Shown here: positions 1-64,000 of the stretch, in pieces
Layout: every line of letters begins with the position of its first letter
How positions within the stretch are numbered: position 1 is the stretch's first letter
NCBI GenBank assembly: GCA_013336165.1
Contig: JAAXUF010000005.1
Coordinates: forward strand, 62,001 to 126,000
Origin: Coriobacteriia bacterium
GTDB lineage: Bacteria; Actinomycetota; Coriobacteriia; Anaerosomatales; JAAXUF01
DNA length: 64,000 nucleotides
Direction: 5' to 3'
Program-made: the position numbers and the translations under genes
The notes under the pieces: model-generated
Told to the model about the DNA's origin: nothing
The model's database searches: none
The model's input: the letters and a program-made list of their open reading frames with translations, nothing else

Positions 1-12
1 ACTCTCAGGGGA

Positions 13-825
13 TCAGGATTTCCGAGCCTTCCTGATGTCACTATCTACGATCCAGAAGAAGATCTCCGGCCAGACGCCTTTGAGGCGGAAGTAGAAGCTG
101 CTGAGAGCATCCGGGATGATGAAGTACTTCCCGCGATCGACACCGCGCACGATTGCGGTCGCGACCTTCTCGGCTGGGATGGGCTTGATGTTGCCGGCGA
201 TGACGTCGGTCTCGGCGGGGCGCAGGGTGTGCTCGAACGCAAGCGCGGGCGTGTCGGTGTCCGGCGGGCAGACGACGTGGACGTTGATGCCTTCGGGCTT
301 CATCTCGAATCTCAGCGCCTCCGTGAAGCCCATGACCGCAAACTTCGCCGAAGAGTATCCGGAGTACCCGTAGATGCCGAGATACCCGGCCACGGAGCTC
401 ACGTTCACGATATCTCCCCGGCCGCGCGCAACCATGTGCGGCACGGCAGCGCGGCACGGGTACACGACGCTCCAGTAGCCGCATGAGATGTTGGCTTCGA
501 AGTTATCGAGCGGCATTGTGGCAAACTCGCCGGGCACGATCACGCCTGCGGAGTTCACGAGGATGTCGGGGCCGAAACCCTCGGCGACGAGGGAGTCGAT
601 CGCGGTGCGCGCGGCCTCGAAGTCGGAAAGGTCGGCGGCGCGCGTGGCGATGCGCTGGTCAGTGCCCGCGCACAATGCGCGCAGCTCCTTCTCGGCGGCG
701 GCGAGCTTGTCGGCACTGCGGCCGATGATGGCGACATCGCCGCCGCGGGCGGCGTAGAGCTTCGCGGTCGCGAGTCCGATGCCGCTGCTGCCGCCGGTCA
801 CAATGACGCTGATACGCTCGTTCAC
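13..825 (-). CDS. SDR family NAD(P)-dependent oxidoreductase (3-ketodihydrosphingosine-reductase-like)
   Basis: A classical short-chain dehydrogenase of 270 residues. The N-terminal cofactor motif TGGSSGIG lies near residue 10. The catalytic Ser is in NVSSVAG and the catalytic Tyr/Lys in YSSAK near residue 155. The hydrophobic C-terminal segment (FYFRLKGVWPEIFFWIV) resembles 3-ketodihydrosphingosine reductase-type SDRs, which reduce a keto-lipid at the membrane, but the substrate cannot be read from sequence. The GTG start has an AGGAGAGGG ribosome site that touches the stop of the upstream ccs-like gene. It is therefore the last gene of the cytochrome c maturation operon visible here, although a role in heme delivery is not implied. 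Confidence 0.85.
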   Translation of the reverse strand: MNERISVIVTGGSSGIGLATAKLYAARGGDVAIIGRSADKLAAAEKELRALCAGTDQRIATRAADLSDFEAARTAIDSLVAEGFGPDILVNSAGVIVPGEFATMPLDNFEANISCGYWSVVYPCRAAVPHMVARGRGDIVNVSSVAGYLGIYGYSGYSSAKFAVMGFTEALRFEMKPEGINVHVVCPPDTDTPALAFEHTLRPAETDVIAGNIKPIPAEKVATAIVRGVDRGKYFIIPDALSSFYFRLKGVWPEIFFWIVDSDIRKARKS

Positions 826-837
826 AAGATCCCTCTC

Positions 838-1683
838 CTAGAGGCCGAAGATGTGGAACCCGCCGCTGGCGGGAACGCGCGCCAGAATCGTCAGTGCGAC
901 CACGAACACGAAGCCGAGAAGCGCGATGCGGGCAGCCGTGCGGCCCGAGACATCGCGCCGGTAGACTGCCACGAGGTAGACGCCAAACGTCGCCCAGACG
1001 ATGCCGGCAAGCATGATGCGCGGATCGAGAAACCACAGCGGTACGTGCTCTTCGCCTGCGCGCAGGACGCCGAACAGGAGGCCCGCGGTGTAGACGGGGA
1101 ATGCAAGAGAAATCGCCCGGCGCGAGATCGCAATCAGGGACTCGAGTGACGGGAGACGCCACGTCAGTCCGCCGGAAGCGCGTCGTTTGAGTTGCCGCCC
1201 CTGAATGAGATACAGCGCCGAGGTGACGGCGCTAAACGCGAATCCGGCGTTGGCGAACACAATGAGCGCGACGTGGAATGCTACTCGCCAACTCGCAAGT
1301 TGCGAGAGCTGGACCGCCGTCAGGTCAGCCGGGTGCATCACGCTGCCGAAGGTCTCGGCAAGCGCCATCAACACCAACGCCGCGGGAATCAGAAACGCGC
1401 CGTACGTCTTGACCTTGAGGAAATGCTCGACCACGAAGTACAGCAGCGCCAGAGCCCACGCCACCAGCACAAGCTGGTTGGCACCGGTAAGCTGCGTGCC
1501 CCCGCTGGCAATCGAGCCGGCGCCGATCGACAGCGTCTGGCAGATGAAGCCGGCTCCCATTAGAAACGTCGCCCACCAGCCCACTCTGGGCCGCTTGAGC
1601 AGGAACCGGTAGGCGTAGAGAACCGACGCTCCGCAATAGAGCGCGAATGCGAACCAGAACAACACTGCGGACGCCTGCGCCAA
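838..1683 (-). CDS. Cytochrome c assembly family protein (CcsA/HemX-like)
   Basis: Multi-spanning membrane protein of about 281 residues, with roughly eight hydrophobic segments, of the CcsA/CcmC/HemX heme-handling superfamily. A degenerate tryptophan-rich motif (PLWFLDPRIMLAGIVW) sits where the WWD heme-binding loop lies in the family. The open frame extends much further upstream through ccmD. I place the start at the TTG at 1683, because GAAAGGGCAGGGGAG precedes it and it follows the ccmD stop by 28 bp. The true CcmC is encoded separately at 1922, so this is probably an extra heme chaperone or HemX-like protein. Its exact role is uncertain. Confidence 0.72.
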   Translation of the reverse strand: MAQASAVLFWFAFALYCGASVLYAYRFLLKRPRVGWWATFLMGAGFICQTLSIGAGSIASGGTQLTGANQLVLVAWALALLYFVVEHFLKVKTYGAFLIPAALVLMALAETFGSVMHPADLTAVQLSQLASWRVAFHVALIVFANAGFAFSAVTSALYLIQGRQLKRRASGGLTWRLPSLESLIAISRRAISLAFPVYTAGLLFGVLRAGEEHVPLWFLDPRIMLAGIVWATFGVYLVAVYRRDVSGRTAARIALLGFVFVVALTILARVPASGGFHIFGL

Positions 1684-1711
1684 CTCCCCTGCCCTTTCGA
1701 TGCGCCGCGTA

Positions 1712-1906
1712 CTACTCGGCTGATCTCGGGCGGCGGCGCTCAATTGCCTCTTCGGCCACGTTGAGACGCTTCTCGAGCCCTCCGAGGCGTACCAGAATGA
1801 AGCCGATGTAGACGAACATGCCCACCCAGAGCAGCGCATACGCTGAGAGCACGTAGGGGGCCGCACCAAGCACCGTCTTGTATATCTCGGCAAGAACCGG
1901 ATCCAT
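1712..1906 (-). CDS. ccmD: Small CcmD-like membrane protein
   Basis: A 64-residue protein with one transmembrane helix (about residues 12-38), followed by a charged helix with LVRLGGLEKRLNVAEEAIERR. This is the layout of CcmD and of the CcmD-like proteins that stabilise the CcmABC-CcmE complex. It lies 15 bp after ccmC, which is the usual gene order. Sequence conservation in CcmD is very weak, so the call rests on size, topology and position. The ATG start has AGCAAAG upstream. Confidence 0.7.
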   Translation of the reverse strand: MDPVLAEIYKTVLGAAPYVLSAYALLWVGMFVYIGFILVRLGGLEKRLNVAEEAIERRRPRSAE

Positions 1907-1921
1907 TGCTTTGCTCCCTTG

Positions 1922-2671
1922 CTAGTTTTCGAGTTCTTCCTGTATGACCTCAATGCGTTCCTTGATGACTTCCTCGCGCAGGCGGGTCTGATAGACGACC
2001 CAAGCGAACATGAGCATGCCGAACAACCCGAGAAGAAACGCCGCCAGCTGAACGCCGGTCAGGCCGCCACCGCTACGCAGGACGACCGGGTGAAGCTCGT
2101 TGGGCACGAGCCGCGTAATCGCGAACGAGATCGGTGCATCGATGAAGGCGATGATGCCGAAGACGGCCGCGTAGGTGGCGCGGCGCTCCTCGTCGTCGAC
2201 CGCGCTTCGCAGCACGAAGTACGCAATCACGAGCAGCGTCATGATGAAGTATGTGGTGAGCCTCGGCTCCCAGACCCACCACACGCCCCACTCGAAGCGC
2301 GTCCAAAGGTCACCCGTGAACATCGTGAGCAGCACGAACACCAGCGTAACCTCTGTGGCGATTCGCGAGCGTGTGTCGTAGCGCTTGTCCTTGGTCATAA
2401 GGAAGCGCACGCCGTAGTACGCCGTGAAGAAGAACACCAGGAACGAACTGATCGCCACGGGAACGTGGAAGTAGAAGATCTTCTGCGAGAAGAGCAGCTG
2501 GTTGCCGACCAGCACGCCGCCGATCACCTGCGATCCGCCTACGCCCGCTCCCTCAACGAGAGGCGCGTAGAAGAACGCCAGAATAAAGTCCGCCAGGGTC
2601 AACAGCGCGCCGCAGACGAGCAGCACCCACATCCATGCGCGCCCGGAGAGACCCAGAAACCCTTTCCCCAC
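1922..2671 (-). CDS. ccmC: Heme exporter protein CcmC
   Basis: Six-helix membrane protein with the WWD signature WGVWWVWEPRLTT, which in CcmC binds heme on the outer membrane face and passes it to CcmE. Two starts are possible: a TTG at 2719 lying against the ccmB stop, or the GTG at 2671. I chose the GTG because GGGAGAGAAGG lies 5 bp upstream and the extra N-terminal residues are polar and unlike the family. The product is about 249 residues, normal for CcmC. It sits between ccmB and ccmD, as expected for a System I operon. Confidence 0.9.
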   Translation of the reverse strand: MGKGFLGLSGRAWMWVLLVCGALLTLADFILAFFYAPLVEGAGVGGSQVIGGVLVGNQLLFSQKIFYFHVPVAISSFLVFFFTAYYGVRFLMTKDKRYDTRSRIATEVTLVFVLLTMFTGDLWTRFEWGVWWVWEPRLTTYFIMTLLVIAYFVLRSAVDDEERRATYAAVFGIIAFIDAPISFAITRLVPNELHPVVLRSGGGLTGVQLAAFLLGLFGMLMFAWVVYQTRLREEVIKERIEVIQEELEN

Positions 2672-2722
2672 GCTGTCCTTCTCTCCCACAGAAGCTCCAT
2701 TCGATCGCGACAGGCGCAAAAC

Positions 2723-3427
2723 TCACGCGCCGATTATGAACTCGTACAGGCCAAACGCGGCCAGGATCATTATGCCATCGTAGCCGGCGCCCAACGCCAG
2801 CGACTTCCAGTACACCACTGCATACCCCGGATCGCCGATAAGAACCGCCGAGGTGGCTGCCACGCATGCGTAGAGCAGCGGAAACATCACCGGGATGAAG
2901 AGCACCGCGAGGATGAAATCCTTGCCGGTCGTGTTGACCGACATGGTGGAGAGCAGCGTACCGACTCCGGCGATGCCGATGGAGCCCACGATGAGCGGCA
3001 ACGGCAGCATCCAAAGAGGCGCTCCCAGCTCCTTGCCGGACAGGAAGAAGAAGTAGAACAGCGGCAGCACGATCACCTCGACCATGGCAAGGAAGATGAG
3101 ATTGCCGATCGCCTTGGCAAAGTAGATCACCGGGCGATCGATGGGCGACAGCAGCAGCGCTTCGAGGCAGCCTTGGTCCTTCTCGTGAACAAGCGAGCGG
3201 TTCAGGCCCAGAAGCGACGTGAAGATGATCGCCAGCCACAGCAGGCCGGATGCGATCCGCAGGATCTCGAAGTCCGAGCCCGCCTGCGACAGCGCGATCT
3301 CGTAGACCACGAGCACGAGCACGGCATAGAGGCCCATCGAAGTAAGCATCTCCCGCGTGCGAAGCTCCATGACGAGGTCTTTGCGCAAGATGGCCTTGAA
3401 CTGACGAGCCGAGGAAATCTTGGCCAT
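2723..3427 (-). CDS. ccmB: Heme exporter protein CcmB (ABC permease subunit)
   Basis: A 234-residue protein with six predicted membrane helices and the CcmB-type cytoplasmic loop RSLVHEKDQGCLEALLLSP, the coupling segment found throughout the family. It pairs with the CcmA ATPase encoded 4 bp upstream. CcmAB uses ATP to release holo-CcmE from CcmC rather than to export heme as such. ATG start at 3427. Length and topology are normal. Confidence 0.93.
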   Translation of the reverse strand: MAKISSARQFKAILRKDLVMELRTREMLTSMGLYAVLVLVVYEIALSQAGSDFEILRIASGLLWLAIIFTSLLGLNRSLVHEKDQGCLEALLLSPIDRPVIYFAKAIGNLIFLAMVEVIVLPLFYFFFLSGKELGAPLWMLPLPLIVGSIGIAGVGTLLSTMSVNTTGKDFILAVLFIPVMFPLLYACVAATSAVLIGDPGYAVVYWKSLALGAGYDGIMILAAFGLYEFIIGA

Positions 3428-3431
3428 GACT

Positions 3432-4163
3432 CTAAGCCACCCCCAGCCCGACGGTGTGCCGATACGTCGACGCGAACGCTACAGGATCGATGTCGTCGGC
3501 CTCTTCGAACATGACCACTCGGCCACGCGCGAGGATGAGCGCGTGAGTGCACAGCTCCAGACCCTTGTCGAGGTCGTGGCTGACCATCACGAAGGTGTGA
3601 TCGGCGCGAACTTGCGCGATGAGAGAGTCGAGGATGTCCATCGCATGCGGATCGAGTCCCGAGTACGGCTCGTCGAGAAAGACGATCTCCGGGCGGTGCA
3701 GCAACGCGCGCGCGATGGAAAGCCGCTGCGTCATGCCGCGCGAGAACGTGCGCACGGTGTCGAGACGCCGGTGATCAAGCTCTACCGCGCCGAGCAGTTC
3801 GCGGACCCTCTCGGCAGGGTTGTCGATGCAGTAGAGGTCGGCGAAGAAGCGCAGGTTCTCCTCGGCGGTGAGATCCGGGTAAAGAAGCGGGTTGTGGCTG
3901 ATGAAGCCGATCCGCTCACGCAGCTCGACCGCACCCTCGACCACGTCGAGCCCCACGACTTTGACGCTCCCGCGGGAAGGCGCGGTGAGTGTGGAGAGGA
4001 TCTTGAGCAGCGTGGTCTTACCGGCGCCGTTGGGCCCGAAGATCGACAGGAACGCGCCCCTCGGCAGATCGAGATCGACGCCGTCGAGCGCTTTGCGTGC
4101 ACCGAAGGACCGCGACAGTCCGCGAACCTTCAGGGCGGGATATGTGGGCGCGGCCTCGCTCAT
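3432..4163 (-). CDS. ccmA: Heme ABC exporter ATP-binding protein CcmA
   Basis: ABC ATPase of 243 residues. The Walker A motif is GPNGAGKTT near residue 43, the signature region is FSRGMTQRLSIARAL, and Walker B is IVFLDEPYSGLD, followed by the H-loop VSHD. The signature reads SRGMTQR rather than the usual LSGGQ, as is common in CcmA-type ATPases. The start overlaps the ccmF stop by 4 bp (ATGA), so the two are translationally coupled. The position between ccmF and ccmB supports CcmA over another ABC subfamily. Confidence 0.93.
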   Translation of the reverse strand: MSEAAPTYPALKVRGLSRSFGARKALDGVDLDLPRGAFLSIFGPNGAGKTTLLKILSTLTAPSRGSVKVVGLDVVEGAVELRERIGFISHNPLLYPDLTAEENLRFFADLYCIDNPAERVRELLGAVELDHRRLDTVRTFSRGMTQRLSIARALLHRPEIVFLDEPYSGLDPHAMDILDSLIAQVRADHTFVMVSHDLDKGLELCTHALILARGRVVMFEEADDIDPVAFASTYRHTVGLGVA

Positions 4164-6373
4164 GAACGCTTGGTCGGACGCTTCTTCGGGGCCGGCTTGA
4201 CCGCAGCCTTGGCCTTAGCCTTGGCCTTCGCCTTGTCAGAAGCCTTCACGGAGGCCTTCCCCTTCTTCGAGGGAACCGCCGCCAGCTTGGCGCCTCGACG
4301 CGGCCAGGCCGCGACCGCGGTGCCGGCAAGCAGCATCAGAAAGCCGACCCACACGCACCAGATGAGTGGATTGACCTTCACGTTCACGTCAAAGGACTGG
4401 CCGTCTCCACCTTGGTATGCGACGAAGACGTCCTCAAGAGGCTGCCAGAGCACCTTCGCGTCGTAGCTCTGCTGCTGGGTAGCTGCAAACACCTTCTGGC
4501 CCGGGGTCACGACACCCAGAACCTTGCCGGATTTCGCGACCTGAAGGCTGACCTGCGTTTCGGAGGCGCCGCTCGCAAGGGTCGCGACGCTGGAACCTTG
4601 GTACGTGAACTGGTACGCCCCTACCTCGAAGGTCGACCCCACCTTCGCCGGAACCGTGACCGTACTGTCCATCACGAACATCGCCGAGCCGATCAGCCCG
4701 ACCAGGATCACGCCCATACCGAGGTGCGCGAGGAACCCACCGGACTGCGAGCGCGCCTTGACGAAGATCGACCCGAGTGCGCTGAAGAACCCGGTGCCGC
4801 GAGACTCCGCGCGCTTGCGAGCGCCGGAGATAAAGAGCGATACGGTCGTCGCGATGAGAAGCGATGCGGTCAGAAGGCCCACAATCGCAAGACCCTTGTA
4901 GTACCACGCCGGCCCGGCTTCGGCCATGATCAGCCCCGGGTCGTTACCCAGCGCGACCATGCGCGCGTAGTTGGGCGCAATCGTGGTGAAGAAGATCGCA
5001 AGCAGCCCTGCCGCCAGCACCGCTGCGCCGGCAAGCGGCCACTTGATGCGCCGCCAAAATGTCGCCTTGTCGGTCAGCCCCCACGAAAGCAGCGGACAGA
5101 CTGCGAGGATCATCAGGTACAGAATACCCAGCGGGCGGGCGACGGCATCGTAGGCCGACGCCGGGATCGATATGCCGCCAAGCGGCATCCACGTGGGCAA
5201 CGCCGATGTCACCGTCATGTAGGCGACCAAGATGCCCGCCACAAGCATGATCACGTTGTTGAAGTAGTACGCCGCATCCTTGCTCGCCATCGACTCGAAA
5301 TCGTCGTCGGCACCGAACTCAGTCCAGCGCATAACCAGCCCGATGCCCGCAGCAACCAGCGATCCGATGATCATAAGCAGGAAGAGCCACAGCGACAGGT
5401 TGTCCGGACTGAACGCATGCACCGATTCGACTACACCCGAACGCGTGATAAACGTGCCGAGGATGACGAGTGCGAACGTGAACGCCGCCAGCATCACCGA
5501 CCATCGCTTGAAGCCTTCTCGGCGGCGGTACACCGTGAAGCTATGCAGCAGCGCGACCCCTGTGAGCCATGGGAGCAGCGAAGCGTTCTCCACCGGATCC
5601 CAACCCCAGTACCCTCCCCAGCCCAGAACCACGTACGCCCAGACCGCGCCAAGTCCGATGCCGGCGCCCAGGAGCATCCAGGAGAACACGGTGATTCTGC
5701 CGACGATATCGACCCAGCGGCTCGAACTGTCGTTGACGATGAGCGCCGCAATCGCAAACGCGAACGGAATCGTGAGGCCCGCGTAGCCGATAAACAACAT
5801 CGGCGGATGCAGGATCATCGCCCAGTGCTGCAGAAGCGGATTCATGCCCCAGTTTGCCGCTTCGCCGATCAGGTGCTTGCTCGAATCGAGGAACTGAGAG
5901 GCCGTCTGGTTGAACGGGTTGTTCGCCGTGGAGAAGAGCATCGCAGCCGTGAACAGGCCGAGAACGACGTTGGTCACCATCAGGCCCATGTTGGACAAAC
6001 GATCGGTGAACTCAAGCCGACGATAGGCGACCCACGCCGCAAACAGCGAGAGTATCCATGTCCACAGCAGGAAGGAGCCTTCTCGGCCCGCCCACACTGC
6101 GGAGATCTTGTAGAACCACGCGAGCGACGAGGTATCGGGGCTGTGGTTCTCGGCGACATACTGAAGCGTGAAGTCCTGGCGGAAGAAGGCGACGGCAAGC
6201 ACCAGAAGCGCCACGGTCAGAGCGCCGCCAGCGACCAGGGTCGCGAGGTAGCCCGCGTTGGTGGCGTCTTCGCCACGCTTCTCGCCAAGCTTGTGCCCTA
6301 TCAGTAGAGCGATGATCGAGAACATGGCGGCGACAAGCGCCAGCCCAAGACACATGACCCCGAACCGTGCCAT
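4160..6373 (-). CDS. ccmF: Heme lyase CcmF/NrfE family subunit
   Basis: Large polytopic membrane protein of 737 residues. It carries the WWD motif WGGYWGWDPVENASLLPWL near residue 235, and CcmF-type helices holding the external heme-ligand histidines, for example ILHPPMLFIGYAG. CcmF receives heme from CcmE and attaches it to CXXCH apocytochromes. A C-terminal tail of about 40 residues is almost only Lys, Ala and Pro (KAKAKAKAAVKPAPKKRP) and is likely cytoplasmic and disordered. No ccmH or ccmG is seen in this window, which fits the reduced System I variants that carry CxxxY-type CcmE. Confidence 0.93.
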   Translation of the reverse strand: MARFGVMCLGLALVAAMFSIIALLIGHKLGEKRGEDATNAGYLATLVAGGALTVALLVLAVAFFRQDFTLQYVAENHSPDTSSLAWFYKISAVWAGREGSFLLWTWILSLFAAWVAYRRLEFTDRLSNMGLMVTNVVLGLFTAAMLFSTANNPFNQTASQFLDSSKHLIGEAANWGMNPLLQHWAMILHPPMLFIGYAGLTIPFAFAIAALIVNDSSSRWVDIVGRITVFSWMLLGAGIGLGAVWAYVVLGWGGYWGWDPVENASLLPWLTGVALLHSFTVYRRREGFKRWSVMLAAFTFALVILGTFITRSGVVESVHAFSPDNLSLWLFLLMIIGSLVAAGIGLVMRWTEFGADDDFESMASKDAAYYFNNVIMLVAGILVAYMTVTSALPTWMPLGGISIPASAYDAVARPLGILYLMILAVCPLLSWGLTDKATFWRRIKWPLAGAAVLAAGLLAIFFTTIAPNYARMVALGNDPGLIMAEAGPAWYYKGLAIVGLLTASLLIATTVSLFISGARKRAESRGTGFFSALGSIFVKARSQSGGFLAHLGMGVILVGLIGSAMFVMDSTVTVPAKVGSTFEVGAYQFTYQGSSVATLASGASETQVSLQVAKSGKVLGVVTPGQKVFAATQQQSYDAKVLWQPLEDVFVAYQGGDGQSFDVNVKVNPLIWCVWVGFLMLLAGTAVAAWPRRGAKLAAVPSKKGKASVKASDKAKAKAKAKAAVKPAPKKRPTKRS

Positions 6374-6427
6374 ACACCGACTCCGTTCCAGTTGTCGGCG
6401 GCTCGCATCCGCGAATCGCCGGGATTC

Positions 6428-7108
6428 CTACTCTTTCAGGGCTACGCTCGTCGCGATGAACTTCCCGGCGGAATCGAGTTCGCCGGAGATCACAACCGCG
6501 ACACCGTCCTTCATGCCATCAGGCAGACCACCCGAGAACGTGACCGCCACAGCTGCACCGCTGCCATCGGCATTCTCGGCGACAACGAACCTGTCCGTGG
6601 AGGTCGCCGGCTGGATCGTGCCGGGCTTGATGTAGCCGGTCGCCTTGACCGGCTTGCCCGTCACGGAGGAACCCGCGATGACCAGGTCCTTGATCGGCAT
6701 GGCGCCGGTGGCCGACTGGTACTTCGACGGGCACTTCGTGATCATCTCGGTGGCGTTTATCACCCCGCCCGAAGACAGCGTACCGGTCACGATCGCCACA
6801 ACACCATCGCCGAACGTCGACGGCGCGGCACCTGTGTAGACGACTTTGAGCGTGGGACCCTGCCCGGCAGTGTCGGACTCGTCGCGGATGGTGAACGTCA
6901 TCGGATTCGACTTCTTGTCCCACGACCCTGTCACGACCGCGCCGCCCACTTTGACGCGCTTGTCCACCAGCGACGTGTCGGATGCGATCTTTGCCACGTC
7001 TGAGTACACAGCACCCTGTTTGGTACCGGTCAGCATGACCGTCGTCAGAATCGCAACAAGTATGACGACCGTTACAGCTATCAGGCGTGTTCTCGCCCGT
7101 TTGTTCAC
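6428..7108 (-). CDS. ccmE: Cytochrome c maturation protein CcmE, CxxxY type with a second OB-like domain
   Basis: Heme chaperone with an N-terminal membrane anchor (about residues 8-28) and an OB-fold. Classical CcmE binds heme covalently through His in HxxxY. Here the motif is C-P-S-K-Y near residue 125, the CxxxY variant known from some archaea and Desulfovibrio. The remaining 90 residues repeat the OB pattern: GDGVVAIVTGTLSSGGVINA in the first copy matches KDGVAVVISGELDSAGKFIA in the second. The second copy ends without Cys/His-xxx-Tyr. I chose the GTG at 7108 because AAGGGAG precedes it and the next residues form the positively charged flank of the anchor. It is the first gene of the ccm operon. 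Confidence 0.88.
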   Translation of the reverse strand: MNKRARTRLIAVTVVILVAILTTVMLTGTKQGAVYSDVAKIASDTSLVDKRVKVGGAVVTGSWDKKSNPMTFTIRDESDTAGQGPTLKVVYTGAAPSTFGDGVVAIVTGTLSSGGVINATEMITKCPSKYQSATGAMPIKDLVIAGSSVTGKPVKATGYIKPGTIQPATSTDRFVVAENADGSGAAVAVTFSGGLPDGMKDGVAVVISGELDSAGKFIATSVALKE

Positions 7109-7219
7109 GTTGAACTCAACTCCCTTACGCGTGCAAGGACAGCAGTCGGATACTAACACACAGGCCAGCGTTAACCTGCCCGTTCAGAGCAGGCCAGACA
7201 GCAAACGGGGTGCCGTTCC

Positions 7220-8143
7220 TCATGCCTTCTGCAGCCATTGCACGTCGGGCGCGAAACCAACGCTGTCAAGCAACTCGCGGTAGCGCTCCGGTGAGAGCTC
7301 TCCCGACGCGCCGTCAAGCGCCACCATGGTTGCTTCGATGACGTTAGTGCCGAAGGAACGGCCTGAAAGCCTCGGGGTGGAGGTCACGAACAGTTCGACG
7401 CCACGGCTGCGCGCGAGTTCGACATCGGCGGCCGTCGTGGTGTTGGTGATGATCCACTTGCCGCGCATATCCTCGGGCATGAACTTCTTCACGTACTGCC
7501 AGTCGCCGGCGATGATATCGGCCCAGGCGTAGAGCGCCTCCATCTTGGGGTTGCGCGTGGGCGCCTTGTCCTGCGAGGTCCCCGTAGGGTAGAGCACCGA
7601 GAACGGCAGCTGCGTCGCGAGCGGTGTCATCACGCGAACGAGCACCTTGAGCGAACTCCAACGCTTGATGATAATCGGCACGTCGAGCGCGTAGACAAGG
7701 TCGCCAAAGATCTGCTCGCACCCGGCATTCTGAAGCGCCTCGCTCATACCCCAGCGATCCACCGCCGAGCAGGTCAGGACCTTCTTGCCCCTAAGCGTCA
7801 GGCCGCACGTGTTGATGAGGTAGTCTACCGTCGAGCCTTCGACCGGACCTTTGAGGCCGCTGCCGTCGACGATCGGCGTCTTGTGGATGCCTTTGAGGAG
7901 CTTCTTCGCTTCACGGAAGTAATACTTGCGACCATCGGCGCGCAGGTAGATGTCGATGCCGCCCATGCCGAAAGCGTCGACCTTACCGTCGAGTTCGGCG
8001 AAACGAGCTGCAGCCTCGGTAAGGTTGCCGTTGTGGCCTTCTCGGCGAATGCGGAACGTCTCGCCGCCGAGTTCGATCTCGACCTCGTGGTCGCGACTGG
8101 ACGAGCCGATCGAAACGCTGACTACCTCTTTGATGGCTTCCAC
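7220..8143 (-). CDS. Quinate 5-dehydrogenase-like protein
   Basis: A 307-residue protein. It starts with a strand-rich region (VVSVSIGSSSRDHEVEIEL) and the phrase DGKVDAFGMGGIDIYL, then a Rossmann-like half around LRGKKVLTCSAVDRWG. These features match proteins that databases label quinate 5-dehydrogenase in anaerobic Firmicutes and Coriobacteria. That enzymatic label is weakly supported, and a different dehydrogenase or sensor function is possible. The GTG at 8143 overlaps the upstream regulator gene by 22 bp. The open frame continues far upstream but only as a shadow of the regulator. Confidence 0.6.
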   Translation of the reverse strand: MEAIKEVVSVSIGSSSRDHEVEIELGGETFRIRREGHNGNLTEAAARFAELDGKVDAFGMGGIDIYLRADGRKYYFREAKKLLKGIHKTPIVDGSGLKGPVEGSTVDYLINTCGLTLRGKKVLTCSAVDRWGMSEALQNAGCEQIFGDLVYALDVPIIIKRWSSLKVLVRVMTPLATQLPFSVLYPTGTSQDKAPTRNPKMEALYAWADIIAGDWQYVKKFMPEDMRGKWIITNTTTAADVELARSRGVELFVTSTPRLSGRSFGTNVIEATMVALDGASGELSPERYRELLDSVGFAPDVQWLQKA

Positions 8144-8736
8144 CTCCCGGTGAGATCGGCGACCTGCTGGGCCGCCATGCCGATTCGGGTCTTGGGCCGG
8201 CGCGTGCGCCGCGCCGACATCACGTTGGCAAGAACGGTCTCCAGCTCGCCGAGATCGACCGTGACCGCACTCCTGAGCGGCGACGGTCCGAGCGGGATCC
8301 CGATGACTTCCCCGCCGAGAATCCGCTCCATAGTGTTGATGCGCCAATCGCTCGCCATGAGCACGACCACGTCGTAGTCGCGCAGTAGGGCGATGGTCTC
8401 GAGAAGGGCGTTGAACACCTTGGTCGCCTCGCCGGAGGATTCGACCTGCTCGCGCTCCTCTTGCGAGAGCACCAGCACGAAGTCGACGGCGTGTTTCTCG
8501 GCGACGGCCTTGACCTCGACGGCATTCGAAACGGGGAAGCCCACGACCGCCACGCGCGCTCCCCGGCGAACCTCGCCGAGGGTCTCGAGGAACGAGACGA
8601 ACGAACGCTGCACGAGATGCGTGCGGGCGACGTCTTCCTGCGTGGCACCGCCCTCGCGTGCCGAGAGGATCGCGTCGATCGCGTCGACAAGCTTGTCTCG
8701 GCTCACAACCTTGTCGCCAATTCTGTAGAACTTCAC
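8122..8736 (-). CDS. HTH-type regulator paired with the quinate-dehydrogenase-like gene
   Basis: A 204-residue protein. An N-terminal helical region (residues 10-60, KLVDAIDAILSAREGG followed by TQEDVARTHLVQRSFVSFLE) looks like a helix-turn-helix. It is followed by an alpha/beta domain with VAVVGFPVSN and VVVLMASDWRINTMERI, which may bind a small ligand. It overlaps the downstream dehydrogenase-like gene by 22 bp, so the two are co-translated. The GTG start has GAGGGGCGG upstream. A repeat-rich operator-like sequence lies just before the gene. The regulatory role is inferred from the HTH-like start and the context. Confidence 0.6.
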   Translation of the reverse strand: MKFYRIGDKVVSRDKLVDAIDAILSAREGGATQEDVARTHLVQRSFVSFLETLGEVRRGARVAVVGFPVSNAVEVKAVAEKHAVDFVLVLSQEEREQVESSGEATKVFNALLETIALLRDYDVVVLMASDWRINTMERILGGEVIGIPLGPSPLRSAVTVDLGELETVLANVMSARRTRRPKTRIGMAAQQVADLTGRWKPSKR

Positions 8737-8764
8737 GGCTGCCGCCCCTCGATAAGCCGAAACT

Positions 8765-8794
8765 GTGTACAGATTCGTGTACGGCGAGTATACG
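8765..8794. promoter_or_regulatory. Operator-like repeats in the divergent promoter region
   Basis: Two direct GTGTAC copies lie 12 bp apart (8765 and 8777). The second also forms an inverted repeat, CGTGTAC-5 bp-GTATACG. On the minus strand the right arm contains TATACT, a good -10 hexamer for the regulator gene at 8736. This suggests autoregulation by that HTH protein; the link is inferred. Confidence 0.4.
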
Positions 8795-8873
8795 CGAGTG
8801 CGAATGCGTTTGGCGGCCGAGTGTGACCCGAAATGCTCTATCGTGGGAATGCATGCTCATGAGGAGGAAGCCC

Positions 8874-9863
8874 GTGCAGTGCAGTGACATGTACGCCGCA
8901 GTAAGCGCGATCGTGGACCCCGTCTTCCTTGTGGGCGGATCGGTCCGTGACAGGTTGATGGGACGCGACTGCAGCGACTACGACTTCGCGACCCCACTTG
9001 AGCCCGATCGCGTCGAGGAACTCATCCGCGCCGCCGGGAGACGGCCGTACCTTGTGGGCAAGAGGTTCGGCACAGTCGCCCTGCGGCTCGACGGTCGCGT
9101 GATCGAGATCACGACGTTTCGCTCGGAAGCCTACGAGGAGTTCAGCCGCAAGCCGCGCGTCGAGTTTCTCCGCGATCTCGCCGAGGACCTCCGCCGCCGC
9201 GACTTCACGGTCAACGCCATCGCAATGCGCGGTGACGGCGAAGTGATCGATCCGTGGGGCGGGCGCGCCGACATCGATGGACGCGTGATCCGCGCGGTCG
9301 GCGATCCGGGTGCCCGCTTCCGAGAGGACGCGCTGCGGATGCTTCGCGCCGCCAGATTCGCCGCGCAGCTCGAGTTCACGGTCGAGCCGGGCACCGTTGC
9401 GGCGATGGAGCGCCTGGCGCCCCGCATCCTCCACGTCGCCCGCGAGCGCTGGGTCCAGGAGCTCGACAGGCTACTCGTCGGGCTGGCCGCAACCGACGCC
9501 CTCCGGCTGCTCGCCGAGACCGGCCTGCTGCGCTGCATGCTGCCCGAGCTGCAGCTCCAGCTCGAAAGCGATCTCTTCGCCCGCACGCTCGCAGCGGTCG
9601 ACTCGGCGCCCGCCGACGTCACCGCGCGATGGGCCGCCCTGCTGGGTGAGATCGCCGAGCCCTATCGGCGCGCGGGAAGACCGGCGCAGCACGCCGCGGC
9701 GGCCGGGCATGATCTGCTCGGCGGAGAGCTGGTGGAGCGCATCGGCCTGTACCTGAAGTGGAGCAACGATCGTCGCGAGGCAGTCAAGGCACTCGTACGC
9801 GACCGGCAAGCTCTAGCGGTTGCGGCCAAAGATGATGAGCAGGCCCTCGAGAGTGAGGTCTAG
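8874..9863 (+). CDS. cca: CCA tRNA nucleotidyltransferase / poly(A) polymerase family protein
   Basis: Class II nucleotidyltransferase of about 329 residues. The active-site motif is FLVGGSVRDRLMG followed by DYDFAT, whose acidic residues bind Mg2+. Downstream are the RRDFTVNAIA and FREDALRMLRAARFAAQL motifs that read the tRNA acceptor end. It adds or repairs the 3' CCA of tRNAs. It is short and shows no recognisable HD phosphohydrolase domain. I chose the GTG at 8874 because AGGAGGAAG lies 3 bp upstream; longer starts have no ribosome site. Its last 51 bp overlap the 3' end of coaX on the other strand. Confidence 0.9.
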   Translation: MQCSDMYAAVSAIVDPVFLVGGSVRDRLMGRDCSDYDFATPLEPDRVEELIRAAGRRPYLVGKRFGTVALRLDGRVIEITTFRSEAYEEFSRKPRVEFLRDLAEDLRRRDFTVNAIAMRGDGEVIDPWGGRADIDGRVIRAVGDPGARFREDALRMLRAARFAAQLEFTVEPGTVAAMERLAPRILHVARERWVQELDRLLVGLAATDALRLLAETGLLRCMLPELQLQLESDLFARTLAAVDSAPADVTARWAALLGEIAEPYRRAGRPAQHAAAAGHDLLGGELVERIGLYLKWSNDRREAVKALVRDRQALAVAAKDDEQALESEV

Positions 9864-10577
9864 GTCGGCCTCGCCGATCGTCTCGCACAGCGGCGTCATC
9901 TGCAGTGCGAGCCCGCCCGTGGCGATCACCGGCGCTTGTGCGCCCAATTCGTCCCACACGCGGCGCACCAGCCCGTCGACCATCGCCGCCTCGCCCAGCA
10001 GCAGCCCGGCCTGCACGCTGGCGCGCGTGTTGGTGCCGATGACGCGGGAGGGCGCCTCGAGATCGACCTTTGAGAGCCGTGCCGCCTTCGAGAAGAGCGC
10101 CTCGGCGCTTGTCTCCACACCGGGTGCGATCGCTCCGCCGAGATAGGCGCCCTCGGCGTCGATCACGTCGATGGTCGTTGCCGTTCCGAAGTCGACCACG
10201 ATGACCGGCCCGCCGAGTCTCTCGAACGCGGCGACACCGTTGACGATGCGGTCGGCGCCAACCTCGTGCGGATTGTCGTAGCGGATGGGCATGCCGGTCT
10301 TCAGGCCGGGGCCGACCACCATGAGTTCGCACTCCCGGAGTGTGTGCGCGAGGTCTTCCCATGCCACAGTCAAGCTCGGCACCACGGACGCTAAGACGAC
10401 GTGGCGAACATCGGCGATGGAACGGTCGTCGAGCGCGAACAGCCCTGCGACCTTGACGCGCAACTCATCCCCTGTGAGGCGAGCATTCGTCGAGATGCGC
10501 CAGTGGCTCACCAGCTCATCGGCGATGAAAAGGCCCAGCACTGTCTGGGTATTTCCTACATCCACGGCCAGCAGCAC
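9813..10577 (-). CDS. coaX: Type III pantothenate kinase
   Basis: A 254-residue ASKHA-fold kinase that phosphorylates pantothenate in the first step of CoA synthesis. The phosphate motif DVGNTQTVLGLF is at the N-terminus, the GADRIVN motif near residue 110, and VVDFGTATTIDVID near residue 125. Type III enzymes are not feedback-inhibited by CoA. The GTG start has GAGGAGG 11 bp upstream. It complements panB and panC at 21.7-23.5 kb, so pantothenate made there can be activated here. Its 3' end overlaps cca convergently. Confidence 0.95.
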   Translation of the reverse strand: MLLAVDVGNTQTVLGLFIADELVSHWRISTNARLTGDELRVKVAGLFALDDRSIADVRHVVLASVVPSLTVAWEDLAHTLRECELMVVGPGLKTGMPIRYDNPHEVGADRIVNGVAAFERLGGPVIVVDFGTATTIDVIDAEGAYLGGAIAPGVETSAEALFSKAARLSKVDLEAPSRVIGTNTRASVQAGLLLGEAAMVDGLVRRVWDELGAQAPVIATGGLALQMTPLCETIGEADLDLTLEGLLIIFGRNR

Positions 10578-10740
10578 GATATCTGCGCCTCCTCATTGTT
10601 GAGCTCGGGAAGTTGACGGCGAGGTGTCACCCGCCGACAGACCCTTTACATGCGATGCTATCATCTGACGGTAGCCCTCGCGAGGGCGCACACGTTCATG
10701 ATCGAGGCAACGTGCCGCTAAATGAGCCGGGAGGCACACC

Positions 10741-11445
10741 GTGTCGGATACGCCAGCTCGTATCCTCGTCGTCGACGACGAGGCTTCCATCACCGGATTC
10801 GTTTCGTACAACCTGCGCAAGGAAGGCTACGAGGTCTCGGTCGCCGAGAACGGCGACGACGCGCTCGCCTTGGCCAAGGCGCAGCCGTTCGACCTCGTCG
10901 TACTCGATGTCATGCTCCCCGGCATCGACGGCTACGAGGTCTGCCGCCGTTTGCGGGTCGACTCCAAGGTGCCCGTCTTGTTCCTCTCGGCGCGCGACAC
11001 CGAGCTCGATAAGGTTGTCGGACTCGAGATCGGCGGCGATGACTACCTAGCCAAGCCGTTCGGCGTCCGCGAACTCACCGCACGCGTCAAAGCGCTCCTG
11101 CGCCGCGCGCCTTCGGGCTCGCACGAGCCGGGTGCCAGCGCCGAGCACATCGAACTCGCCGGCGTCTCGCTCGACGAGGCCATGCACTCGGCGACCTCAG
11201 AAGGCCGCCCCATCGACCTCACACCACGCGAATTCGAACTGCTCGCGTGCCTGATGAAGCACGGCGGCAAGGTGCTCTCCCGCGACCAGCTGCTGCGCGA
11301 GGCTTGGGGCTGGGAGTACCTTGTCGAGACCAAAACCGTCGACACTCACGTGAAGCGCTTGCGCGACAAGCTCGAAGCTGCCGGCGTTGACCCGGCGCTC
11401 GTCGAGACCGTGCGCGGCTACGGCTACCGGTTCCACACTTCGTGA
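10741..11445 (+). CDS. OmpR/PhoB-family response regulator
   Basis: A 234-residue two-domain regulator. The receiver domain (residues 5-120) has the acidic pocket VVDDE and the phospho-acceptor Asp in LVVLDVMLPGIDG. The conserved Lys is in LAKPFG. The C-terminal winged helix contains LTPREFELLACLMKHGG and ends TVRGYGYRF, the PhoB-type recognition region. GTG start with GGGAGG 7 bp upstream. It overlaps the histidine kinase gene by 4 bp and is probably its partner. The target genes are unknown. Confidence 0.93.
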   Translation: MSDTPARILVVDDEASITGFVSYNLRKEGYEVSVAENGDDALALAKAQPFDLVVLDVMLPGIDGYEVCRRLRVDSKVPVLFLSARDTELDKVVGLEIGGDDYLAKPFGVRELTARVKALLRRAPSGSHEPGASAEHIELAGVSLDEAMHSATSEGRPIDLTPREFELLACLMKHGGKVLSRDQLLREAWGWEYLVETKTVDTHVKRLRDKLEAAGVDPALVETVRGYGYRFHTS

Positions 11446-12509
11446 AGCCGATGCGTGCTTCCCTTCGCCGCCGCATCACGCTGACGATCTTTGCCGCCGC
11501 ACTGCTGGGCGCCGGCATCATGGCTGCCGAGGCGTACTTTCTGCCCGGTCGACCGCTGGTGCTGGCGGGGACGCTCGCGGCCATCGTCGTCGTGGCGCTG
11601 CCTTTGGGCCGCGCGGTGGCCCGCAGCGTGACCAGCCCGCTTGAGCGGCTGGGAGCGGTGGCGACATCGTTTGCGTCGGGCGGCCACTCGTCGCGTGCGG
11701 ACGCCACCGGGCCGCGCGAGGTCCGCATCATCGCCGAGGCGTTCAACCGCATGGCCGGCGAGGTCGACGTCGTGGTAAACGAGCTTAAGGCCGAGGAGCG
11801 TCGCAAGACGCAGTTCGTCTCGGACGTGAGTCACGAACTGCGCACGCCGCTGACCGCCATCCGCGGGGCTGCCGAGACCCTCCTCGACGGCGACGTCGAG
11901 CCCGAGGACCAGCAGCGCTTCCTGACCACGATCGCACTTGAAGCCGAGCGCCTGGGCAGACTTGCGAACGACCTGCTCACGCTACAGCGGATCGAGGGCG
12001 CGACCGGGGAACTGCCGCTGCGCCAGGTCGACCTGCGTCTGGCCGCCGACCGAGCGGCCGCGATGCTCGAACCGCTGCTGGAGGACCGCGAGGTCACGCT
12101 CACCGTCAACGGCCGCGCGCCGTTGGTCTTGGGAGACGTCGACAGGCTTCAGCAGGTAGTCTTGAACCTCGTCGACAACGCGAGCCGAATCGTCGGCGAA
12201 GGCGGCCATGTCCAGGTCGAGCTTTCCGCCGAGGGCGACCTCGCGGTGCTCTCCGTGATCGACGACGGACCCGGCATCGATGAAAGCGACCTCCCCCGCC
12301 TGTTCGACCGCTTCTACCGCGCCGACTCCAGCCGCACACGCCAAAGCGGCGGATCGGGGCTGGGACTGGCGATCGTGCGAGCGATCGTGAGCGCGCACGG
12401 CGGCCATATCGAAGCCGAGAACACGCCGAATGGCGGCGCCAAACTCACCGTCAAGCTCCCCGCGCTCCCCGCCGAGAAGACCCTCGACGAGCTCCTGCCC
12501 CAAGTCTAG
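11442..12509 (+). CDS. Sensor histidine kinase (HAMP-HisKA-HATPase)
   Basis: A 355-residue membrane kinase. Two helices (residues 10-27 and 33-52) are separated by only a few residues, so there is no real extracytoplasmic sensor domain. A HAMP linker follows (TSPLERLGAVATSF). The phospho-acceptor box is SHELRTPLTAIRG. The ATP-binding boxes are N (NLVDNASRI), G1 (DDGPGIDE) and G2 (GSGLGLAIV). Start GTG overlaps the regulator stop. With so little outside the membrane, the stimulus is probably sensed in the membrane or through a partner. Confidence 0.92.
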   Translation: MKPMRASLRRRITLTIFAAALLGAGIMAAEAYFLPGRPLVLAGTLAAIVVVALPLGRAVARSVTSPLERLGAVATSFASGGHSSRADATGPREVRIIAEAFNRMAGEVDVVVNELKAEERRKTQFVSDVSHELRTPLTAIRGAAETLLDGDVEPEDQQRFLTTIALEAERLGRLANDLLTLQRIEGATGELPLRQVDLRLAADRAAAMLEPLLEDREVTLTVNGRAPLVLGDVDRLQQVVLNLVDNASRIVGEGGHVQVELSAEGDLAVLSVIDDGPGIDESDLPRLFDRFYRADSSRTRQSGGSGLGLAIVRAIVSAHGGHIEAENTPNGGAKLTVKLPALPAEKTLDELLPQV

Positions 12510-12520
12510 AGACGGTGGCG

Positions 12521-13078
12521 CTACAGCCGCACGCCCGCCCGGCGCACGCCACGCGCCACGACGATGGCGACAGCAGCCTTGACCGCGTCCGGGATCACAA
12601 ACGGAGCCACCCCGCCGATGAACGCCTGGACCGCAGTCAGATGGGCGACCAGCGAGAGCTGAGCCCAGCCTGCCGCGTATACGGCGACGATGACCACCAA
12701 CGCGGCTGCAGCATCGGCGACAAGCGCGGACGTGCGCCGTTCCAGCGCGCCGCGCACCAGGGCACCCAGCGAAGCGCCAAGGACGAAGCCGAACAGGTAG
12801 CCGCCGGTCGGACCGACCACGACGCCGAGGCCTACCTGCCCGCTCGCAAACACGGGAACGCCTGCTGCGCCGAGGACAAGGTAGGCTCCCAGCGACGCGG
12901 CAGCCCACCCGGCAGGCAGCAGCAACGCCGCAAGCACGACGCCGAAGACCTGGAGCGTGACCGGCACGGAGCCGAGCGGGATTGCGATCCAGCCCGTGAC
13001 GGCCATGAGGGCGGTCATGAGAGCAGCGGCGGCCAAGGCGCGAGTGCGTGTGCGAGCGGGGATTGCTTGCGATGCCAA
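12521..13078 (-). CDS. bioY: Biotin transporter BioY (ECF S component)
   Basis: A 185-residue integral membrane protein with six helices and the BioY signature PVTLQVFGVVLAALLLPAGW. It also has GPTGGYLFGFVLGASLGAL, which lines the biotin site. It captures biotin and works alone or with a shared EcfAT module such as the one at 24.6-27.1 kb. It stands convergent to the histidine kinase gene with 11 bp between stops. A BirA-type operator covers its promoter, and birA lies 3.4 kb away on the same strand. Confidence 0.93.
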   Translation of the reverse strand: MASQAIPARTRTRALAAAALMTALMAVTGWIAIPLGSVPVTLQVFGVVLAALLLPAGWAAASLGAYLVLGAAGVPVFASGQVGLGVVVGPTGGYLFGFVLGASLGALVRGALERRTSALVADAAAALVVIVAVYAAGWAQLSLVAHLTAVQAFIGGVAPFVIPDAVKAAVAIVVARGVRRAGVRL

Positions 13079-13091
13079 TGGGTTCTCGATT

Positions 13092-13124
13092 CCGTTAACC
13101 AGTGCGTCTTAGACCAGTTAACGG
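13092..13124 (-). promoter_or_regulatory. BirA-type operator in the bioY promoter
   Basis: Inverted repeat CCGTTAAC-17 bp-GTTAACGG located 14 bp before bioY. BirA sites of other bacteria have the form GTAAACC-N15-GGTTTAC, and this one keeps the same half-site type and the same separation. On the minus strand TTGACT (-35) sits upstream and TACCGT (-10) lies at the edge of the repeat, so binding would block transcription start. The window's BirA has the HTH needed. Confidence 0.75.
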
Positions 13125-13255
13125 TAGCCGAGAGACCTCACGAGAGTCAACCTGTCGTGCTTATTTCTCCCATGCCTTCCTCGTGCTGGTACTTTGAACA
13201 GTACTGTGATGCCTCAGGTGCCAGCGGTCCCTCCGCGAACCTCAAGGATATCCCC

Positions 13256-14530
13256 CTACTTCCGTCGCGCGGGTACTGCACGTGCGGGTGGATCGACTTG
13301 CGTGTCTCCAGATGGGCTGGCGAGTTGCCGTTCAAACCTAGTGAAAGCGTCGATCACCTCAAGGGCCTCGAATGCCCGATTGCGCTTCCCGACGCTGACC
13401 TGCTTCAGGACTTGAGCGTCAACCAGCGCTTCAATTGCCAAGTTGGTCGCGCGGAAACTCCGGCCCAAGAGGCCAGCTGCCCCGCTGACCGTGAGTATCG
13501 GCGTTCCCGGCAAGGTCTGAACCAGAAGGTCGACTGCGGAATTGCGCCGCACAGGCCCCAGCCGCCCTCGCCATGCATCCTGAATCTCATGCACCGTGCG
13601 CTCAAAACCCCCTGCATCTCTTACCGAGCGCGTGCAGCAACCCGCAAACAGTGCGACCCATCGATTGAGCCCCGAAGACGCCTCAGGGGAGTCAGCCTCG
13701 CCTTCATGTCGATAGCCCGTGAGTCCAGAGATGTAGTCGACCGACAGAGTTGCAAGCACCAGCGAAACTGGCGGAACCACACGCGGCGCCAGACCACGGC
13801 GACGCAAAATCAGATGAACGAGTGCTCTACCCGTGCGCCCATTGCCATCCACGAAAGGATGTATGGTCTCGAATTGTGCGTGCACGACCGCAGCCTGGAC
13901 CACAGCAGGCAGCGAGTCATCATTGCAGAATCGCGCCAGATCCTCCAAGAGCTCTGGAACCTTCGCCGCAGGAGGCGGAACAAACGCAGCCGAGCACGGA
14001 TTGTAAGAGCTACCGCCGATCCAATTCTGCACTTCGCGCAGGCGCCCGCCATATCCAGCGAGGGCAGTTCCCGCAAGCAGCTGCGCATGGATGTCCAGAA
14101 TCGTCTCCGCGGTCACCTCGTCATTTGAGTCAGCGGCATCCAAAGCACTGTCCATCGCGTCTATGTTGCCCAAGACTTCTTCTGCGGTCACGTCAATGCC
14201 ACTGCGGCTTTCAAACTCGCGCGCAGCCTCAACACGCAGCAGTCGCCGTGCACCGACCTGCAGACCCTCGATCCGGGAGGAGGCTACGGCTTCGGCGCGC
14301 AGCAGCAGCCGCGCGATCGCCTCCGTGTTCACCAGACTCGTGGCGTGGGCATTGAGACGCAGGATAGCGGCTTCAGCATCCGCGACGTCCGCCGCAACCT
14401 CACCTTCCAGCTTGAATTGACGCCCTACGAGAGGATCAGGGACGTATGCGGTGTACTCGCATCCGCGGCGATCATTGCGAGTGATGCCATCGCCCTCCGA
14501 AACCCAGTATTCCTTGACAAAGTACGCCAT
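13256..14530 (-). CDS. Fic family protein (class II, N-terminal inhibitory helix)
   Basis: A 424-residue Fic-domain protein, usually an AMP transferase acting on protein hydroxyl groups. The catalytic motif HPFVDGNGRTGR is near residue 220, with the His base and the phosphate-binding GNGR intact. An N-terminal inhibitory helix has S-S-R-I-E-G (pattern S/TxxxEG) near residue 85, whose Glu blocks ATP in resting class II Fic proteins. The C-terminal 100 residues look like a winged-helix (GTPILTVSGAAGLLGRSFRATN). The ATG start has AAGGAGGAG. A palindrome overlaps the promoter, suggesting self-regulation. It belongs to the accessory island. Confidence 0.9.
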   Translation of the reverse strand: MAYFVKEYWVSEGDGITRNDRRGCEYTAYVPDPLVGRQFKLEGEVAADVADAEAAILRLNAHATSLVNTEAIARLLLRAEAVASSRIEGLQVGARRLLRVEAAREFESRSGIDVTAEEVLGNIDAMDSALDAADSNDEVTAETILDIHAQLLAGTALAGYGGRLREVQNWIGGSSYNPCSAAFVPPPAAKVPELLEDLARFCNDDSLPAVVQAAVVHAQFETIHPFVDGNGRTGRALVHLILRRRGLAPRVVPPVSLVLATLSVDYISGLTGYRHEGEADSPEASSGLNRWVALFAGCCTRSVRDAGGFERTVHEIQDAWRGRLGPVRRNSAVDLLVQTLPGTPILTVSGAAGLLGRSFRATNLAIEALVDAQVLKQVSVGKRNRAFEALEVIDAFTRFERQLASPSGDTQVDPPARAVPARRK

Positions 14531-14540
14531 GGCTCCTCCT

Positions 14541-14569
14541 TATTGAACTTTAGTATACAAGGTTCAATA
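14541..14569 (-). promoter_or_regulatory. Palindrome over the fic promoter
   Basis: Arms TATTGAAC and GTTCAATA (8 of 8 paired) flank a 13 bp core that contains the minus-strand -10 hexamer TATACT. A weak -35, TTCACG, lies 18 bp upstream. The site ends 10 bp before the fic start codon. A binding protein would shut the promoter; the winged-helix-like C-terminus of the Fic protein is a candidate. Confidence 0.5.
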
Positions 14570-14832
14570 CAGGATCGTGAAGATGCACACATCGGGCGAA
14601 GAGGTCGCTCAAAGGTCCCGCGCTCACGGCGTGCAGGAGGTTGTCAACTGTGTAGATCCACCGTTGAGTTGGCAGGCGTCTGGTTGCCGTTAGCGTCGTG
14701 CCAACGCCATGTTCATGGTGCCGACTCTGACGAGCGGTACCAACTGCATCCCGACGTTCGCCGAGTGCAAGATCTCGAACAACTAATCATGATCGGGCAA
14801 CCCACAACATACGCAGCACTATCACACCACCC

Positions 14833-15327
14833 CTACGGCGAGACAGCCGTATCCGATTCCGGATGAGACGCCCGGAGGCTGCGCGCGTCAAGCTTTCCTT
14901 GTGCTTCCTCGGGCGGCTCTTGCGCGAACCACTCATCCGCTCGTTGCAGCATATCGCCCCCAGAGCCAGTTGACTCACACACTTGATGCAATCGGCCCTT
15001 TCGAACGTCCGGTGCTTGGGCCCCAAACCCGACATTATCAGAGCGACGGAGCAGTACGCTGTAAGCATACGGTCTTACTCTCTTGTAGAAGGAGAGGTAA
15101 AGAAGACCCCAGATACCAGCCAGAATGCCAACGGGAATCGCATACCACAACGGTGTGTGTGCCATCGACGCGTAGATCAAAGTGCCAATCATCGTCACTA
15201 CGCCCATCCAGACCGCAAAGAACACCGTTGTCAGCTTTCGACGGTGCCACAAAACCATCATCGGGACGGCAAAGCAAAGAATGATGCCTGCCAAGAGAAT
15301 AAGACCTTGCACCGTCTCTTTGTCCAT
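14833..15327 (-). CDS. Hypothetical membrane protein
   Basis: A 164-residue protein I do not recognise. Residues 1-85 hold three or four hydrophobic helices (GLILLAGIILCFAVPMMVLW, FFAVWMGVVTMIGTLIYASM, YAIPVGILAGIWGLLYLSFY). The rest is polar, with LQRADEWFAQEPPEEAQGK. ATG at 15327 is preceded by GTGGAG. Base composition is less GC-rich than the flanking housekeeping genes, and it stands alone between fic and the mntA/hepT pair. The 262 bp between it and fic show no gene. Confidence 0.55.
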   Translation of the reverse strand: MDKETVQGLILLAGIILCFAVPMMVLWHRRKLTTVFFAVWMGVVTMIGTLIYASMAHTPLWYAIPVGILAGIWGLLYLSFYKRVRPYAYSVLLRRSDNVGFGAQAPDVRKGRLHQVCESTGSGGDMLQRADEWFAQEPPEEAQGKLDARSLRASHPESDTAVSP

Positions 15328-15494
15328 TAAGGTCTCCACTGTATCTGTGGGTTCTTCTCAAACACTTTCGTACGCATCACCGCTGGTCAACGCAAAGACC
15401 CAGTATTCGACCGACCGCAGAGCAGAGTAAGCAGATGACTCCTCTTCTCAGCCCCGAACATCCGCGGTTCTTCGCAGGACACATTGGCGCTCAC

Positions 15495-15871
15495 TCATCG
15501 CTCCATACCACTGTCCCTCGCCAGGTCGCCCAGCAACGAACGAGCGGCTTCGCCGATCGCCGGCACCTTCTCCACTGCGATCTGCCAATCCGTGCGCGAT
15601 CGATCGTGGCGTAGCCGTGGACGACGATGTTGCGTGCCGAGCGCATGCCGGGCGGGTCGAGTTCGGGGTGCGCTCGACATAGTCTTCGTGCCGATTGCGC
15701 AACTGAGAGGCGATCTCCCCGAGCTGGATAATCCCTCGCTCAATCGCCCCACGAGCCTGTGGATGAGGTCATGAACGTCCCACGATCCGTACTGGCGACG
15801 AGCTGCGCCACGCCGTCGGCCATGTCGCGCATATCGTGCAGGAACTGCTCAATCGTGCGGTCCTGGCTCAT
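15495..15871 (-). pseudogene. hepT: HepT-like HEPN toxin gene, broken by several frameshifts
   Basis: Reading across three frames recovers a HepT/DUF86 protein. MSQDRTIEQFLHDMRDMADG opens in frame from an ATG that overlaps the mntA stop. IERGIIQLGEIASQLRNRHE follows in another frame. SARNIVVHGYATID carries the RNxxxH ribonuclease motif. DWQIAVEKVPAIGEAARSLL closes the gene. Each junction needs an indel, and the first frame stops after 44 codons. HepT is the RNase toxin normally neutralised by MntA through AMPylation. With several independent lesions it should be inactive, unless the assembly is wrong. Confidence 0.75.
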
Positions 15872-16371
15872 CACAGGGGCACCGACTCTCTCTCTACATT
15901 CTCCCGGACATGAGGCTTGAGGCACTTGCGCTCGCCGAGGTCGACTTTGCGACCGAGCGCCGCGCTCATCGCTTCCTCGACCACGGCGACGACAAACAGG
16001 TCAAGCTCCTCGGGAATGTCGGCCACCAAGTCCAAGTCGCTGCCCGCCGTATCGGTTCCACGCGCAACTGAGCCGAACACCACGACGTTTTGAAGACCGT
16101 ACTCCTCGGCGATTCGCCTGAGCTCGTTGCGATGGCGCTCCAAGAGCACCGAAGGTCGCTCCGGTGCGAGCGACACGGCCGGCTCGCGGCCCAGAGCCGC
16201 CGCCGCGCGAGAGAGTGTTGAAAGTGTCACGGACTCGTCGGCGGGGTCTAGGACACGGCCGACGGTCGAACGGCTGGTGTGCATGCGTCTCGCGAGTTCG
16301 GCGCGGCTCACGCCGTCGCGGACCATGACTGCAGTCAGTTCGGCGGCGTAATCCGCTTTGGTCGCGGGCAT
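15871..16371 (-). CDS. mntA: MntA-type nucleotidyltransferase antitoxin with N-terminal HTH
   Basis: A 166-residue fusion. Residues 5-65 are an XRE/HigA-like helix-turn-helix (VSRAELARRMHTSRSTVGRV). Residues 85-166 are a minimal nucleotidyltransferase with the active site VVFGSVARGTDTAGSDLDLV (G-S-x10-D-x-D). MntA enzymes AMPylate HepT to silence it. I chose ATG 16371 because GGGAG precedes it; the frame is open further upstream but without a ribosome site. Its stop and the hepT ATG share one base (TGATG). The partner is broken, yet this gene is intact. A 20 bp palindrome lies in its promoter. Confidence 0.82.
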   Translation of the reverse strand: MPATKADYAAELTAVMVRDGVSRAELARRMHTSRSTVGRVLDPADESVTLSTLSRAAAALGREPAVSLAPERPSVLLERHRNELRRIAEEYGLQNVVVFGSVARGTDTAGSDLDLVADIPEELDLFVVAVVEEAMSAALGRKVDLGERKCLKPHVRENVERESVPL

Positions 16372-16394
16372 CGGGCCTGCTCCCTTCGGGTCGG

Positions 16395-16414
16395 GTGTCT
16401 CACATATGATACAC
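16395..16414 (-). promoter_or_regulatory. Palindrome in the mntA promoter
   Basis: GTGTCTCACATATGATACAC is a 20 bp imperfect palindrome (16 of 20 positions symmetric) 24 bp before mntA. On the minus strand it contains TATCAT, a plausible -10. The HTH of MntA is the obvious candidate to bind it, giving autoregulation. Confidence 0.45.
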
Positions 16415-16527
16415 CACGAAGCCCCGTTTACGGGCGATGAAGTCCTAGGCACTACTCGGCGGCGACGAGCCTTTGAGCCAAGCGCTCCGTAACGAGCCGC
16501 TGAAAAGGCCTCAGCAACGATCCGTCC

Positions 16528-17490
16528 CTACCTCAGCGTCACATCCCCTGCCGCAACCGGCACCACCCAGCCATCTGCTTGCCGCACCAGCAGCCGCCCA
16601 TCATCGTCCACACCCAATGCGACGCCATCGGCGATCACGACTCCCGACAGGTCGCGCACGGTCACGTTGTGCCCCGTGAGCAGCAGCAGTGACTCGTACT
16701 CAGCGCGCAGTGCCGAGAAACCGTGCGTCACCCAAGCGGCGTAGACGGACGCGATGCCGTCAAGCACGGCCGCGATCGTCTCGGGAATGCGCACGGCCGG
16801 GTCGACGTCGCCGAGCCAGGCGGCTCCCTCGCGAGCGATCGAGCCGCTGGAGGGCCGATGCACGTTGATACCGACGCCGGCCACAACCCACGCAACCCGG
16901 TCGGCCTCGGCAGTCATATGAAGGAGTATGCCGCAGACCTTGCCGCTGGCAAGAAACACATCGTTGGGCCATTTGAGCTGCGGGGAGAACCCCATCGAGG
17001 CCAAGCCCCGAGCAACTCCGAGCGCGACGGCAAGAGCGAGCGATGCAACTGCAGAGGGAACCGTTGCGGGCCTCAGCACCGCCGAGAAGTACGCTCCGCC
17101 GAGCGGCGAATCCCACGTGCGCCCGAGGCGTCCCTGCCCGTCGGTCTGTCGAGACGCGAGCGCCACGGTGCCCTCGGCAGCGCCTGTTCGCGTGAGCACG
17201 CGGGCATCGTCGTTGGTCGACGCGGTCTCCCCGCCACCGGTAAGCGCCGTCCAGAACGGATCCTTCAGCAGGATCGTCACCTCGGCAGGAAGCGGCAGGT
17301 CGGGCACGGCTGTCAGCTGATAGCCGGAACCCAGGAGCGCGTCGATTGAGTAGCCCGACGCCCTCAGGCCGGCGACATGCTTGGCGACGGCCACGCGGCT
17401 GATCCCGAGTTCGCGGGCCAGCTTCTCCCCGCTTAGGCCCTCGGCACCCGCCTCTCGAAGCGCAGCAAGCACCCGGTCACGCGTTGTCAT
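16528..17490 (-). CDS. birA: Biotin operon repressor / biotin-[acetyl-CoA-carboxylase] ligase
   Basis: Bifunctional BirA of 320 residues. An N-terminal winged helix (LSGEKLARELGISRVAVAKH) is followed by the ligase core with the biotin/ATP loop TDGQGRLGRTWDSPLGG and KWPNDVF. The C-terminal SH3-like domain ends at residue 320. It makes biotinyl-AMP, loads biotin onto carboxylases and, when biotin is plentiful, represses transcription. ATG 17490 follows GGAGGACGCCG. It is the last gene of the pan-nad-dedA operon, overlapping dedA by 14 bp. A matching operator lies in front of bioY. Confidence 0.94.
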   Translation of the reverse strand: MTTRDRVLAALREAGAEGLSGEKLARELGISRVAVAKHVAGLRASGYSIDALLGSGYQLTAVPDLPLPAEVTILLKDPFWTALTGGGETASTNDDARVLTRTGAAEGTVALASRQTDGQGRLGRTWDSPLGGAYFSAVLRPATVPSAVASLALAVALGVARGLASMGFSPQLKWPNDVFLASGKVCGILLHMTAEADRVAWVVAGVGINVHRPSSGSIAREGAAWLGDVDPAVRIPETIAAVLDGIASVYAAWVTHGFSALRAEYESLLLLTGHNVTVRDLSGVVIADGVALGVDDDGRLLVRQADGWVVPVAAGDVTLR

Positions 17491-18184
17491 CGGCGTCCTC
17501 CGCCTCCAGCGGACCGCCGTGCTCGGCCTCGTACTCGGCGTCAAGCTCGGCCACCATCACACGCTGGCGCCGCTTGCGTGCGCGCCACAGCACCACGACC
17601 GCGACGATCACGACGGCGAACACTCCCCACGAGAACCCGCCCAGAAGCTTGAGCCCCGCCTCGAAGTTCGCGCCCAAGAACGTGCCGATGCCCACGAGCA
17701 CCGATACGTACAAGGTCGCGCCCGCGATCGAATACAGCTCAAAGAGCCATATGTTCATCTTTGAGGCTCCGGCCAACGCCGGCGCCATGTTCTTCATGAC
17801 CGCAACCCATCGGGCGAAGACGATCGTCATCGGGCCGTTGCGCTCGAAGTAGACCTCGGCGGCTTCGATCATGTCGGCGCTGATGCCAACCCGAATCCCA
17901 ACGCGCTCGATGAATTCCCGGCCCGCGCGCAAGCCGATCTGATAGCTGATGTTTGCGCCGATCAGAGCGCCGAGGATAGCGATCGCCCATATGAGCCACG
18001 GCGAGAGCGCGTGACCTTGCGAGGTCGACGCGGTAAACGCTGCGGCGGCAACGATGAGGTCGCCGGGCATGAAGCTCCCGACGACAAACAGGTTCTCGGC
18101 CACTGCTGCGAGCAGAACAATGATGTAGCCGTATGTCGCAAGGCCCGCGATGACCCAGGCGAGAGCATCGTTGAGCCAGCTCAT
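17477..18184 (-). CDS. DedA family membrane protein
   Basis: A 235-residue DedA/SNARE-associated protein with about five hydrophobic segments. It shows the family motifs SFMPGDLIVAAAA and FARWVAVMKNMAPALAGASK. DedA proteins act as undecaprenyl-phosphate or lipid translocases, or support membrane homeostasis; the substrate cannot be assigned. A charged tail (RARKRRQRVMVAELDAEYEAE) is cytoplasmic. The start overlaps the nadC stop by 4 bp and the stop overlaps birA, so it is part of the cofactor operon. Confidence 0.9.
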   Translation of the reverse strand: MSWLNDALAWVIAGLATYGYIIVLLAAVAENLFVVGSFMPGDLIVAAAAFTASTSQGHALSPWLIWAIAILGALIGANISYQIGLRAGREFIERVGIRVGISADMIEAAEVYFERNGPMTIVFARWVAVMKNMAPALAGASKMNIWLFELYSIAGATLYVSVLVGIGTFLGANFEAGLKLLGGFSWGVFAVVIVAVVVLWRARKRRQRVMVAELDAEYEAEHGGPLEAEDADDNA

Positions 18185-19116
18185 GTCCGGACTGCCGTCT
18201 CGGCATCCTCATCGAGGCCGAAGTCGCAGGGGCCCGCCATGGTGAGCGCACTCGTGCTCACGCGGTCGACTCCGGTCTCGCGTAGGGCCGCAAGACGCCC
18301 GATGGTGATTCCGCCGGAAGCCTCGATCAGAACCGCTCGGCTGCGTTTCTCGGCGCTGTCGCGCACGGCTATGACGGCCGAGGTGAGTTCGGCGTCGTTC
18401 ATGTTGTCGAGCAGCACCATGTCGGCACCGGCTTGGACCGCTTCAAGCGCCTGGGAGAGGTGGTCGGCCTCGACCTGGATCAGCAGATCGGGATGGCTCG
18501 CGCGTGCCTTGGCGACGGCCGACGCGATCCCGCCGGCGCGAGCGATGTGATTGTCTTTGATGAGCACCATGTCGTAGAGGCCCATGCGGTGGTTCGTGCC
18601 GCCGCCCACGGTGACGGCGTACTTCGAGAGCGCCCGCAGCCCCGGAAGCGTCTTTCGCGTGTCGCAGACCGTCAGCGCCGGACCGGCAGCTTCGACCCAG
18701 CGCGCCGTCTCAGTGGCTATCCCGGAAAGCGTCATCAGGAAGTCCAAAGCGGTCCGCTCACCGGAAAGTACCGCGGCGGCCGGTCCTTCGATCTCCATGA
18801 CAGGCGTGCCGGGCGACACTCGCGCGCCCTCGGCGACAAGCGGGAAGGTTTCGATGGGTGTCAGAAGGCCCGCGAAGGTCGACAGCCTCTCAAAGACATC
18901 GGCGACCACCGGAAGCCCGCAGACGACGGCCTGACGCCGGGCGACAATCCTGCCCGAGAACCACGCGTCGTGCGCCAACACGGAGGTGCTCGTCACGTCG
19001 CGCTCAAGCAGACTCGGATCGGCTGGCATGCCTGCGCGAAAGTGCTTCGCCGCCACTCCGAAGTCCTCGGCAAGGGCGGAAGCCACAACCTGCTCAACAT
19101 CGGGCGGCTCGAACAC
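18181..19116 (-). CDS. nadC: Nicotinate-nucleotide diphosphorylase (carboxylating)
   Basis: A 311-residue quinolinate phosphoribosyltransferase. It converts quinolinate and PRPP to nicotinate mononucleotide with loss of CO2. Diagnostic motifs are CDTRKTLPGLRALSKYAV and GGGTNHRMGLYDMVLIKDNH, which carry the substrate Arg/Lys/His residues, and ASGGITIGRLA for the PRPP phosphate. It completes the nadA-nadB-nadC set in pathway order. The gap to nadB is 12 bp, and a 4 bp overlap couples it to dedA. Confidence 0.96.
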   Translation of the reverse strand: MFEPPDVEQVVASALAEDFGVAAKHFRAGMPADPSLLERDVTSTSVLAHDAWFSGRIVARRQAVVCGLPVVADVFERLSTFAGLLTPIETFPLVAEGARVSPGTPVMEIEGPAAAVLSGERTALDFLMTLSGIATETARWVEAAGPALTVCDTRKTLPGLRALSKYAVTVGGGTNHRMGLYDMVLIKDNHIARAGGIASAVAKARASHPDLLIQVEADHLSQALEAVQAGADMVLLDNMNDAELTSAVIAVRDSAEKRSRAVLIEASGGITIGRLAALRETGVDRVSTSALTMAGPCDFGLDEDAETAVRT

Positions 19117-19128
19117 GAAGGGTCCTCT

Positions 19129-20850
19129 CTACTGGCGGTCCGGTGCGGACGTGGCGGTCGCTGCGTTCGCGGCGCCCTCCGCTGGGTCCACATGCCCCAC
19201 CTGCGCCATCCGCGGCAAGGCTCCCCGGCGCAGAATCGTGCGAACACGCCAGCGCACGTCGTCGCGCGTCGGAGCGTCAAACCGGAAGTGACAGCCCCGG
19301 GACTCGGTGCGAATCCAAGCGGCGTGCGTGATGAGATCGCTGACTGTGACAAGATTCTCAAGCTCCAGATGCGCCGGGTCGATGCTCTCGGACTCGAGTA
19401 CCGAGGTAAGGTCCGCCAGCACCATCGCCGCCTCGCCAAGCCCGGAGTCACTTCGACTCATGCCGACGTTTCGCTGCATCGCATCCTTGACCGCCGAGAC
19501 CAAGCCTTCTGTCGTCACGTTCTCGGTGACCGGCTCGCCGCCGACCGCCATGATGCGGCTCGGCACCTTCTCGGCAGGGGAATCTCCGAGGGCGCGGGCA
19601 ATGCGGCGCGAGAAGACGAGGCCTTCCAGCAGCGAGTTTGACGCAAGCCTGTTGGCGCCATGCAAGCCGCTCGCGGTCACCTCGCCTGAGGCGTAGAGGC
19701 CCGGGATCGTGGTGCGGCCATCGATGTCGATCGCGACACCGCCCACCATGTAGTGCGCGGCCGGAGCCACCGGCACGAGGTCGTGCGCGAGGTCGTATCC
19801 CGCCTCGGCACAGGCCTGCCAGATCGTCGGGAACCGCGCGCGCAGATACTCCTCGCCGAGATGGCGCGCGTCGAGGTGGACATTCTTGCGCCCAGCGGCG
19901 GTCATGATGCGCTCGATCTCACGGGAGACGACGTCGCGCGGCGCGAGCTCGGCCAGCGGATGGACGCCCAGCATGAAGCGCTCGCCGGACGCATCGAGCA
20001 GGTAGGCGCCCTCGCCGCGCAAAGCCTCGGTAATGAGGAATCGCGGAGCGGCCGAGCTATCGAGCGCCGTGGGGTGGAACTGCACGAACTCGAGATCGGC
20101 GACTTCGGCTCCCGCCCGCCAAGCGGCCGCAAGTCCGTCGCCCGTTGCCATCAGCGGGTTGGTGGTGACCCGGTACACCTGCCCGGCTCCACCCGTCGCC
20201 AGCACCACGGCGCTCGCCCAGAAGACCTCGAGCGCGCCAGTAGCCACATTGAGCACGAGCGCGCCGACGCATTTCTCGCCGGCGGTGAGCAGGTCGATCA
20301 GGAAGCGCTGTTCGAAGACGTCGATGCCGGTGCTTGCGCGCAGCGAGTCCGTGAGTGCCTGCTGGATCGCGGCGCCCGTCGCGTCACCGGAGTGCAGCAC
20401 GCGCGGCAACGAGTGGCCGCCCTCGCGTGCAAGCGCGACCTCGCCGCCCTCGAAGTCGAAGCGCACTCCGCGCTCCTGCAGCGCCGCAAGCGCTTCCGGC
20501 GCCTCGCCGACCACCGCGCGCACGACGTCTTCGTCGCACAGCCCCTGGCCCACAACTAGAGTGTCGGCCAGATGCAGTTCGACCGAGTCCGCCTCCCCCA
20601 CCGCTCCGGCGATGCCGCCCTGCGCGTACCACGTGTTGGTCTCGGCGAGCTCGCCCTTGGTGACGAGGGCCACCGCATGTGTCGGCGAAGCGGTAAGAGC
20701 CGCCGTTAGTCCGGCGATACCGCTGCCGATGACGAGCACGTCGTACTCGCGCTGCTCGCACTCGGCGGTGTCGAAGCCGATGAGGTACCGGCGGCCCAGT
20801 GCATCCGGCAGCACTCCGGGGGCAATCTCAGAACGTGCCTCGCTAGCCAA
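19129..20850 (-). CDS. nadB: L-aspartate oxidase
   Basis: A 573-residue flavoprotein. The FAD dinucleotide fold is VLVIGSGIAGLTAAL near residue 40. The active-site region is LEFVQFHPTAL and FLITEALRGEGAYLLD, with HYMVGGVAIDIDGRT later. It oxidises aspartate to iminoaspartate, which NadA condenses with dihydroxyacetone phosphate. It uses O2 or fumarate as acceptor, so it can work anaerobically. An N-terminal extension of about 35 residues precedes the fold. It overlaps nadA by 8 bp. Confidence 0.95.
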   Translation of the reverse strand: MASEARSEIAPGVLPDALGRRYLIGFDTAECEQREYDVLVIGSGIAGLTAALTASPTHAVALVTKGELAETNTWYAQGGIAGAVGEADSVELHLADTLVVGQGLCDEDVVRAVVGEAPEALAALQERGVRFDFEGGEVALAREGGHSLPRVLHSGDATGAAIQQALTDSLRASTGIDVFEQRFLIDLLTAGEKCVGALVLNVATGALEVFWASAVVLATGGAGQVYRVTTNPLMATGDGLAAAWRAGAEVADLEFVQFHPTALDSSAAPRFLITEALRGEGAYLLDASGERFMLGVHPLAELAPRDVVSREIERIMTAAGRKNVHLDARHLGEEYLRARFPTIWQACAEAGYDLAHDLVPVAPAAHYMVGGVAIDIDGRTTIPGLYASGEVTASGLHGANRLASNSLLEGLVFSRRIARALGDSPAEKVPSRIMAVGGEPVTENVTTEGLVSAVKDAMQRNVGMSRSDSGLGEAAMVLADLTSVLESESIDPAHLELENLVTVSDLITHAAWIRTESRGCHFRFDAPTRDDVRWRVRTILRRGALPRMAQVGHVDPAEGAANAATATSAPDRQ

Positions 20851-21757
20851 TCGCCACCATCTTCTCTACGGCCGCTCGTGCGCGCTCGCGCACGTCGGCG
20901 GGAACTGTGACTTCTCCTGTGCCGTTCAGAAGCGCATCGCGCACCTTCGTCAGCGTGGTGAGTTTCATGTTAGGGCACAACATCCTCGGCGCAAGCTCAA
21001 AAAACCGCTTGTCCGGCGCGGCCTTCGAGAGAGCGTGAAGCAGGCCGGCCTCCGTCACCACGATGAACTCCTGCGCGGGGCTCTCAGCAGCATACGCGAG
21101 CATCTGTGAGGTGGAGAGCACCGCGTCGGCCAGATCGACGACTTCGGGACGGCACTCGGGATGCGCCATCACGAGTGCCCCCGGGTGCGCCTCGCGCGCG
21201 GCAAGCACCGCCGCCGGCGTGACCTCGTCGTGCGTCGGGCACCAGCCCTCCCACAGCGTCACCTCGACGCCGGGCAGCGCGCGGGCCACCCAGCTGCCCA
21301 GGTTGCGATCCGGCGCGAAAAGGATGCGCTTGGCACCCAGCGCTCGCACGACGGCCACAGCGTTCGCGCTGGTCACGCACACGTCGCTTTCCGCCTTCAC
21401 CTCCGCCGAGGAGTTCACGTACGTCACGATCGGTACGCTCGGGTTGGCGGCCTTCCATGCGCGCAGCGCCTCGCCGGTTACCATGTCGGCCATCGGGCAG
21501 CCGGCCTTGGGTTCGGGGAGCAGCACGGTCTTCTCGGGAGCGAGGATCTTGGCGGTCTCGGCCATGAAGTGGACGCCGGCGAACACGATCGTTGTCGCAC
21601 CCGTAGCGGCTGCCTGCCGAGAGAGGCCGAGCGAATCGCCGACAAAGTCGGCTACGTCCTGCACCTCCGCACGCTGGTAGTTGTGCGCGAGAATCACCGC
21701 GTCGCGCTCTTGCGCAAGCGTGCGAATCTCGGCGGACAACGCTGCGATGTCGATCAC
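20843..21757 (-). CDS. nadA: Quinolinate synthase A
   Basis: A 304-residue [4Fe-4S] enzyme. It condenses iminoaspartate with dihydroxyacetone phosphate to give quinolinate. The three cluster cysteines can be seen in PKAGCPMADMV, HPECRPEV and RMLCPNMK. The HNYQRAEVQD motif at the start binds substrate. It overlaps panC by 4 bp upstream and nadB by 8 bp downstream, so NadA and NadB are co-produced, as expected for an unstable intermediate. Confidence 0.96.
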   Translation of the reverse strand: MIDIAALSAEIRTLAQERDAVILAHNYQRAEVQDVADFVGDSLGLSRQAAATGATTIVFAGVHFMAETAKILAPEKTVLLPEPKAGCPMADMVTGEALRAWKAANPSVPIVTYVNSSAEVKAESDVCVTSANAVAVVRALGAKRILFAPDRNLGSWVARALPGVEVTLWEGWCPTHDEVTPAAVLAAREAHPGALVMAHPECRPEVVDLADAVLSTSQMLAYAAESPAQEFIVVTEAGLLHALSKAAPDKRFFELAPRMLCPNMKLTTLTKVRDALLNGTGEVTVPADVRERARAAVEKMVAIG

Positions 21758-22632
21758 AGGCCTGGCTCCTTCGCAGCTTCTGCACGCGGATCAAGCGCGA
21801 GATTGTCGATGAGGTGGGTGGCGCCGACACGCCCCGCGATGATGGCCCGGGCCGGGCGGTCAACCTGGGAGAGTGGCTCAAGCGTCGCGGCGTCGACGAC
21901 TGCGGCGTAGTCCAGGACGAGATCGGGGTGGCCGAGCGCGACCGCGAGCATCACGGCTTCAAGCGCGTGGACGTCCCGCTCGCCGCCCACCAACGCGAGC
22001 GCGGCCGCTTCGAGCGCATGCGGCAGCGCGAGCGCAGTCTGGCGCTCCTCGGCCGACAGGTACGCGTTGCGGCTCGAAAGCGCCAAGCCGTCGGCATCGC
22101 GCACGGTCGGGCAACCGACCACCTCCACGCCGAGATCCAGGTCGCGGTTCATGTGCCTGACGATCTGCAGCTGCTGGTAGTCCTTCTCGCCAAAGAACGC
22201 GAAATCGGGGCGCACGATGCACAAGAGCTTAGTGACGACCGTGGCTACGCCGTCGAAGTGGCCGGGGCGCATCGCACCTTCCCACCGCTGGGCGAGTGGC
22301 CCGGGGCTGACGGTGACCTGCGCGTCTGCGCCGTACATCTCCTCGGCACTCGGCGTGAAAACGAACTCGACGCCGGAGGCGCCGAGCAGTTCGAGGTCGG
22401 TCTCAATCCGGCGAGGGTACTTCTCGAAGTCCTCGCCCGGAAGAAACTGTGTCGGGTTCACGAAGATGGAGACCACCACCAGCCCCCCGCGTGCGCATGC
22501 AGCCTCCACAAGCGACAGGTGGCCTTCGTGGAGCGCTCCCATCGTGGGCACGAGAGCCACAGCGCGTCCCTGCCGGCGCGCCTCGGCGATCGCCGAGCGA
22601 ACCTCGTCCTTGGAGTCGATGCGCAGAATCAC
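21754..22632 (-). CDS. panC: Pantothenate synthetase
   Basis: A 292-residue ATP-dependent ligase joining pantoate and beta-alanine. Motifs: VPTMGALHEGHLSLV with the HIGH-like element, IFVNPTQF, FFGEKDYQQL and LALSSRNAYLS with the KMSKS-like loop. It follows panB with a 4 bp overlap. No panD or panE was seen in this window. The product feeds CoaX at 9.8 kb. Confidence 0.96.
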   Translation of the reverse strand: MILRIDSKDEVRSAIAEARRQGRAVALVPTMGALHEGHLSLVEAACARGGLVVVSIFVNPTQFLPGEDFEKYPRRIETDLELLGASGVEFVFTPSAEEMYGADAQVTVSPGPLAQRWEGAMRPGHFDGVATVVTKLLCIVRPDFAFFGEKDYQQLQIVRHMNRDLDLGVEVVGCPTVRDADGLALSSRNAYLSAEERQTALALPHALEAAALALVGGERDVHALEAVMLAVALGHPDLVLDYAAVVDAATLEPLSQVDRPARAIIAGRVGATHLIDNLALDPRAEAAKEPGL

Positions 22633-23540
22633 AGGTACACCGGTCCGTCCGCGTCATCGTCGGCGAACCACTCGGCAAGCCGGGCATCAACCTCGTCCAT
22701 CACTCCGGCGGCGCTGTGGGTGCTCTGCTCCTCGCCCGGGAACGTGCGCCCGCGCACGTCACCGGCGTATGCACTCACAGCCCGGCCGATCTCCTCGGCG
22801 AGGTTCGCGTAGCGCTTGGCATGGCGGGGCAGGAAGTCTCCGAGGCCGAGGATGTCGTGGAAAACCTGCACCTGCCCGTCGCAACCAACTCCCGCGCCGA
22901 TGCCAATGGTGGGGATATCGAGCATGCCCGAGATCTTCTCGGCCAGCTCGGCGGGAACGCACTCGAGTACGACCGCGAAGGCCCCTGCGTCCTGCAGCGA
23001 GAGCGCGTCGAGCACGAGAGCGGCCGCACCGGCGGCGTCCTTGCCTTGCGTGCGATAGCCGCCCAGCGTGTTGACCGACTGCGGCGTGAGACCGATGTGC
23101 CCCATGACCGGGATGCCCGCGCCCGCGAGCCCGCTCACGAGGGCAAGCGTGTCGGCGGTGGCGCCTTCGAGCTTGACGGCATGCGCACCGGCCTGCGCGA
23201 GGAAGCGGCCCGCGTTGCGCATGCCTTCGGCGTAGTCGGCCTGGTAGCTCATGAACGGCATATCGGCGATCACGAGCGCGTGTCCTGTCGCGCGGCTGAC
23301 GGCGCGCGTGGCGCGGAGCATGTCGTCCATGGTGACCGGCAAAGTCGAGCTTTCGCCGAGCACGGTCATGCCCAGGGAATCGCCGACCAGTATCGCGTCC
23401 ACGCCGGCGGCCTCGACGAGGCGGGCCGAGTGGAAGTCATAGGCGGTGAGCATGACGATGGGGGTCCCCGAGCGCTTCATTTCGCGAAACGCCGCAGCCG
23501 TCACTCGGGGAACGGGGGCGGGTCGAGCCTGTGTGCTCAT
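22629..23540 (-). CDS. panB: 3-methyl-2-oxobutanoate hydroxymethyltransferase
   Basis: A 303-residue TIM-barrel enzyme. It adds a hydroxymethyl group from methylene-tetrahydrofolate to ketoisovalerate, the first pantothenate step. Motifs: MLTAYDFHSARLVEAAG, ILVGDSLGM with the Mg2+ Asp, and MGHIGLTPQSVNTLGGYRTQ. The C-terminal 35 residues (TFPGEEQSTHSAAGVMDEVD) extend past the common core. ATG with GAAGGAGACGTC. It heads the seven-gene pan-nad-dedA-birA operon. TATACT at 23618-23623 on the minus strand could be its -10. Confidence 0.95.
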   Translation of the reverse strand: MSTQARPAPVPRVTAAAFREMKRSGTPIVMLTAYDFHSARLVEAAGVDAILVGDSLGMTVLGESSTLPVTMDDMLRATRAVSRATGHALVIADMPFMSYQADYAEGMRNAGRFLAQAGAHAVKLEGATADTLALVSGLAGAGIPVMGHIGLTPQSVNTLGGYRTQGKDAAGAAALVLDALSLQDAGAFAVVLECVPAELAEKISGMLDIPTIGIGAGVGCDGQVQVFHDILGLGDFLPRHAKRYANLAEEIGRAVSAYAGDVRGRTFPGEEQSTHSAAGVMDEVDARLAEWFADDDADGPVYL

Positions 23541-23679
23541 GACGTCTCCTTCGCGGTTCCACCGTCGCAGCCTCGCCCGATTGCCAGGTCCACGCGGCGC
23601 CTCCGACTAGAGAAATCAGTATAACGCGCCGAGAAAGCGCGGACATGCGTTGTTGTCGGGGAACGGCGGCAATGCGCGC

Positions 23680-24474
23680 CTAGTCGGTGCCTTCGCTGCT
23701 CGATTGGGCCGGCATCGTGTCGACGAGTGCGGCCAGAAGCTCGCGAGCAGCGTCGGCGTCAGCTTCGGGAACCAACAGCCGAAACGTTCTCGGCAGGCCG
23801 AAGGGATCCATCGTCATTTCGGGCTCGTAGGGATCCCATGCGTAGGGGATTCCCGCCTCCTCGAGCACCTCACGCTTCAACGCCAGCGCCGAGTCCCACC
23901 CGGCCGTTGCGTCCTGTCTGGCCGAGCTGCTCGCGACCTCGACCCACTCATCGGCCACTATCGGCATGTCGTGCAACAGCACGCCGATGTCGGGGATCTC
24001 GCCCAGATCGCCGATCACTACCCCCTCGGTCGCGCCGTCGCGCGTGATGCGCGTACCGTCGGGCAAATGCAGGCGAGGCGCGATATCCAGAAGCGGCGTG
24101 ACCACGAAGTCCCTCTCGGCCAGCCGGGGGTGCGGAATCGTGAGCTCAGGCGTGGTGCTCTCCTCGTCGCCGAACAGCAGGATGTCGAGGTCGATGACGC
24201 GCGAGCCGTTCTCGATGCCGCGAACGCGCCCCATGCTGTCCTCGATCTCGTGCAGGTAGCCGAGAAGTTGCTCGGCGGAAAGCCCGGTCGAAACGGCAGC
24301 GACCGCGTTGGCGAACCTGCGCTGCTCGCGCAGATACGCCGGCTCCGACTCATAGGCGTGCGACACGCGTTCCACGTGCATTTCCGGGATCTCGGCTATG
24401 GCGTCAATGGCCCGCGAGAGATTGAGAATGCGATTGCCCTCATTGCTTCCGAGCGCGATGTAGGCGGCTACCAT
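23680..24474 (-). CDS. folK: FolK (HPPK) fused to a DUF2007-like C-terminal domain
   Basis: A 264-residue protein. Residues 1-160 are hydroxymethyldihydropterin pyrophosphokinase, with IALGSNEGNR, PAYLREQRRFANAV and SRVIDLDILLFGDE followed by IPHPRLAERDFVV. Residues about 175-255 form a second small domain (WVEVASSS, LALKREVLEEAGIPY, DPFGLPRTFRLLVPEADAD). It resembles the DUF2007/signal-transducing-protein family fold found as a short separate protein. Such a fusion is not usual for FolK, which is about 160 residues. It stands alone between panB and ecfT, away from folE and folP at 30.5-31.9 kb. Confidence 0.85.
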   Translation of the reverse strand: MVAAYIALGSNEGNRILNLSRAIDAIAEIPEMHVERVSHAYESEPAYLREQRRFANAVAAVSTGLSAEQLLGYLHEIEDSMGRVRGIENGSRVIDLDILLFGDEESTTPELTIPHPRLAERDFVVTPLLDIAPRLHLPDGTRITRDGATEGVVIGDLGEIPDIGVLLHDMPIVADEWVEVASSSARQDATAGWDSALALKREVLEEAGIPYAWDPYEPEMTMDPFGLPRTFRLLVPEADADAARELLAALVDTMPAQSSSEGTD

Positions 24475-24574
24475 CCGTGAAGACCCCCTCTTGGCCAGAG
24501 TCAGCAGCGGGCGCGGCCGCTCACTTTGAGTATCCCCAAGCAGCGATAAGTGTTACCCGTTGACTCTCTATCGC

Positions 24575-25381
24575 CTAGATTCCCGTCACGCGGATCGCGA
24601 TCAGCGCTGCAACCAACACCGCCGTCGCCCCGGCGGCTGCCCAGTCACGAGCGCGTGCCTTGAGTTCCCTGACGCGCGTGCGGCCCTCCCTGCCATGATA
24701 GCAGCGGCTCTCCATCGCGATTGCGAGTTCTTCCGCATGGCGAAACGCGCTCACGAACAACGGTGTCAACAGAGGGACGATCGCCTTGGCCCGTGCCAGC
24801 AGATTGCCGGTCTCGAAGTCGGCACCACGAGCGGTCTGCGCCTTCATTATCTTGTCGGCTTCGTCTACGAGCGTGGGAATGAAGCGCAGCGCGATGCTCA
24901 TCATCATGCCGATCTCATGGGCCGGCATACCGAAGCGGGCGAAGGGGCTCAAGAGAGACTCCACGGCGTCGGAAAGGTCGATCGGCGATGTGGTGAATCC
25001 GAGCATCGCCGTCGCCATGAACAAGACGAGGAGGCGCAGCGTCAGGATGATCGCCGACCATAGGGCCGCATCGGTGATCGAAGCAGGTCCGAGATGCAGG
25101 ATCTCCACTCCGCTCCTCTCAAAGAACAGATACGCTACGAACGTGAAGACCAGGAACCCGACCACAGGCTTGAGCGAGCCAACGACCTTGCCGAGCGGCA
25201 CCCGAGTCATCAGAACCGCTGCTGTCAAGAAGGCGAAGAGACATGCAAGCCCCGCCCAACTCTTCGCAACCACGAGCACCAGCATGAATGTGACGGCCAA
25301 GACTATCTTGAATCGCGGATCCATGCGATGGATGATCGAGTCGGTGTTGTAGTACTGGCCGATGGTGACCTTTATCGCCAT
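24575..25381 (-). CDS. ecfT: ECF transporter transmembrane subunit EcfT
   Basis: A 268-residue CbiQ/EcfT protein. The N-terminus has the family feature SIIHRMDPRFKIVLAV. The last cytoplasmic helices have ESRCYHGREGRTRVRELK, including the Ala-Arg-Gly-type coupling segment QTARGADFETG that docks on the ATPases. I chose the ATG at 25381, 1 bp after the ecfA2 stop; upstream starts lie inside ecfA2. It couples ATP hydrolysis by EcfA1/A2 to toppling of S components such as RibU and possibly BioY. Confidence 0.93.
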   Translation of the reverse strand: MAIKVTIGQYYNTDSIIHRMDPRFKIVLAVTFMLVLVVAKSWAGLACLFAFLTAAVLMTRVPLGKVVGSLKPVVGFLVFTFVAYLFFERSGVEILHLGPASITDAALWSAIILTLRLLVLFMATAMLGFTTSPIDLSDAVESLLSPFARFGMPAHEIGMMMSIALRFIPTLVDEADKIMKAQTARGADFETGNLLARAKAIVPLLTPLFVSAFRHAEELAIAMESRCYHGREGRTRVRELKARARDWAAAGATAVLVAALIAIRVTGI

Positions 25382-25382
25382 G

Positions 25383-26234
25383 TCACACACCCCCGCCGAG
25401 AGCAGAAGCGATAGAGTCAGCCAGTTCGTCGAGCGCGAAGATCCCGTCGGGGAGCACAAACCCCTTATCGCGGAGCCTCGTCGCGAAGCTCGTGGCGAAG
25501 GGTACGTCGAGGCCGATTTCTCTCAGCTGCAGACCGCGGCTGAAGACTTCCGACGGCGTTCCGTGCGCAAACACCCTGCCGTCCTTCAGAACGAGTACGC
25601 GCTCGGAATGGGCGGCGATGTCTTCCATGCTGTGCGACACCATGATGATGGTCATGCCGTGTGCGTGGAACCGCCGCACTATCGCCATGATCTCATCGCG
25701 CCCCGATGGATCGAGTCCGGCCATGGGTTCGTCCAGAACCAACACCTTCGGGTCCATCGCAATGATGCCGGCGAGCGCAACGCGGCGCATCTGCCCGCCC
25801 GAGAGGTCGAACGGGCTGCGGTGTGCGTAGTGCTCGTAGTCCAACTCGACTCCCGCCATGGCCAGCCGGACTCGGTTCTGCACTTCATCTTCAGGAAGCG
25901 AGAGGTTCCGCGGGCCAAAGGCGATGTCCTCGGCGACCGTCTCGGCGAAGAGCTGGCTTTCGGGATACTGGAACGCCATCCCGATCTGGCGGCGCACCTC
26001 TCGGCGTGTGCGTTTGTCGGCCAGGTCGACGCCATTGACCGCGACGCGCCCAGAGGTCGGCTGCAGCAGACCGTTGATATGCTGGACAAGAGTCGACTTG
26101 CCGCTCCCCGTGTGGCCGATGATCCCTAGGAACTCCCCATCGGCGACCTCGAAAGACACGTCCCAGAGAGCGCGTGTGCAGGCGTCGCCGGCGCAGGGGT
26201 AGTCGTAAGTCACATGTTCGAAAACAACCGGCAC
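25383..26234 (-). CDS. ecfA2: ECF transporter ATPase EcfA2
   Basis: ABC ATPase of 283 residues. Walker A is GHTGSGKST near residue 43, the Q-loop region is MAFQYPESQLF, the signature is LSGGQMRRVALA and Walker B is VLVLDEPMAGLDP. The order EcfA1-EcfA2-EcfT and the YPESQLF phrase typical of EcfA2 support the assignment. It overlaps ecfA1 by 25 bp. It forms a heterodimer with EcfA1. Confidence 0.93.
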   Translation of the reverse strand: MPVVFEHVTYDYPCAGDACTRALWDVSFEVADGEFLGIIGHTGSGKSTLVQHINGLLQPTSGRVAVNGVDLADKRTRREVRRQIGMAFQYPESQLFAETVAEDIAFGPRNLSLPEDEVQNRVRLAMAGVELDYEHYAHRSPFDLSGGQMRRVALAGIIAMDPKVLVLDEPMAGLDPSGRDEIMAIVRRFHAHGMTIIMVSHSMEDIAAHSERVLVLKDGRVFAHGTPSEVFSRGLQLREIGLDVPFATSFATRLRDKGFVLPDGIFALDELADSIASALGGGV

Positions 26235-27148
26235 AACTCCACCTCCAGCGTCTCCTCATCCAGTGTGTCGGGTACATCGATTCCGCGTGCGCGAAGCGCT
26301 TCGGAGAGCTTCACGACCATCGGAACGTCGAGCCGCAGCTCTCTCAGACGATCACCCTGAGTGAACACCTGATCTGGAGTGCCCTCCATGGCGACGCGGC
26401 CCTCAGAGACGACTAGGACACGGTCGGCAGCCAACGCCTCCTCCATGAAGTGCGTGATGAGCATCACGGTCATTCCGTGCTCACTCAGCTGATGCGAGAC
26501 TCGGCGGATTCCTCGGCGACCACGCGGGTCCAGCATCGCGCCCGGCTCGTCGAGGACAAGGATGTCGGGCTCCATCGCGAGAATGCCGGCAATGGCGATA
26601 CGCTGCTTCTGGCCGCCGGACAGGTTCGCGAATTCAGTCCTCGCGAGGTCCTCCATGCCGACGGCCGCAAGCGCTGCGGCCACCCGCTGAATGATCTCCT
26701 CCCGGGAAACGCCGAGGTTCTCCGGGCCGAAAGCGACATCGTCGGCCACAATCGACGTGACCATCTGGTTCTCCGGGTTCTGGAACACCATGCCGACTCG
26801 GCTGCGCACGTCATAGACGTTGTCGGGATCTCCGGTATCGATACCCTCGATGACGACCCGTCCGGAATCCGGGATGCACAGCGCATTGACGTGCTTCGCC
26901 AGCGTCGACTTGCCGCTGCCGTTCGACCCGATGATGGCGAGGTACTCGCCCGGCCGCACATTCAGCGTGACTCCGGCAAGCGCCGGCCTCTCGCCGTCAT
27001 AACTGTAGTGAACGTCATCGAAGTGCGCATCGCCCCCACGATACTTCCCGGCACCCGCCCCTTCGACGTCGACGACCGGGACCGGCACAGGTATCTGCGG
27101 GCCCCGGTCGAATGATTCGACATCGTCAATGTAGTGGGAAGTGCTCAC
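26210..27148 (-). CDS. ecfA1: ECF transporter ATPase EcfA1
   Basis: ABC ATPase of 312 residues. Walker A is GSNGSGKST near residue 75, the Q-loop phrase is MVFQNPENQMV typical of EcfA1, the signature is LSGGQKQRIAIA and Walker B is ILVLDEPGAMLDP. About 35 extra N-terminal residues rich in Asp, Val and Pro precede the ABC fold. The start is ATG 27148. The 51 bp to ribU show no terminator, so it is probably in the FMN-regulated operon. Confidence 0.93.
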   Translation of the reverse strand: MSTSHYIDDVESFDRGPQIPVPVPVVDVEGAGAGKYRGGDAHFDDVHYSYDGERPALAGVTLNVRPGEYLAIIGSNGSGKSTLAKHVNALCIPDSGRVVIEGIDTGDPDNVYDVRSRVGMVFQNPENQMVTSIVADDVAFGPENLGVSREEIIQRVAAALAAVGMEDLARTEFANLSGGQKQRIAIAGILAMEPDILVLDEPGAMLDPRGRRGIRRVSHQLSEHGMTVMLITHFMEEALAADRVLVVSEGRVAMEGTPDQVFTQGDRLRELRLDVPMVVKLSEALRARGIDVPDTLDEETLEVELCRLFSNM

Positions 27149-27199
27149 CGGTTCTGAGTTACCCTTCGCAATTGAACATGCTGACGCAATAATCGCTCC

Positions 27200-27826
27200 C
27201 TAGTTCTCGGAAGGATCGGTGACTGTGGCAGGAACGCTCTTCTTGGCCGGCTTCACGATCTTGGAGATGCTCTTGTACACCAGGAAGGTGATAACGCTGT
27301 TGATCAGCACCTTGGCGACGTTGAACGGAAGGAGTGCCGGAACGATCAATCCGGCTACTACTGCGACCGGCATTCCGGTGTAGATGGGAGTAACCACCAG
27401 GTTCGCGAGAATACTCACGACCACCATGACCACCGAGCCGACCACGAGCCCCAAGGCCGCTCCCTTGCGGGTCTTGTTGCGCTTGTAGACAAGCCCGGCG
27501 GGCACGCCCATTGCGATCATTGCCAGAATGTTCATCACGACGCCCCATACTCCCGAAGTCGACCAGTGGAGCAGGGCGATGAGGGTTCCGATGACAGCGC
27601 CCGCAAGTGGCCCGAACGTAAACGTTCCCACGAGCATCGCCACCGACGACGGGTCATACTTGAGGAAATCGAATCCTGGGATAAGCGGAAAATCAATGAA
27701 GCTGATAAGTACACCGATCGCGACCAGCACAGCCATCGTCACGAGTTGCCGGGTGTCCCAGCGGTTCGTGTTCTTTGGTGCGCTCCCCTTCACGGGGGTC
27801 TGACTGGAAGTGCTCTGCTCGTCCAT
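27200..27826 (-). CDS. ribU: Riboflavin ECF transporter S component (RibU-like)
   Basis: A 208-residue membrane protein with six predicted helices, including LVTMAVLVAIGVLISFIDFP, GFDFLKYDPSSVAMLVG and GVVMNILAMIAMGVPAGLVY. The LKYDPSS phrase is typical of RibU. The FMN riboswitch 90 bp upstream supports riboflavin as the substrate. I start at the ATG at 27826 (MDEQSTSS), since the longer frame runs into the riboswitch expression platform and the ribosome site GAAGGGACGAAAGG fits this codon. It heads ribU-ecfA1-ecfA2-ecfT. Confidence 0.9.
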   Translation of the reverse strand: MDEQSTSSQTPVKGSAPKNTNRWDTRQLVTMAVLVAIGVLISFIDFPLIPGFDFLKYDPSSVAMLVGTFTFGPLAGAVIGTLIALLHWSTSGVWGVVMNILAMIAMGVPAGLVYKRNKTRKGAALGLVVGSVVMVVVSILANLVVTPIYTGMPVAVVAGLIVPALLPFNVAKVLINSVITFLVYKSISKIVKPAKKSVPATVTDPSEN

Positions 27827-27849
27827 GTGCCTTTCGTCCCTTCGGTTGG

Positions 27850-27871
27850 GGCGGGCACAAAAATACCCGCC
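27850..27871 (-). promoter_or_regulatory. Hairpin between FMN riboswitch and ribU
   Basis: Stem GGCGGG/CCCGCC with a T-rich loop lies 24 bp before the ribU start, on the transcript after the aptamer. It could be part of the expression platform, either ending transcription or hiding the ribosome site. No clear T-run follows it, so translational control looks more likely. Confidence 0.45.
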
Positions 27872-27916
27872 GATGGTCATCTGCGGGCTTCAAGCACGTC
27901 CACTTTGGACGAGTGC

Positions 27917-28047
27917 TCTGTTCTTTCATCCGGACTATACCGTCGGTCCCGGAATTGCACCGGATCAGCGGCACTTGCATGCCGGTCGCGGACTTATGGC
28001 TCTTGCCAATCACCGCCGGTGAGGAATCGCACCTCGCCCTGAACAGA
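27917..28047 (-). ncRNA. FMN riboswitch (RFN element)
   Basis: On the minus strand the RFN core elements appear in order: AGGGCGAGGTGCGATTCCTC then ACCGGCGGT, AGTCCGCGACCG, GGTGCAATTCCGGGACCG, ACGGTATAGTCCGGATGAAAG. The closing P1 helix pairs TCTGTTC (28047-28041) with GAACAGA (27923-27917). This matches the FMN aptamer throughout. It controls the ribU-ecf operon that follows; FMN binding should lower riboflavin uptake. Confidence 0.96.
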
Positions 28048-28126
28048 CTCACCAGAATAGTAGCCGCCTCGTGCGGTTTTGTAAACGCCGAGTTCTTCCG
28101 AGTTCCGCCAAGTCCCTCTCATGCAG

Positions 28127-28156
28127 AAGGGTCCCGGTTCGATACCCGGGACCCTT
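28127..28156 (-). terminator. Likely terminator hairpin after hppA
   Basis: An 11 bp perfect stem, AAGGGTCCCGG/CCGGGACCCTT, with an 8-base loop lies 41 bp past the hppA stop and before the FMN riboswitch. No T-run follows, so it may act with Rho or as an mRNA 3' end. The GGTTCGATACC sequence only resembles a tRNA T-arm; there is no tRNA around it. Confidence 0.55.
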
Positions 28157-28196
28157 CGTGAGTGACTCTGAAACGACGTCGCGCCGAAGCCCTAAG

Positions 28197-30314
28197 CTAG
28201 CCGGCGAGGATCGCCAGCAGCGGGACGAGCAGCAGTGCAACGATGTTGAAGACCTTGATCATCGAGTTGAGCGCCGGGCCCGCAGTGTCCTTGTAAGGAT
28301 CGCCGACGGTGTCGCCGGTGACAGCGGCCTGGTGAGCGAAGGAACCCTTGCCGCCGAACTCGCCTTCTTCGATGAGCTTCTTGGCGTTGTCCCACGCGCC
28401 GCCGCCCGAGGTCATCGAGATGGCGACGAACAGACCGGTGACGATCGTGCCGACCAGCGCACCACCCAGTACCAGCGCGGTCAACGTGAAGGCGTCAGCG
28501 TACCCGAAGGCTTTGAGGATGAAGCCGATGATGATGATCAGCACCGGAACGCCCGTCGGGATGAGGGCCGGAAGCGACATCTCCTTCAGGGCAGTCTGCG
28601 TCACGATGTCGACGCACTTGGCATAGTCAGGCTTGCCGGTGCCCTCCATGATGCCTGGGATCTCTTTGAACTGCCGGCGCACCTCGACGACGACGCTACC
28701 GGCGGCCTTGCCGACCGACGTCATCGCGAGCGAGGCGAACAGGTACGGCAGCGCGCCGCCTATGAGCAGACCGACGAGCACACGGGGATCGGACAGGTTG
28801 AAGACAAGGTTCGCGTTCGGAACCTGCTCGGCGATCGTGTGCGTGAAGTCCGCGAAGAGCACGACGGCGGCGAGGGCGGCCGAGGCAATCGCATAGCCTT
28901 TGGTGACGGCTTTCGTGGTGTTGCCAACCGCGTCGAGAGCGTCGGTGTGGACGCGAACCTCGGCGGGCAGGCCAGCCATCTCGGCGATGCCACCGGCGTT
29001 GTCGGTGACGGGACCGAACGAGTCGATCGCGACGACGATACCGGCCATGGAGAGCATGGCGAGCGCGGCCACGGCGATACCGAAGATGCCGCCAAGCCAG
29101 TAGCTGCCGAGCGTGGCAAGCACGATCGCGACGACCGGCAGCGCGGTCGCCTCCATGCCCACCGAGAGGCCCTGGATGACGTTGGTGCCGTGGCCAGTGA
29201 CCGAGGCCTTGGCGATCGAGTGCACCGGACGGAACTTCGAGCCGGTGTAGTAGTCAGTGAGGTAGACCATCGCAGCGGTGAGCACAACGCCGATGACGGC
29301 GCAGAACCAGATCTTGAGCGGCGACAGGCTGGCGGAGGCCAGACCGGCGTTCACGACGGTCAGGTTTGACGTCAGCCACGTGGTTACGGGATAGAACGCC
29401 ACTGCTGCAACGCCGGCGGCGACCCAGAGACCCTTGTAGAGAGCGCCCATGATGGTCCCGTTGGGGCTCATTTTCACGAACCAGGTACCGATGATCGACG
29501 CGACGATGGAGACCGCGCCGATCGCGACCGGGAAGCCCAGGGCGGCGGCGAGGCCGTCAGCGCCAAAGGCGAGGTTGCCGATCAGCATCGCGGCGACAGT
29601 GGTGACGACGTAGGTCTCGAAGAGGTCGGCAGCCATACCGGCGCAGTCGCCAACGTTGTCACCAACGTTATCGGCGATGACGGCGGGGTTGCGGGGATCG
29701 TCCTCAGGGATACCGGCCTCGACCTTGCCGACCAGGTCGGCTCCGACGTCAGCGGCCTTGGTGAAGATACCGCCGCCGAGACGAGCGAACACCGAGATCA
29801 GCGAGCCACCGAAGCCAAGGCCCACCAGCGCACCGAACGGCGCGATGCCAGCGTAGACCAAGAGCGACATGACCGACACCGACAGGATGCCGAGGCCGAC
29901 CACGAACAGACCGGTGACGGTACCGGACTCGAAGGCCACCGTGAGCGCCTTGCCGAGCCCCGAGCGGGCAGCCTCAGCCGTGCGGACGTTGGCCCGGACG
30001 GAGATGCCCATACCGATGAAGCCCGCTGCAGCCGAGGAAATGCCGCCGAGCAGAAAGCCCAGCGCCGTCCACAGTCCGAAGCCGGGAACCTTGTAGAGGG
30101 CAAGGATGAGAACCGCGATGATCGCGGCAACAATTGCCACCGTACGGTACTGGCGGCCCAGATAGGCCATCGCACCTTCCTGGATGGCTGCAGCGATTTC
30201 CTGCATCTTAGCGTTGCCCGCAGGCAACTTGTTGATCCTCACAATGAGGAAATAGGCGTAGACAGCGGCAAGAACGCCGGCGGCCAAGCCGAGGAACAGG
30301 GGCAGTTGGGGCAT
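28197..30314 (-). CDS. hppA: Membrane-bound proton-translocating pyrophosphatase, predicted K+-independent
   Basis: A 705-residue, about 16-helix ion pump driven by pyrophosphate hydrolysis. The substrate site is seen in [20 protein letters not shown] followed by [19 protein letters not shown], and in [20 protein letters not shown] near the end. The motif [10 protein letters not shown] has Lys where K+-dependent enzymes have Ala. That change marks the K+-independent, H+-pumping class. ATG 30314 with GGAGGAG was chosen; the longer frame upstream is not family-like. It recovers energy from pyrophosphate made by biosynthesis, useful to an anaerobe. Confidence 0.96.
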
Positions 30315-30484
30315 TTCTCCTCCATGCATCCGGAACGTGCGGGCGTGAAAGCCCACACCCCTCAAGTCGGGGCACATTTTAGCAGAGTGAGTCCGCGTGC
30401 AAGAACAATTCGCGTACATGAATCTGCAAGCGACCCAATATGTGGCCGAAAAGGTCGGTGAGCGGTCGAGCAGGACGGCGGTAC

Positions 30485-31315
30485 CTACTCGGCGAGCGCC
30501 TGGATGAGCTTGAGCGCTTGGACCGTGGGAGCCACGTCGTGCACCCTCAGGACAGCCGTGTTGCGCTCTGCGGCCCAGCATGCGACAGCGAGCGACCCGC
30601 CGAGACGCTCCTTCGGCTGCGCAACGCCGCTGAGCGCCCCTACGAAACTCTTTCGCGACGCGCCGACCACCAGCGGATAGCCGAGGGCGGCAAGCTCAGG
30701 CAGCCGCCTGAGCAGCTCGATGTTGTGTTCGAGCTTCTTACCAAAGCCGAGGCCCGGGTCGATCGCAATCCGATTGCGGGCCACGCCCGCAGCTTCGAGC
30801 GTCGAAGCATGTCTGATCAGGTACTCGCCCACCTCGATCACGACGTCGCCGTAGCGAGGTTGCTCCTGCATGGACCTCGGATCCCCTGCCATGTGCATCA
30901 CGACCACGCCCGCGTCGCATGATGCCGCAACGCGGATCATCTGCGTATCGCGAAAGCCGGAGACGTCGTTGATGATACTCGCGCCCGCATCCACACACGC
31001 CTGCGCGACCTCGGATCGACGCGTGTCAACGGACACGGCAATGCCGTCCTGAGCAAAACGCGTCACCACCGGCCGAACCCGAGAGAGCTCGGCGGCAACC
31101 CCGACGGGCTCGGCTCCGGGGCGAGTCGATTCGCCCCCGATGTCGAGGATGTCGGCTCCCTCGGCAAGGAGGCGTTGTCCCCAGAGAATTGCAGCCGCAG
31201 GCTCGTCATGCAGACCACCGTCAGAGAACGAATCCGGCGTGACGTTGAGGATCCCCATGACAAGCGGGCCCGTCAGATCGAACTCAAAGCGTCCGCACTT
31301 CCAGATCGAGCTCAC
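30485..31315 (-). CDS. folP: Dihydropteroate synthase
   Basis: A 276-residue TIM-barrel enzyme joining hydroxymethyl-dihydropterin pyrophosphate with p-aminobenzoate. Motifs: [47 protein letters not shown] and [12 protein letters not shown]. These are the pterin- and phosphate-binding signatures of the sulfonamide target. It overlaps folE by 4 bp. No folB was found in the window. The 170 bp to hppA hold no gene. Confidence 0.95.
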
Positions 31316-31884
31316 CTGCGCGACCTGTCGGTGATGAGCGACATGGCCTCGGCGCGGGTGGCGGGGTTGCTCTCAAAGATGCCGCGAACGGCGCTCGTGA
31401 TGGTCTCGGCACCGGGCTTCTTGACGCCGCGCATCGACATGCACAGATGCTCGGCCTCGATGACCACGATCACGCCGACAGGGCCGAGATGCTCGACGAT
31501 GGTATCGGCGATTTGGGAGGTCATTCGCTCCTGGACCTGCGGGCGCTTGGCGAACACGTCCACCACGCGGGCCAGCTTGGAAAGCCCGCAGATGCGCCCA
31601 CCCTTCCCGGGGATGTAGGCCACATGTGCACGCCCCATGAACGGGATGAGGTGATGCTCGCACATCGAGTACAGCGGTATGTCGCGCACGAGCACCATTT
31701 CCTGGTGCCCCTCGTTGAAGGTCACGCAGAAGTGCTCTGAGGGGTCTTCTCCCATTCCCGAGAAGATCTCCTCGTACATGGAGGCGACTCGGCGCGGGGT
31801 TTCGAGCAGCCCTTCGCGATCCGGATCCTCGCCTATCCCTTCAAGGATGAGGCGAACACCGAGTTCTATCTTCTCACGATCCAT
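31312..31884 (-). CDS. folE: GTP cyclohydrolase I
   Basis: A 190-residue enzyme opening the folate pathway by converting GTP to dihydroneopterin triphosphate. Zn2+ ligands are in [10 protein letters not shown] and the later [30 protein letters not shown] is the family signature. I chose the ATG at 31884 with GGAG upstream; the frame is open further but not family-like. The 53 bp to the response regulator may carry a promoter, but none is clear. Confidence 0.95.
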
Positions 31885-31937
31885 GCACTGCTCCTGCCCT
31901 ATCGGCGTCGGTATTCGTGGTTTGAGACGACCTTTGG

Positions 31938-32585
31938 CTACTGCTTTAGCCCGATGATTCCGGCCTTCACGGCAACCAAGACGGCCTGGGTCCTGTCGGC
32001 TTGGCGCAGCTTGCGCAGGATGTGGCTCACATGGGTCTTTACCGTCGTCTCGCCGATCCACAGCGCACGCCCGATGTCTTTGTTGGACATCCCTTTTGCC
32101 ATGAGTTGCAGCACCTGCAGTTCGCGCTCGGACAGCGAATCCGTTTCGCCTTCTGCGCCCTTCTGGGTTCGCCCGGAAATGATGCGTGTTGCGACGTTGG
32201 AGTCGAACACCGACTGCCCGTCGGCGACAGCGCGAATCGCGCGGACGATCCTTTCGGGCCTGGTGCCTTTGAGAATGTATCCGGACGCTCCCGCCGAGAG
32301 CACCCCGAACACCTCGTCGTCGTCGTCGAAGCTGGTAAGAACCAGCACACGGCTTTCAGGGGATGCCTGTAAGATGCTTCGACAGGCCTCAACACCACCC
32401 GCTCCGGGCATCCTGAGATCCAGCAGCACAACGTCGGGCCGCAATTTCGTGCATTCGTCAATCACGCTCTGCGTGTCCGCGGCTTCGCCCGCGACAGCAA
32501 TGTCCGCTTCGCTCTCGAGCAGCGTGCGAAGCGCGTATCGGACCAGTTCGTGATCGTCGGCGATGAGCACACTGATCTGTTCCAT
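31938..32585 (-). CDS. NarL/LuxR-family response regulator
   Basis: A 215-residue regulator. The receiver domain has DDHE, the phospho-acceptor in [11 protein letters not shown] and the conserved Lys in YILKGT. The C-terminal LuxR helix-turn-helix is [20 protein letters not shown] followed by [13 protein letters not shown]. It starts directly after the histidine kinase stop, so the two form a pair. Targets are not known. The position between ftsH and folE gives no clear hint of function. Confidence 0.93.
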
Positions 32586-33707
32586 CTACGCCACAGCCCC
32601 GGAAAACTCGACACGGATGGTCGTGCCATGACCGGGCGCACTCTCCACGCTGAGGCTGCCGCCTTCGCGGAACACGCGCTCGCGGATGCTGCGCAGGCCC
32701 ACGCCCGAGTGAGAACCGCTGTCCGGCTTGAACGCGGGGTCGAAACCCCGTCCGTTGTCGCAGATCGTGAGGCTAACACTCTCATCATCTGCCCCGGTGA
32801 GCCTCACCTCGAACGTCTCGGCCGCGGAATGTCTGACGATGTTGCTGACCGCTTCTTTTGCGACGCAGTAGAGGCAGGACTCACGAGAAGCGGGCATGGA
32901 AGGCATCGCGCCTTCGACTACGAGTCGGCCTTGGACCGTCGTGCCTACGGTGACCTCGTGAATCCAGTACTCGATCGCACCAGCCAAGCCAAGCTCATCG
33001 AGCTTCATCGGCCGCAGGTCGTAGATTATGTGGCGCAACTCGGTCATCGAATCGTCGACCTGCTGCTGCAGATGGTCAAGGCGTTCAGCCGCCCCCTCGG
33101 GGTCCATAGCGATGCGCTTCCGGGCGATCTCCATGCCCAGCGAGATCGCGAAGAGCGACTGCACCACGCCGTCATGCAGTTCGATTGCGATGCGGTCGCG
33201 CTCGCTGGCGAGCAGGACGTAGCGGCTCTGCTCGGCAAGACGGGCGTTCTCGACGGCCGCACCGGCGAACGCCGAGAGAACCGACAGGAAGGCGATCTGC
33301 GTCTCGGTGAAGGGCCGGTCGGCCGAATTGATGGCGAGGATCAACCCCACCGGATGGTCCTTGACCTTCACGGGGCTGAAAAGGAGCCAGGCGTCGTGCT
33401 CGGGGTAATGCTCAAGGAGCACGCCATCGGCTTCAAGCGCCGCTTCCCCGAGCTCCTCAAGCCGCTCCCCCCACCACGCCTGCGAATGCACATTGCGCCG
33501 GCCGCGCACCACGATGGTATCGAGGTCCAGCTGCCCGCCATGCGAGTCCGCGAGCACGATGACGGCCTTGTCGGTATCGGTGATGCGCTTCGCGCGCTCC
33601 ACAATTCCGCTCAGGACGGCTTCAACCCCGCCCGACGAGGACACCACATCGGCAACCTCGCCGAGCATCGCGATCAGCTCAAGCTGATGGCTCTGGTCGA
33701 ACTCCAC
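32586..33707 (-). CDS. Sensor histidine kinase, GAF-HisKA_3 type
   Basis: A 373-residue soluble kinase. Residues about 5-165 look like a GAF sensor domain (VLADSHGGQLDLDTIVVRGR and HPVGLILAINSADRPFTE). The HisKA_3 box is RDRIAIELHDGVVQSLFAIS with the phospho-His. The HATPase has AKEAVSNIVRHS, DNGRGFD and GVGLRSIRERV. No membrane helix is seen, so the signal should be cytoplasmic. GTG start with GGGGGA. It partners with the NarL-type regulator next door. Confidence 0.92.
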   Translation of the reverse strand: MEFDQSHQLELIAMLGEVADVVSSSGGVEAVLSGIVERAKRITDTDKAVIVLADSHGGQLDLDTIVVRGRRNVHSQAWWGERLEELGEAALEADGVLLEHYPEHDAWLLFSPVKVKDHPVGLILAINSADRPFTETQIAFLSVLSAFAGAAVENARLAEQSRYVLLASERDRIAIELHDGVVQSLFAISLGMEIARKRIAMDPEGAAERLDHLQQQVDDSMTELRHIIYDLRPMKLDELGLAGAIEYWIHEVTVGTTVQGRLVVEGAMPSMPASRESCLYCVAKEAVSNIVRHSAAETFEVRLTGADDESVSLTICDNGRGFDPAFKPDSGSHSGVGLRSIRERVFREGGSLSVESAPGHGTTIRVEFSGAVA

Positions 33708-33754
33708 AGTTCCCCCAACTCCTGCAACGACAGCGCCCTCTACGGCAGCGATCC

Positions 33755-35740
33755 CTACAACTGGAACGCCGAGGGGACGCCCGGCGCCATCGGCGGTCCG
33801 ACAGGCTCCCCGCCTTCATCTTCGCTCTTGTTCTCCGCTTCCGGCTCGTCCGAGGGCTCCTCAGGCTCCGGCACCGGCCTTGCGGCCTTCTCGATGAGGA
33901 ACTCTTCCCAGCGGCCGTTGAGCAGCGCCTCAAGCTCCTCGCGATCGAGCGTCTCGCGCTCGATGAGGATGCTTGCCATCAGATCGAGCTGCTGCATGCG
34001 CTCGCTCAAGATGGAACGAGCCTTCGAGTAGGCCTCGTCGATGAAGCGCGAGACCTCCTTGTCGATTTCATAGGCGACCTCGGGACTGTAGTCGGCATTC
34101 GCCGAGAAGTCGCGCCCGAGGAAGACCTCGTGATTGGCCTCGCCGAACGTCTGCGGCCCGAGTTTCTCGCTCATGCCGAATCTGGTGACCATCTGCTTGG
34201 CCAGCTTGGTCGCGCGCTCGATGTCGTTGCTGGCGCCGGTTGTGACATCGCCGATGGCGAGCTCTTCGGCCACGCGCCCGCCGAGCAGGCTCGCGAGGTC
34301 GGCGATCATCTCGGACTTGGTCCCGAGGAACTTCTCCTCCTCGGGCAGATGCCACGTGCTGCCCAGAGAGCGGCCGCGCGGAATGATGGTCACCTTGTGA
34401 ATGACATCTCTGTTTGGCAGAACATGGCCGATGATGGCATGCCCGGATTCGTGATACGCGATGACCTTCTTCTCCTCCTCGGAGATGAGGCGGCTCTTGC
34501 GCTCCGGACCGGCGATGACGCGATCGATGCCCTCTTCAAGCTCGACCATGTCGACTTTCTTCTTGCCGTGCCGAGCCGCGAGCAGCGCGCCTTCATTCAC
34601 CAAGTTGGCGAGGTCGGCACCGGTGAAGCCCGGCGTGCGGCGTGCGAGCACCTCGAGATCGACATCGTCGGCCAGTGGCTTGCCACGCGCGTGAATCTTC
34701 AGGATGCCGAGACGCCCCTTGAGGTCCGGGCGATCAACGGTGACCTGGCGGTCGAAGCGGCCCGGGCGCAGAAGCGCGGGGTCTAGGATATCGGGACGGT
34801 TGGTCGCCGCAATGAGGATGACGTTGTCCTTGATGTCGAAGCCGTCCATCTCCACGAGGAGCTGGTTCAGCGTCTGCTCACGCTCGTCATGGCCGCCGCC
34901 TAGTCCGGCACCACGCTGGCGCCCAACGGCGTCGATCTCGTCGACGAAGATGATGCAAGGACTTGCGGCCTTGGCCTGCTCGAACAGGTCACGCACTCGG
35001 CTGGCTCCCACACCAACGAACATCTCGACGAAGTCGGAACCCGAGATTGAGAAGAAGGGAACGGCTGCCTCGCCTGCAACTGCACGCGCGAGCAGCGTCT
35101 TACCTGTGCCTGGAGGGCCCACCAACAAAACGCCTTTTGGGATCTTGGCGCCGAGAGCCTGGAACTTCCCGGGGTTGGCGAGGAACTCCTTGATCTCCTG
35201 CAGTTCTTCGATTGCCTCATCGGCGCCGGCTACGTCTTTGAACGTGATCCTAGGCTGATCGCGCGTCATGCGCTTAGCCTTCGACTTGCCGAAGCTCATG
35301 ATTTGAGAGTTGCCGCCCTGCATCCGGTTCAAGAAGAAGAACATGATCAGGACGAGCAGCAAGATGGGTAACACGGACGAGAGTATCGAGATCCAGGGGT
35401 TCGGCCCGGATGCATCAACGGTATAGGTGGTTGCCGAGTAGTCGGCCATGAGCGTGGCGAGGTTGTCCTCTCCGACATAGGTCGACGTGAACGACTTCAC
35501 GTTGGTGTCGTTCTTGTCCGCGCCCGACTCCCAGTAGTGACCGGTGAGGGCGTTGCTGCTCACGACGTATGTCGCGTCTTTGACGCGTCCGTCCTTGACC
35601 GCCGTCACGAACTCGCTTGTCGCGAGTGCCGTAGGCTTGGTCGTGCTGGGCGAACCCATCTGGACCATGACGACCCACACAAGGACCGCCAGCAGAACCA
35701 GATACAGTAGAACGGTTCTTAAGTTCTTGTTCACATTCAC
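33755..35740 (-). CDS. ftsH: ATP-dependent zinc metalloprotease FtsH
   Basis: A 661-residue membrane AAA+ protease. Two helices (residues 9-27 and about 112-132) flank the extracytoplasmic domain. Walker A is GPPGTGKT, Walker B is [11 protein letters not shown], and the second region of homology is [20 protein letters not shown]. The Zn site is HESGH with a downstream Asp. It degrades misfolded and regulatory membrane proteins. The C-terminus is acidic and likely disordered. GTG start with AGGAG. The order tilS-hpt-ftsH-folE-folP is widespread in Gram-positive bacteria; here a two-component system sits between ftsH and folE. Confidence 0.96.
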
Positions 35741-35780
35741 GTGGTGCTCCTAAAAGAGAAACCGTAGTGAGCCGATACGC

Positions 35781-36326
35781 CTAGCTGGTGTAGATTTCGG
35801 GCTTCAGGACCCCGATATAGGGAAGATTTCGATAGCGCTCCGCGTAGTCCAGCCCATATCCGACCACAAACTCATCAGGTACATCAAATCCCACGTACTT
35901 ACAGTTGATAAGTACCCGTTGCTTGCCTTGTTTGCTCAAGAAAGCCACAACTTCGAGCGACCGAGGTTTGCGTGATGCGAGGTTCTTGAGCAGGTACTTC
36001 AGAGTCAGCCCCGTATCGAGAATGTCCTCGCACACGAGAACATGGCGTCCTTCGACCGTCTCATCGAGATCCTTGAGTATCCTCACAACACCCGACGACT
36101 TGGTCGACGAGCCGTAGCTCGACACGGCCATGAAGTCGAGCTCAACCGGCGAGGAGATCGAGCGCGCGAGATCGGCGAGAAAGATCGCCGCACCACGCAG
36201 CACGCCGATGAGAAGCACGGGCTCGTCGCCGTAGTCCCGGCTGATCTGCTCGCCGAGATCACGAACACGCTGCTGAATGTCCTCTTCGCTGAGGATCACA
36301 TGCGATATGTCGGAATGAAGTCCCAT
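35781..36326 (-). CDS. hpt: Hypoxanthine phosphoribosyltransferase
   Basis: A 181-residue purine salvage enzyme. The PRPP-binding motif VLVCEDILDTGLTL is complete, and GVLRGAAIFLADLAR supplies the first loop. The C-terminal VGYGLDYAERYRNLPYIGVL is the usual base-binding region. I chose ATG 36326; a GTG 24 bp upstream in the same frame has no better ribosome site. It lies between tilS and ftsH, its common location. Confidence 0.94.
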   Translation of the reverse strand: MGLHSDISHVILSEEDIQQRVRDLGEQISRDYGDEPVLLIGVLRGAAIFLADLARSISSPVELDFMAVSSYGSSTKSSGVVRILKDLDETVEGRHVLVCEDILDTGLTLKYLLKNLASRKPRSLEVVAFLSKQGKQRVLINCKYVGFDVPDEFVVGYGLDYAERYRNLPYIGVLKPEIYTS

Positions 36327-36369
36327 GCGCCCAGATCGTCCCTTCACCAACGAACTCGCTTATTTGCCC

Positions 36370-37773
36370 TTAGTCCTCGGCCTTCAGCCAAGAGAGCTTC
36401 ATGGCCCTGCTCGTACCGGGACCGACCCGATACTCCTCACTCACGCGCACACCGGCCAACCATACGATGCGTTCGCCGTCCCTGACTACCGGCACCGCCG
36501 GCCGTTCTCGGCGAGGGACTTTTGCGTCGACCAGCAGGTCGGAGAGCTTTCGCGTCCCCTCCATGCCAAACGGCCGCATCCGATCCCCCGGTCGCAGCGC
36601 ATCCACAACGAGCGTACGCGCATTCCCCGCGTCAATCGTCACCGAACAGGGACCGCCCGCTATGTCGGCAGGCGAGACCTCCTCGGCAATCATGCTCCCG
36701 GCCGGACCGAGATCGACGGTACCGGGTATCGGGAGCAAGGAAGGTGCCACCGCACGCGGCTCGGTGTCCGCGAGCGAGACGATCAGTTTACCGTACTCGC
36801 CCTCAGCCCGCAGACCGCACGGCAGGTCGCGGGCGAAGCCGTCTTGCGCGAGGCCGTCGACGAGCGCCTCGATGTGTGAGGATTCCAGCCGAGACGCCTC
36901 AGGAAACGCCGCCGCGAGGGCCGTGCGGATGGTACGCCGCGCCATCGTGCGATCCAGCGTCAGTATCCAGGCGCGATCGAATTCGATGCGCTCGTTGGGA
37001 GTGATGTCGGCGAAGTCGCGGGCGAAGTCGGAGGCCATGCGGGACAGGAGCGCGTCGTCGGCGGCTAGGAGATCGATGGAGCGCGCCAGCGTCTCGCGGA
37101 AGGCGGGGTTCACGCGCTCGGCGACCGGAACGATCTGTGTGCGCACGAGGGCGCGCAGTCGCGTGGTGTCGGCGTTCGTGGCGTCTTCGCGCCACGGCTG
37201 GCCGAGATCGTCGCGCAGGTACGCACGGATGGCTGCGCGGTCGCAATCGAGCAGCGGGCGAACAATGCGGCCGCGCTCGTACGGGATCGAGGAGAGCCCG
37301 GCCGCGCCGGAGCCGGTGATCGCGCGCATGAGGAAGGTCTCGACGCGGTCGTCACGATGGTGCGCCACGGCGATGCGACCAGCGGAGCGCGACACGCCCG
37401 CTGCGTCGCACGCGACATCGAGCGTCTCATCGGCGAAGCGGTAGCGGATACGGCGGCCGGCGTCCTCGAGGTTCAGGCCTTCCTCGGCGGCATAGGCCGC
37501 GACATCGAAGCGCACAACGGTGCAGGGAACGCCGATCTCGGCTGCGAGCGCCGACACGAAAGAGGCGTCACCATCGGCGGCATCGGCGCGCAGGAGGTGG
37601 TTCACGTGGAGGACCGAGATCGGCCCAGTCTCGCCGAGATCCCCTGCGGCAAGCAGGCGCAGAAGCGCAACGGAATCAGCGCCGCCGCTGACGAGCGCGA
37701 GCACAGGTGAGTCTTGCGGGAGCATGGCGCGACGCTGGACGGTCGCGCGTGCGGTTTCTGGAAGAGATGCCAT
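36370..37773 (-). CDS. tilS: tRNA(Ile)-lysidine synthetase
   Basis: A 467-residue N-type ATP pyrophosphatase. The PP-loop is VSGGADSVAL near residue 29. The HHRDD motif appears as AVAHHRDDRVETFLMRAITG. It modifies C34 of the AUA-reading isoleucine tRNA to lysidine, which is essential. The C-terminal TilS domain is present (LRPGDRMRPFGMEGTRKLSD). It starts an operon with hpt and ftsH. The 106 bp upstream towards the ABC permease gene hold no gene. Confidence 0.94.
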   Translation of the reverse strand: MASLPETARATVQRRAMLPQDSPVLALVSGGADSVALLRLLAAGDLGETGPISVLHVNHLLRADAADGDASFVSALAAEIGVPCTVVRFDVAAYAAEEGLNLEDAGRRIRYRFADETLDVACDAAGVSRSAGRIAVAHHRDDRVETFLMRAITGSGAAGLSSIPYERGRIVRPLLDCDRAAIRAYLRDDLGQPWREDATNADTTRLRALVRTQIVPVAERVNPAFRETLARSIDLLAADDALLSRMASDFARDFADITPNERIEFDRAWILTLDRTMARRTIRTALAAAFPEASRLESSHIEALVDGLAQDGFARDLPCGLRAEGEYGKLIVSLADTEPRAVAPSLLPIPGTVDLGPAGSMIAEEVSPADIAGGPCSVTIDAGNARTLVVDALRPGDRMRPFGMEGTRKLSDLLVDAKVPRRERPAVPVVRDGERIVWLAGVRVSEEYRVGPGTSRAMKLSWLKAED

Positions 37774-37879
37774 GTGAGAAGGATAACGATATATCGGCAG
37801 GAGCGCCAGCGCACGAGCGGCGGCCTCCCGCTCCGCCGTGTGCGCCGCATCCTCGGCGTACGGGAACAGCTCAAACGGC

Positions 37880-38632
37880 TTACGCGCTCCCCCGCGGCCG
37901 CAGCCAGCCGCCGAGAACCGCCAGCGCGCCGTCGAGCACCAGCGCGAGTGCCGAGACTGTGAGTGCGCCTTCCAGCACGATGCCCGCGTTCTGCGTGCTG
38001 ATGCCGGTGAAGATCGGCAGCCCCAAGCCGCCCGCGCCGGTTGCCGCAGCCACCGTCGCGGTACCGACGTTGATGATCACCGAGGTCCGCACACCCGCCA
38101 TGATGACGCCGGAAGCCAACGGAAGCTCGACGGTGAACAGCACGCGCCAACGCCCCATCCCCATGCCGCGCGCAGCGTCGATGACGGCCGGCTGCACCGA
38201 ATCGAGCCCGGAAACCACGCCGCTTACCACCGGGAACAGCCCGTACAGGAAGAGCGCCACAACCGCAGGCGCTAACCCGATGCCCAGCACCGGCAGCATG
38301 AGCGCGAGCACGGCGATCGGCGGGAACACTTGTCCGAAGTCCACCCCAGTCGAGACGATCTCTCGAAAATCCCGCCCGCTGTCGCGTGTCACCCAGATCC
38401 CCAGCGGGATGCCAACCACCAGCGTGAGTGCACTAGAGATGGCGACGATGAGGAGGTGCCGCGCTGCGAGATCGAGGAGCGGCGTCGCAAATACCGGGTC
38501 GCGCGCTTCGCCGAACAGCGCCGTGAGCGCGCTTGCCACCAGCGGCTGATTGGCCACCACGAGCGCGAGCGCCACTGCACCCGCCAGCACGCCGACCGTT
38601 CCTCCCCACCCGCGAGTCTGCACCCCGCTCAT
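37880..38632 (-). CDS. Osmoprotectant-type ABC transporter permease (OpuCD-like)
   Basis: A 250-residue membrane subunit with about six helices and the binding-protein-dependent transport motif VIDAARGMGMGRWRVLFTVE, the EAA loop of the ProW/OpuC family. ATG 38632 starts 1 bp after the ATPase stop; the frame is open upstream only as a shadow of the ATPase. It works with the second permease, CBS-ATPase and binding protein upstream. The substrate is likely a quaternary amine such as glycine betaine, choline or carnitine, but this is from family similarity. Confidence 0.88.
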   Translation of the reverse strand: MSGVQTRGWGGTVGVLAGAVALALVVANQPLVASALTALFGEARDPVFATPLLDLAARHLLIVAISSALTLVVGIPLGIWVTRDSGRDFREIVSTGVDFGQVFPPIAVLALMLPVLGIGLAPAVVALFLYGLFPVVSGVVSGLDSVQPAVIDAARGMGMGRWRVLFTVELPLASGVIMAGVRTSVIINVGTATVAAATGAGGLGLPIFTGISTQNAGIVLEGALTVSALALVLDGALAVLGGWLRPRGSA

Positions 38633-38633
38633 G

Positions 38634-39782
38634 TCAGGCCTCGGGGTTCTCGGCGGGGCGCGAGACGGAGGGCGCGGCGAGGTACGCGTCGCTGGTTTCG
38701 AGCGTGCGCTCGACGTCGGCGAGCGAGATGTCGCCGAGAAGGCGGCCGGCCTCGTCGACGACCGGCACCGTCCGGTATCCGAGCGCGAGCATGCGCGCAA
38801 GCGCCTCCTTGAGTGACGCGTCGGGCGCGACCGAGGTCTCGCGCCAGTCCACGCGGGTGGCAGCCTCGGCTGGCGTGACGCTGCGGGTGATCCGGCGGCA
38901 GTCGATCCAGCCGGCAAGAGTGCCGGCAGCATCCGTGAGGTATACGAACTGCTCTGGGCCGCAGGCCGCGCGCTCGACCTCATCGGGGTCATCGACGCGC
39001 GCCATGGGGAAGCCGGTGCGCATGGCGGTGCTCACGCGCACGCGGGCGAGGCGCTTGAGTGCCGCGTCGGCTCCCATGAAGTCGTGGGCGAACTGGTTCG
39101 CCGGGTGGTCGAGCAGCATCTCGGGGGTGTCGTACTGCTGGAGCCGCCCGTCGCACAGAAGCGCGATACGGTCCGCGAGGCGCATTGCTTCATCGGCGTC
39201 GTGCGTCACGAAGACGACGGTCTTGCGCAACTCCCGCTGGATGCGCGCGAACTCGCCCTGCAGACGGTCGCGCGTGAGCGGATCCACCGCGCCAAACGGC
39301 TCGTCCATCAGCAGCACCGGCGGATCGGCCGCTAGCGCCCGCGCGACTCCGACGCGCTGCGCTTCGCCGCCGGACAGCTCCCGCGGGTACTTGTCCGCGT
39401 ACGCCGACGGGTTCAGGCCGACGAGCTCCAGCAACTCCGACGTTCTCGGCGCGATGCGCGAAGGTTTCCAGCCGAGGAGGCGCGGGACGGTCGCGATGTT
39501 CTCGGCGACAGTCATGTGGGGAAAGAGGCCGACCGACTGGATCGCATAGCCAATGTGGCGGCGCAGCTCCTCGGGTACGAGTGTGGCGGCGTCGATGCCG
39601 TCGATGAGGATGCGGCCGGATGTGGGCTCGATGAGACGGTTGATCATGCGCAGCGTTGTGGTCTTGCCGCAACCCGACGGGCCGATCAGCACGCAGACCT
39701 CGCCGTCGGGGATCTCGAGCGTGAGGTCGTCGACGGCGGTGTGGTCGCCATAGCGCTTGGCGACGTGTTCGAGCGTGATCAT
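38634..39782 (-). CDS. Osmoprotectant-type ABC ATPase with CBS domains (OpuCA-like)
   Basis: A 382-residue ATPase. Walker A is GPSGCGKTTTLRMINRLIEP, the signature LSGGEAQRVGVARALA, and Walker B VLLMDEPFGAVDP. The phrase YAIQSVGLFPHMTVAENIA is typical of ProV/OpuCA. Residues about 255-370 hold two CBS repeats (GTLAGWIDCRRITRSVTPAE and LGYRTVPVVDEAGRLLGDIS). In OpuA-type systems CBS domains sense ionic strength or c-di-AMP. It overlaps the upstream permease by 4 bp. Confidence 0.9.
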   Translation of the reverse strand: MITLEHVAKRYGDHTAVDDLTLEIPDGEVCVLIGPSGCGKTTTLRMINRLIEPTSGRILIDGIDAATLVPEELRRHIGYAIQSVGLFPHMTVAENIATVPRLLGWKPSRIAPRTSELLELVGLNPSAYADKYPRELSGGEAQRVGVARALAADPPVLLMDEPFGAVDPLTRDRLQGEFARIQRELRKTVVFVTHDADEAMRLADRIALLCDGRLQQYDTPEMLLDHPANQFAHDFMGADAALKRLARVRVSTAMRTGFPMARVDDPDEVERAACGPEQFVYLTDAAGTLAGWIDCRRITRSVTPAEAATRVDWRETSVAPDASLKEALARMLALGYRTVPVVDEAGRLLGDISLADVERTLETSDAYLAAPSVSRPAENPEA

Positions 39783-40909
39783 GCGGCGGCCCTTTCACGA
39801 CGAATGCCCGGCGAGACGATCGCGCGCTCAAGCGCACGCATGCCGCGGTCGGCCGCGATCGAAAGCGCGACCATCGGCAGTGCGCCGAGCAGCGTGAGGT
39901 CCGCCGCCTGCGATCCCCAGCCGAGAAACACCAGCGTGCCCAGGTCCTGCGCGCCGCCGATCGCCATGACCGCAGCGATGCCGATGGTGAGCACGAGCGC
40001 TACGCGGACGCCCTCAAGCACGAGCGGCAGCGCCAGCGGGAACTCGACCCGGCGCAGGAGCTCGGCGCGCGACATGCCCATGCCGCGCCCGGCGTCGGCG
40101 ATCGCGGCGTCGACTCCGGCGATGCCGAGGTAGGTGCTGCGCACGATCGGCAGCAGCGCGTAGAGCGTGAGCGCGATCAGCACCGGCAGCGGCCCGATTG
40201 AGGGCAGGCCGAGAGCGGCCAGCGGCACCATCAGCAGCCCGAACAGCGCGAGCGACGGCACCGTCTGGATGACGCCCACCACCGGGATCGCGGTCGCCCG
40301 CACAACGCGCCGGCGAGCCGCGAGGATGCCCAGCGGGATGCCCAGCGCGGCTGCGATCGCGGTGCCGCCGAGCGATAGATAGATGTGGTTGACGACGAGC
40401 GTCCAGAACGTGTCGGCTTGCGCCCGGTATTCGAGCGCCAGGGACAACCATGCGAGACCGCCCCACAGCACGGCGACCACAGGTAGCACGATGGCTGCCC
40501 CAGCCGCTGCGACGGTGACCATCCGATGCGACGCGCGAGCCCCCTGATACCACACGGCGACCACTCCCGCGAGCATGAGCCACGCACCCACGCCGATTGA
40601 GACCCGCGCAGGTGTGTCCCCCGCCGGAGTCAGCCTCACCGCCGCCGAGCCCAGCGCCAGAAGCCAGCAGCCCCATGTCGCCACGGCGGAGGCGAGCAGT
40701 GCCGGCCCGCGGTACCGCCGGGCAGCCTGCGACTGCACAACGGCCGCCGTCAGCGCGCCCGCCAGCGCGATGAACAGCAGCGCTGCCCAGAGCGGCGCGG
40801 CCGTCCAAAGCCTCACCGGCACGCCACTGACGATGCGATTCGCGCTCGACTCCACGAACGGCAACGCAACGCAACTCACGAGCGCGACAAGTGCGCCCGA
40901 GAGGGCCAC
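39779..40909 (-). CDS. Osmoprotectant-type ABC permease with N-terminal membrane extension
   Basis: A 376-residue permease. The C-terminal 215 residues are a normal OpuCB/ProW domain with AIADAGRGMGMSRAELLRRVEF as EAA loop. Before it are about 150 residues with four or five additional hydrophobic helices (LWAALLFIALAGALTAAV and WLMLAGVVAVWYQGAR). OpuCB is about 215 residues, so this extension is notable. GTG start at 40909 is the first possible. It overlaps the ATPase by 4 bp and follows the binding-protein gene after 86 bp. Confidence 0.86.
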   Translation of the reverse strand: MALSGALVALVSCVALPFVESSANRIVSGVPVRLWTAAPLWAALLFIALAGALTAAVVQSQAARRYRGPALLASAVATWGCWLLALGSAAVRLTPAGDTPARVSIGVGAWLMLAGVVAVWYQGARASHRMVTVAAAGAAIVLPVVAVLWGGLAWLSLALEYRAQADTFWTLVVNHIYLSLGGTAIAAALGIPLGILAARRRVVRATAIPVVGVIQTVPSLALFGLLMVPLAALGLPSIGPLPVLIALTLYALLPIVRSTYLGIAGVDAAIADAGRGMGMSRAELLRRVEFPLALPLVLEGVRVALVLTIGIAAVMAIGGAQDLGTLVFLGWGSQAADLTLLGALPMVALSIAADRGMRALERAIVSPGIRRERAAA

Positions 40910-40995
40910 CCTGTCACGCGCGCGGACGGAGGTCTCCTCGGCAATGATGTCTGGCGTTCTCGCTATGGTAGCCCCCCGATGCGTGCAGTTGGTCG

Positions 40996-41949
40996 CTATT
41001 TCACGAACCCCTGAGCTTTGAGCCAGTCCGCAGCAACTTGTTTCGCGCTCTTGCCATCGACGTCGACCTGCTTGTTGAGTGACTGCAACGTGGTCAGATC
41101 GAGTTTGGCGAACACGGGATTCAGAATGCCTGCGATCTCAGGGTACTTCTTCGTGACGTCTGCGCGGAACGTCGGAGCCGGCTGGTAGATCGGCTGAACG
41201 CCGAGCGGGTCGCCCAGAACCACGAGATCGAGCGCGGCTAGCGAGCCGTCGGTCCCGTAGGCCATGGCGGCGTTCACGCCTTGCGCACCCTCGGCGGCGG
41301 TCTTCTCGGTGACGGCGGTATCGCCGGTGGCGAAGGCGACTTGCTGTGCGGAGGTGAGCTTGAACCCGTACGCCTTCTCAAATGCCGGGAATGCGACGTC
41401 ACTGGTGAAGAACTCCTGCGACCCTGCGATCTTGAAGGTGCCGCCCTTCTTGATGTAGGTCGCGAGATCAGAAAGCGTCGTGATGTTGTTGGCAGACGCG
41501 AACTTCTTCGGAACTGCCACGGCCCATGTGTTGTTTGCCGGTGCGGGCGATAGCCAGTCGATGCCGATTGCGGCATCTTCCGTCTTCGCCGTCTGATATG
41601 TCTGGTCGGCGCTCTTGAGCACCGCCGCATCCACTTTCACGTCGCCGTGAAAGACCAGCACGGCATTGGCGGTGTATTCGGGATAGACGTCGATCTGCCC
41701 GTCGAGCAATGCCTGGCGAACGACCTTTGTGGCACCCGTACGCGTCTTGTCGACAACGGTGAAGCCATTGGCCGCGAGCGTCTGCATGATGATCTGGCCC
41801 AGGATCGTGCCTTCGGTGTCGATCTTCGACCCGACGGTGATCGGGCCCTTCGTAGCGCTTGAGCCGCTCTTCGCCGAGCAACCCACCACTGCGACCAACA
41901 ACGCCAAGGCCGCGACTATTGAGACGATGCGTCTCCAAGATCTTGTCAT
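40996..41949 (-). CDS. Osmoprotectant-type ABC substrate-binding lipoprotein (OpuCC-like)
   Basis: A 317-residue lipoprotein. The signal peptide is RRIVSIVAALALLVAVVGC with Cys as the lipidation site. The mature part starts VGSKIDTEGTILGQIIMQTL, a hallmark of the OpuAC/ProX family (PF04069), and includes VYPEYTANAVLVF and MAYGTDGSLAALDLVVL. It captures the substrate outside the cell and hands it to the two permeases. It heads the operon. The exact ligand is not determined by sequence. Confidence 0.9.
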   Translation of the reverse strand: MTRSWRRIVSIVAALALLVAVVGCSAKSGSSATKGPITVGSKIDTEGTILGQIIMQTLAANGFTVVDKTRTGATKVVRQALLDGQIDVYPEYTANAVLVFHGDVKVDAAVLKSADQTYQTAKTEDAAIGIDWLSPAPANNTWAVAVPKKFASANNITTLSDLATYIKKGGTFKIAGSQEFFTSDVAFPAFEKAYGFKLTSAQQVAFATGDTAVTEKTAAEGAQGVNAAMAYGTDGSLAALDLVVLGDPLGVQPIYQPAPTFRADVTKKYPEIAGILNPVFAKLDLTTLQSLNKQVDVDGKSAKQVAADWLKAQGFVK

Positions 41950-42102
41950 CCCGCCGCTCCCCTTTCAGACTCCCCGACACTGGACTCCCGCCAACGATAC
42001 AGCGGATGCGCTCCAGAACGATGAAGTGTTTGTGCCCGAGTGCGGCTGAGGGCAATCGCGCCGAAGTGCGTATCACCGCGGAGTCCGAGAGTCCGACGCT
42101 TT

Positions 42103-43944
42103 CTACAATGCCGTTAGTTCAGCGGTATTCTGACAGAAGCCGGAAATCGGATTGCGCGGAATAGCGATACATTCGACTCGCGCGCCCGACGGCGTCAAGC
42201 GCTCGTGCAACACTCGCAACCTCTCCGATTTCACACGGCGCTTGACTGCGCCGAGCAGCGCCGGAATGTCTTCGACAGCGATCCTCAACTCTCCCGACGG
42301 GATCTCCAGCACTCCCGCCGATACGCCAAGAAGACCGAAGCGGCGAACTACCCCGTCTCGATCAGGCGCCATAATGCAGCCCCGATCCCTGTCTTGTGCC
42401 GAATGCAGGGAAGCTGCCGACTGTGCGAAGCGCTCACATAGGTCGCTGACAAGCGCAACCACTTCATCGATCTTCCGTCCGACAAGTCCAATGCTTGCAA
42501 TGAAGTCATCGCCCCCGACGTGCCCAACAAAGAACTGTTTTTCGGCACCGGAGGACCGGAGCAGATCCCCGAACACCTGGATCGCCCGATCTCCCACCCG
42601 AAATCCATAGAGGTCATTGAACGGCTTGAACTGATCGAAATCAAAGTAGACAAATGCTCTGCCTTTGTCTCGATCGGCCAAGTCTCCTCGAAAATGCTCG
42701 TTGATCAAAGCGTTGCCCGGCAGGCGGGTAAGCGGATTCGAATCGCGCGCGCTCTCTAAATCGAACTCATGCAAGGCCGACAACAGCTCCGAAGGAGCGA
42801 GGATTCCGGCATAGCAACCGTTGTCGGTGACGACTATCCCATTTTGGGCACGCGTCGATACGGAGAAGAGCCCGAGTGCATCTTGAATCCCCGCGTGGAC
42901 ATCGCACGTGACAGTACGTGTGACCAACTCGCGGATTGTCCGCCCGCTGGGGCCGGTGAGAAGCGACCAGCCATACTGCGAGTACATGTAAGGTCGCATC
43001 GTCTGCTCAGTGACTATTCCGAGAGGCTCGCCACTCCCCTCGACCACGGCAACATAGGCCGGACGCTCAGCTCCCTTGAAGCGCTCGATGAGGGTGTCGA
43101 CTCGATCGTCCGCGCCGACTGGTTCGACGTATTCCACAGGCAGCGATCGAAGTCTCATTGCTTTGCTTCTACGATCGTTTTGGGCGAGTTCCGCCAAGTG
43201 GGGATACGATTCGCGCAGATCGGCGAGTTCGGTTGTAGGGCGTTGAACGAAGTACCCCTGAACGAGATCGCATCCGATCTCCCGGCAAAAATGCAGTTCC
43301 TCTTCCGTTTCCGCGCCTTCCGCGATGACAGATATTCCGAGCAGATGCGCCATGTCGACCACGTGTTTGACGAAGAGGCTCTTCCTAGAGTCGGTGTTTG
43401 CCCCGCCGATGAAGAAGCGGTCAACCTTCACGAAGTCGGGCTGCGTCTCGTAGAGCATCTGAAGCCCCGAGAATCCCGTCCCGAAATCGTCGAGGGCAAT
43501 GCGAAAATGCTGGTCGCGGTACGTTCCGACGGTCATGAGCGCACTGCCCGCGGAAACCCGGTGACGTTCGCTGATCTCGAAACACACACTGCTCGAAGCG
43601 ATACCGTGTTCGGCGAGCATCCGATTGGTCTCGCCGGGATGATAGTCGGCCATCTCCATGACCCTGTTGTCCACATTCATGAACAGTTTGGCCGACCCGT
43701 GGTTGGGAAGCCTAATAAACTTCGCGATTGCCAGAGCGCGAAGCTCTAGGTCGAGCTGGAAGATCTGCCTCTCGGCGAACGCGGCATCGAGCATCTCATG
43801 TACCGAGCCAAAGTGCGCATCCCAGCCGCGTACGAGCGCCTCGTAGCCATAACAGGAGCCGGTGTGCAGATTGCATATCGGCTGGAAGGCGAAATCGAGG
43901 TGCGAGAAGACCGTCTTCCAGTGCTCGCCGACAACAGGACCCAT
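42103..43944 (-). CDS. EAL-CBS-GGDEF signalling protein
   Basis: A 613-residue cytoplasmic protein. Residues about 10-240 are an EAL phosphodiesterase with the key residues present: GYEALVRG, MNVDNRV, FEISER, ALDDFGTGFSGL, VKVDRFF, AEGAE, QGYFVQRP. A CBS pair follows (about 290-420). Residues 430-580 are GGDEF, with the signature GGDDF instead of GGDEF/GGEEF and DFDQFKPFNDLYGF. The EAL part looks active against c-di-GMP; the cyclase part is less sure. I chose ATG 43944, preceded by AAGAGAGG; the longer frame lacks similarity. It stands alone. Confidence 0.88.
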   Translation of the reverse strand: MGPVVGEHWKTVFSHLDFAFQPICNLHTGSCYGYEALVRGWDAHFGSVHEMLDAAFAERQIFQLDLELRALAIAKFIRLPNHGSAKLFMNVDNRVMEMADYHPGETNRMLAEHGIASSSVCFEISERHRVSAGSALMTVGTYRDQHFRIALDDFGTGFSGLQMLYETQPDFVKVDRFFIGGANTDSRKSLFVKHVVDMAHLLGISVIAEGAETEEELHFCREIGCDLVQGYFVQRPTTELADLRESYPHLAELAQNDRRSKAMRLRSLPVEYVEPVGADDRVDTLIERFKGAERPAYVAVVEGSGEPLGIVTEQTMRPYMYSQYGWSLLTGPSGRTIRELVTRTVTCDVHAGIQDALGLFSVSTRAQNGIVVTDNGCYAGILAPSELLSALHEFDLESARDSNPLTRLPGNALINEHFRGDLADRDKGRAFVYFDFDQFKPFNDLYGFRVGDRAIQVFGDLLRSSGAEKQFFVGHVGGDDFIASIGLVGRKIDEVVALVSDLCERFAQSAASLHSAQDRDRGCIMAPDRDGVVRRFGLLGVSAGVLEIPSGELRIAVEDIPALLGAVKRRVKSERLRVLHERLTPSGARVECIAIPRNPISGFCQNTAELTAL

Positions 43945-44120
43945 TCGGAATGCCTCTCTTGTGCGATCACGTCTTGTCACTGCATGAGTGAGTATCGACA
44001 GCCCTGAGACCCCAAGACATTGGATCCGTGTGAACACTGGCAAACCTTAGTAACAAACCCGTGAAACTAAGGAAGACTGGCATCTCTCATGCGCCTCGCA
44101 ACGGGCCGGACCAACGCAAA

Positions 44121-44148
44121 CGGGGCGCCCTTTTCGAAAGGCGCCCCG
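44121..44148 (-). terminator. Terminator of the liv operon
   Basis: Strong hairpin with 9 bp GC stem CGGGGCGCC/GGCGCCCCG extended by a few A-T pairs, 32 bp after the livF stop. On the minus strand only a short TTTG follows. It separates the liv operon from the EAL-GGDEF gene. Confidence 0.7.
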
Positions 44149-44179
44149 CCATTGAATCAAAGCCGCACACTTCAGACAT

Positions 44180-44896
44180 CTACTCGCCGAGATACGCTCC
44201 CCGGACAGCTTCGTTGGCAAGCAGTTCCTTGCCGGTGCCGGTCAGCGTGATTTCGCCTGTGGCCAGCACATAGCCGCGATCGGCGATGGAAAGCGCCATA
44301 TTGGCGTTCTGCTCCACCAGCAGGATCGTGATGCCGGCGTCGTGGAGCTTCAGGATCGTCTCAAAGATCAGCTCAACCACAACCGGCGCCAAGCCCATTG
44401 AAGGCTCGTCAAGCATGAGGAGCTTCGGCTGCGACATGATCGCGCGGCCGATCGCGAGCATCTGTTGCTCTCCACCGGAAAGCGTTCCGCCCTGCTGGCC
44501 GACCCGCTCCTTCATCCTCGGAAACAGCTCGAAGACATGTTCGAGATCCGCGCGAATCCCGTCTTTGTCCTTGCGCAGGAACGCGCCCATCTCGAGGTTT
44601 TCCATGACAGTCATCCGAGAAAAGATCCTCCGGCCCTCAGGAACCTGAATGATGCCTTTTGCAGTGATCAGATGCGGTGGCATTCCGCCGATAGGAGCGC
44701 CATCGTAGACGATACTGCCCACCTTGGGCGCAATTTGTCCCGAGATGGTTTTGAGCGTCGTCGACTTGCCTGCTCCGTTCGCGCCGATGAGCGTGACAAT
44801 CTCGCCCTGCTTCACTTCGAGAGAGATACCCCTCAGTGCCTCGATCTTTCCGTAGAACGAATGAATGCCGTCGACTTTGAGCAATGCGTCAGCCAT
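44180..44896 (-). CDS. livF: Branched-chain amino acid ABC ATPase LivF
   Basis: A 238-residue ATPase. Walker A is GANGAGKSTTLKTISG near residue 38, the signature LSGGEQQMLAIGRAIMS, and Walker B LLMLDEPSMGLAP. VEQNANMALSIADRGYVLATG is the LivF-type H-loop region. I chose ATG 44896 with AAGGAG upstream; the longer frame lies in livG. It forms a heterodimer with LivG and drives the LivHM channel. Last gene of the operon. Confidence 0.94.
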   Translation of the reverse strand: MADALLKVDGIHSFYGKIEALRGISLEVKQGEIVTLIGANGAGKSTTLKTISGQIAPKVGSIVYDGAPIGGMPPHLITAKGIIQVPEGRRIFSRMTVMENLEMGAFLRKDKDGIRADLEHVFELFPRMKERVGQQGGTLSGGEQQMLAIGRAIMSQPKLLMLDEPSMGLAPVVVELIFETILKLHDAGITILLVEQNANMALSIADRGYVLATGEITLTGTGKELLANEAVRGAYLGE

Positions 44897-45725
44897 TCGT
44901 CGGCTCCTTGTCAGATGCAGATACCTCGACGTCACTGGCGGCCCTCTCGGCCAGCAACGCATCAGCGCCCTTGCCGAGATACGCCTCGATGACCTTGGGA
45001 TCGCGTTGGATGTCAGCAGGGCCGCCCTGCGCGATGAGCTCGCCGAAGTCGAGCACGTAGATGCGGTCGGCGAGGTCCATGACGACCTTCATGTCGTGCT
45101 CGATGAGCAGGATCGTCACTCCAGTGTTGCGGACTTTGCGCACCAATGCGTTGAGGCGCAGACTCTCCTGCGGGTTCATGCCGGCGGCAGGCTCATCGAG
45201 CAGCAGCAGCGAGGGCTCGGTCGCAAGAGCACGCGCTATCTCAAGCCTACGCTGGTCACCGTAGGGCAGGTTCTTGGCGAGCTCGTTGGCGCTCGCCGCC
45301 AGCCCTACGAACTCCAGCCGCTTGAATGCTTCCTCCTGGGTCGCGGCTTCCGCAGCTTTGAAGGCCGGCGTGCGGAAAACGGCTCCCCACATCGTGGCCT
45401 TGCTGCGCGTATGCCGGCCGACCATGACGTTCTCAAGAGCCGTCATGTTCTGGAACAGACGGATGTTCTGGAAGGTCCGAGCGATCCCCATCTTCGTGAT
45501 CACGTGAGGCTTCTTGCCTCCCACGACGTTCCCGCGGAAGGTCAGAGCCCCCTGCGTGGGCGTGTAGATGCCCGTGAGCATGTTGAAGAATGTCGTCTTT
45601 CCGGCACCGTTCGGGCCGATCAGTGCGACAATCTCGCCTTCATCGATGTTCATTGTCACGTTGTTGACGGCCCTCAGGCCACCGAACTGCATCGTGACAT
45701 TCTGTGCGTCTACCAGGCGTGCCAT
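44889..45725 (-). CDS. livG: Branched-chain amino acid ABC ATPase LivG
   Basis: A 278-residue ATPase. Walker A is GPNGAGKTTFFNMLTGIYTP, the signature region LPYGDQRRLEIARAL, and Walker B LLLLDEPAAGMNP. The C-terminal phrase VIEAYLGKGAD is the LivG hallmark. It overlaps livF by 8 bp. ATG start at 45725. Partner of LivF. Confidence 0.94.
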   Translation of the reverse strand: MARLVDAQNVTMQFGGLRAVNNVTMNIDEGEIVALIGPNGAGKTTFFNMLTGIYTPTQGALTFRGNVVGGKKPHVITKMGIARTFQNIRLFQNMTALENVMVGRHTRSKATMWGAVFRTPAFKAAEAATQEEAFKRLEFVGLAASANELAKNLPYGDQRRLEIARALATEPSLLLLDEPAAGMNPQESLRLNALVRKVRNTGVTILLIEHDMKVVMDLADRIYVLDFGELIAQGGPADIQRDPKVIEAYLGKGADALLAERAASDVEVSASDKEPTNG

Positions 45726-45751
45726 TTCATACCTCTCCTGCGCCCGGGGTG

Positions 45752-46972
45752 TTATTGGTCATCGGGATGCCCCACATCATGTTGCGCGTCGTAGAGCTGC
45801 TCGCTCTCGATATCTGCTATCTCCGCGGTCTCAGGCCGCAACTCTGCGGCCCTGCGTTTGGACGGCAGTATCCCTTGAGGTCGCCAGACCATCATCGCGA
45901 CCATGAGTGCGCCAAACACCAGAAAACGGTAGTTGCCGATCGCTGTGACCTGTGCTCCGCTGAGGCCTGAGATGATGCCGGATGCCGCAAGGCCTTGAAT
46001 CACAGCAGGCGTTCCCTGAATGAGCAGCGCACCGATGATCGCGCCCGGAATCGAGCCCATACCACCGATTACGATGCTGCACACGATGAACACCGACTCC
46101 ATAAACGTGAACGATTCAGGACTCACGAACCCTTGATAGTTGGCGAAGGTCAGACCCGCGATTCCGCCCCACAAGGCGCCGAGCGAAAACGCCATGAGTT
46201 TGGTCTTGGTGATGCTGATGCCCATGGACGCCGCAGCGACCTCGTCCTCGCGCATCGCAGCCCACGAGCGGCCAAGATGTGAGTGGTCGAGGCGCCGCAC
46301 AACGAACACGGTGAGCAGGCACAGCAAGACGATCAGATAGTACCAGTACAAGTTGTTCGAAAACTGGAAGTTGAAGCCGTTGGGCCCAAGGCCCGGGATC
46401 GAGAAGATCCAGTTGTCGGTCGCGTACTCCAGGCCTGCCGGAGAAGGAATCGACTGCCCGGCGCGAGGAAGTCCCGCTGCGCCGTTCGTGATCCCAAATG
46501 CGTTGTTGTTGATGATAATGCGGACGATCTCCCCAAACCCGAGCGTGACGATGGCGAGGTAGTCGCCTCGCAGTCTCAAGACCGGGGTGCCGAGCAAGAC
46601 GCCCGCAAGAGCCGCGAATGCGCCGGCAACCGGGATCATGAGGAAGAACGAATACGGAACAAGCTCGGGCGGCAAGTGCTTCACGGCGGCTGCGCCTATG
46701 ATCACACCCGAATACGCACCGATCGCATAGAACGCTATGTAGCCAAGGTCAAGCAGACCTGCCAAGCCGACAACGATATTCAAGCCGAGTGCGAGCATGA
46801 CGTAGATGCCTACCAGCGCCATGATGCGCGTCATGATGAACAGGCCGAAACCGTCGAAGATGATCGGCGAGGCGATCAACACAATGGCCAGCAGGAAATA
46901 GAGAGCCTTCTTCGTGGCGCTCATTTTGCCCGAAGAGACAACCGTCTTGATATCCATCTTTGTTCCGCCCAT
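45752..46972 (-). CDS. livM: Branched-chain amino acid ABC permease LivM
   Basis: A 406-residue membrane protein with eight to ten helices. Family motifs: GLNIVVGLAGLLDLGYIAFY, GDYLAIVTLGFGEIVRII and the EAA-like loop SHLGRSWAAMREDEVAAASMG. The start at ATG 46972 lies against the livH stop with AAGGTG upstream; ATGs 15 and 48 bp on are alternatives. The C-terminal tail is acidic. With LivH it forms the channel. Confidence 0.93.
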   Translation of the reverse strand: MGGTKMDIKTVVSSGKMSATKKALYFLLAIVLIASPIIFDGFGLFIMTRIMALVGIYVMLALGLNIVVGLAGLLDLGYIAFYAIGAYSGVIIGAAAVKHLPPELVPYSFFLMIPVAGAFAALAGVLLGTPVLRLRGDYLAIVTLGFGEIVRIIINNNAFGITNGAAGLPRAGQSIPSPAGLEYATDNWIFSIPGLGPNGFNFQFSNNLYWYYLIVLLCLLTVFVVRRLDHSHLGRSWAAMREDEVAAASMGISITKTKLMAFSLGALWGGIAGLTFANYQGFVSPESFTFMESVFIVCSIVIGGMGSIPGAIIGALLIQGTPAVIQGLAASGIISGLSGAQVTAIGNYRFLVFGALMVAMMVWRPQGILPSKRRAAELRPETAEIADIESEQLYDAQHDVGHPDDQ

Positions 46973-46973
46973 G

Positions 46974-47945
46974 CTACACCTTCTCCACTACGGACTCGCC
47001 GAGCAGGCCGCCGGGACGGAAGATCAGAACGAGAATCAACACTGCAAACGCGATGACGTCCTTATAGCCTGTCGAGATATAGCCTGAAGCCAGCGATTCG
47101 ACGATTCCGAGCACGAACCCTCCAAGCATGGCCCCGCGCAGGTTGCCGATGCCACCGATAACCGCAGCAGTAAACGCCTTCATTCCGGGCAAAAACCCCA
47201 TGTTGAAGACGATCGACCCGTAGTACATGCCTGAGAAAATGCCCGCGACGGCACCCAGAGCCGGGCCGATGAAGAAGGCAAGCATGATGGCAAGGTTGAT
47301 ATCGATTCCCATGAGACCAGCGGCCTCTCGGTCCTGCGAAGTCGCTCTCATGGCTTTGCCCATGCGTGTCCGCGAGACATACGTGTCTAGGGCGATCATC
47401 AAGCCGATCGCCGATGCAACAATGACGACCTTCAGCACGCTGATGCTTACGCCGGCAACCTGAAACGCCTGCGCATTGTGCAAAAGATCGGGAAAAGGCA
47501 GCTGAGAGGAACTGATCCACAACAGCACTGCGTTCTGCAGGAAGATCGAAACACCTACGGCCGAGATGAGCGGGGCAAGACGCGGGGCATGGCGCAGGGG
47601 TCGGTATGCCACCCGCTCAATCACAACACCCATGATGCCAACCGCCACCATGGCGACAAGGAACACGATTGCGAAAAGAACGATCAGTCCCAGAGTCCCG
47701 CTCGTGAAGAACTGCTGGGCCGGCGCAAGCCAACTCAGCCAAGAGACCCTGGCGATGAAATCGGCGTTGGTAAGCATGGTAATCATGCCCAAGCCGACAA
47801 AAGCCCCACTCATGAAAAGCTCCGAATGTGCGAAGTTGATCATGAGCAAGATGCCATAGACGAGCGTATAGCCCAAGGCGATCAGCGCGTACATGCCGCC
47901 CAGGGTGATTCCGTTCACGAGCTGCCCGATGATGTTCTCAAGCAC
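46974..47945 (-). CDS. livH: Branched-chain amino acid ABC permease LivH
   Basis: A 323-residue permease. The N-terminus GITLGGMYALIALGYTLVYG is the LivH signature, and RTRMGKAMRATSQDREAAGL is the loop that touches the ATPase. Its start is 139 bp from the livK stop, and the hairpin at 48003-48047 lies in that gap. It stands 1 bp before livM. Confidence 0.93.
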   Translation of the reverse strand: MLENIIGQLVNGITLGGMYALIALGYTLVYGILLMINFAHSELFMSGAFVGLGMITMLTNADFIARVSWLSWLAPAQQFFTSGTLGLIVLFAIVFLVAMVAVGIMGVVIERVAYRPLRHAPRLAPLISAVGVSIFLQNAVLLWISSSQLPFPDLLHNAQAFQVAGVSISVLKVVIVASAIGLMIALDTYVSRTRMGKAMRATSQDREAAGLMGIDINLAIMLAFFIGPALGAVAGIFSGMYYGSIVFNMGFLPGMKAFTAAVIGGIGNLRGAMLGGFVLGIVESLASGYISTGYKDVIAFAVLILVLIFRPGGLLGESVVEKV

Positions 47946-48002
47946 AGCTGGAATTCCTGTCTATCCGGACGCCATTCATAGACCAAGCCAAGCACCAACA
48001 CT

Positions 48003-48047
48003 CGAATCCGAGCGGACACCCTCGTTGCCGATGCCCGCTCGGATTCG
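48003..48047 (-). terminator. Inverted repeat between livK and livH
   Basis: A perfect 13 bp stem, CGAATCCGAGCGG/CCGCTCGGATTCG, with a 19-base loop. No T-run follows. Such hairpins between a binding-protein gene and its permease genes usually lower downstream expression or protect the upstream message, giving more LivK than LivHMGF. Confidence 0.6.
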
Positions 48048-48084
48048 CATGCTTATCAGTCAAGAACAGCGGTGCGCCTGTTCC

Positions 48085-49296
48085 CTATTGCGGGGTTGCC
48101 TTGGTGACCCATTTGCCGCCCTGGACGACATAGAGCGTGATCGCCTTGTTGGTGGTGTCACCGTTCTTGTCGAACGCGATGTCGCCGGTGATACCGGTCG
48201 TCTTGGTCGCAGCAGCATTGGCAATGATGGCATCCTTGCCGGCCGAAGTCGTCAACTTTGCGACGCCTATCGAGGAGTCCTTCGCGGCCTTCACGATCGC
48301 GGCAATGATCACGTTTGCGGCATCATAAGAATACGCATCGTAAGCGGCGATCTCCTTGCCGGGGAACTTCTTCTCAAACGCGGTCTTGAACTCCTGGCCC
48401 TTGACAAGCTTGTCAATCGGAAGGCCAACGGAGGTTGCAAAGCAGCCTTCTGCCTGGGTGGTACCGGCAAGAGCAATGAACTGGCTGTCGTAGAGGCCGT
48501 CGCCGCTCATGAGGGGAGCAGCGATGCCGCCGTCATGGGCCTGCTTGGCGAGAAGGGCGCCGGCGTTGTAGATTCCGCCGTAGTAGATGACGTCAACCTT
48601 CGCGCTCTTGATCTTGGTGACCAGCGCGTTGAAATCGGTGTCCTTGTCGGACGTCTTAGCCGTGGCGACTACGGTGCCGCCGTTCGCTTTGAACTGCTTG
48701 GCAAACTCGGCGGCAAGACCCTCGCCGTAAGGGGTCGAGTCATCGATGACGTACGCGGTCTTGAAACCAAGAAGCTTGCTCGCGTAGTCGGCCGCTGCGG
48801 GACCCTGGATCGCATCCGTGGTGCAAACGCGATAGATGCCCGCGAGACCCTGCTGGGTCAGCGAGGGGTTGGTCGATGCAGGCGAGACCATGATGATCTT
48901 CTTGTCTGCGTAGATCTTGGAAGCGGGAATCGAGACACCGGAGTTCAGGTGACCCATAACCCCAAGGAGGTTCGGATCAGAAACGAACGTGTTGGCGACG
49001 TTGACGCCCGTCTTGGGGTCGCCCTGATCGTCACCGCTGACGGCCTGGAACGTGATACCGAGCGCCTTGACCTCGGCCGACTCGTTGGCCTGCGCGATTG
49101 CAAGTTCCGCACCGCGCACCATGCCTTGGCCGAGTGACGTGGCGCCGGCAGTGATCGGAGCACCAATGCCGATCTTGATCGTCTTGGTAGTAGTGGTGGT
49201 GGTGGTCGAACCCGACGTGCTGCACCCGGTTGCGGTCGCCGTCAGCGCCAAAAGTGCTGCCACAGCGACCAGCAGGTACTTCCTGCTGCCCTTCAT
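48085..49296 (-). CDS. livK: Branched-chain amino acid ABC substrate-binding lipoprotein LivK
   Basis: A 403-residue periplasmic-binding fold type I protein. The signal LLVAVAALLALTATATGCS ends in a lipobox Cys. A Thr-rich linker (STTTTTTTK) follows. The mature part has IGIGAPITAGATSLGQGMVR and TFQAVSGDDQGDPKTGVNVA, as in LivJ/LivK. I chose ATG 49296 because GGGAGG precedes it. It supplies substrate to LivHMGF. The ligand may be Leu/Ile/Val or another amino acid. The 228 bp upstream to the Rrf2 gene should contain the promoter. Confidence 0.92.
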   Translation of the reverse strand: MKGSRKYLLVAVAALLALTATATGCSTSGSTTTTTTTKTIKIGIGAPITAGATSLGQGMVRGAELAIAQANESAEVKALGITFQAVSGDDQGDPKTGVNVANTFVSDPNLLGVMGHLNSGVSIPASKIYADKKIIMVSPASTNPSLTQQGLAGIYRVCTTDAIQGPAAADYASKLLGFKTAYVIDDSTPYGEGLAAEFAKQFKANGGTVVATAKTSDKDTDFNALVTKIKSAKVDVIYYGGIYNAGALLAKQAHDGGIAAPLMSGDGLYDSQFIALAGTTQAEGCFATSVGLPIDKLVKGQEFKTAFEKKFPGKEIAAYDAYSYDAANVIIAAIVKAAKDSSIGVAKLTTSAGKDAIIANAAATKTTGITGDIAFDKNGDTTNKAITLYVVQGGKWVTKATPQ

Positions 49297-49524
49297 GTTG
49301 CCTCCCTTGCTTCTCCTGGACAAATACGGTACCCCCGTGGCTGCCATCCCTGACACACGAGGCCCACGGCATCCCTCCGCAGCGTTTGGAGTGTATCAGA
49401 ACCGCACACGCACGTGTATGCAAAAACCGCGAGAGGCAATGCGCGATCGACCATCGGCATCGCACTTTTCGAAGTTGGAAACATGCTCGACATAACAAAT
49501 GGTGGTTTCAGGTGTCCGAAAGCC

Positions 49525-49941
49525 TTAAATCCAATACATAGAAGCTATTGCACGATCCATCTCTCGCTGTTTTGCGGCAAGCACCGATAGCGTCGTCCCG
49601 CCAAGAAAGCCAGACAATGCCTCATCGGCCTCTTCCCACAACGCTGATGCAGCCGAGCCTGTGACATGCGGCACATCCAGAACCTGGCCTTGAACCGCCT
49701 CGACCACATCGAGAACCGTGATCTCGTTTGCGGGTCTGCCCAGCGAGCATCCGCCCGTCGCACCGCGACGGCAGCTTACGATACCTGCGCGGGCCAAGAC
49801 AGTGACCTGCTGCTCGACGAACCGACGTGGCAGCCCAAGGTAGTCAGCCAGATCGCCGGCTGCGATGACCTCGTTGTCGGGTTGAAGCGCAAGCAGTATG
49901 AGCGCACGCAGCGCATAGTCGAGCCGCTGGGGAACTCGCAT
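49525..49941 (-). CDS. Rrf2 family transcriptional regulator (CymR-like)
   Basis: A 138-residue Rrf2 protein with an N-terminal winged helix (LDYALRALILLALQP, ADYLGLPRRFVEQQVTVLAR) and the family phrase GGCSLGRPANEITVLDVVEA. It lacks the three-cysteine Fe-S motif of IscR; only two cysteines near the wing are seen. Rrf2 proteins without a cluster next to cysK are often CymR-like sensors of cysteine status through CysK. The gene starts 3 bp after the cysK stop, so a CysK-CymR link is plausible. Confidence 0.85.
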   Translation of the reverse strand: MRVPQRLDYALRALILLALQPDNEVIAAGDLADYLGLPRRFVEQQVTVLARAGIVSCRRGATGGCSLGRPANEITVLDVVEAVQGQVLDVPHVTGSAASALWEEADEALSGFLGGTTLSVLAAKQREMDRAIASMYWI

Positions 49942-49944
49942 GAA

Positions 49945-50901
49945 CTATCCCAACTCCTCCCACAGCTTTGTGGACAGGTAGCGCTCGCCTGTCGACGGGC
50001 CGACCGTGACTATCAGTCGCCCGTCCATTTCCGGACGCGCGGCAATCCGCAATGCGACGGCGATGTTGGCGCCGCTCGAAATGCCCACGAAGATTCCCTC
50101 CTCATCGGCAAGTGTACGTGCAGTCGCTATAGCCTCCTCGGTCGTGACATGCTCGACACCGTTGAGAACCGTGAAGTCGAGTACTTCGGGGATGAAGTTG
50201 GCGCCGATGCCTTGAATACCATGCGAGGCTGGTGTGATTTCCTCGCCCGCGATGCGCTGTGCGATGATTGGCGACTCGGCGGGCTCGACCGCGATCGCGA
50301 GAACGTCCGGATGATGCTCCTTCAGGTAGCGCCCGACGCCGGAAATGGTGCCGCCCGTCCCCACACCAGCGATGAAAGCGCCGATCTTGAGGTCTCCCAG
50401 CGCCGCCTCGATCTCGGGACCGGTTGTCTCGTAGTGTGCTCGCGGGTTGGCAGGGTTGATGAACTGGCCGGCGAGCCATGCGTCCGGTGTCTCGGCGACA
50501 ATCCGGTCGGCCTCGTCAACGGCCCCCGCCATGCCCAGAGCCTTGGGTGTCAGCACCAGTTCGGCGCCGTATGCCTTTAGGAGCTTGCGCCGCTCGATCG
50601 ACATCGACTCCGGCATCGTCAGGATGACCCGGTACCCCCTTGAGGCGCCGAGCATCGCAAGAGCGATACCCGTGTTGCCGCTCGTCGGCTCGACGATGAC
50701 GGACCTGTCGGGCGAGATGACCCCGCGCGCCTCGGCGTCATCGAGAATTCCGCGAGCGATCCTGTCCTTCACGGAGCCGCCCGGGTTGCGTGATTCAAGC
50801 TTGATCGCGACCAATGCGGGTAGCCCGGCGCTCAGGCGATTCAGAAAGACGATCGGGGTGTTGCCGATAGTGTCGTCTACACGCTTTACGATTCCAGTCA
50901 T
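49945..50901 (-). CDS. cysK: Cysteine synthase A
   Basis: A 318-residue PLP enzyme making cysteine from O-acetylserine and sulfide. The PLP-lysine motif is NPGGSVKDR near residue 40. TSGNTGIALAM binds substrate, and GTGGTISGVGRYLKE holds the PLP phosphate. ATG 50901 with GGGAGG was chosen over longer starts. It is co-transcribed with the Rrf2 regulator. The 226 bp between it and the divergent NfeD-like gene contain no further gene. Confidence 0.95.
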   Translation of the reverse strand: MTGIVKRVDDTIGNTPIVFLNRLSAGLPALVAIKLESRNPGGSVKDRIARGILDDAEARGVISPDRSVIVEPTSGNTGIALAMLGASRGYRVILTMPESMSIERRKLLKAYGAELVLTPKALGMAGAVDEADRIVAETPDAWLAGQFINPANPRAHYETTGPEIEAALGDLKIGAFIAGVGTGGTISGVGRYLKEHHPDVLAIAVEPAESPIIAQRIAGEEITPASHGIQGIGANFIPEVLDFTVLNGVEHVTTEEAIATARTLADEEGIFVGISSGANIAVALRIAARPEMDGRLIVTVGPSTGERYLSTKLWEELG

Positions 50902-51127
50902 GTGCAGCCTCCCAGCTGACAAAGGATGTCTTGTCCGTATGCTATCCCCCTGCGTCGGGTCCGAGAAGCCCTTAATGCGCACCTTTTAACTGTAGTACAT
51001 GCGCTTTCCCCGTGTTTCTTGCAGCGCGATGCGGGTGGACCGGTTTGCTCAGGAGTGCCCTTCTCCCCGCCTAGTGTGCGAAACTGATTGCAGATTCGTT
51101 AGCTCGACGTGGAAGAGATGAGAAGAC

Positions 51128-51352
51128 GTGCCTCCGATGTTTTGGGCCTGGGTAGCAATCGCCGTGATCCTTGCCGTCTGCGAAGGCGCCACCGGCGGCC
51201 TACTGGCACTGCCCTGGGCGGTCGGAGCGGCCTGCGCGGCCGGACTCAATGCCCTTGGCGTGAGCGCAAATTGGCAGTGGGCCGCGTTCGCGGTGATATC
51301 GTCCGCTCTGACAGTCGCGGCACAGCGCTTCATTGTGAGAAGAGGGCGATAG
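51128..51352 (+). CDS. Short NfeD-like membrane protein
   Basis: A 74-residue protein with two or three hydrophobic segments (WAWVAIAVILAVCEGATGGL, WAAFAVISSALTVAAQRFIV). It resembles the membrane part of NfeD proteins, which regulate stomatin-like membrane proteins, but has no soluble OB-fold. GTG start with a weak AGAAG site. Its last 23 bp overlap the membrane-protein gene on the other strand. The function is unknown. Confidence 0.6.
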   Translation: MPPMFWAWVAIAVILAVCEGATGGLLALPWAVGAACAAGLNALGVSANWQWAAFAVISSALTVAAQRFIVRRGR

Positions 51353-52148
51353 CCGCCGAGATTTGGCGAACCGACACCCTGATGCAACATCCACTGCATC
51401 CGGCGTCACAAACCTCCATGGACTCACCGGTGAGTCCGAGTTCTAGGCCGTCCTTCTCGGCGACGAGAGATGTGTCCGAACTCGCGCTCACATGCCAGCC
51501 CGCCTGCTCCAGCGTGCCCCTCGCGCGCGCGACTTCAATCGCCGCGCTGCCCTGAGGAACCTGCCACACGCAGGACCACTTTCCCCCGGCCAACGGCTCC
51601 TCGCGAACGCTCACCACGGTGGCTGCCGCCGTACCGGTGGGATAGATGGGTAGTTCGCGAAGCGCTTGTCGGCCGGTCGCGGGCCATGCGAGACTCACGT
51701 ATTCTCCGAGTCCGATCGCCGAGAGCACGAGCAGCGAGATCACGGCCAAGACGGTCGCCATGGCCATGCGTTCGGAACCGGAGGCCGCAGTGAGGTCCAT
51801 CGCCTCGGCGAGCAGCAAGGCGGTGCTTCCCCAGAATGCGACGATCTCCCAAGGAACCACGCCGTTGACCATCATCGCAAGCGCGGTTGCGATGATGCCG
51901 AGCACACCGGTGGCTGCGACCAGCCAGCCGCCATACCGATACCCCAGAAGCCATGCGACCGCACCAGCAAGAGCCAGCACTCCGGCCGCAGCGCCGCAAG
52001 CTGCCACAACACCGCCAGCCAGCATGCCCGCGCAAGCCAGAGCAAGAGCCCCTGCGCCCGCCGCGCCCGGGACTGCTGCGCTCAAGAGAAGCGACCGCGG
52101 CCCTCTCGGCAAGAAGAGCGGTGATGTGCGTTCATGGGGTGTATTCAT
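51330..52148 (-). CDS. Hypothetical membrane protein with Cys-rich C-terminus
   Basis: A 272-residue protein I do not recognise. Residues 15-150 carry about six hydrophobic helices (LACAGMLAGGVVAACGAAAG and MATVLAVISLLVLSAIGLG). The last 100 residues form a soluble domain with WSCVWQVPQGSAAIEVARA and a terminal cysteine cluster, CDAGCSGCCIR. That cluster could bind a metal or form disulfides. A glutaredoxin gene lies 8 bp upstream on the same strand, so a redox link is possible. It overlaps the NfeD-like gene at its 3' end. Confidence 0.6.
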   Translation of the reverse strand: MNTPHERTSPLFLPRGPRSLLLSAAVPGAAGAGALALACAGMLAGGVVAACGAAAGVLALAGAVAWLLGYRYGGWLVAATGVLGIIATALAMMVNGVVPWEIVAFWGSTALLLAEAMDLTAASGSERMAMATVLAVISLLVLSAIGLGEYVSLAWPATGRQALRELPIYPTGTAAATVVSVREEPLAGGKWSCVWQVPQGSAAIEVARARGTLEQAGWHVSASSDTSLVAEKDGLELGLTGESMEVCDAGCSGCCIRVSVRQISAAIALFSQ

Positions 52149-52155
52149 GTGCGGC

Positions 52156-52401
52156 CTACAGACCGAGAGCCCTGTCGATGTGTCCCTTGTTGAACCCGAC
52201 CACGACTTCCTCGCCGATGAGAATCACAGGAAACGAAAGCCCTCCCGAGAGACGCTTGACCTCGGAGGCTGCGACAATCCGAGGTTCGCCTTCGAGTAGG
52301 TCCACCTCGGTCAGATCATAGGCCACGCCCCGCTCATCGAGATACTTCCGCGCCATCCGGCAGTAGGGGCACGTGGACAGTGCATACACGCGAACACCCA
52401 T
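52156..52401 (-). CDS. Glutaredoxin family protein
   Basis: An 81-residue thioredoxin-fold protein with the active site STCPYCRMARKYL (CPYC) near residue 11. FPVILIGEEVVVGFNKGHID, with the cis-Pro and GF motif, belongs to the NrdH/Grx type. It reduces disulfides, possibly with mycothiol, glutathione or a thioredoxin reductase. ATG start at 52401. The Cys-rich membrane protein follows 8 bp later. Confidence 0.9.
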   Translation of the reverse strand: MGVRVYALSTCPYCRMARKYLDERGVAYDLTEVDLLEGEPRIVAASEVKRLSGGLSFPVILIGEEVVVGFNKGHIDRALGL

Positions 52402-52468
52402 TTCAGCTCCTTACGACTAGAGAGAGTGTTCCCTAAAATGCAGGTTCTTGTGGGTGTACACTTCCCGC

Positions 52469-53290
52469 ATGTCAGACACACGGAATTTGCGGATCGTTTT
52501 CCTCGGATCCGGTTCGGCGGGTAACGCCCTCGTCGCAACCGACGGCGAAACGACGCTCCTCATCGACTGCGGCTTCTCGGCGCGCGAGACGTGCCGACGC
52601 ATGGCGCTTGCGGGTTTGAACCCGGCATCCGTCGACGCGATCCTGCTGACGCACGAGCACGGCGACCACATCCGCGGCGTCGAGGTGTTCGCTCGGCGAC
52701 ACGAAAGCGTCGTCTACGCGACGACGGGGACTCGGCGTGCGGCGGGTCTGGACGCATTCCGCTCGGAGGTGCGCAGTCTCGTGCCCGGGTGCGAGATCAC
52801 CGTCGGGGCGCTTCGCGTGCTCCCCTTCCGGACATCGCACGACGCGGCCGAGCCCGTCGGATTCCGGATCGAGGCGCGAAGTGGCGGATGCTTTGGGATG
52901 GCGACCGACACGGGCGTGCTGACGCCCGAAGCCGCCGAAGCGTTGAGGGAGGTCGACCTTCTCGGCATCGAGTGCAACCACGACCTCGACATGCTGGAGC
53001 GAGGACCCTACCCGTACTGCCTCAAGCGCCGAATCCGGTCGGAAACAGGGCATCTCTCGAACCCCGATGCGGCCGACGCGCTTGCGCTTCTGGCTTCCGA
53101 CCGTTTGCGCCGAGTGTTCGCTCTGCACCGCTCGGCAACAAACAACACGGCCAGCCTCGCGAAACGGGCGCTGGCGGCCCGCGCTGCCGGGATCGGTCTG
53201 AGCGTGCCCATCGAGGTCGCTTCGCAGGACGAACCGCTCGACTCGTTCCCGCCACAAACGCAGCTGTTCGCGGAGGAGGCTACGAGATGA
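52469..53290 (+). CDS. MBL fold metallohydrolase (YycJ/WalJ-like)
   Basis: A 273-residue metallo-beta-lactamase-fold protein. The metal motif is LLTHEHGDHIRGV near residue 58. ATDTGVLTP and LLGIECNHD supply later ligands, and RSATNNTA ends the fold. The pattern matches YycJ/WalJ, a 5'-3' exonuclease-like family. I chose ATG 52469, although no ribosome site is strong; GTG/TTG starts upstream give only seven more residues. It overlaps the DUF1284 gene by 4 bp. Confidence 0.88.
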   Translation: MSDTRNLRIVFLGSGSAGNALVATDGETTLLIDCGFSARETCRRMALAGLNPASVDAILLTHEHGDHIRGVEVFARRHESVVYATTGTRRAAGLDAFRSEVRSLVPGCEITVGALRVLPFRTSHDAAEPVGFRIEARSGGCFGMATDTGVLTPEAAEALREVDLLGIECNHDLDMLERGPYPYCLKRRIRSETGHLSNPDAADALALLASDRLRRVFALHRSATNNTASLAKRALAARAAGIGLSVPIEVASQDEPLDSFPPQTQLFAEEATR

Positions 53291-53721
53291 GCGACGCGGA
53301 CACTGCGGCACCTCCCCGCTTGCGCGGACATCACCTCATTTGCCTGCAGTTCTTTCGCGGCGAAGGGTACTCGGAGGCATTCGTCGCAAACCTCGCGGAC
53401 GTGGTCATGCGTGCGAACGCCGAGCCGGCGCTTGTAGTGCAGGGCGCTGACGACGTGTGTGCCGCGTGCCCGGGACTCGGCCCCGACGGCACATGCCGCG
53501 ACCCTGAGGCAGGCGAAACTGAGGTGCGCCGGCTGGACGCCCTGGCACTGGAAACCCTCGGACTGGCCGAGGACGATCGGGTCTCGCTCTCGCAAGCCCG
53601 CAAGCGGCTCACGGGTAATCCGGCACGGATCGCCCGCTGGCGCGCGGAGGCATGCGTCGGCTGCGCCTGGGAGAGTGTGTGCGCAGACGGCTGGAAGCAG
53701 GCCGCAGAGAACGCGAGTTGA
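53287..53721 (+). CDS. DUF1284 domain protein
   Basis: A 144-residue protein with the DUF1284 opening LRGHHLICLQFFRGEGYSE. Six cysteines lie in two groups: CAACPGLGPDGTC and CVGCAWESVC. They suggest an iron-sulfur or zinc site, but this is not established for the family. The ATG overlaps the MBL-protein stop (ATGA), so both are translated together. A longer reading frame covers this region but is a shadow upstream of this ATG. Confidence 0.8.
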   Translation: MSDADTAAPPRLRGHHLICLQFFRGEGYSEAFVANLADVVMRANAEPALVVQGADDVCAACPGLGPDGTCRDPEAGETEVRRLDALALETLGLAEDDRVSLSQARKRLTGNPARIARWRAEACVGCAWESVCADGWKQAAENAS

Positions 53722-53727
53722 GCGAGA

Positions 53728-53757
53728 GAGCCCCGCGTCGAGTTGGGCGCGGAGCTC
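53728..53757 (+). terminator. Possible terminator after the DUF1284 gene
   Basis: Stem GAGCCCCGCG/CGCGGAGCTC (one mismatch or bulge) 6 bp past the stop, with GTTTTG about 15 bp further on. It ends the MBL-DUF1284 pair and would also face the small gene on the other strand. Confidence 0.4.
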
Positions 53758-53804
53758 CGGGGTGGGAATCCGTTTTGCCTACCTTGAGGTGCTCTTCGTC
53801 TTCG

Positions 53805-54044
53805 CTACTTCTTCTGCAGATAGATCTGTCCGCCACGCTGAACCACGCTCATGCCGAGAGCTTTGTCCTTCGCCACCTTGCGCAAAGCAACTACTGCCGT
53901 AATGGCCTTGACGCCAGCTATCTCAACTCGAACGCTTGCGTTGGATGACTTCATGAACTCATCCACGATAGTCGAGTACACACTTGCTCCGCGAGTTGAT
54001 TTGGAAGGTACCTCGGCTGGCACGAGTTTGAATGACTTGTCCAT
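53805..54044 (-). CDS. Small conserved-looking protein of unknown function
   Basis: A 79-residue protein (YSTIVDEFMKSSNASVRVEI and VVALRKVAKDKALGMSVVQR). It resembles short actinobacterial proteins that pair a helix with a strand-rich end. No known domain is recognised. The ATG start has GGAGAAAG, and TATAGT upstream could be a -10. Composition is less GC-rich than neighbours. It stands alone. Confidence 0.55.
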   Translation of the reverse strand: MDKSFKLVPAEVPSKSTRGASVYSTIVDEFMKSSNASVRVEIAGVKAITAVVALRKVAKDKALGMSVVQRGGQIYLQKK

Positions 54045-54167
54045 GTTCTTTCTCCATCCAGGTGTTATCGACTACGCTATTTTGCTCACTATACCCTACT
54101 GATATGCTAGGCGAATGACAGGCGACATCTCACACGCAAATTCACGCGCACTGTCGCACCGGTGCCG

Positions 54168-55424
54168 CTAGGGCCGTTCGGTCAGCGTGTCGAATGCAGC
54201 ATCGTGATTCGCGACGGCCTTCGCACCCAGCGCAAGCGCCTCGGACCAGAGAGTTTCGGCCTCGCCGCCCGCGAAATCGCGACCTGCGATCGCCCCCACC
54301 AGCACGACGGGCGTTCCGGCTCGCGCCGCGACGACAGCCGCGCGCAAGTTGCCGACGTTGCCGTTCCCGAAGGGGATCTCGGCGACCACGACCACATCCG
54401 CCTCCTGCGACAACTGCGCGACGTGCTCCTGCGCCTCCGCATCCATCGGCGCAAATGGTGGGATCGCGGCGTACTCGAGTCCGAGCGCTGTTGCGACAAG
54501 CTGGTCGGCGTCGCCGAGGTTGAGCGCGCCCGCCGAGACGTGCCAGCCGGCCAGCACCAGCCGACGCATCAGTGACGCGGCAACTCCCGAACCGCCGATC
54601 ACCAGCGCACGTCCGCGCTGCGTGCGAGCGACGGCGCCCTCGCGCAACACCGGCGTGACGCTGACCGAGCCGGTGATGGGGTCGGTGCCGACGACGGCCC
54701 GCACGCCGAAGACCGCCGAAAGCATCTCGGCGGTGATGGCTAACGCAGGCGGAAGCGCTTCGCCGAGACGCCCGTCGGCGACAACCGCTATGCGGTCTGC
54801 ATAACGCGCGGCCAGGTCGAGATCGTGGAAGACGGCGAGCACCGCCAGCCCCGAGTCGGCAAGCTCGCGTGTCAGGTCGAGAACCTGGAGCCGGTGGTTG
54901 AGATCGAGGTGGCTCACCGGCTCGTCCAGTAGTAGAATGCGCGGCTCCTGGGCAAGTGCCTGAGCCAAAGCGAGGCGTTGCAGGTCGCCGCCGGAGAGTT
55001 GGTCAGTGGGCTTGTCGGCGAGGTGCGCCGTGTCGGTGAGCGCCATCGCCCGATCGACGACCTCCCGGTCGTGCTCGCCGGGCGAAGCGAAGCGCGACAG
55101 GTGCGCGTGCCGCCCCATAGCCACGAAGTCGCGCGCCGGCACCGCAAACGCGGGCTGCACCTGCTGCGGCACGACGCCGACCATCCGTGCACGGGCCACC
55201 GAGGAATACTCCCTTGCCGGCAGACCACCTAGGTTCAGCGCTCCCCCGAGGAGCTCCGCATCCCCGGTCACCGTGCGCACGAGCGTGGACTTGCCGGCGC
55301 CATTGGGCCCAACAAGACCTACGATCTCGCCCGCGTGTACTTCTAGGTTCGCGCCACATACGACAGGCGCCCCGGCGTAGCCCACGTCGGCGCGTGCGTA
55401 TTCCAACAAGACCTCGGCAATCAC
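54168..55424 (-). CDS. btuD: Cobalamin ABC transporter ATPase BtuD with fused C-terminal domain
   Basis: A 418-residue protein. Residues 1-255 are a FecE/BtuD ATPase: Walker A GPNGAGKSTLVRTVTG, signature LSGGDLQRLALAQALA, Walker B ILLLDEPVSHLDL. Residues about 265-418 form a Rossmann-like domain (ALVIGGSGVAASLMRRLVLA, GWHVSAGALNLGDADQLVAT, VVVVAEIPFGNGNVGNLRAA). The extension is not needed for transport and its ligand is unknown. The start overlaps btuC by 4 bp. The B12 riboswitch upstream supports cobalamin as substrate. Confidence 0.86.
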   Translation of the reverse strand: MIAEVLLEYARADVGYAGAPVVCGANLEVHAGEIVGLVGPNGAGKSTLVRTVTGDAELLGGALNLGGLPAREYSSVARARMVGVVPQQVQPAFAVPARDFVAMGRHAHLSRFASPGEHDREVVDRAMALTDTAHLADKPTDQLSGGDLQRLALAQALAQEPRILLLDEPVSHLDLNHRLQVLDLTRELADSGLAVLAVFHDLDLAARYADRIAVVADGRLGEALPPALAITAEMLSAVFGVRAVVGTDPITGSVSVTPVLREGAVARTQRGRALVIGGSGVAASLMRRLVLAGWHVSAGALNLGDADQLVATALGLEYAAIPPFAPMDAEAQEHVAQLSQEADVVVVAEIPFGNGNVGNLRAAVVAARAGTPVVLVGAIAGRDFAGGEAETLWSEALALGAKAVANHDAAFDTLTERP

Positions 55425-56446
55425 CGCGATCGCCCCCGCACCAGCAGCCAGATGAAGAACGGCCCGCCGAGAACCGCCGTCACGATGCCCACCGGGATTT
55501 CGACCGGACGGATCACCATGCGGGCCGCAAGGTCAGAGAGCACCAGAACCGATGCGCCGGCAAGAAGCGACGCCGGCAGCAGCCGACGATGGTCGGGGCC
55601 GACGATCCGCCGCATGATATGCGGCGTCATGAGTCCAACGAAGCCGATCAGCCCGGAGACCGCCACGGCGGCGGCCGTAAGGAGCGATGCTGCTGCCAAC
55701 ATGAGGAGCTTGAAGCGCTCAACGGACAGGCCGAGATGGCCGGCGCGCTCGTCACCAAGCAACATGAGGTTGAGTTCGCGCGTCGAAAGCAGCGGAAGGA
55801 GGATTCCCAGCACGAACATCGGCGCGATCATGGCTACGTACTGCCATGAGGCGGCGGACAGGCCACCCATCATCCAATACACCAGCGCCATCATCTGTTG
55901 GCGCGCGACCAGCATGATGAACGACGTCAGGGCCGCTAGCACATACGAGACCGCCACGCCTGCAAGCAGAAGTGATGTCGGCTCCAGACGCCCACGCGAC
56001 GACGCGAGCCTCACGACCAGGATCATCGTGAGCAGCGCGCCCGCAAACGCGCCGGCCGGAACCGCTCCGAATCTCCACACGGTTGCGCCCGCGGTCGCGG
56101 TCAGTGCGACCATCGCCCCCAGCCCGGCACCACTCGACACGCCGAGAATGTAGGGGTCGGCCAGAGGGTTGCGGAAAAGCGCTTGGTAGAGCGTACCTGC
56201 CGCTGCCAACGATGCCCCAACCAGCGCGGCTATCAGCACCCGTGGAAGACGCACGTCCACCACAAGCGTATCGGCAAGCCCACCGCTGCTGCCGCTGAAC
56301 CGCCGACCGAGAGCGGCGATCACGTCGCCCGCCGACAGCGGCACCGCCCCGAACGCCACGCCGACCAGCATCGCCGAGGCAAGCACGGCGATGAGAGCGG
56401 CGATGACCGCGGGATACGAGAGCGGCTGTCGATCGATCCTGGCCAC
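55421..56446 (-). CDS. btuC: Cobalamin ABC transporter permease BtuC
   Basis: A 341-residue FecCD/BtuC protein with about ten helices. Family motifs: RLPRVLIAALVGASLAAAG, QALFRNPLADPYILGVSSG and LIGFVGLMTPHIMRRIVGPD, the last two contacting the ATPase and binding protein. ATG start at 56446 follows the btuF stop by 13 bp. It forms the transmembrane channel for BtuD. Confidence 0.93.
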   Translation of the reverse strand: MARIDRQPLSYPAVIAALIAVLASAMLVGVAFGAVPLSAGDVIAALGRRFSGSSGGLADTLVVDVRLPRVLIAALVGASLAAAGTLYQALFRNPLADPYILGVSSGAGLGAMVALTATAGATVWRFGAVPAGAFAGALLTMILVVRLASSRGRLEPTSLLLAGVAVSYVLAALTSFIMLVARQQMMALVYWMMGGLSAASWQYVAMIAPMFVLGILLPLLSTRELNLMLLGDERAGHLGLSVERFKLLMLAAASLLTAAAVAVSGLIGFVGLMTPHIMRRIVGPDHRRLLPASLLAGASVLVLSDLAARMVIRPVEIPVGIVTAVLGGPFFIWLLVRGRSR

Positions 56447-56459
56447 GTTTCGCTACTTC

Positions 56460-57404
56460 CTAAAACGCTTCCGGATGCAGGCCCATGGCGATCTGCTTCA
56501 AGCCCTCGATGAGGCGCGGGCCGGGACGCGAGACTGTGTTGTCGTCCAGGATCACGACGCGCCCGTTCTTCACCGCTGAGAGCTTGTCGAAGCCGGCACG
56601 CTTCTCGATGGACGCGGGATCGCTGCTGGAACCTTTCGTCGCCAGGTAGACCTGCGGGTTGGCGGCTATGAGCTGCTCAGACGAGTAGGCTACGTAGCTT
56701 TTCTCGGTGACGACGTTGGTGCCACCGGCGAGCGTGATGAGCTCGTCAATGAAGGTGCCCTTGCCCACCGTGTAGAGCGGGTTTTGGCCGATCTCGACGA
56801 ATGCCGTGACTTTGGGCTTACCAGCGACGGCCTTCTGCACCGACACCACGTCTGCCTTCATGCCTTCGACGATGGAAGTCGCCTTCGATGCCGTGCCGGT
56901 CGCCTTGCCTACGCGCTCGATGTCGGTGTAGACGCCTGCGAGGTCCTGCGGGTCGATAGCGATCACCACCGCGCCAAGCGCCTCCAGCCGCTTCACCATG
57001 TCGGCCTGCACGCCGGTGGTCGCCAAGATGAGGTCCGGCTTCGCAGCTGCAATAGCCTCCAAGTTGGGTGTCTGAAAGTCGCCGACTTTCGCGATGCCGC
57101 TTACCTCGGCAGGATAGTCGTCATAGGTCGTGACGCCGACTACGCGGTCGCCTAGACCCAATGCGAACAGGATCTCGGTGTTTGCGGGCGCGAGTGAAAC
57201 GATGCGTTTGGGCTCGGCGTTGATGGTAACCACGCGGCCGGCATCGTCGGTCAGCGTCACCGGATATGCCGCCGAGGAGTCGGACTTCACTGTGGACGGA
57301 CCGCCGCTCGCGGTGCAGCCGGCGAACGAGAACGTCGCAAGCACAGCGGCTAGGAGCAGGATCAGTGTGGTTCGGGTGGCGCGAGTGCGTTTCGTACGGG
57401 GCAT
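56460..57404 (-). CDS. btuF: Cobalamin-binding lipoprotein BtuF
   Basis: A 314-residue type III binding protein. The signal LLLAAVLATFSFAGC ends in a lipobox. The mature part has KRIVSLAPANTEILFALGLG and VVGVTTYDDYP, typical of BtuF, and VAYSSEQLIAANPQVYLA. ATG 57404 with GGAGGATGC was chosen; longer starts lack a signal. It heads btuF-btuC-btuD behind the cobalamin riboswitch. Confidence 0.92.
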   Translation of the reverse strand: MPRTKRTRATRTTLILLLAAVLATFSFAGCTASGGPSTVKSDSSAAYPVTLTDDAGRVVTINAEPKRIVSLAPANTEILFALGLGDRVVGVTTYDDYPAEVSGIAKVGDFQTPNLEAIAAAKPDLILATTGVQADMVKRLEALGAVVIAIDPQDLAGVYTDIERVGKATGTASKATSIVEGMKADVVSVQKAVAGKPKVTAFVEIGQNPLYTVGKGTFIDELITLAGGTNVVTEKSYVAYSSEQLIAANPQVYLATKGSSSDPASIEKRAGFDKLSAVKNGRVVILDDNTVSRPGPRLIEGLKQIAMGLHPEAF

Positions 57405-57450
57405 GCATCCTCCTTGTGGAAATCGATCACGGATTCTTGGACGCCCCCGC

Positions 57451-57504
57451 CAAAACGAAGAAGCCCGCTGCCCTACAGAGAAATCTGTCGGCAAACGAGC
57501 TTCG
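57451..57504 (-). terminator. Attenuator hairpin in the btuF leader
   Basis: On the transcript, CGAAGCTCGTTTGCC (57504-57490) can pair with GGCAGCGGGCTTCTTCG (57472-57456), allowing G-U pairs, and TTTTG follows. It sits between the cobalamin aptamer and btuF, where an intrinsic terminator would be used to stop the message when B12 is bound. Confidence 0.5.
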
Positions 57505-57616
57505 AGTTGAAAGCGGAGCGGATCGGGGTGAAGTCTCCGGCGCGAGCTTTCGAGCCTGCTTTCGAGACATCACCGCGAGCCGGCCTTGCACCTCGAAGGC
57601 CGCGTCGCGCATCACC

Positions 57617-57747
57617 TTGGCAGGTCTCCTGACTTGGGGAGCGCACAAGCGCTTCCCTCTACAGTGGCGGGTCCCGTCCCGGATTCGCACCGGGTTCCCT
57701 ATTCTCCCGCGACTGACGTGTCCGCGGGCACCAAGTGACGCCTATTC
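57617..57747 (-). ncRNA. Cobalamin riboswitch
   Basis: On the minus strand the B12-box elements are clear: GGTGCCCGCGGAC, AATAGGGAACCCGGTGCGAA, TCCGGGACGGGACCCGCCAC followed by TGTAGAGGGAAGC, and the 3' box GTCAGGAGACCTGCC. All conserved blocks are in the normal order. It controls btuFCD. The 400 bp between btuF and the divergent gene at 57808 is mainly this RNA and its attenuator. Confidence 0.96.
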
Positions 57748-57807
57748 AGTTGGCAATGCGGTCAGTGTAGTCTAGGCGCAGCGGCGGCGCCATCAGGAAT
57801 CCGCCGA

Positions 57808-58359
57808 GTGGGCACTCTTCGCGCCGCTTCGCGGATCGGGTTCTCGGCATGGCGTTCGCTCATCCCGCGACGAGACGAGTATGTGCCGCCCAAGGGAAAG
57901 GCGAATCTCTTGCCCGGAAGTCCCAAATGGAACCGTGGATGGCCGGTGATAGCCTGCGCATTCGCGTTTGCGATTCTGGCCGCAAGCGTGGTGGCGGCGC
58001 ATCTCATCGCCCATGCCGAGTATTCGCGAAGCTTCGACTCACCAGCTTCGATCGAAGTGCGCGCACATGCCGCCGCCATCGCCGCGAGCGTAGAACCCTG
58101 GAACCGTGGATTCGTGGCTAGAGCACACCTGCTAACCCTGTGGGTCGAGGGCAAGGACCTTCTGGAAGCCGGAGATTACAACGCAGCGGTAGACGTGCTC
58201 GACTCGGCGTACCGCCAAGATGTGGGCAACGTCGAGCTTCTCGCGCTCTACCAGCAGGCGCAAGCCGTCCAGGCCGAGGAAACGAACCGGAAGGCTCACC
58301 TGCAGCACGGTCACGAGGGACCCGGTGGCACGCTGCTCCCAGAGGATGTGGAGAGGTAG
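57808..58359 (+). CDS. Hypothetical membrane-anchored protein with helical repeat
   Basis: A protein of up to 183 residues with one membrane helix (about 45-67, WPVIACAFAFAILAASVVAA). The external part has paired helices that resemble TPR units (LLEAGDYNAAVDVLDSAYRQ, VELLALYQQAQAVQAEE). No family is recognised. The start is uncertain: GTG 57808 is the longest, GTG 57880 another choice. It stands alone on the plus strand between btuF and nrdG. Confidence 0.5.
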   Translation: MGTLRAASRIGFSAWRSLIPRRDEYVPPKGKANLLPGSPKWNRGWPVIACAFAFAILAASVVAAHLIAHAEYSRSFDSPASIEVRAHAAAIAASVEPWNRGFVARAHLLTLWVEGKDLLEAGDYNAAVDVLDSAYRQDVGNVELLALYQQAQAVQAEETNRKAHLQHGHEGPGGTLLPEDVER

Positions 58360-58377
58360 CCTGATCGCCTCGCCAAC

Positions 58378-59088
58378 CTATGCCCTGACCTCAAACTCCT
58401 CAAACTCCGCGCCGAAGCCATCCGGCAACGCGGTCAGCGGGTCCGGACCCAGCCCGACCGTGATCGCCTCCGGCCGAGTGCCCTGGGCACGAAACGCCTG
58501 CAGTGCCCATCGCCGCACGCCAAGCGAACTCAGCTCTCCCGCCATGCGCCGGAGCGCATCCAGGCCGAGAAGTCCCGGGTGCACCGTCGTCCGCACCTCG
58601 TAGTCGACGGCGCTCGCGAGCAACGCCTGCAGACTCATCCGCGCGTGCTCGCCGCTGCCGGGCACGCGCGTGATGCGCTCGTACTCGGCGAATGGTGCTT
58701 TCACGTCGAAACCAACCCAGTCGGCCAAGGAGAGCGCCTCGGCGAAGCGCTCGGGTAGCTGCCCACCGCTGTGCAGGGCCACACGCATGCCCAGCTCGCG
58801 CACTTCGCGCATTGCTGGCAGCAGCGCCCGCTGCGCAATGGGCTCACCACCGGAGAAGACGACTCCGTCGAGCAGCCCGACGCGCCCCTCGATGAACCGG
58901 CGAACCTCGCGCCACGCCAGCGCCTCGGAACCGGCGGCCGCCGCAGCGGACAACAGTGCCGGGTTATGGCAGTACACACAGTCCCACGGGCAGCCCTGGC
59001 AGAAGACCGTCGCTACAAGCTGGCCGGGCCAGTCGCACGTCGACAGACGCGTCAGCCCTCCGATGCGAAGGTCAGCTGAGGTCGACAC
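58378..59088 (-). CDS. nrdG: Anaerobic ribonucleotide reductase activating protein NrdG
   Basis: A 236-residue radical SAM enzyme. The [4Fe-4S] motif is CPWDCVYC (CxxxCxxC) near residue 34, followed by VVFSGGEP for SAM binding. It uses SAM to make the glycyl radical on the reductase. The start is placed at GTG 59088, overlapping the small glycyl-radical gene by 17 bp; no strong ribosome site is seen, so translation is probably coupled. Upstream in-frame starts lie inside that gene. Confidence 0.9.
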   Translation of the reverse strand: MSTSADLRIGGLTRLSTCDWPGQLVATVFCQGCPWDCVYCHNPALLSAAAAAGSEALAWREVRRFIEGRVGLLDGVVFSGGEPIAQRALLPAMREVRELGMRVALHSGGQLPERFAEALSLADWVGFDVKAPFAEYERITRVPGSGEHARMSLQALLASAVDYEVRTTVHPGLLGLDALRRMAGELSSLGVRRWALQAFRAQGTRPEAITVGLGPDPLTALPDGFGAEFEEFEVRA

Positions 59089-59266
59089 GCGACTCGAGGA
59101 AGCAGGTTCGCTCGGCGTACTCGCCCTGCTTCCCGCGGTTGAACGACGAGACCGGGCGATGGTAGCCCATGACACGCGTCCAGACTTCGCAGGGCTGGCG
59201 CTCGTTATCGGCCAGCGCGATCGCGGACTGCGCGGAGACTTCTTCGGTCGCGGTGATATCACTCAT
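59072..59266 (-). CDS. Stand-alone glycyl-radical domain of class III ribonucleotide reductase
   Basis: A 64-residue protein. CEVWTRVMGYHRPVSSFNRG corresponds to the extreme C-terminus of NrdD, where RVxGY carries the glycine that becomes the radical. The large NrdD protein just upstream ends after the zinc site and has no such motif. The gene has its own ATG with AGAGGAG, 18 bp after the nrdD stop, in another frame. It is thus a separate gene, not read-through. NrdG must activate this small subunit for NrdD to work. Confidence 0.88.
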   Translation of the reverse strand: MSDITATEEVSAQSAIALADNERQPCEVWTRVMGYHRPVSSFNRGKQGEYAERTCFLESRVDLS

Positions 59267-59283
59267 GCCTTGGCTCCTCTGGG

Positions 59284-61326
59284 TTAAGCCACGCCGACGG
59301 CGTCGCGTTGCTTGCGTGCGGCGATCTCGAGATCACACTTGGGGCAGAATGGGTGCTCCCCTGCCAGATAGCCATGTGTCGGGCAGATCGAGAACGTCGG
59401 TGTGATGGTGATGTAGGGCAGCCGGAAACCCTCCAGCGAGCGGCGCACAAGCTTGCGGCACGCATCCGCCGAGGAGACCCGCTCGCCCAGATAGAGATGC
59501 AGCACGGTGCCGCCGGTGTACTTGCGCTGCAATTCCTCCTGAAGCCCGAGCGCCTCGAAAGCGTCGTCCGTGAAACCGACCGGCAGCTGGCTCGAGTTGG
59601 TGTAATACGGCGTCACAGGCGTGCCCGCTTGCAGGATTCCGGGGAAACGCTTCTGGTCCTCGCGGGCGAATCGGTGCGTGGTGCCCTCGGCAGGTGTCGC
59701 TTCAAGGTTGTAGAGATGTCCGGTCTCCTCTTGGAAGCTCACGATCTTCGTACGCACATGGTCGAGAAAGCGGATCGCGAACGCGCGGCCCCACGGCGTG
59801 GTGATGTCGTCTTCGTCGCGTGTGAAGTTGCGGATCATCTCGTTGACACCGTTGACGCCCACCGTCGAGAAGTGGTTGCGTAGCGTGCCGAGGTAGCGCT
59901 TCGTGTAAGGGAACAGCCCGTCGTCGATGTGGCGCTGGATGACCTTGCGCTTGATCTCGAGACTCGTGCGCGCGAGGTCGAGCAGCTCATCGAGGCGCGC
60001 GAACAACGCGGCCTCATCGCCCTGATGCACGTAGCCCAGACGCGCGCAGTTCACGGTCACGACGCCGAGCGAGCCGGTCTGCTCGGCGCTTCCGAAGAGG
60101 CCGTTGCCGCGCTTGAGAAGCTCGGTCAGGTCGAGCTGCAGACGGCAGCACATCGAGCGCACCATGTTGGGCTTGAGCTCGGAGTTCAGGAAGTTCTGGA
60201 AGTACGGCAGGCCATACTTCGCCGTCATCTCGAAGAGCAGCTCGGCATTCTCGCTCTCCCACGGGAAGTCCGGTGTGATGTTGTACGTCGGGATCGGGAA
60301 TGTGAAGACGCGACCCTTGGCGTCGCCCTCGGTCATGACCTCGATGTAGGCGCGGTTGATCATGTCCATCTCGACCTGAAGCTCGCTGTAGGTGAACTCC
60401 ATGACCTCGCCGCCGATGACGGGATACTGGTCGCGGAGGTCCTCCGGGCAGACCCAGTCGAAGGTAAGGTTGGTAAACGGCGTCTGGGTGCCCCAGCGCG
60501 AAGGCACGTTCAGGTTGTAGACGAGTTCCTGGATCGACTGGCGCACCTTCTCGTACGATAGCGAGTCCTTGCGGATGAACGGCGCCATGTACGTGTCGAA
60601 GGAGGAGAACGCCTGCGCACCCGCCCACTCGTTCTGTAGCGTGCCGAGGAAGTTCACGATCTGCCCGACGGCGCTCGAAAGGTGCCTGGGTGGGGCCGAC
60701 TCGACCTTGCCCGGGACACCGTTCAGTCCCTCAGTCAGCAGCGTACGCAGCGACCAGCCGGCGCAGTAGCCGGACAGCATGTCAAGGTCGTGGATGTGGT
60801 AGTCGCCGTCGCGGTGCGCCTGCCCGACCGCAGCCGGGTACACGTGCGACAGCCAGTAGTTGGCGACGACCTTGCCCGAGATGTTCAGGATGAGCCCGCC
60901 GAGCGAGTAGCCCTGGTTGGCGTTCGCGTTCACGCGCCAGTCGCTGCGGTCGAGGTACTCGTTCATCGAAGACTCCACCTCGACCACCGTGCGGCGATCG
61001 TTGCGCAGCCGGGCGCGCTGTTCGCGGTAGACGATGTAGGCACGCGCCGTCTCGAAGTGGTTCGCCGAGATGAGCACCTGTTCGACGACGTCTTGGATCT
61101 CCTCGATATGCAACGCCTTCTCGGCGAAGCGGTGGACGAGGACCTTCAGTGTCTGGCCGGCAAGCAGGTCGGCCTCAAGCTCGCCGAACTCGCCGGTGGC
61201 CCGGCCCGCACGTGCGATGGCCGAGCGGATCTTGGACGCGTCGAATGGTGCCTCTTCGCCGGCACGCGTGATGACGGTGGAGAGCACCTTGTCGGCAATG
61301 GAGTCGTTACTGTTCGCGCAGGACAA
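59284..61326 (-). CDS. nrdD: Anaerobic ribonucleoside-triphosphate reductase large subunit lacking the radical glycine
   Basis: A 680-residue class III reductase. Residues about 15-100 are an ATP-cone (ITRAGEEAPFDASKIRSAIA, ETARAYIVYREQRARLR). The barrel has DYHIHDLDMLSGYCAGWSLR, MCCRLQLDLTELLKRGNGLF and GSLGVVTVNCARLGYVHQGD. Those cysteines likely include the thiyl-radical residue. The C-terminus keeps ICPTHGYLAGEHPFCPKC, a metal-binding site, then ends after 14 more residues without RVxGY. I chose TTG 61326 because AAGGGGGA precedes it and upstream codons are not family-like. Confidence 0.93.
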   Translation of the reverse strand: MSCANSNDSIADKVLSTVITRAGEEAPFDASKIRSAIARAGRATGEFGELEADLLAGQTLKVLVHRFAEKALHIEEIQDVVEQVLISANHFETARAYIVYREQRARLRNDRRTVVEVESSMNEYLDRSDWRVNANANQGYSLGGLILNISGKVVANYWLSHVYPAAVGQAHRDGDYHIHDLDMLSGYCAGWSLRTLLTEGLNGVPGKVESAPPRHLSSAVGQIVNFLGTLQNEWAGAQAFSSFDTYMAPFIRKDSLSYEKVRQSIQELVYNLNVPSRWGTQTPFTNLTFDWVCPEDLRDQYPVIGGEVMEFTYSELQVEMDMINRAYIEVMTEGDAKGRVFTFPIPTYNITPDFPWESENAELLFEMTAKYGLPYFQNFLNSELKPNMVRSMCCRLQLDLTELLKRGNGLFGSAEQTGSLGVVTVNCARLGYVHQGDEAALFARLDELLDLARTSLEIKRKVIQRHIDDGLFPYTKRYLGTLRNHFSTVGVNGVNEMIRNFTRDEDDITTPWGRAFAIRFLDHVRTKIVSFQEETGHLYNLEATPAEGTTHRFAREDQKRFPGILQAGTPVTPYYTNSSQLPVGFTDDAFEALGLQEELQRKYTGGTVLHLYLGERVSSADACRKLVRRSLEGFRLPYITITPTFSICPTHGYLAGEHPFCPKCDLEIAARKQRDAVGVA

Positions 61327-61374
61327 TGGATCCCCCTTCTTGCTTGCATGGCAGAAGCGGACGTGACGCCCGCC

Positions 61375-61413
61375 GAAAAAAGAACCCGTCACCTCCGCTG
61401 AGGCGAACGGGCT
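61375..61413 (-). terminator. Intrinsic terminator (attenuator) in the nrdD leader
   Basis: On the transcript GCCCGTTCGCCTC pairs with GAGGTGACGGGT around an AGCG loop, and TTCTTTTTT follows directly. It lies about 50 bp before the nrdD start codon, so it would stop the message before the gene. A regulated read-through is implied. Confidence 0.75.
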
Positions 61414-61426
61414 TTCAGAGCATAGC

Positions 61427-61498
61427 GGTTCGAAATGACATCGAGAGACCCCCGGACACCGCGTGGTCGTCACGAGCCGGCCTCGATCACTTCGAAGG
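61427..61498 (-). ncRNA. Structured leader RNA upstream of nrdD (candidate cis-regulatory RNA)
   Basis: On the transcript TTCGAAGTGATCGAG (61496-61482) pairs with CTCGATGTCATTTCGAA (61445-61429), about 14 pairs with a few mismatches or bulges. It encloses an inner GGCCGG/CCGGGG stem. The terminator follows 14 bases later. I do not recognise it as any known riboswitch class; T-box, FMN and cobalamin patterns are absent. The 382 bp upstream of nrdD otherwise holds no gene. Confidence 0.5.
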
Positions 61499-61708
61499 TC
61501 GTACCGTGCGTCACTGTCATCGCTATTCTTAGCTGACAACGACCCAAGTCTAGCCGAGCAAGACCATGGGGGGAAGCTAATCCGACGACGAAATTCGGCG
61601 ACCTGACGAACGGCGCCCTGCGAGCGACGATCACAACCTGTTGCGGAGCCGAACGGTCGCAAACACCATACCTTGTGGTTCGCTCCGCTTGTTGCGCCTA
61701 GCGGTTCG

Positions 61709-62041
61709 CTACCCTCGCGAGTACTTTGCGACCCTCACGGCCTCGACGACCACAAGGCCGCTGCCCACCATCTCATCAAGCTTGGGCATCACGCGCGCGA
61801 CGTTCTCGGCAGTGTCCACGAAGACGATCATCATCGGCAAATCGCTCGAGAGGTCGAGCAGGTGGGCGGCGTGCATGCGACTCGATTCACCGTAGCCCAG
61901 CGTGCCCTTGACGACCGTGGCGCCGGCGACTCCCTCGGCATGCAACATGGCCACGATGGCCTCATAGAGCGAGTGCGAGTGCCAGCGGTCGGTCTCGCCA
62001 ACCATCACGGTCACACGCTCTGCGTCAAATTCAGTCTTCAT
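61709..62041 (-). CDS. DUF190 domain protein
   Basis: A 110-residue PII-like fold protein (TVMVGETDRWHSHSLYEAIV, GATVVKGTLGYGESSRMHAA, DLPMMIVFVDTAENVARVMP). DUF190 genes often lie beside crcB, as here, and may regulate or support fluoride export. I chose ATG 62041 since GGGG stands 9 bp before it; ATG 62050 adds three residues but has no space for a ribosome site. It starts after the crcB stop. Confidence 0.88.
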   Translation of the reverse strand: MKTEFDAERVTVMVGETDRWHSHSLYEAIVAMLHAEGVAGATVVKGTLGYGESSRMHAAHLLDLSSDLPMMIVFVDTAENVARVMPKLDEMVGSGLVVVEAVRVAKYSRG

Positions 62042-62053
62042 GCGCGCCATCCC

Positions 62054-62431
62054 CTAGATCGATCGGCCGATAAGGATGCCGAGCCACGCTGCTGCCAGCC
62101 CTACCACGCCGCTGCCGAACATGTTCGCGAACCCCGCCGCCATCAGGCCGCGCTCCATGAGCGCGATCGACTCATACGACAGCGTCGAAAACGTCGTGAA
62201 CCCGCCCAGAACCCCCGTGCCGAGGAACAGCCGCCAGTTGCCGGGCACAAACCCGCGATCCAGCGACATGGCCATGAGGATGCCGATGAGGAATGCGCCA
62301 GCTATGTTGATGACGAATGTCGGCCAAGGAAAGCCCGCCCCGGTGCGCGTGGCGATCCAGCCGCCGAGACCGAAGCGCAGTGCAGCGCCGAAAGCGCCGC
62401 CAAGCGCCACTACGATCACGTCCCGGGCCAA
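62054..62431 (-). CDS. crcB: Fluoride channel CrcB/FluC
   Basis: A 125-residue four-helix membrane protein. GGAFGAALRFGL at the start, PTFVINIAGAFLIG with the polar-track Asn, and GVLGGFTTFSTLSYE with the Phe box and Na+ site are the FluC signatures. It lets fluoride leave the cell. TTG start with GAGAGGAAG upstream. The 85 bp before it show no clear fluoride riboswitch. Confidence 0.92.
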   Translation of the reverse strand: MARDVIVVALGGAFGAALRFGLGGWIATRTGAGFPWPTFVINIAGAFLIGILMAMSLDRGFVPGNWRLFLGTGVLGGFTTFSTLSYESIALMERGLMAAGFANMFGSGVVGLAAAWLGILIGRSI

Positions 62432-62598
62432 CCGAGCACTTCCTCTCTTCGCAGGCGATGCCGCAGTACATGCCGTCAGTATACCGTGCGTGAAACTTGA
62501 GTCGGTGGTACATACTACCGATACTTCAGCTTGAGGGTTCCCTCACCATCCTCCCCGGACTCCAGATCCGGGCGGCAAACAGAAAGCCGTCTGATTCG

Positions 62599-64000
62599 AT
62601 GCAAGAGACAGAAAACGGCCCCGACGAGATCCTCTACCTCAGCGATTTGACACGGGTCGCCCGTCGGCGCACCCCCACAGGAAGCGTCATCGTCAAGCAG
62701 GACGTCGGAGGTGACTCGCGAAAGCGCCTGCGAAACGAATTGCGGGTCCTCAAACGACTCAAAGGAATCGATGGCGTACCCTCGCTCGCCCCGCAGATGC
62801 TCGCCAGAGCGCCGCATGAACTCGTCCTCGCAGACACCGGTTCGATTTCTCTCGCCGATGCGCTCACCGCGTCGAGAATGCCGATCCCGCGCGTGATGAC
62901 GCTGGCCATCCGGCTTGCGAAGATCGTCTCGGACGTACACCGAGCCGGCATCATCCACTTGGACATCAATCCGGCCAACATTCTCCTCGACACCACTACC
63001 GGTGCGCCGATCCTCATCGACTTTGATCTTGCGGCAACCTTCAACGAGAAGCAGATGAGATTTCAGGTCCAATCCGGAATCCACGGCACGCTCGACTACC
63101 TTGCCCCTGAACAGACCGGCCGCATGAACCGCACCGCCGATGAACGCACCGATCTGTACTCTCTTGGCGTCACACTCTACGAGGTGTCGACAGGCCTCCT
63201 GCCTTTTGGCGGGCAGGATCCGCTGGAAGTTGTGCACGATCATCTGGCGCTGGTTTCCACATCGCCCCACGTGCTTGATCCTGGCGTGCCCGAGGGACTG
63301 TCAGAGATCATCATGCATCTGATAGAGAAGGATCCCGACCGGCGGTACCAGAGCGCGGAGGGGCTTCTCCATGACCTGAAGATGCTCGACGAAGCGCTGA
63401 GCCAAGGTGAGACAAGACTGGCTCTCCTCGGGGAGCGCGATTTTCCCGCGCACTTCATACCGCCCACACAGCTCATCGGCCGCGAATGTGAGCTGGCGAG
63501 GCTGCGGCTTGCGCTTGAAGACTCGCACTGCACGCAAGGATGCTTTGGGATGATCACCGGCGATCCTGGGGTCGGCAAGACGATGCTGACCAACGAACTA
63601 CGACGCATGACCGCAGAAAAATCCGGCTGGTTCATCGAGACCCAAGCCAACGAGCATCGTTACGACACCGGTCCGGGCCTTGTTGCCCGCGCCTTGGGGA
63701 TGCTCGGCGGACTGCTGCTTTCCGAGCCGGAGACGCGACTGCTCACAGCCACGCAACGCATGAGAAAAGGCCTTGGAAACAACATCGGCGTGATAACCGC
63801 GATGGTGCCGGAGTTCGCCTTACTCTTGGGTGACGAGCATGAGACCACAGAGGATCGCTCCACCGAAGCCGAGAAACGCGCTGGGGTAGCTGTCGTAAGT
63901 CTACTGCGTGCGGTCACTCCGCTGCGACATCCGCTCGTGATGGTTCTCGGCGATCTTCAGTGGATCAATGAGAGCTCGCTGAATGTCATGAGCGCCATCA
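62599..64000 (+). CDS. Ser/Thr protein kinase fused to AAA ATPase domain (PknK-like), 3' end outside window
   Basis: At least 467 residues, open to the window end. Residues about 10-270 are a protein kinase: VIVKQ holds the ATP Lys, HLDINPANILLD is the catalytic loop (HLD for HRD), IDFDLAA replaces DFG with DFD, and GTLDYLAPEQTGR is the activation segment. From about residue 290 an AAA/ORC-like ATPase begins (LIGRECELARLRLAL) with Walker A ITGDPGVGKT. Proteins of this plan often continue into a GAF and histidine kinase part. The start at ATG 62599 has no strong ribosome site. Confidence 0.85.
   Translation, partial: MQETENGPDEILYLSDLTRVARRRTPTGSVIVKQDVGGDSRKRLRNELRVLKRLKGIDGVPSLAPQMLARAPHELVLADTGSISLADALTASRMPIPRVMTLAIRLAKIVSDVHRAGIIHLDINPANILLDTTTGAPILIDFDLAATFNEKQMRFQVQSGIHGTLDYLAPEQTGRMNRTADERTDLYSLGVTLYEVSTGLLPFGGQDPLEVVHDHLALVSTSPHVLDPGVPEGLSEIIMHLIEKDPDRRYQSAEGLLHDLKMLDEALSQGETRLALLGERDFPAHFIPPTQLIGRECELARLRLALEDSHCTQGCFGMITGDPGVGKTMLTNELRRMTAEKSGWFIETQANEHRYDTGPGLVARALGMLGGLLLSEPETRLLTATQRMRKGLGNNIGVITAMVPEFALLLGDEHETTEDRSTEAEKRAGVAVVSLLRAVTPLRHPLVMVLGDLQWINESSLNVMSAI

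Follow-up and report, generated by a model that had tools for sequence, protein, structure and literature searches.

The nrdD locus and its leader

The 64,000-nt stretch of DNA analyzed here (the window) carries nrdD, which encodes a class III ribonucleotide reductase. Its same-strand neighbors on the 5' side are crcB and a DUF190 gene; on the 3' side are nrdG2 and a cobalamin riboswitch with a BtuF-like gene. The genome also contains nrdJ and nrdR. The features of the gene and its leader are as follows.

59284..61326 (-), nrdD, the regulated gene (PRK08270/NF006126, with an ATP cone)
61324..61338 (-), TTG start codon of nrdD (61326-61324) and Shine-Dalgarno sequence AAGGGGG (61338-61332), inside the stretch homologous to btuF leaders (alignment to 61313)
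61376..61413 (-), intrinsic terminator found by folding and hairpin scans: stem of 13 bp interrupted by a single bulged U, AGCG loop, tail TTCTTTTTT
61429..61439 (-), 3' arm of the long helix, GUCAUUUCGAA, counterpart of the conserved CCCCGAA in close btuF leaders
61486..61496 (-), 5' arm of the long helix, UUCGAAGUGAU, overlapping the former antiterminator strand CUUCGAG
61525..61552 (-), weak candidate promoter TAGACT-N16-AAGAAT, recognized by eye (8/12 to consensus); the RNA start would be near 61518
61631..61646 (-), NrdR box 2, CCGCAACAGGTTGTGA, 32 bp from box 1, found by matrix scan
61663..61678 (-), NrdR box 1, CCACAAGGTATGGTGT, found by matrix scan and paired with box 2

The nrdD gene ends without a glycyl-radical motif; the motif, RVMGYHRPVSSFN, is encoded on a separate 64-aa ORF immediately 3' of nrdD (window 59072-59266, minus strand), whose product corresponds to the C-terminus of the Pfam NRDD and PRK08270 models. 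This split was found in 82 of 87 related loci checked, from several phyla, and the two parts were fused in four. The position of crcB-DUF190 immediately upstream of nrdD (window 61709-62431, minus strand) is a local rearrangement (L168, L169): crcB and nrdD are separated by other genes in genome G001, and in genome G002 crcB-DUF190 lies approximately 3.5 kb upstream of the btuF riboswitch, with nrdD absent from the interval.

A preliminary description of the leader had reported a long helix, then a GC stem with a T-run, approximately 50 nt before the nrdD start. The sequences and coordinates were confirmed on the minus strand, where an 11-bp helix (61496-61486 with 61439-61429) is followed by the terminator (61413-61376), whose U-tract ends at 61376, approximately 50 nt upstream of the start codon. 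The 126-nt leader folded at -51.4 kcal/mol, versus -44.4 +/- 3.6 for shuffled sequences (z -1.9; 7 of 200 shuffles did as well). Of the folded, attenuated leader proposed there, the terminator stood and proved exceptional, being the strongest clean hairpin with T6 within the 64 kb, but the long helix taken alone was at chance level: helices of at least 11 bp occurred in 24 of 300 shuffles, and the leader body by itself (61417-61518) folded no better than chance (-35.7 versus -35.3 for shuffles, 41% of which did as well). Support for the long helix is comparative and comes from the btuF-type leaders described below, not from nrdD leaders. A 16-codon upstream ORF, MTVTHGTTFEVIEAGS, which begins at 61524 and overlaps the helix, was rejected; it has no evident Shine-Dalgarno sequence, and its stop codon is unconserved in btuF leaders. 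Elsewhere in the window, an FMN riboswitch (RF00050, 111.9 bits, 27863-28050, minus strand) is directly followed by a hairpin and T-run; this terminator near the FMN aptamer, at 27863(-), is the only other clean one of similar strength.

The NrdR boxes were located with a matrix trained on boxes from other nrdD/nrdJ regions, in which 31-32 bp was the commonest spacing. The nrdD pair was the best tandem pair in the 64-kb window (score 25.4 versus 19.3 for the next). Genes of the NrdR regulon have tandem boxes spaced approximately 31-32 bp in front of an nrd gene, in a genome with nrdR; nrdD, with boxes 32 bp apart and both nrdR and nrdJ in the genome, fits this pattern and is probably under NrdR control. 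RNA from a putative NrdR-controlled promoter at the box pair would include the leader. The promoter-like site at 61525..61552 resembled the -35 region of G001 nrdD only faintly and not significantly, and a promoter scan returned nothing in the nrdD leader region, this site included. Since the scan found no promoter and none is visible in the approximately 50 nt between the terminator and the nrdD start, transcription of nrdD most likely crosses the terminator.

Homology to btuF-type riboswitch platforms

Apart from the leader itself, a covariance model built from it alone (R1) matched the sequence that immediately follows the btuF cobalamin aptamer in three genomes of the same family. Local alignment of the nrdD leader with the btuF leader of G001 scored 104, versus maxima of 41.6 among 300 shuffled sequences and 52.4 among 300 control stretches of the window. 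The homologous span, 61515-61313, opens with the final strand of P1, a helix of the aptamer, and continues through the platform, terminator, Shine-Dalgarno sequence and start codon to approximately the fourth codon. The corresponding features, and those of the riboswitch of the BtuF-like gene, are as follows.

61505..61515 (-), P1 helix of the aptamer, 3' strand, AGTGACGCACG; homology stops sharply on the 5' side, where the local alignments start at 61514/61515
61471..61508 (-), hairpin at the core of the platform, which reads GCGACGCGGCCUUCGAGG...AUCGCGG in relatives; here five positions that are otherwise invariant have decayed
61363..61369 (-), GCGTCAC after the terminator, complementary to the P1 3' strand; GCGTC also occurs in close btuF leaders
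57602..57749 (-), the genome's sole cobalamin aptamer, intact and belonging to the BtuF-like gene (RF00174, 88.6 bits)
57436..57615 (-), homologous platform joined to that aptamer (121 bits), within the R3 training set

To avoid circularity, a second covariance model (R3) was trained on six platforms of the btuF type, with the nrdD leader left out. Only the btuF copy outscored the nrdD leader, which reached 48.3 bits, with E-values of 2e-11 for the window and 6.8e-10 for the whole genome; E-values from home-made covariance models are rough. Of 69 genomes of the order, 46 contain platforms recognized by R3, with essentially a single copy in each. The btuF-type expression platform is a group defined in this analysis, not an Rfam family; tests for BtuF homology covered G000, G001 and G002, and other leaders are called btuF-type by their shared platform. 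The nrdD leader matches this group in sequence and structure and has an intrinsic terminator before the start codon. It shares with the btuF-type RF00174 riboswitches of the order the P1 3' strand, the position of the core hairpin, the terminator, the spacing, the Shine-Dalgarno sequence and the start region, but it lacks the aptamer, is changed at five core sites, has lost the antiterminator pairing and precedes a different gene. Its origin from a btuF-type cobalamin riboswitch platform is near certain. The nrdD leader resembles the btuF leader of G001 (104) more than that of its own genome (54.8), which makes misassembly of the local btuF riboswitch an unlikely source.

The pairing of the platform was examined in 29 aligned copies. 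In the core hairpin and terminator, 89% of cells were paired and 15 pairs were changed on both sides, counts that lean towards the model because the alignment was fitted to it; none of 500 shuffles equaled this pairing, and sliding the partners reduced it to 37-52%. A MAFFT alignment of seven platforms gave 92.5% pairing and 7 pairs changed on both sides. Directly 3' of the btuF-type aptamers, the motif GCGAcGCGGCCUUCG(A/U)GG is highly conserved across the order (L187-L216) and lies outside RF00174; it may be the switching element of btuF-type leaders.

The absence of an aptamer and the altered platform

In all 29 other platforms checked (20 of 20 loci tested by Rfam and nine read directly), an RF00174 aptamer stops precisely where the platform begins. 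Among the platforms seen, that of nrdD alone lacks an aptamer, and this state is known from one genome only. An Rfam search of 61300-61800, at gathering thresholds and at E<=10, returned nothing relevant and no RF00174, leaving no recognizable copy of that family's conserved cobalamin-binding core. Aptamer alignments in the 200 nt upstream of the nrdD platform were no better than those of shuffles. A source for 61516-61720 was sought downstream of DUF190 and in the nrdD riboswitches of relatives, with no match above shuffles. A literature search for aptamer-less platforms found no paper with the terms used, a result that says little.

The Rfam search that the preliminary description had called for thus agrees with its view that no known class matches. 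The leader is nevertheless homologous to the platform of a btuF-type cobalamin riboswitch and not standalone. The nucleotides and cobalamin suggested there as ligands have no recognizable binding domain, since the aptamer is missing. A lack of conservation in relatives, which that description gave as grounds for rejecting its idea, was indeed seen among nrdD leaders, but homologs occur before a different gene, in btuF-type leaders.

The nrdD copy of the platform does not contain the core motif GCGAcGCGGCCUUCG(A/U)GG, being changed at five positions that are invariant in 27 others; one outer core pair is compensated (G-C to A-U). Its terminator is kept, with a compensatory change from C-G to U-A, and has the longest U-tract among the 29 platform copies. 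The family antiterminator pairs CUUCG(A/U)G with C(U/A)CGAAG of the terminator arm, at 6-7 of 7 positions in most copies but with breaks and 4 of 7 in nrdD, which lacks this btuF-type pairing; its covariation across the family is modest, one pair flipping from A-U to U-A in four sequences. The long helix is full (7/7) only in the nrdD copy, where the former antiterminator strand is completely paired. No replacement antiterminator from inside the leader or from upstream (p 0.74) rose above shuffles.

Cobalamin riboswitches do precede nrdD in related bacteria. Among seven readable leaders of nrdD orthologues in the order, a full cobalamin riboswitch was present in L003, L004, L007 and L010 and absent from L005, L006 and L008; it was also found in two more of the order (L173 and L174) and in 9 of 13 leaders sampled from other phyla. 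These riboswitches of the order precede the same gene and occupy the same place, between NrdR boxes and the start codon. However, they have a full aptamer, a different downstream part and no evident terminator in the leaders printed, and the leader described here is not homologous to them; no nrdD leader of the order matched it at the DNA level or by covariance model. Its structure is therefore not one conserved in homologous nrdD leaders, as a standalone riboswitch class would have it. In Propionibacterium acnes, a cobalamin riboswitch has been annotated in front of nrdDG and interpreted as silencing nrdD by cobalamin when the B12-dependent NrdJ can work (PMC3848588). The relatives probably use cobalamin in the same way, and this input to nrdD appears to have been dropped in the present genome.

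Proposed control of nrdD by the remnant platform

Our computations show the origin of the nrdD leader, the missing aptamer, the retained terminator and the broken core and antiterminator; from these we infer that the leader functions as a fixed attenuator. In the reading that we favor, with a probability of roughly 60%, it is the expression platform of a btuF-type cobalamin riboswitch without its aptamer and acts as a ligand-independent attenuator under NrdR-controlled transcription. RNA polymerase would start upstream of the leader, probably under the control of NrdR, and meet the terminator while the strand able to compete with it, CUUCGAA, is held in the long helix. With that strand presumably unavailable, most transcripts would end near 61376, whether or not cobalamin is present. 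The output of nrdD would be low, independent of cobalamin and set by read-through and NrdR; the gene is thus probably expressed at a reduced level that is no longer set by B12. Selection should remove a terminator that merely blocked nrdD, yet this one looks maintained, which hints at some remaining control.

The main rival supposes a modular swap, in which the sensor was removed and the retained terminator re-wired to a new input for the class III reductase. That input could be a new sensor in the approximately 115 nt from NrdR box 2 to the platform (61516-61630), NrdR-linked transcription or a trans-acting antiterminator. The terminator has been not only retained but improved, the 61516-61630 stretch lies exactly where an aptamer would be, and a small hairpin (61516-61540) adjoins the platform. 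However, the upstream stretch folds like shuffles (p 0.38-0.44), has no relatives that we could find and, as noted above, offers no antiterminator above chance. We consider such a swap unlikely, though the strongest of the alternatives.

Somewhat less likely still is that the terminator merely ends transcription from upstream, of crcB-DUF190 or of a short RNA, with nrdD starting downstream of it. Both genes share the strand of nrdD, and our scans gave no second terminator in the interval from them to nrdD; however, neither the scan nor inspection by eye gave a promoter-like site in the approximately 50 nt that follow, the NrdR box pair lies approximately 250 nt upstream of the terminator, and in relatives the homologous element serves as an attenuator within a leader.

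An ordinary cobalamin riboswitch with a very diverged but still binding aptamer upstream would fit the position and ancestry of the platform and the control of nrdD by cobalamin riboswitches in relatives. It is improbable given the lack of an RF00174 signal at E<=10, aptamer alignments at shuffle level, the broken aptamer-associated core motif and a space of approximately 115 nt where such aptamers take 130-150 nt. A new standalone class sensing nucleotides or dNTPs, suggested by an attenuator before a dNTP-making gene and the lack of an Rfam match, is the least credible, as homology to cobalamin riboswitch platforms accounts for the structure and no other nrdD leader contains it.

As the aptamer-less platform of the favored reading, the nrdD leader offers a concrete case of riboswitch evolution under way, in which the output half outlives the sensing half before a different gene, its terminator bearing compensatory changes. 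With this example one can test whether a platform of this kind persists as a fossil, works as an attenuator of fixed level or has already been captured by a new input. The case also indicates that orphan leaders without an Rfam match can be identified through their expression platforms, which are absent from aptamer models.
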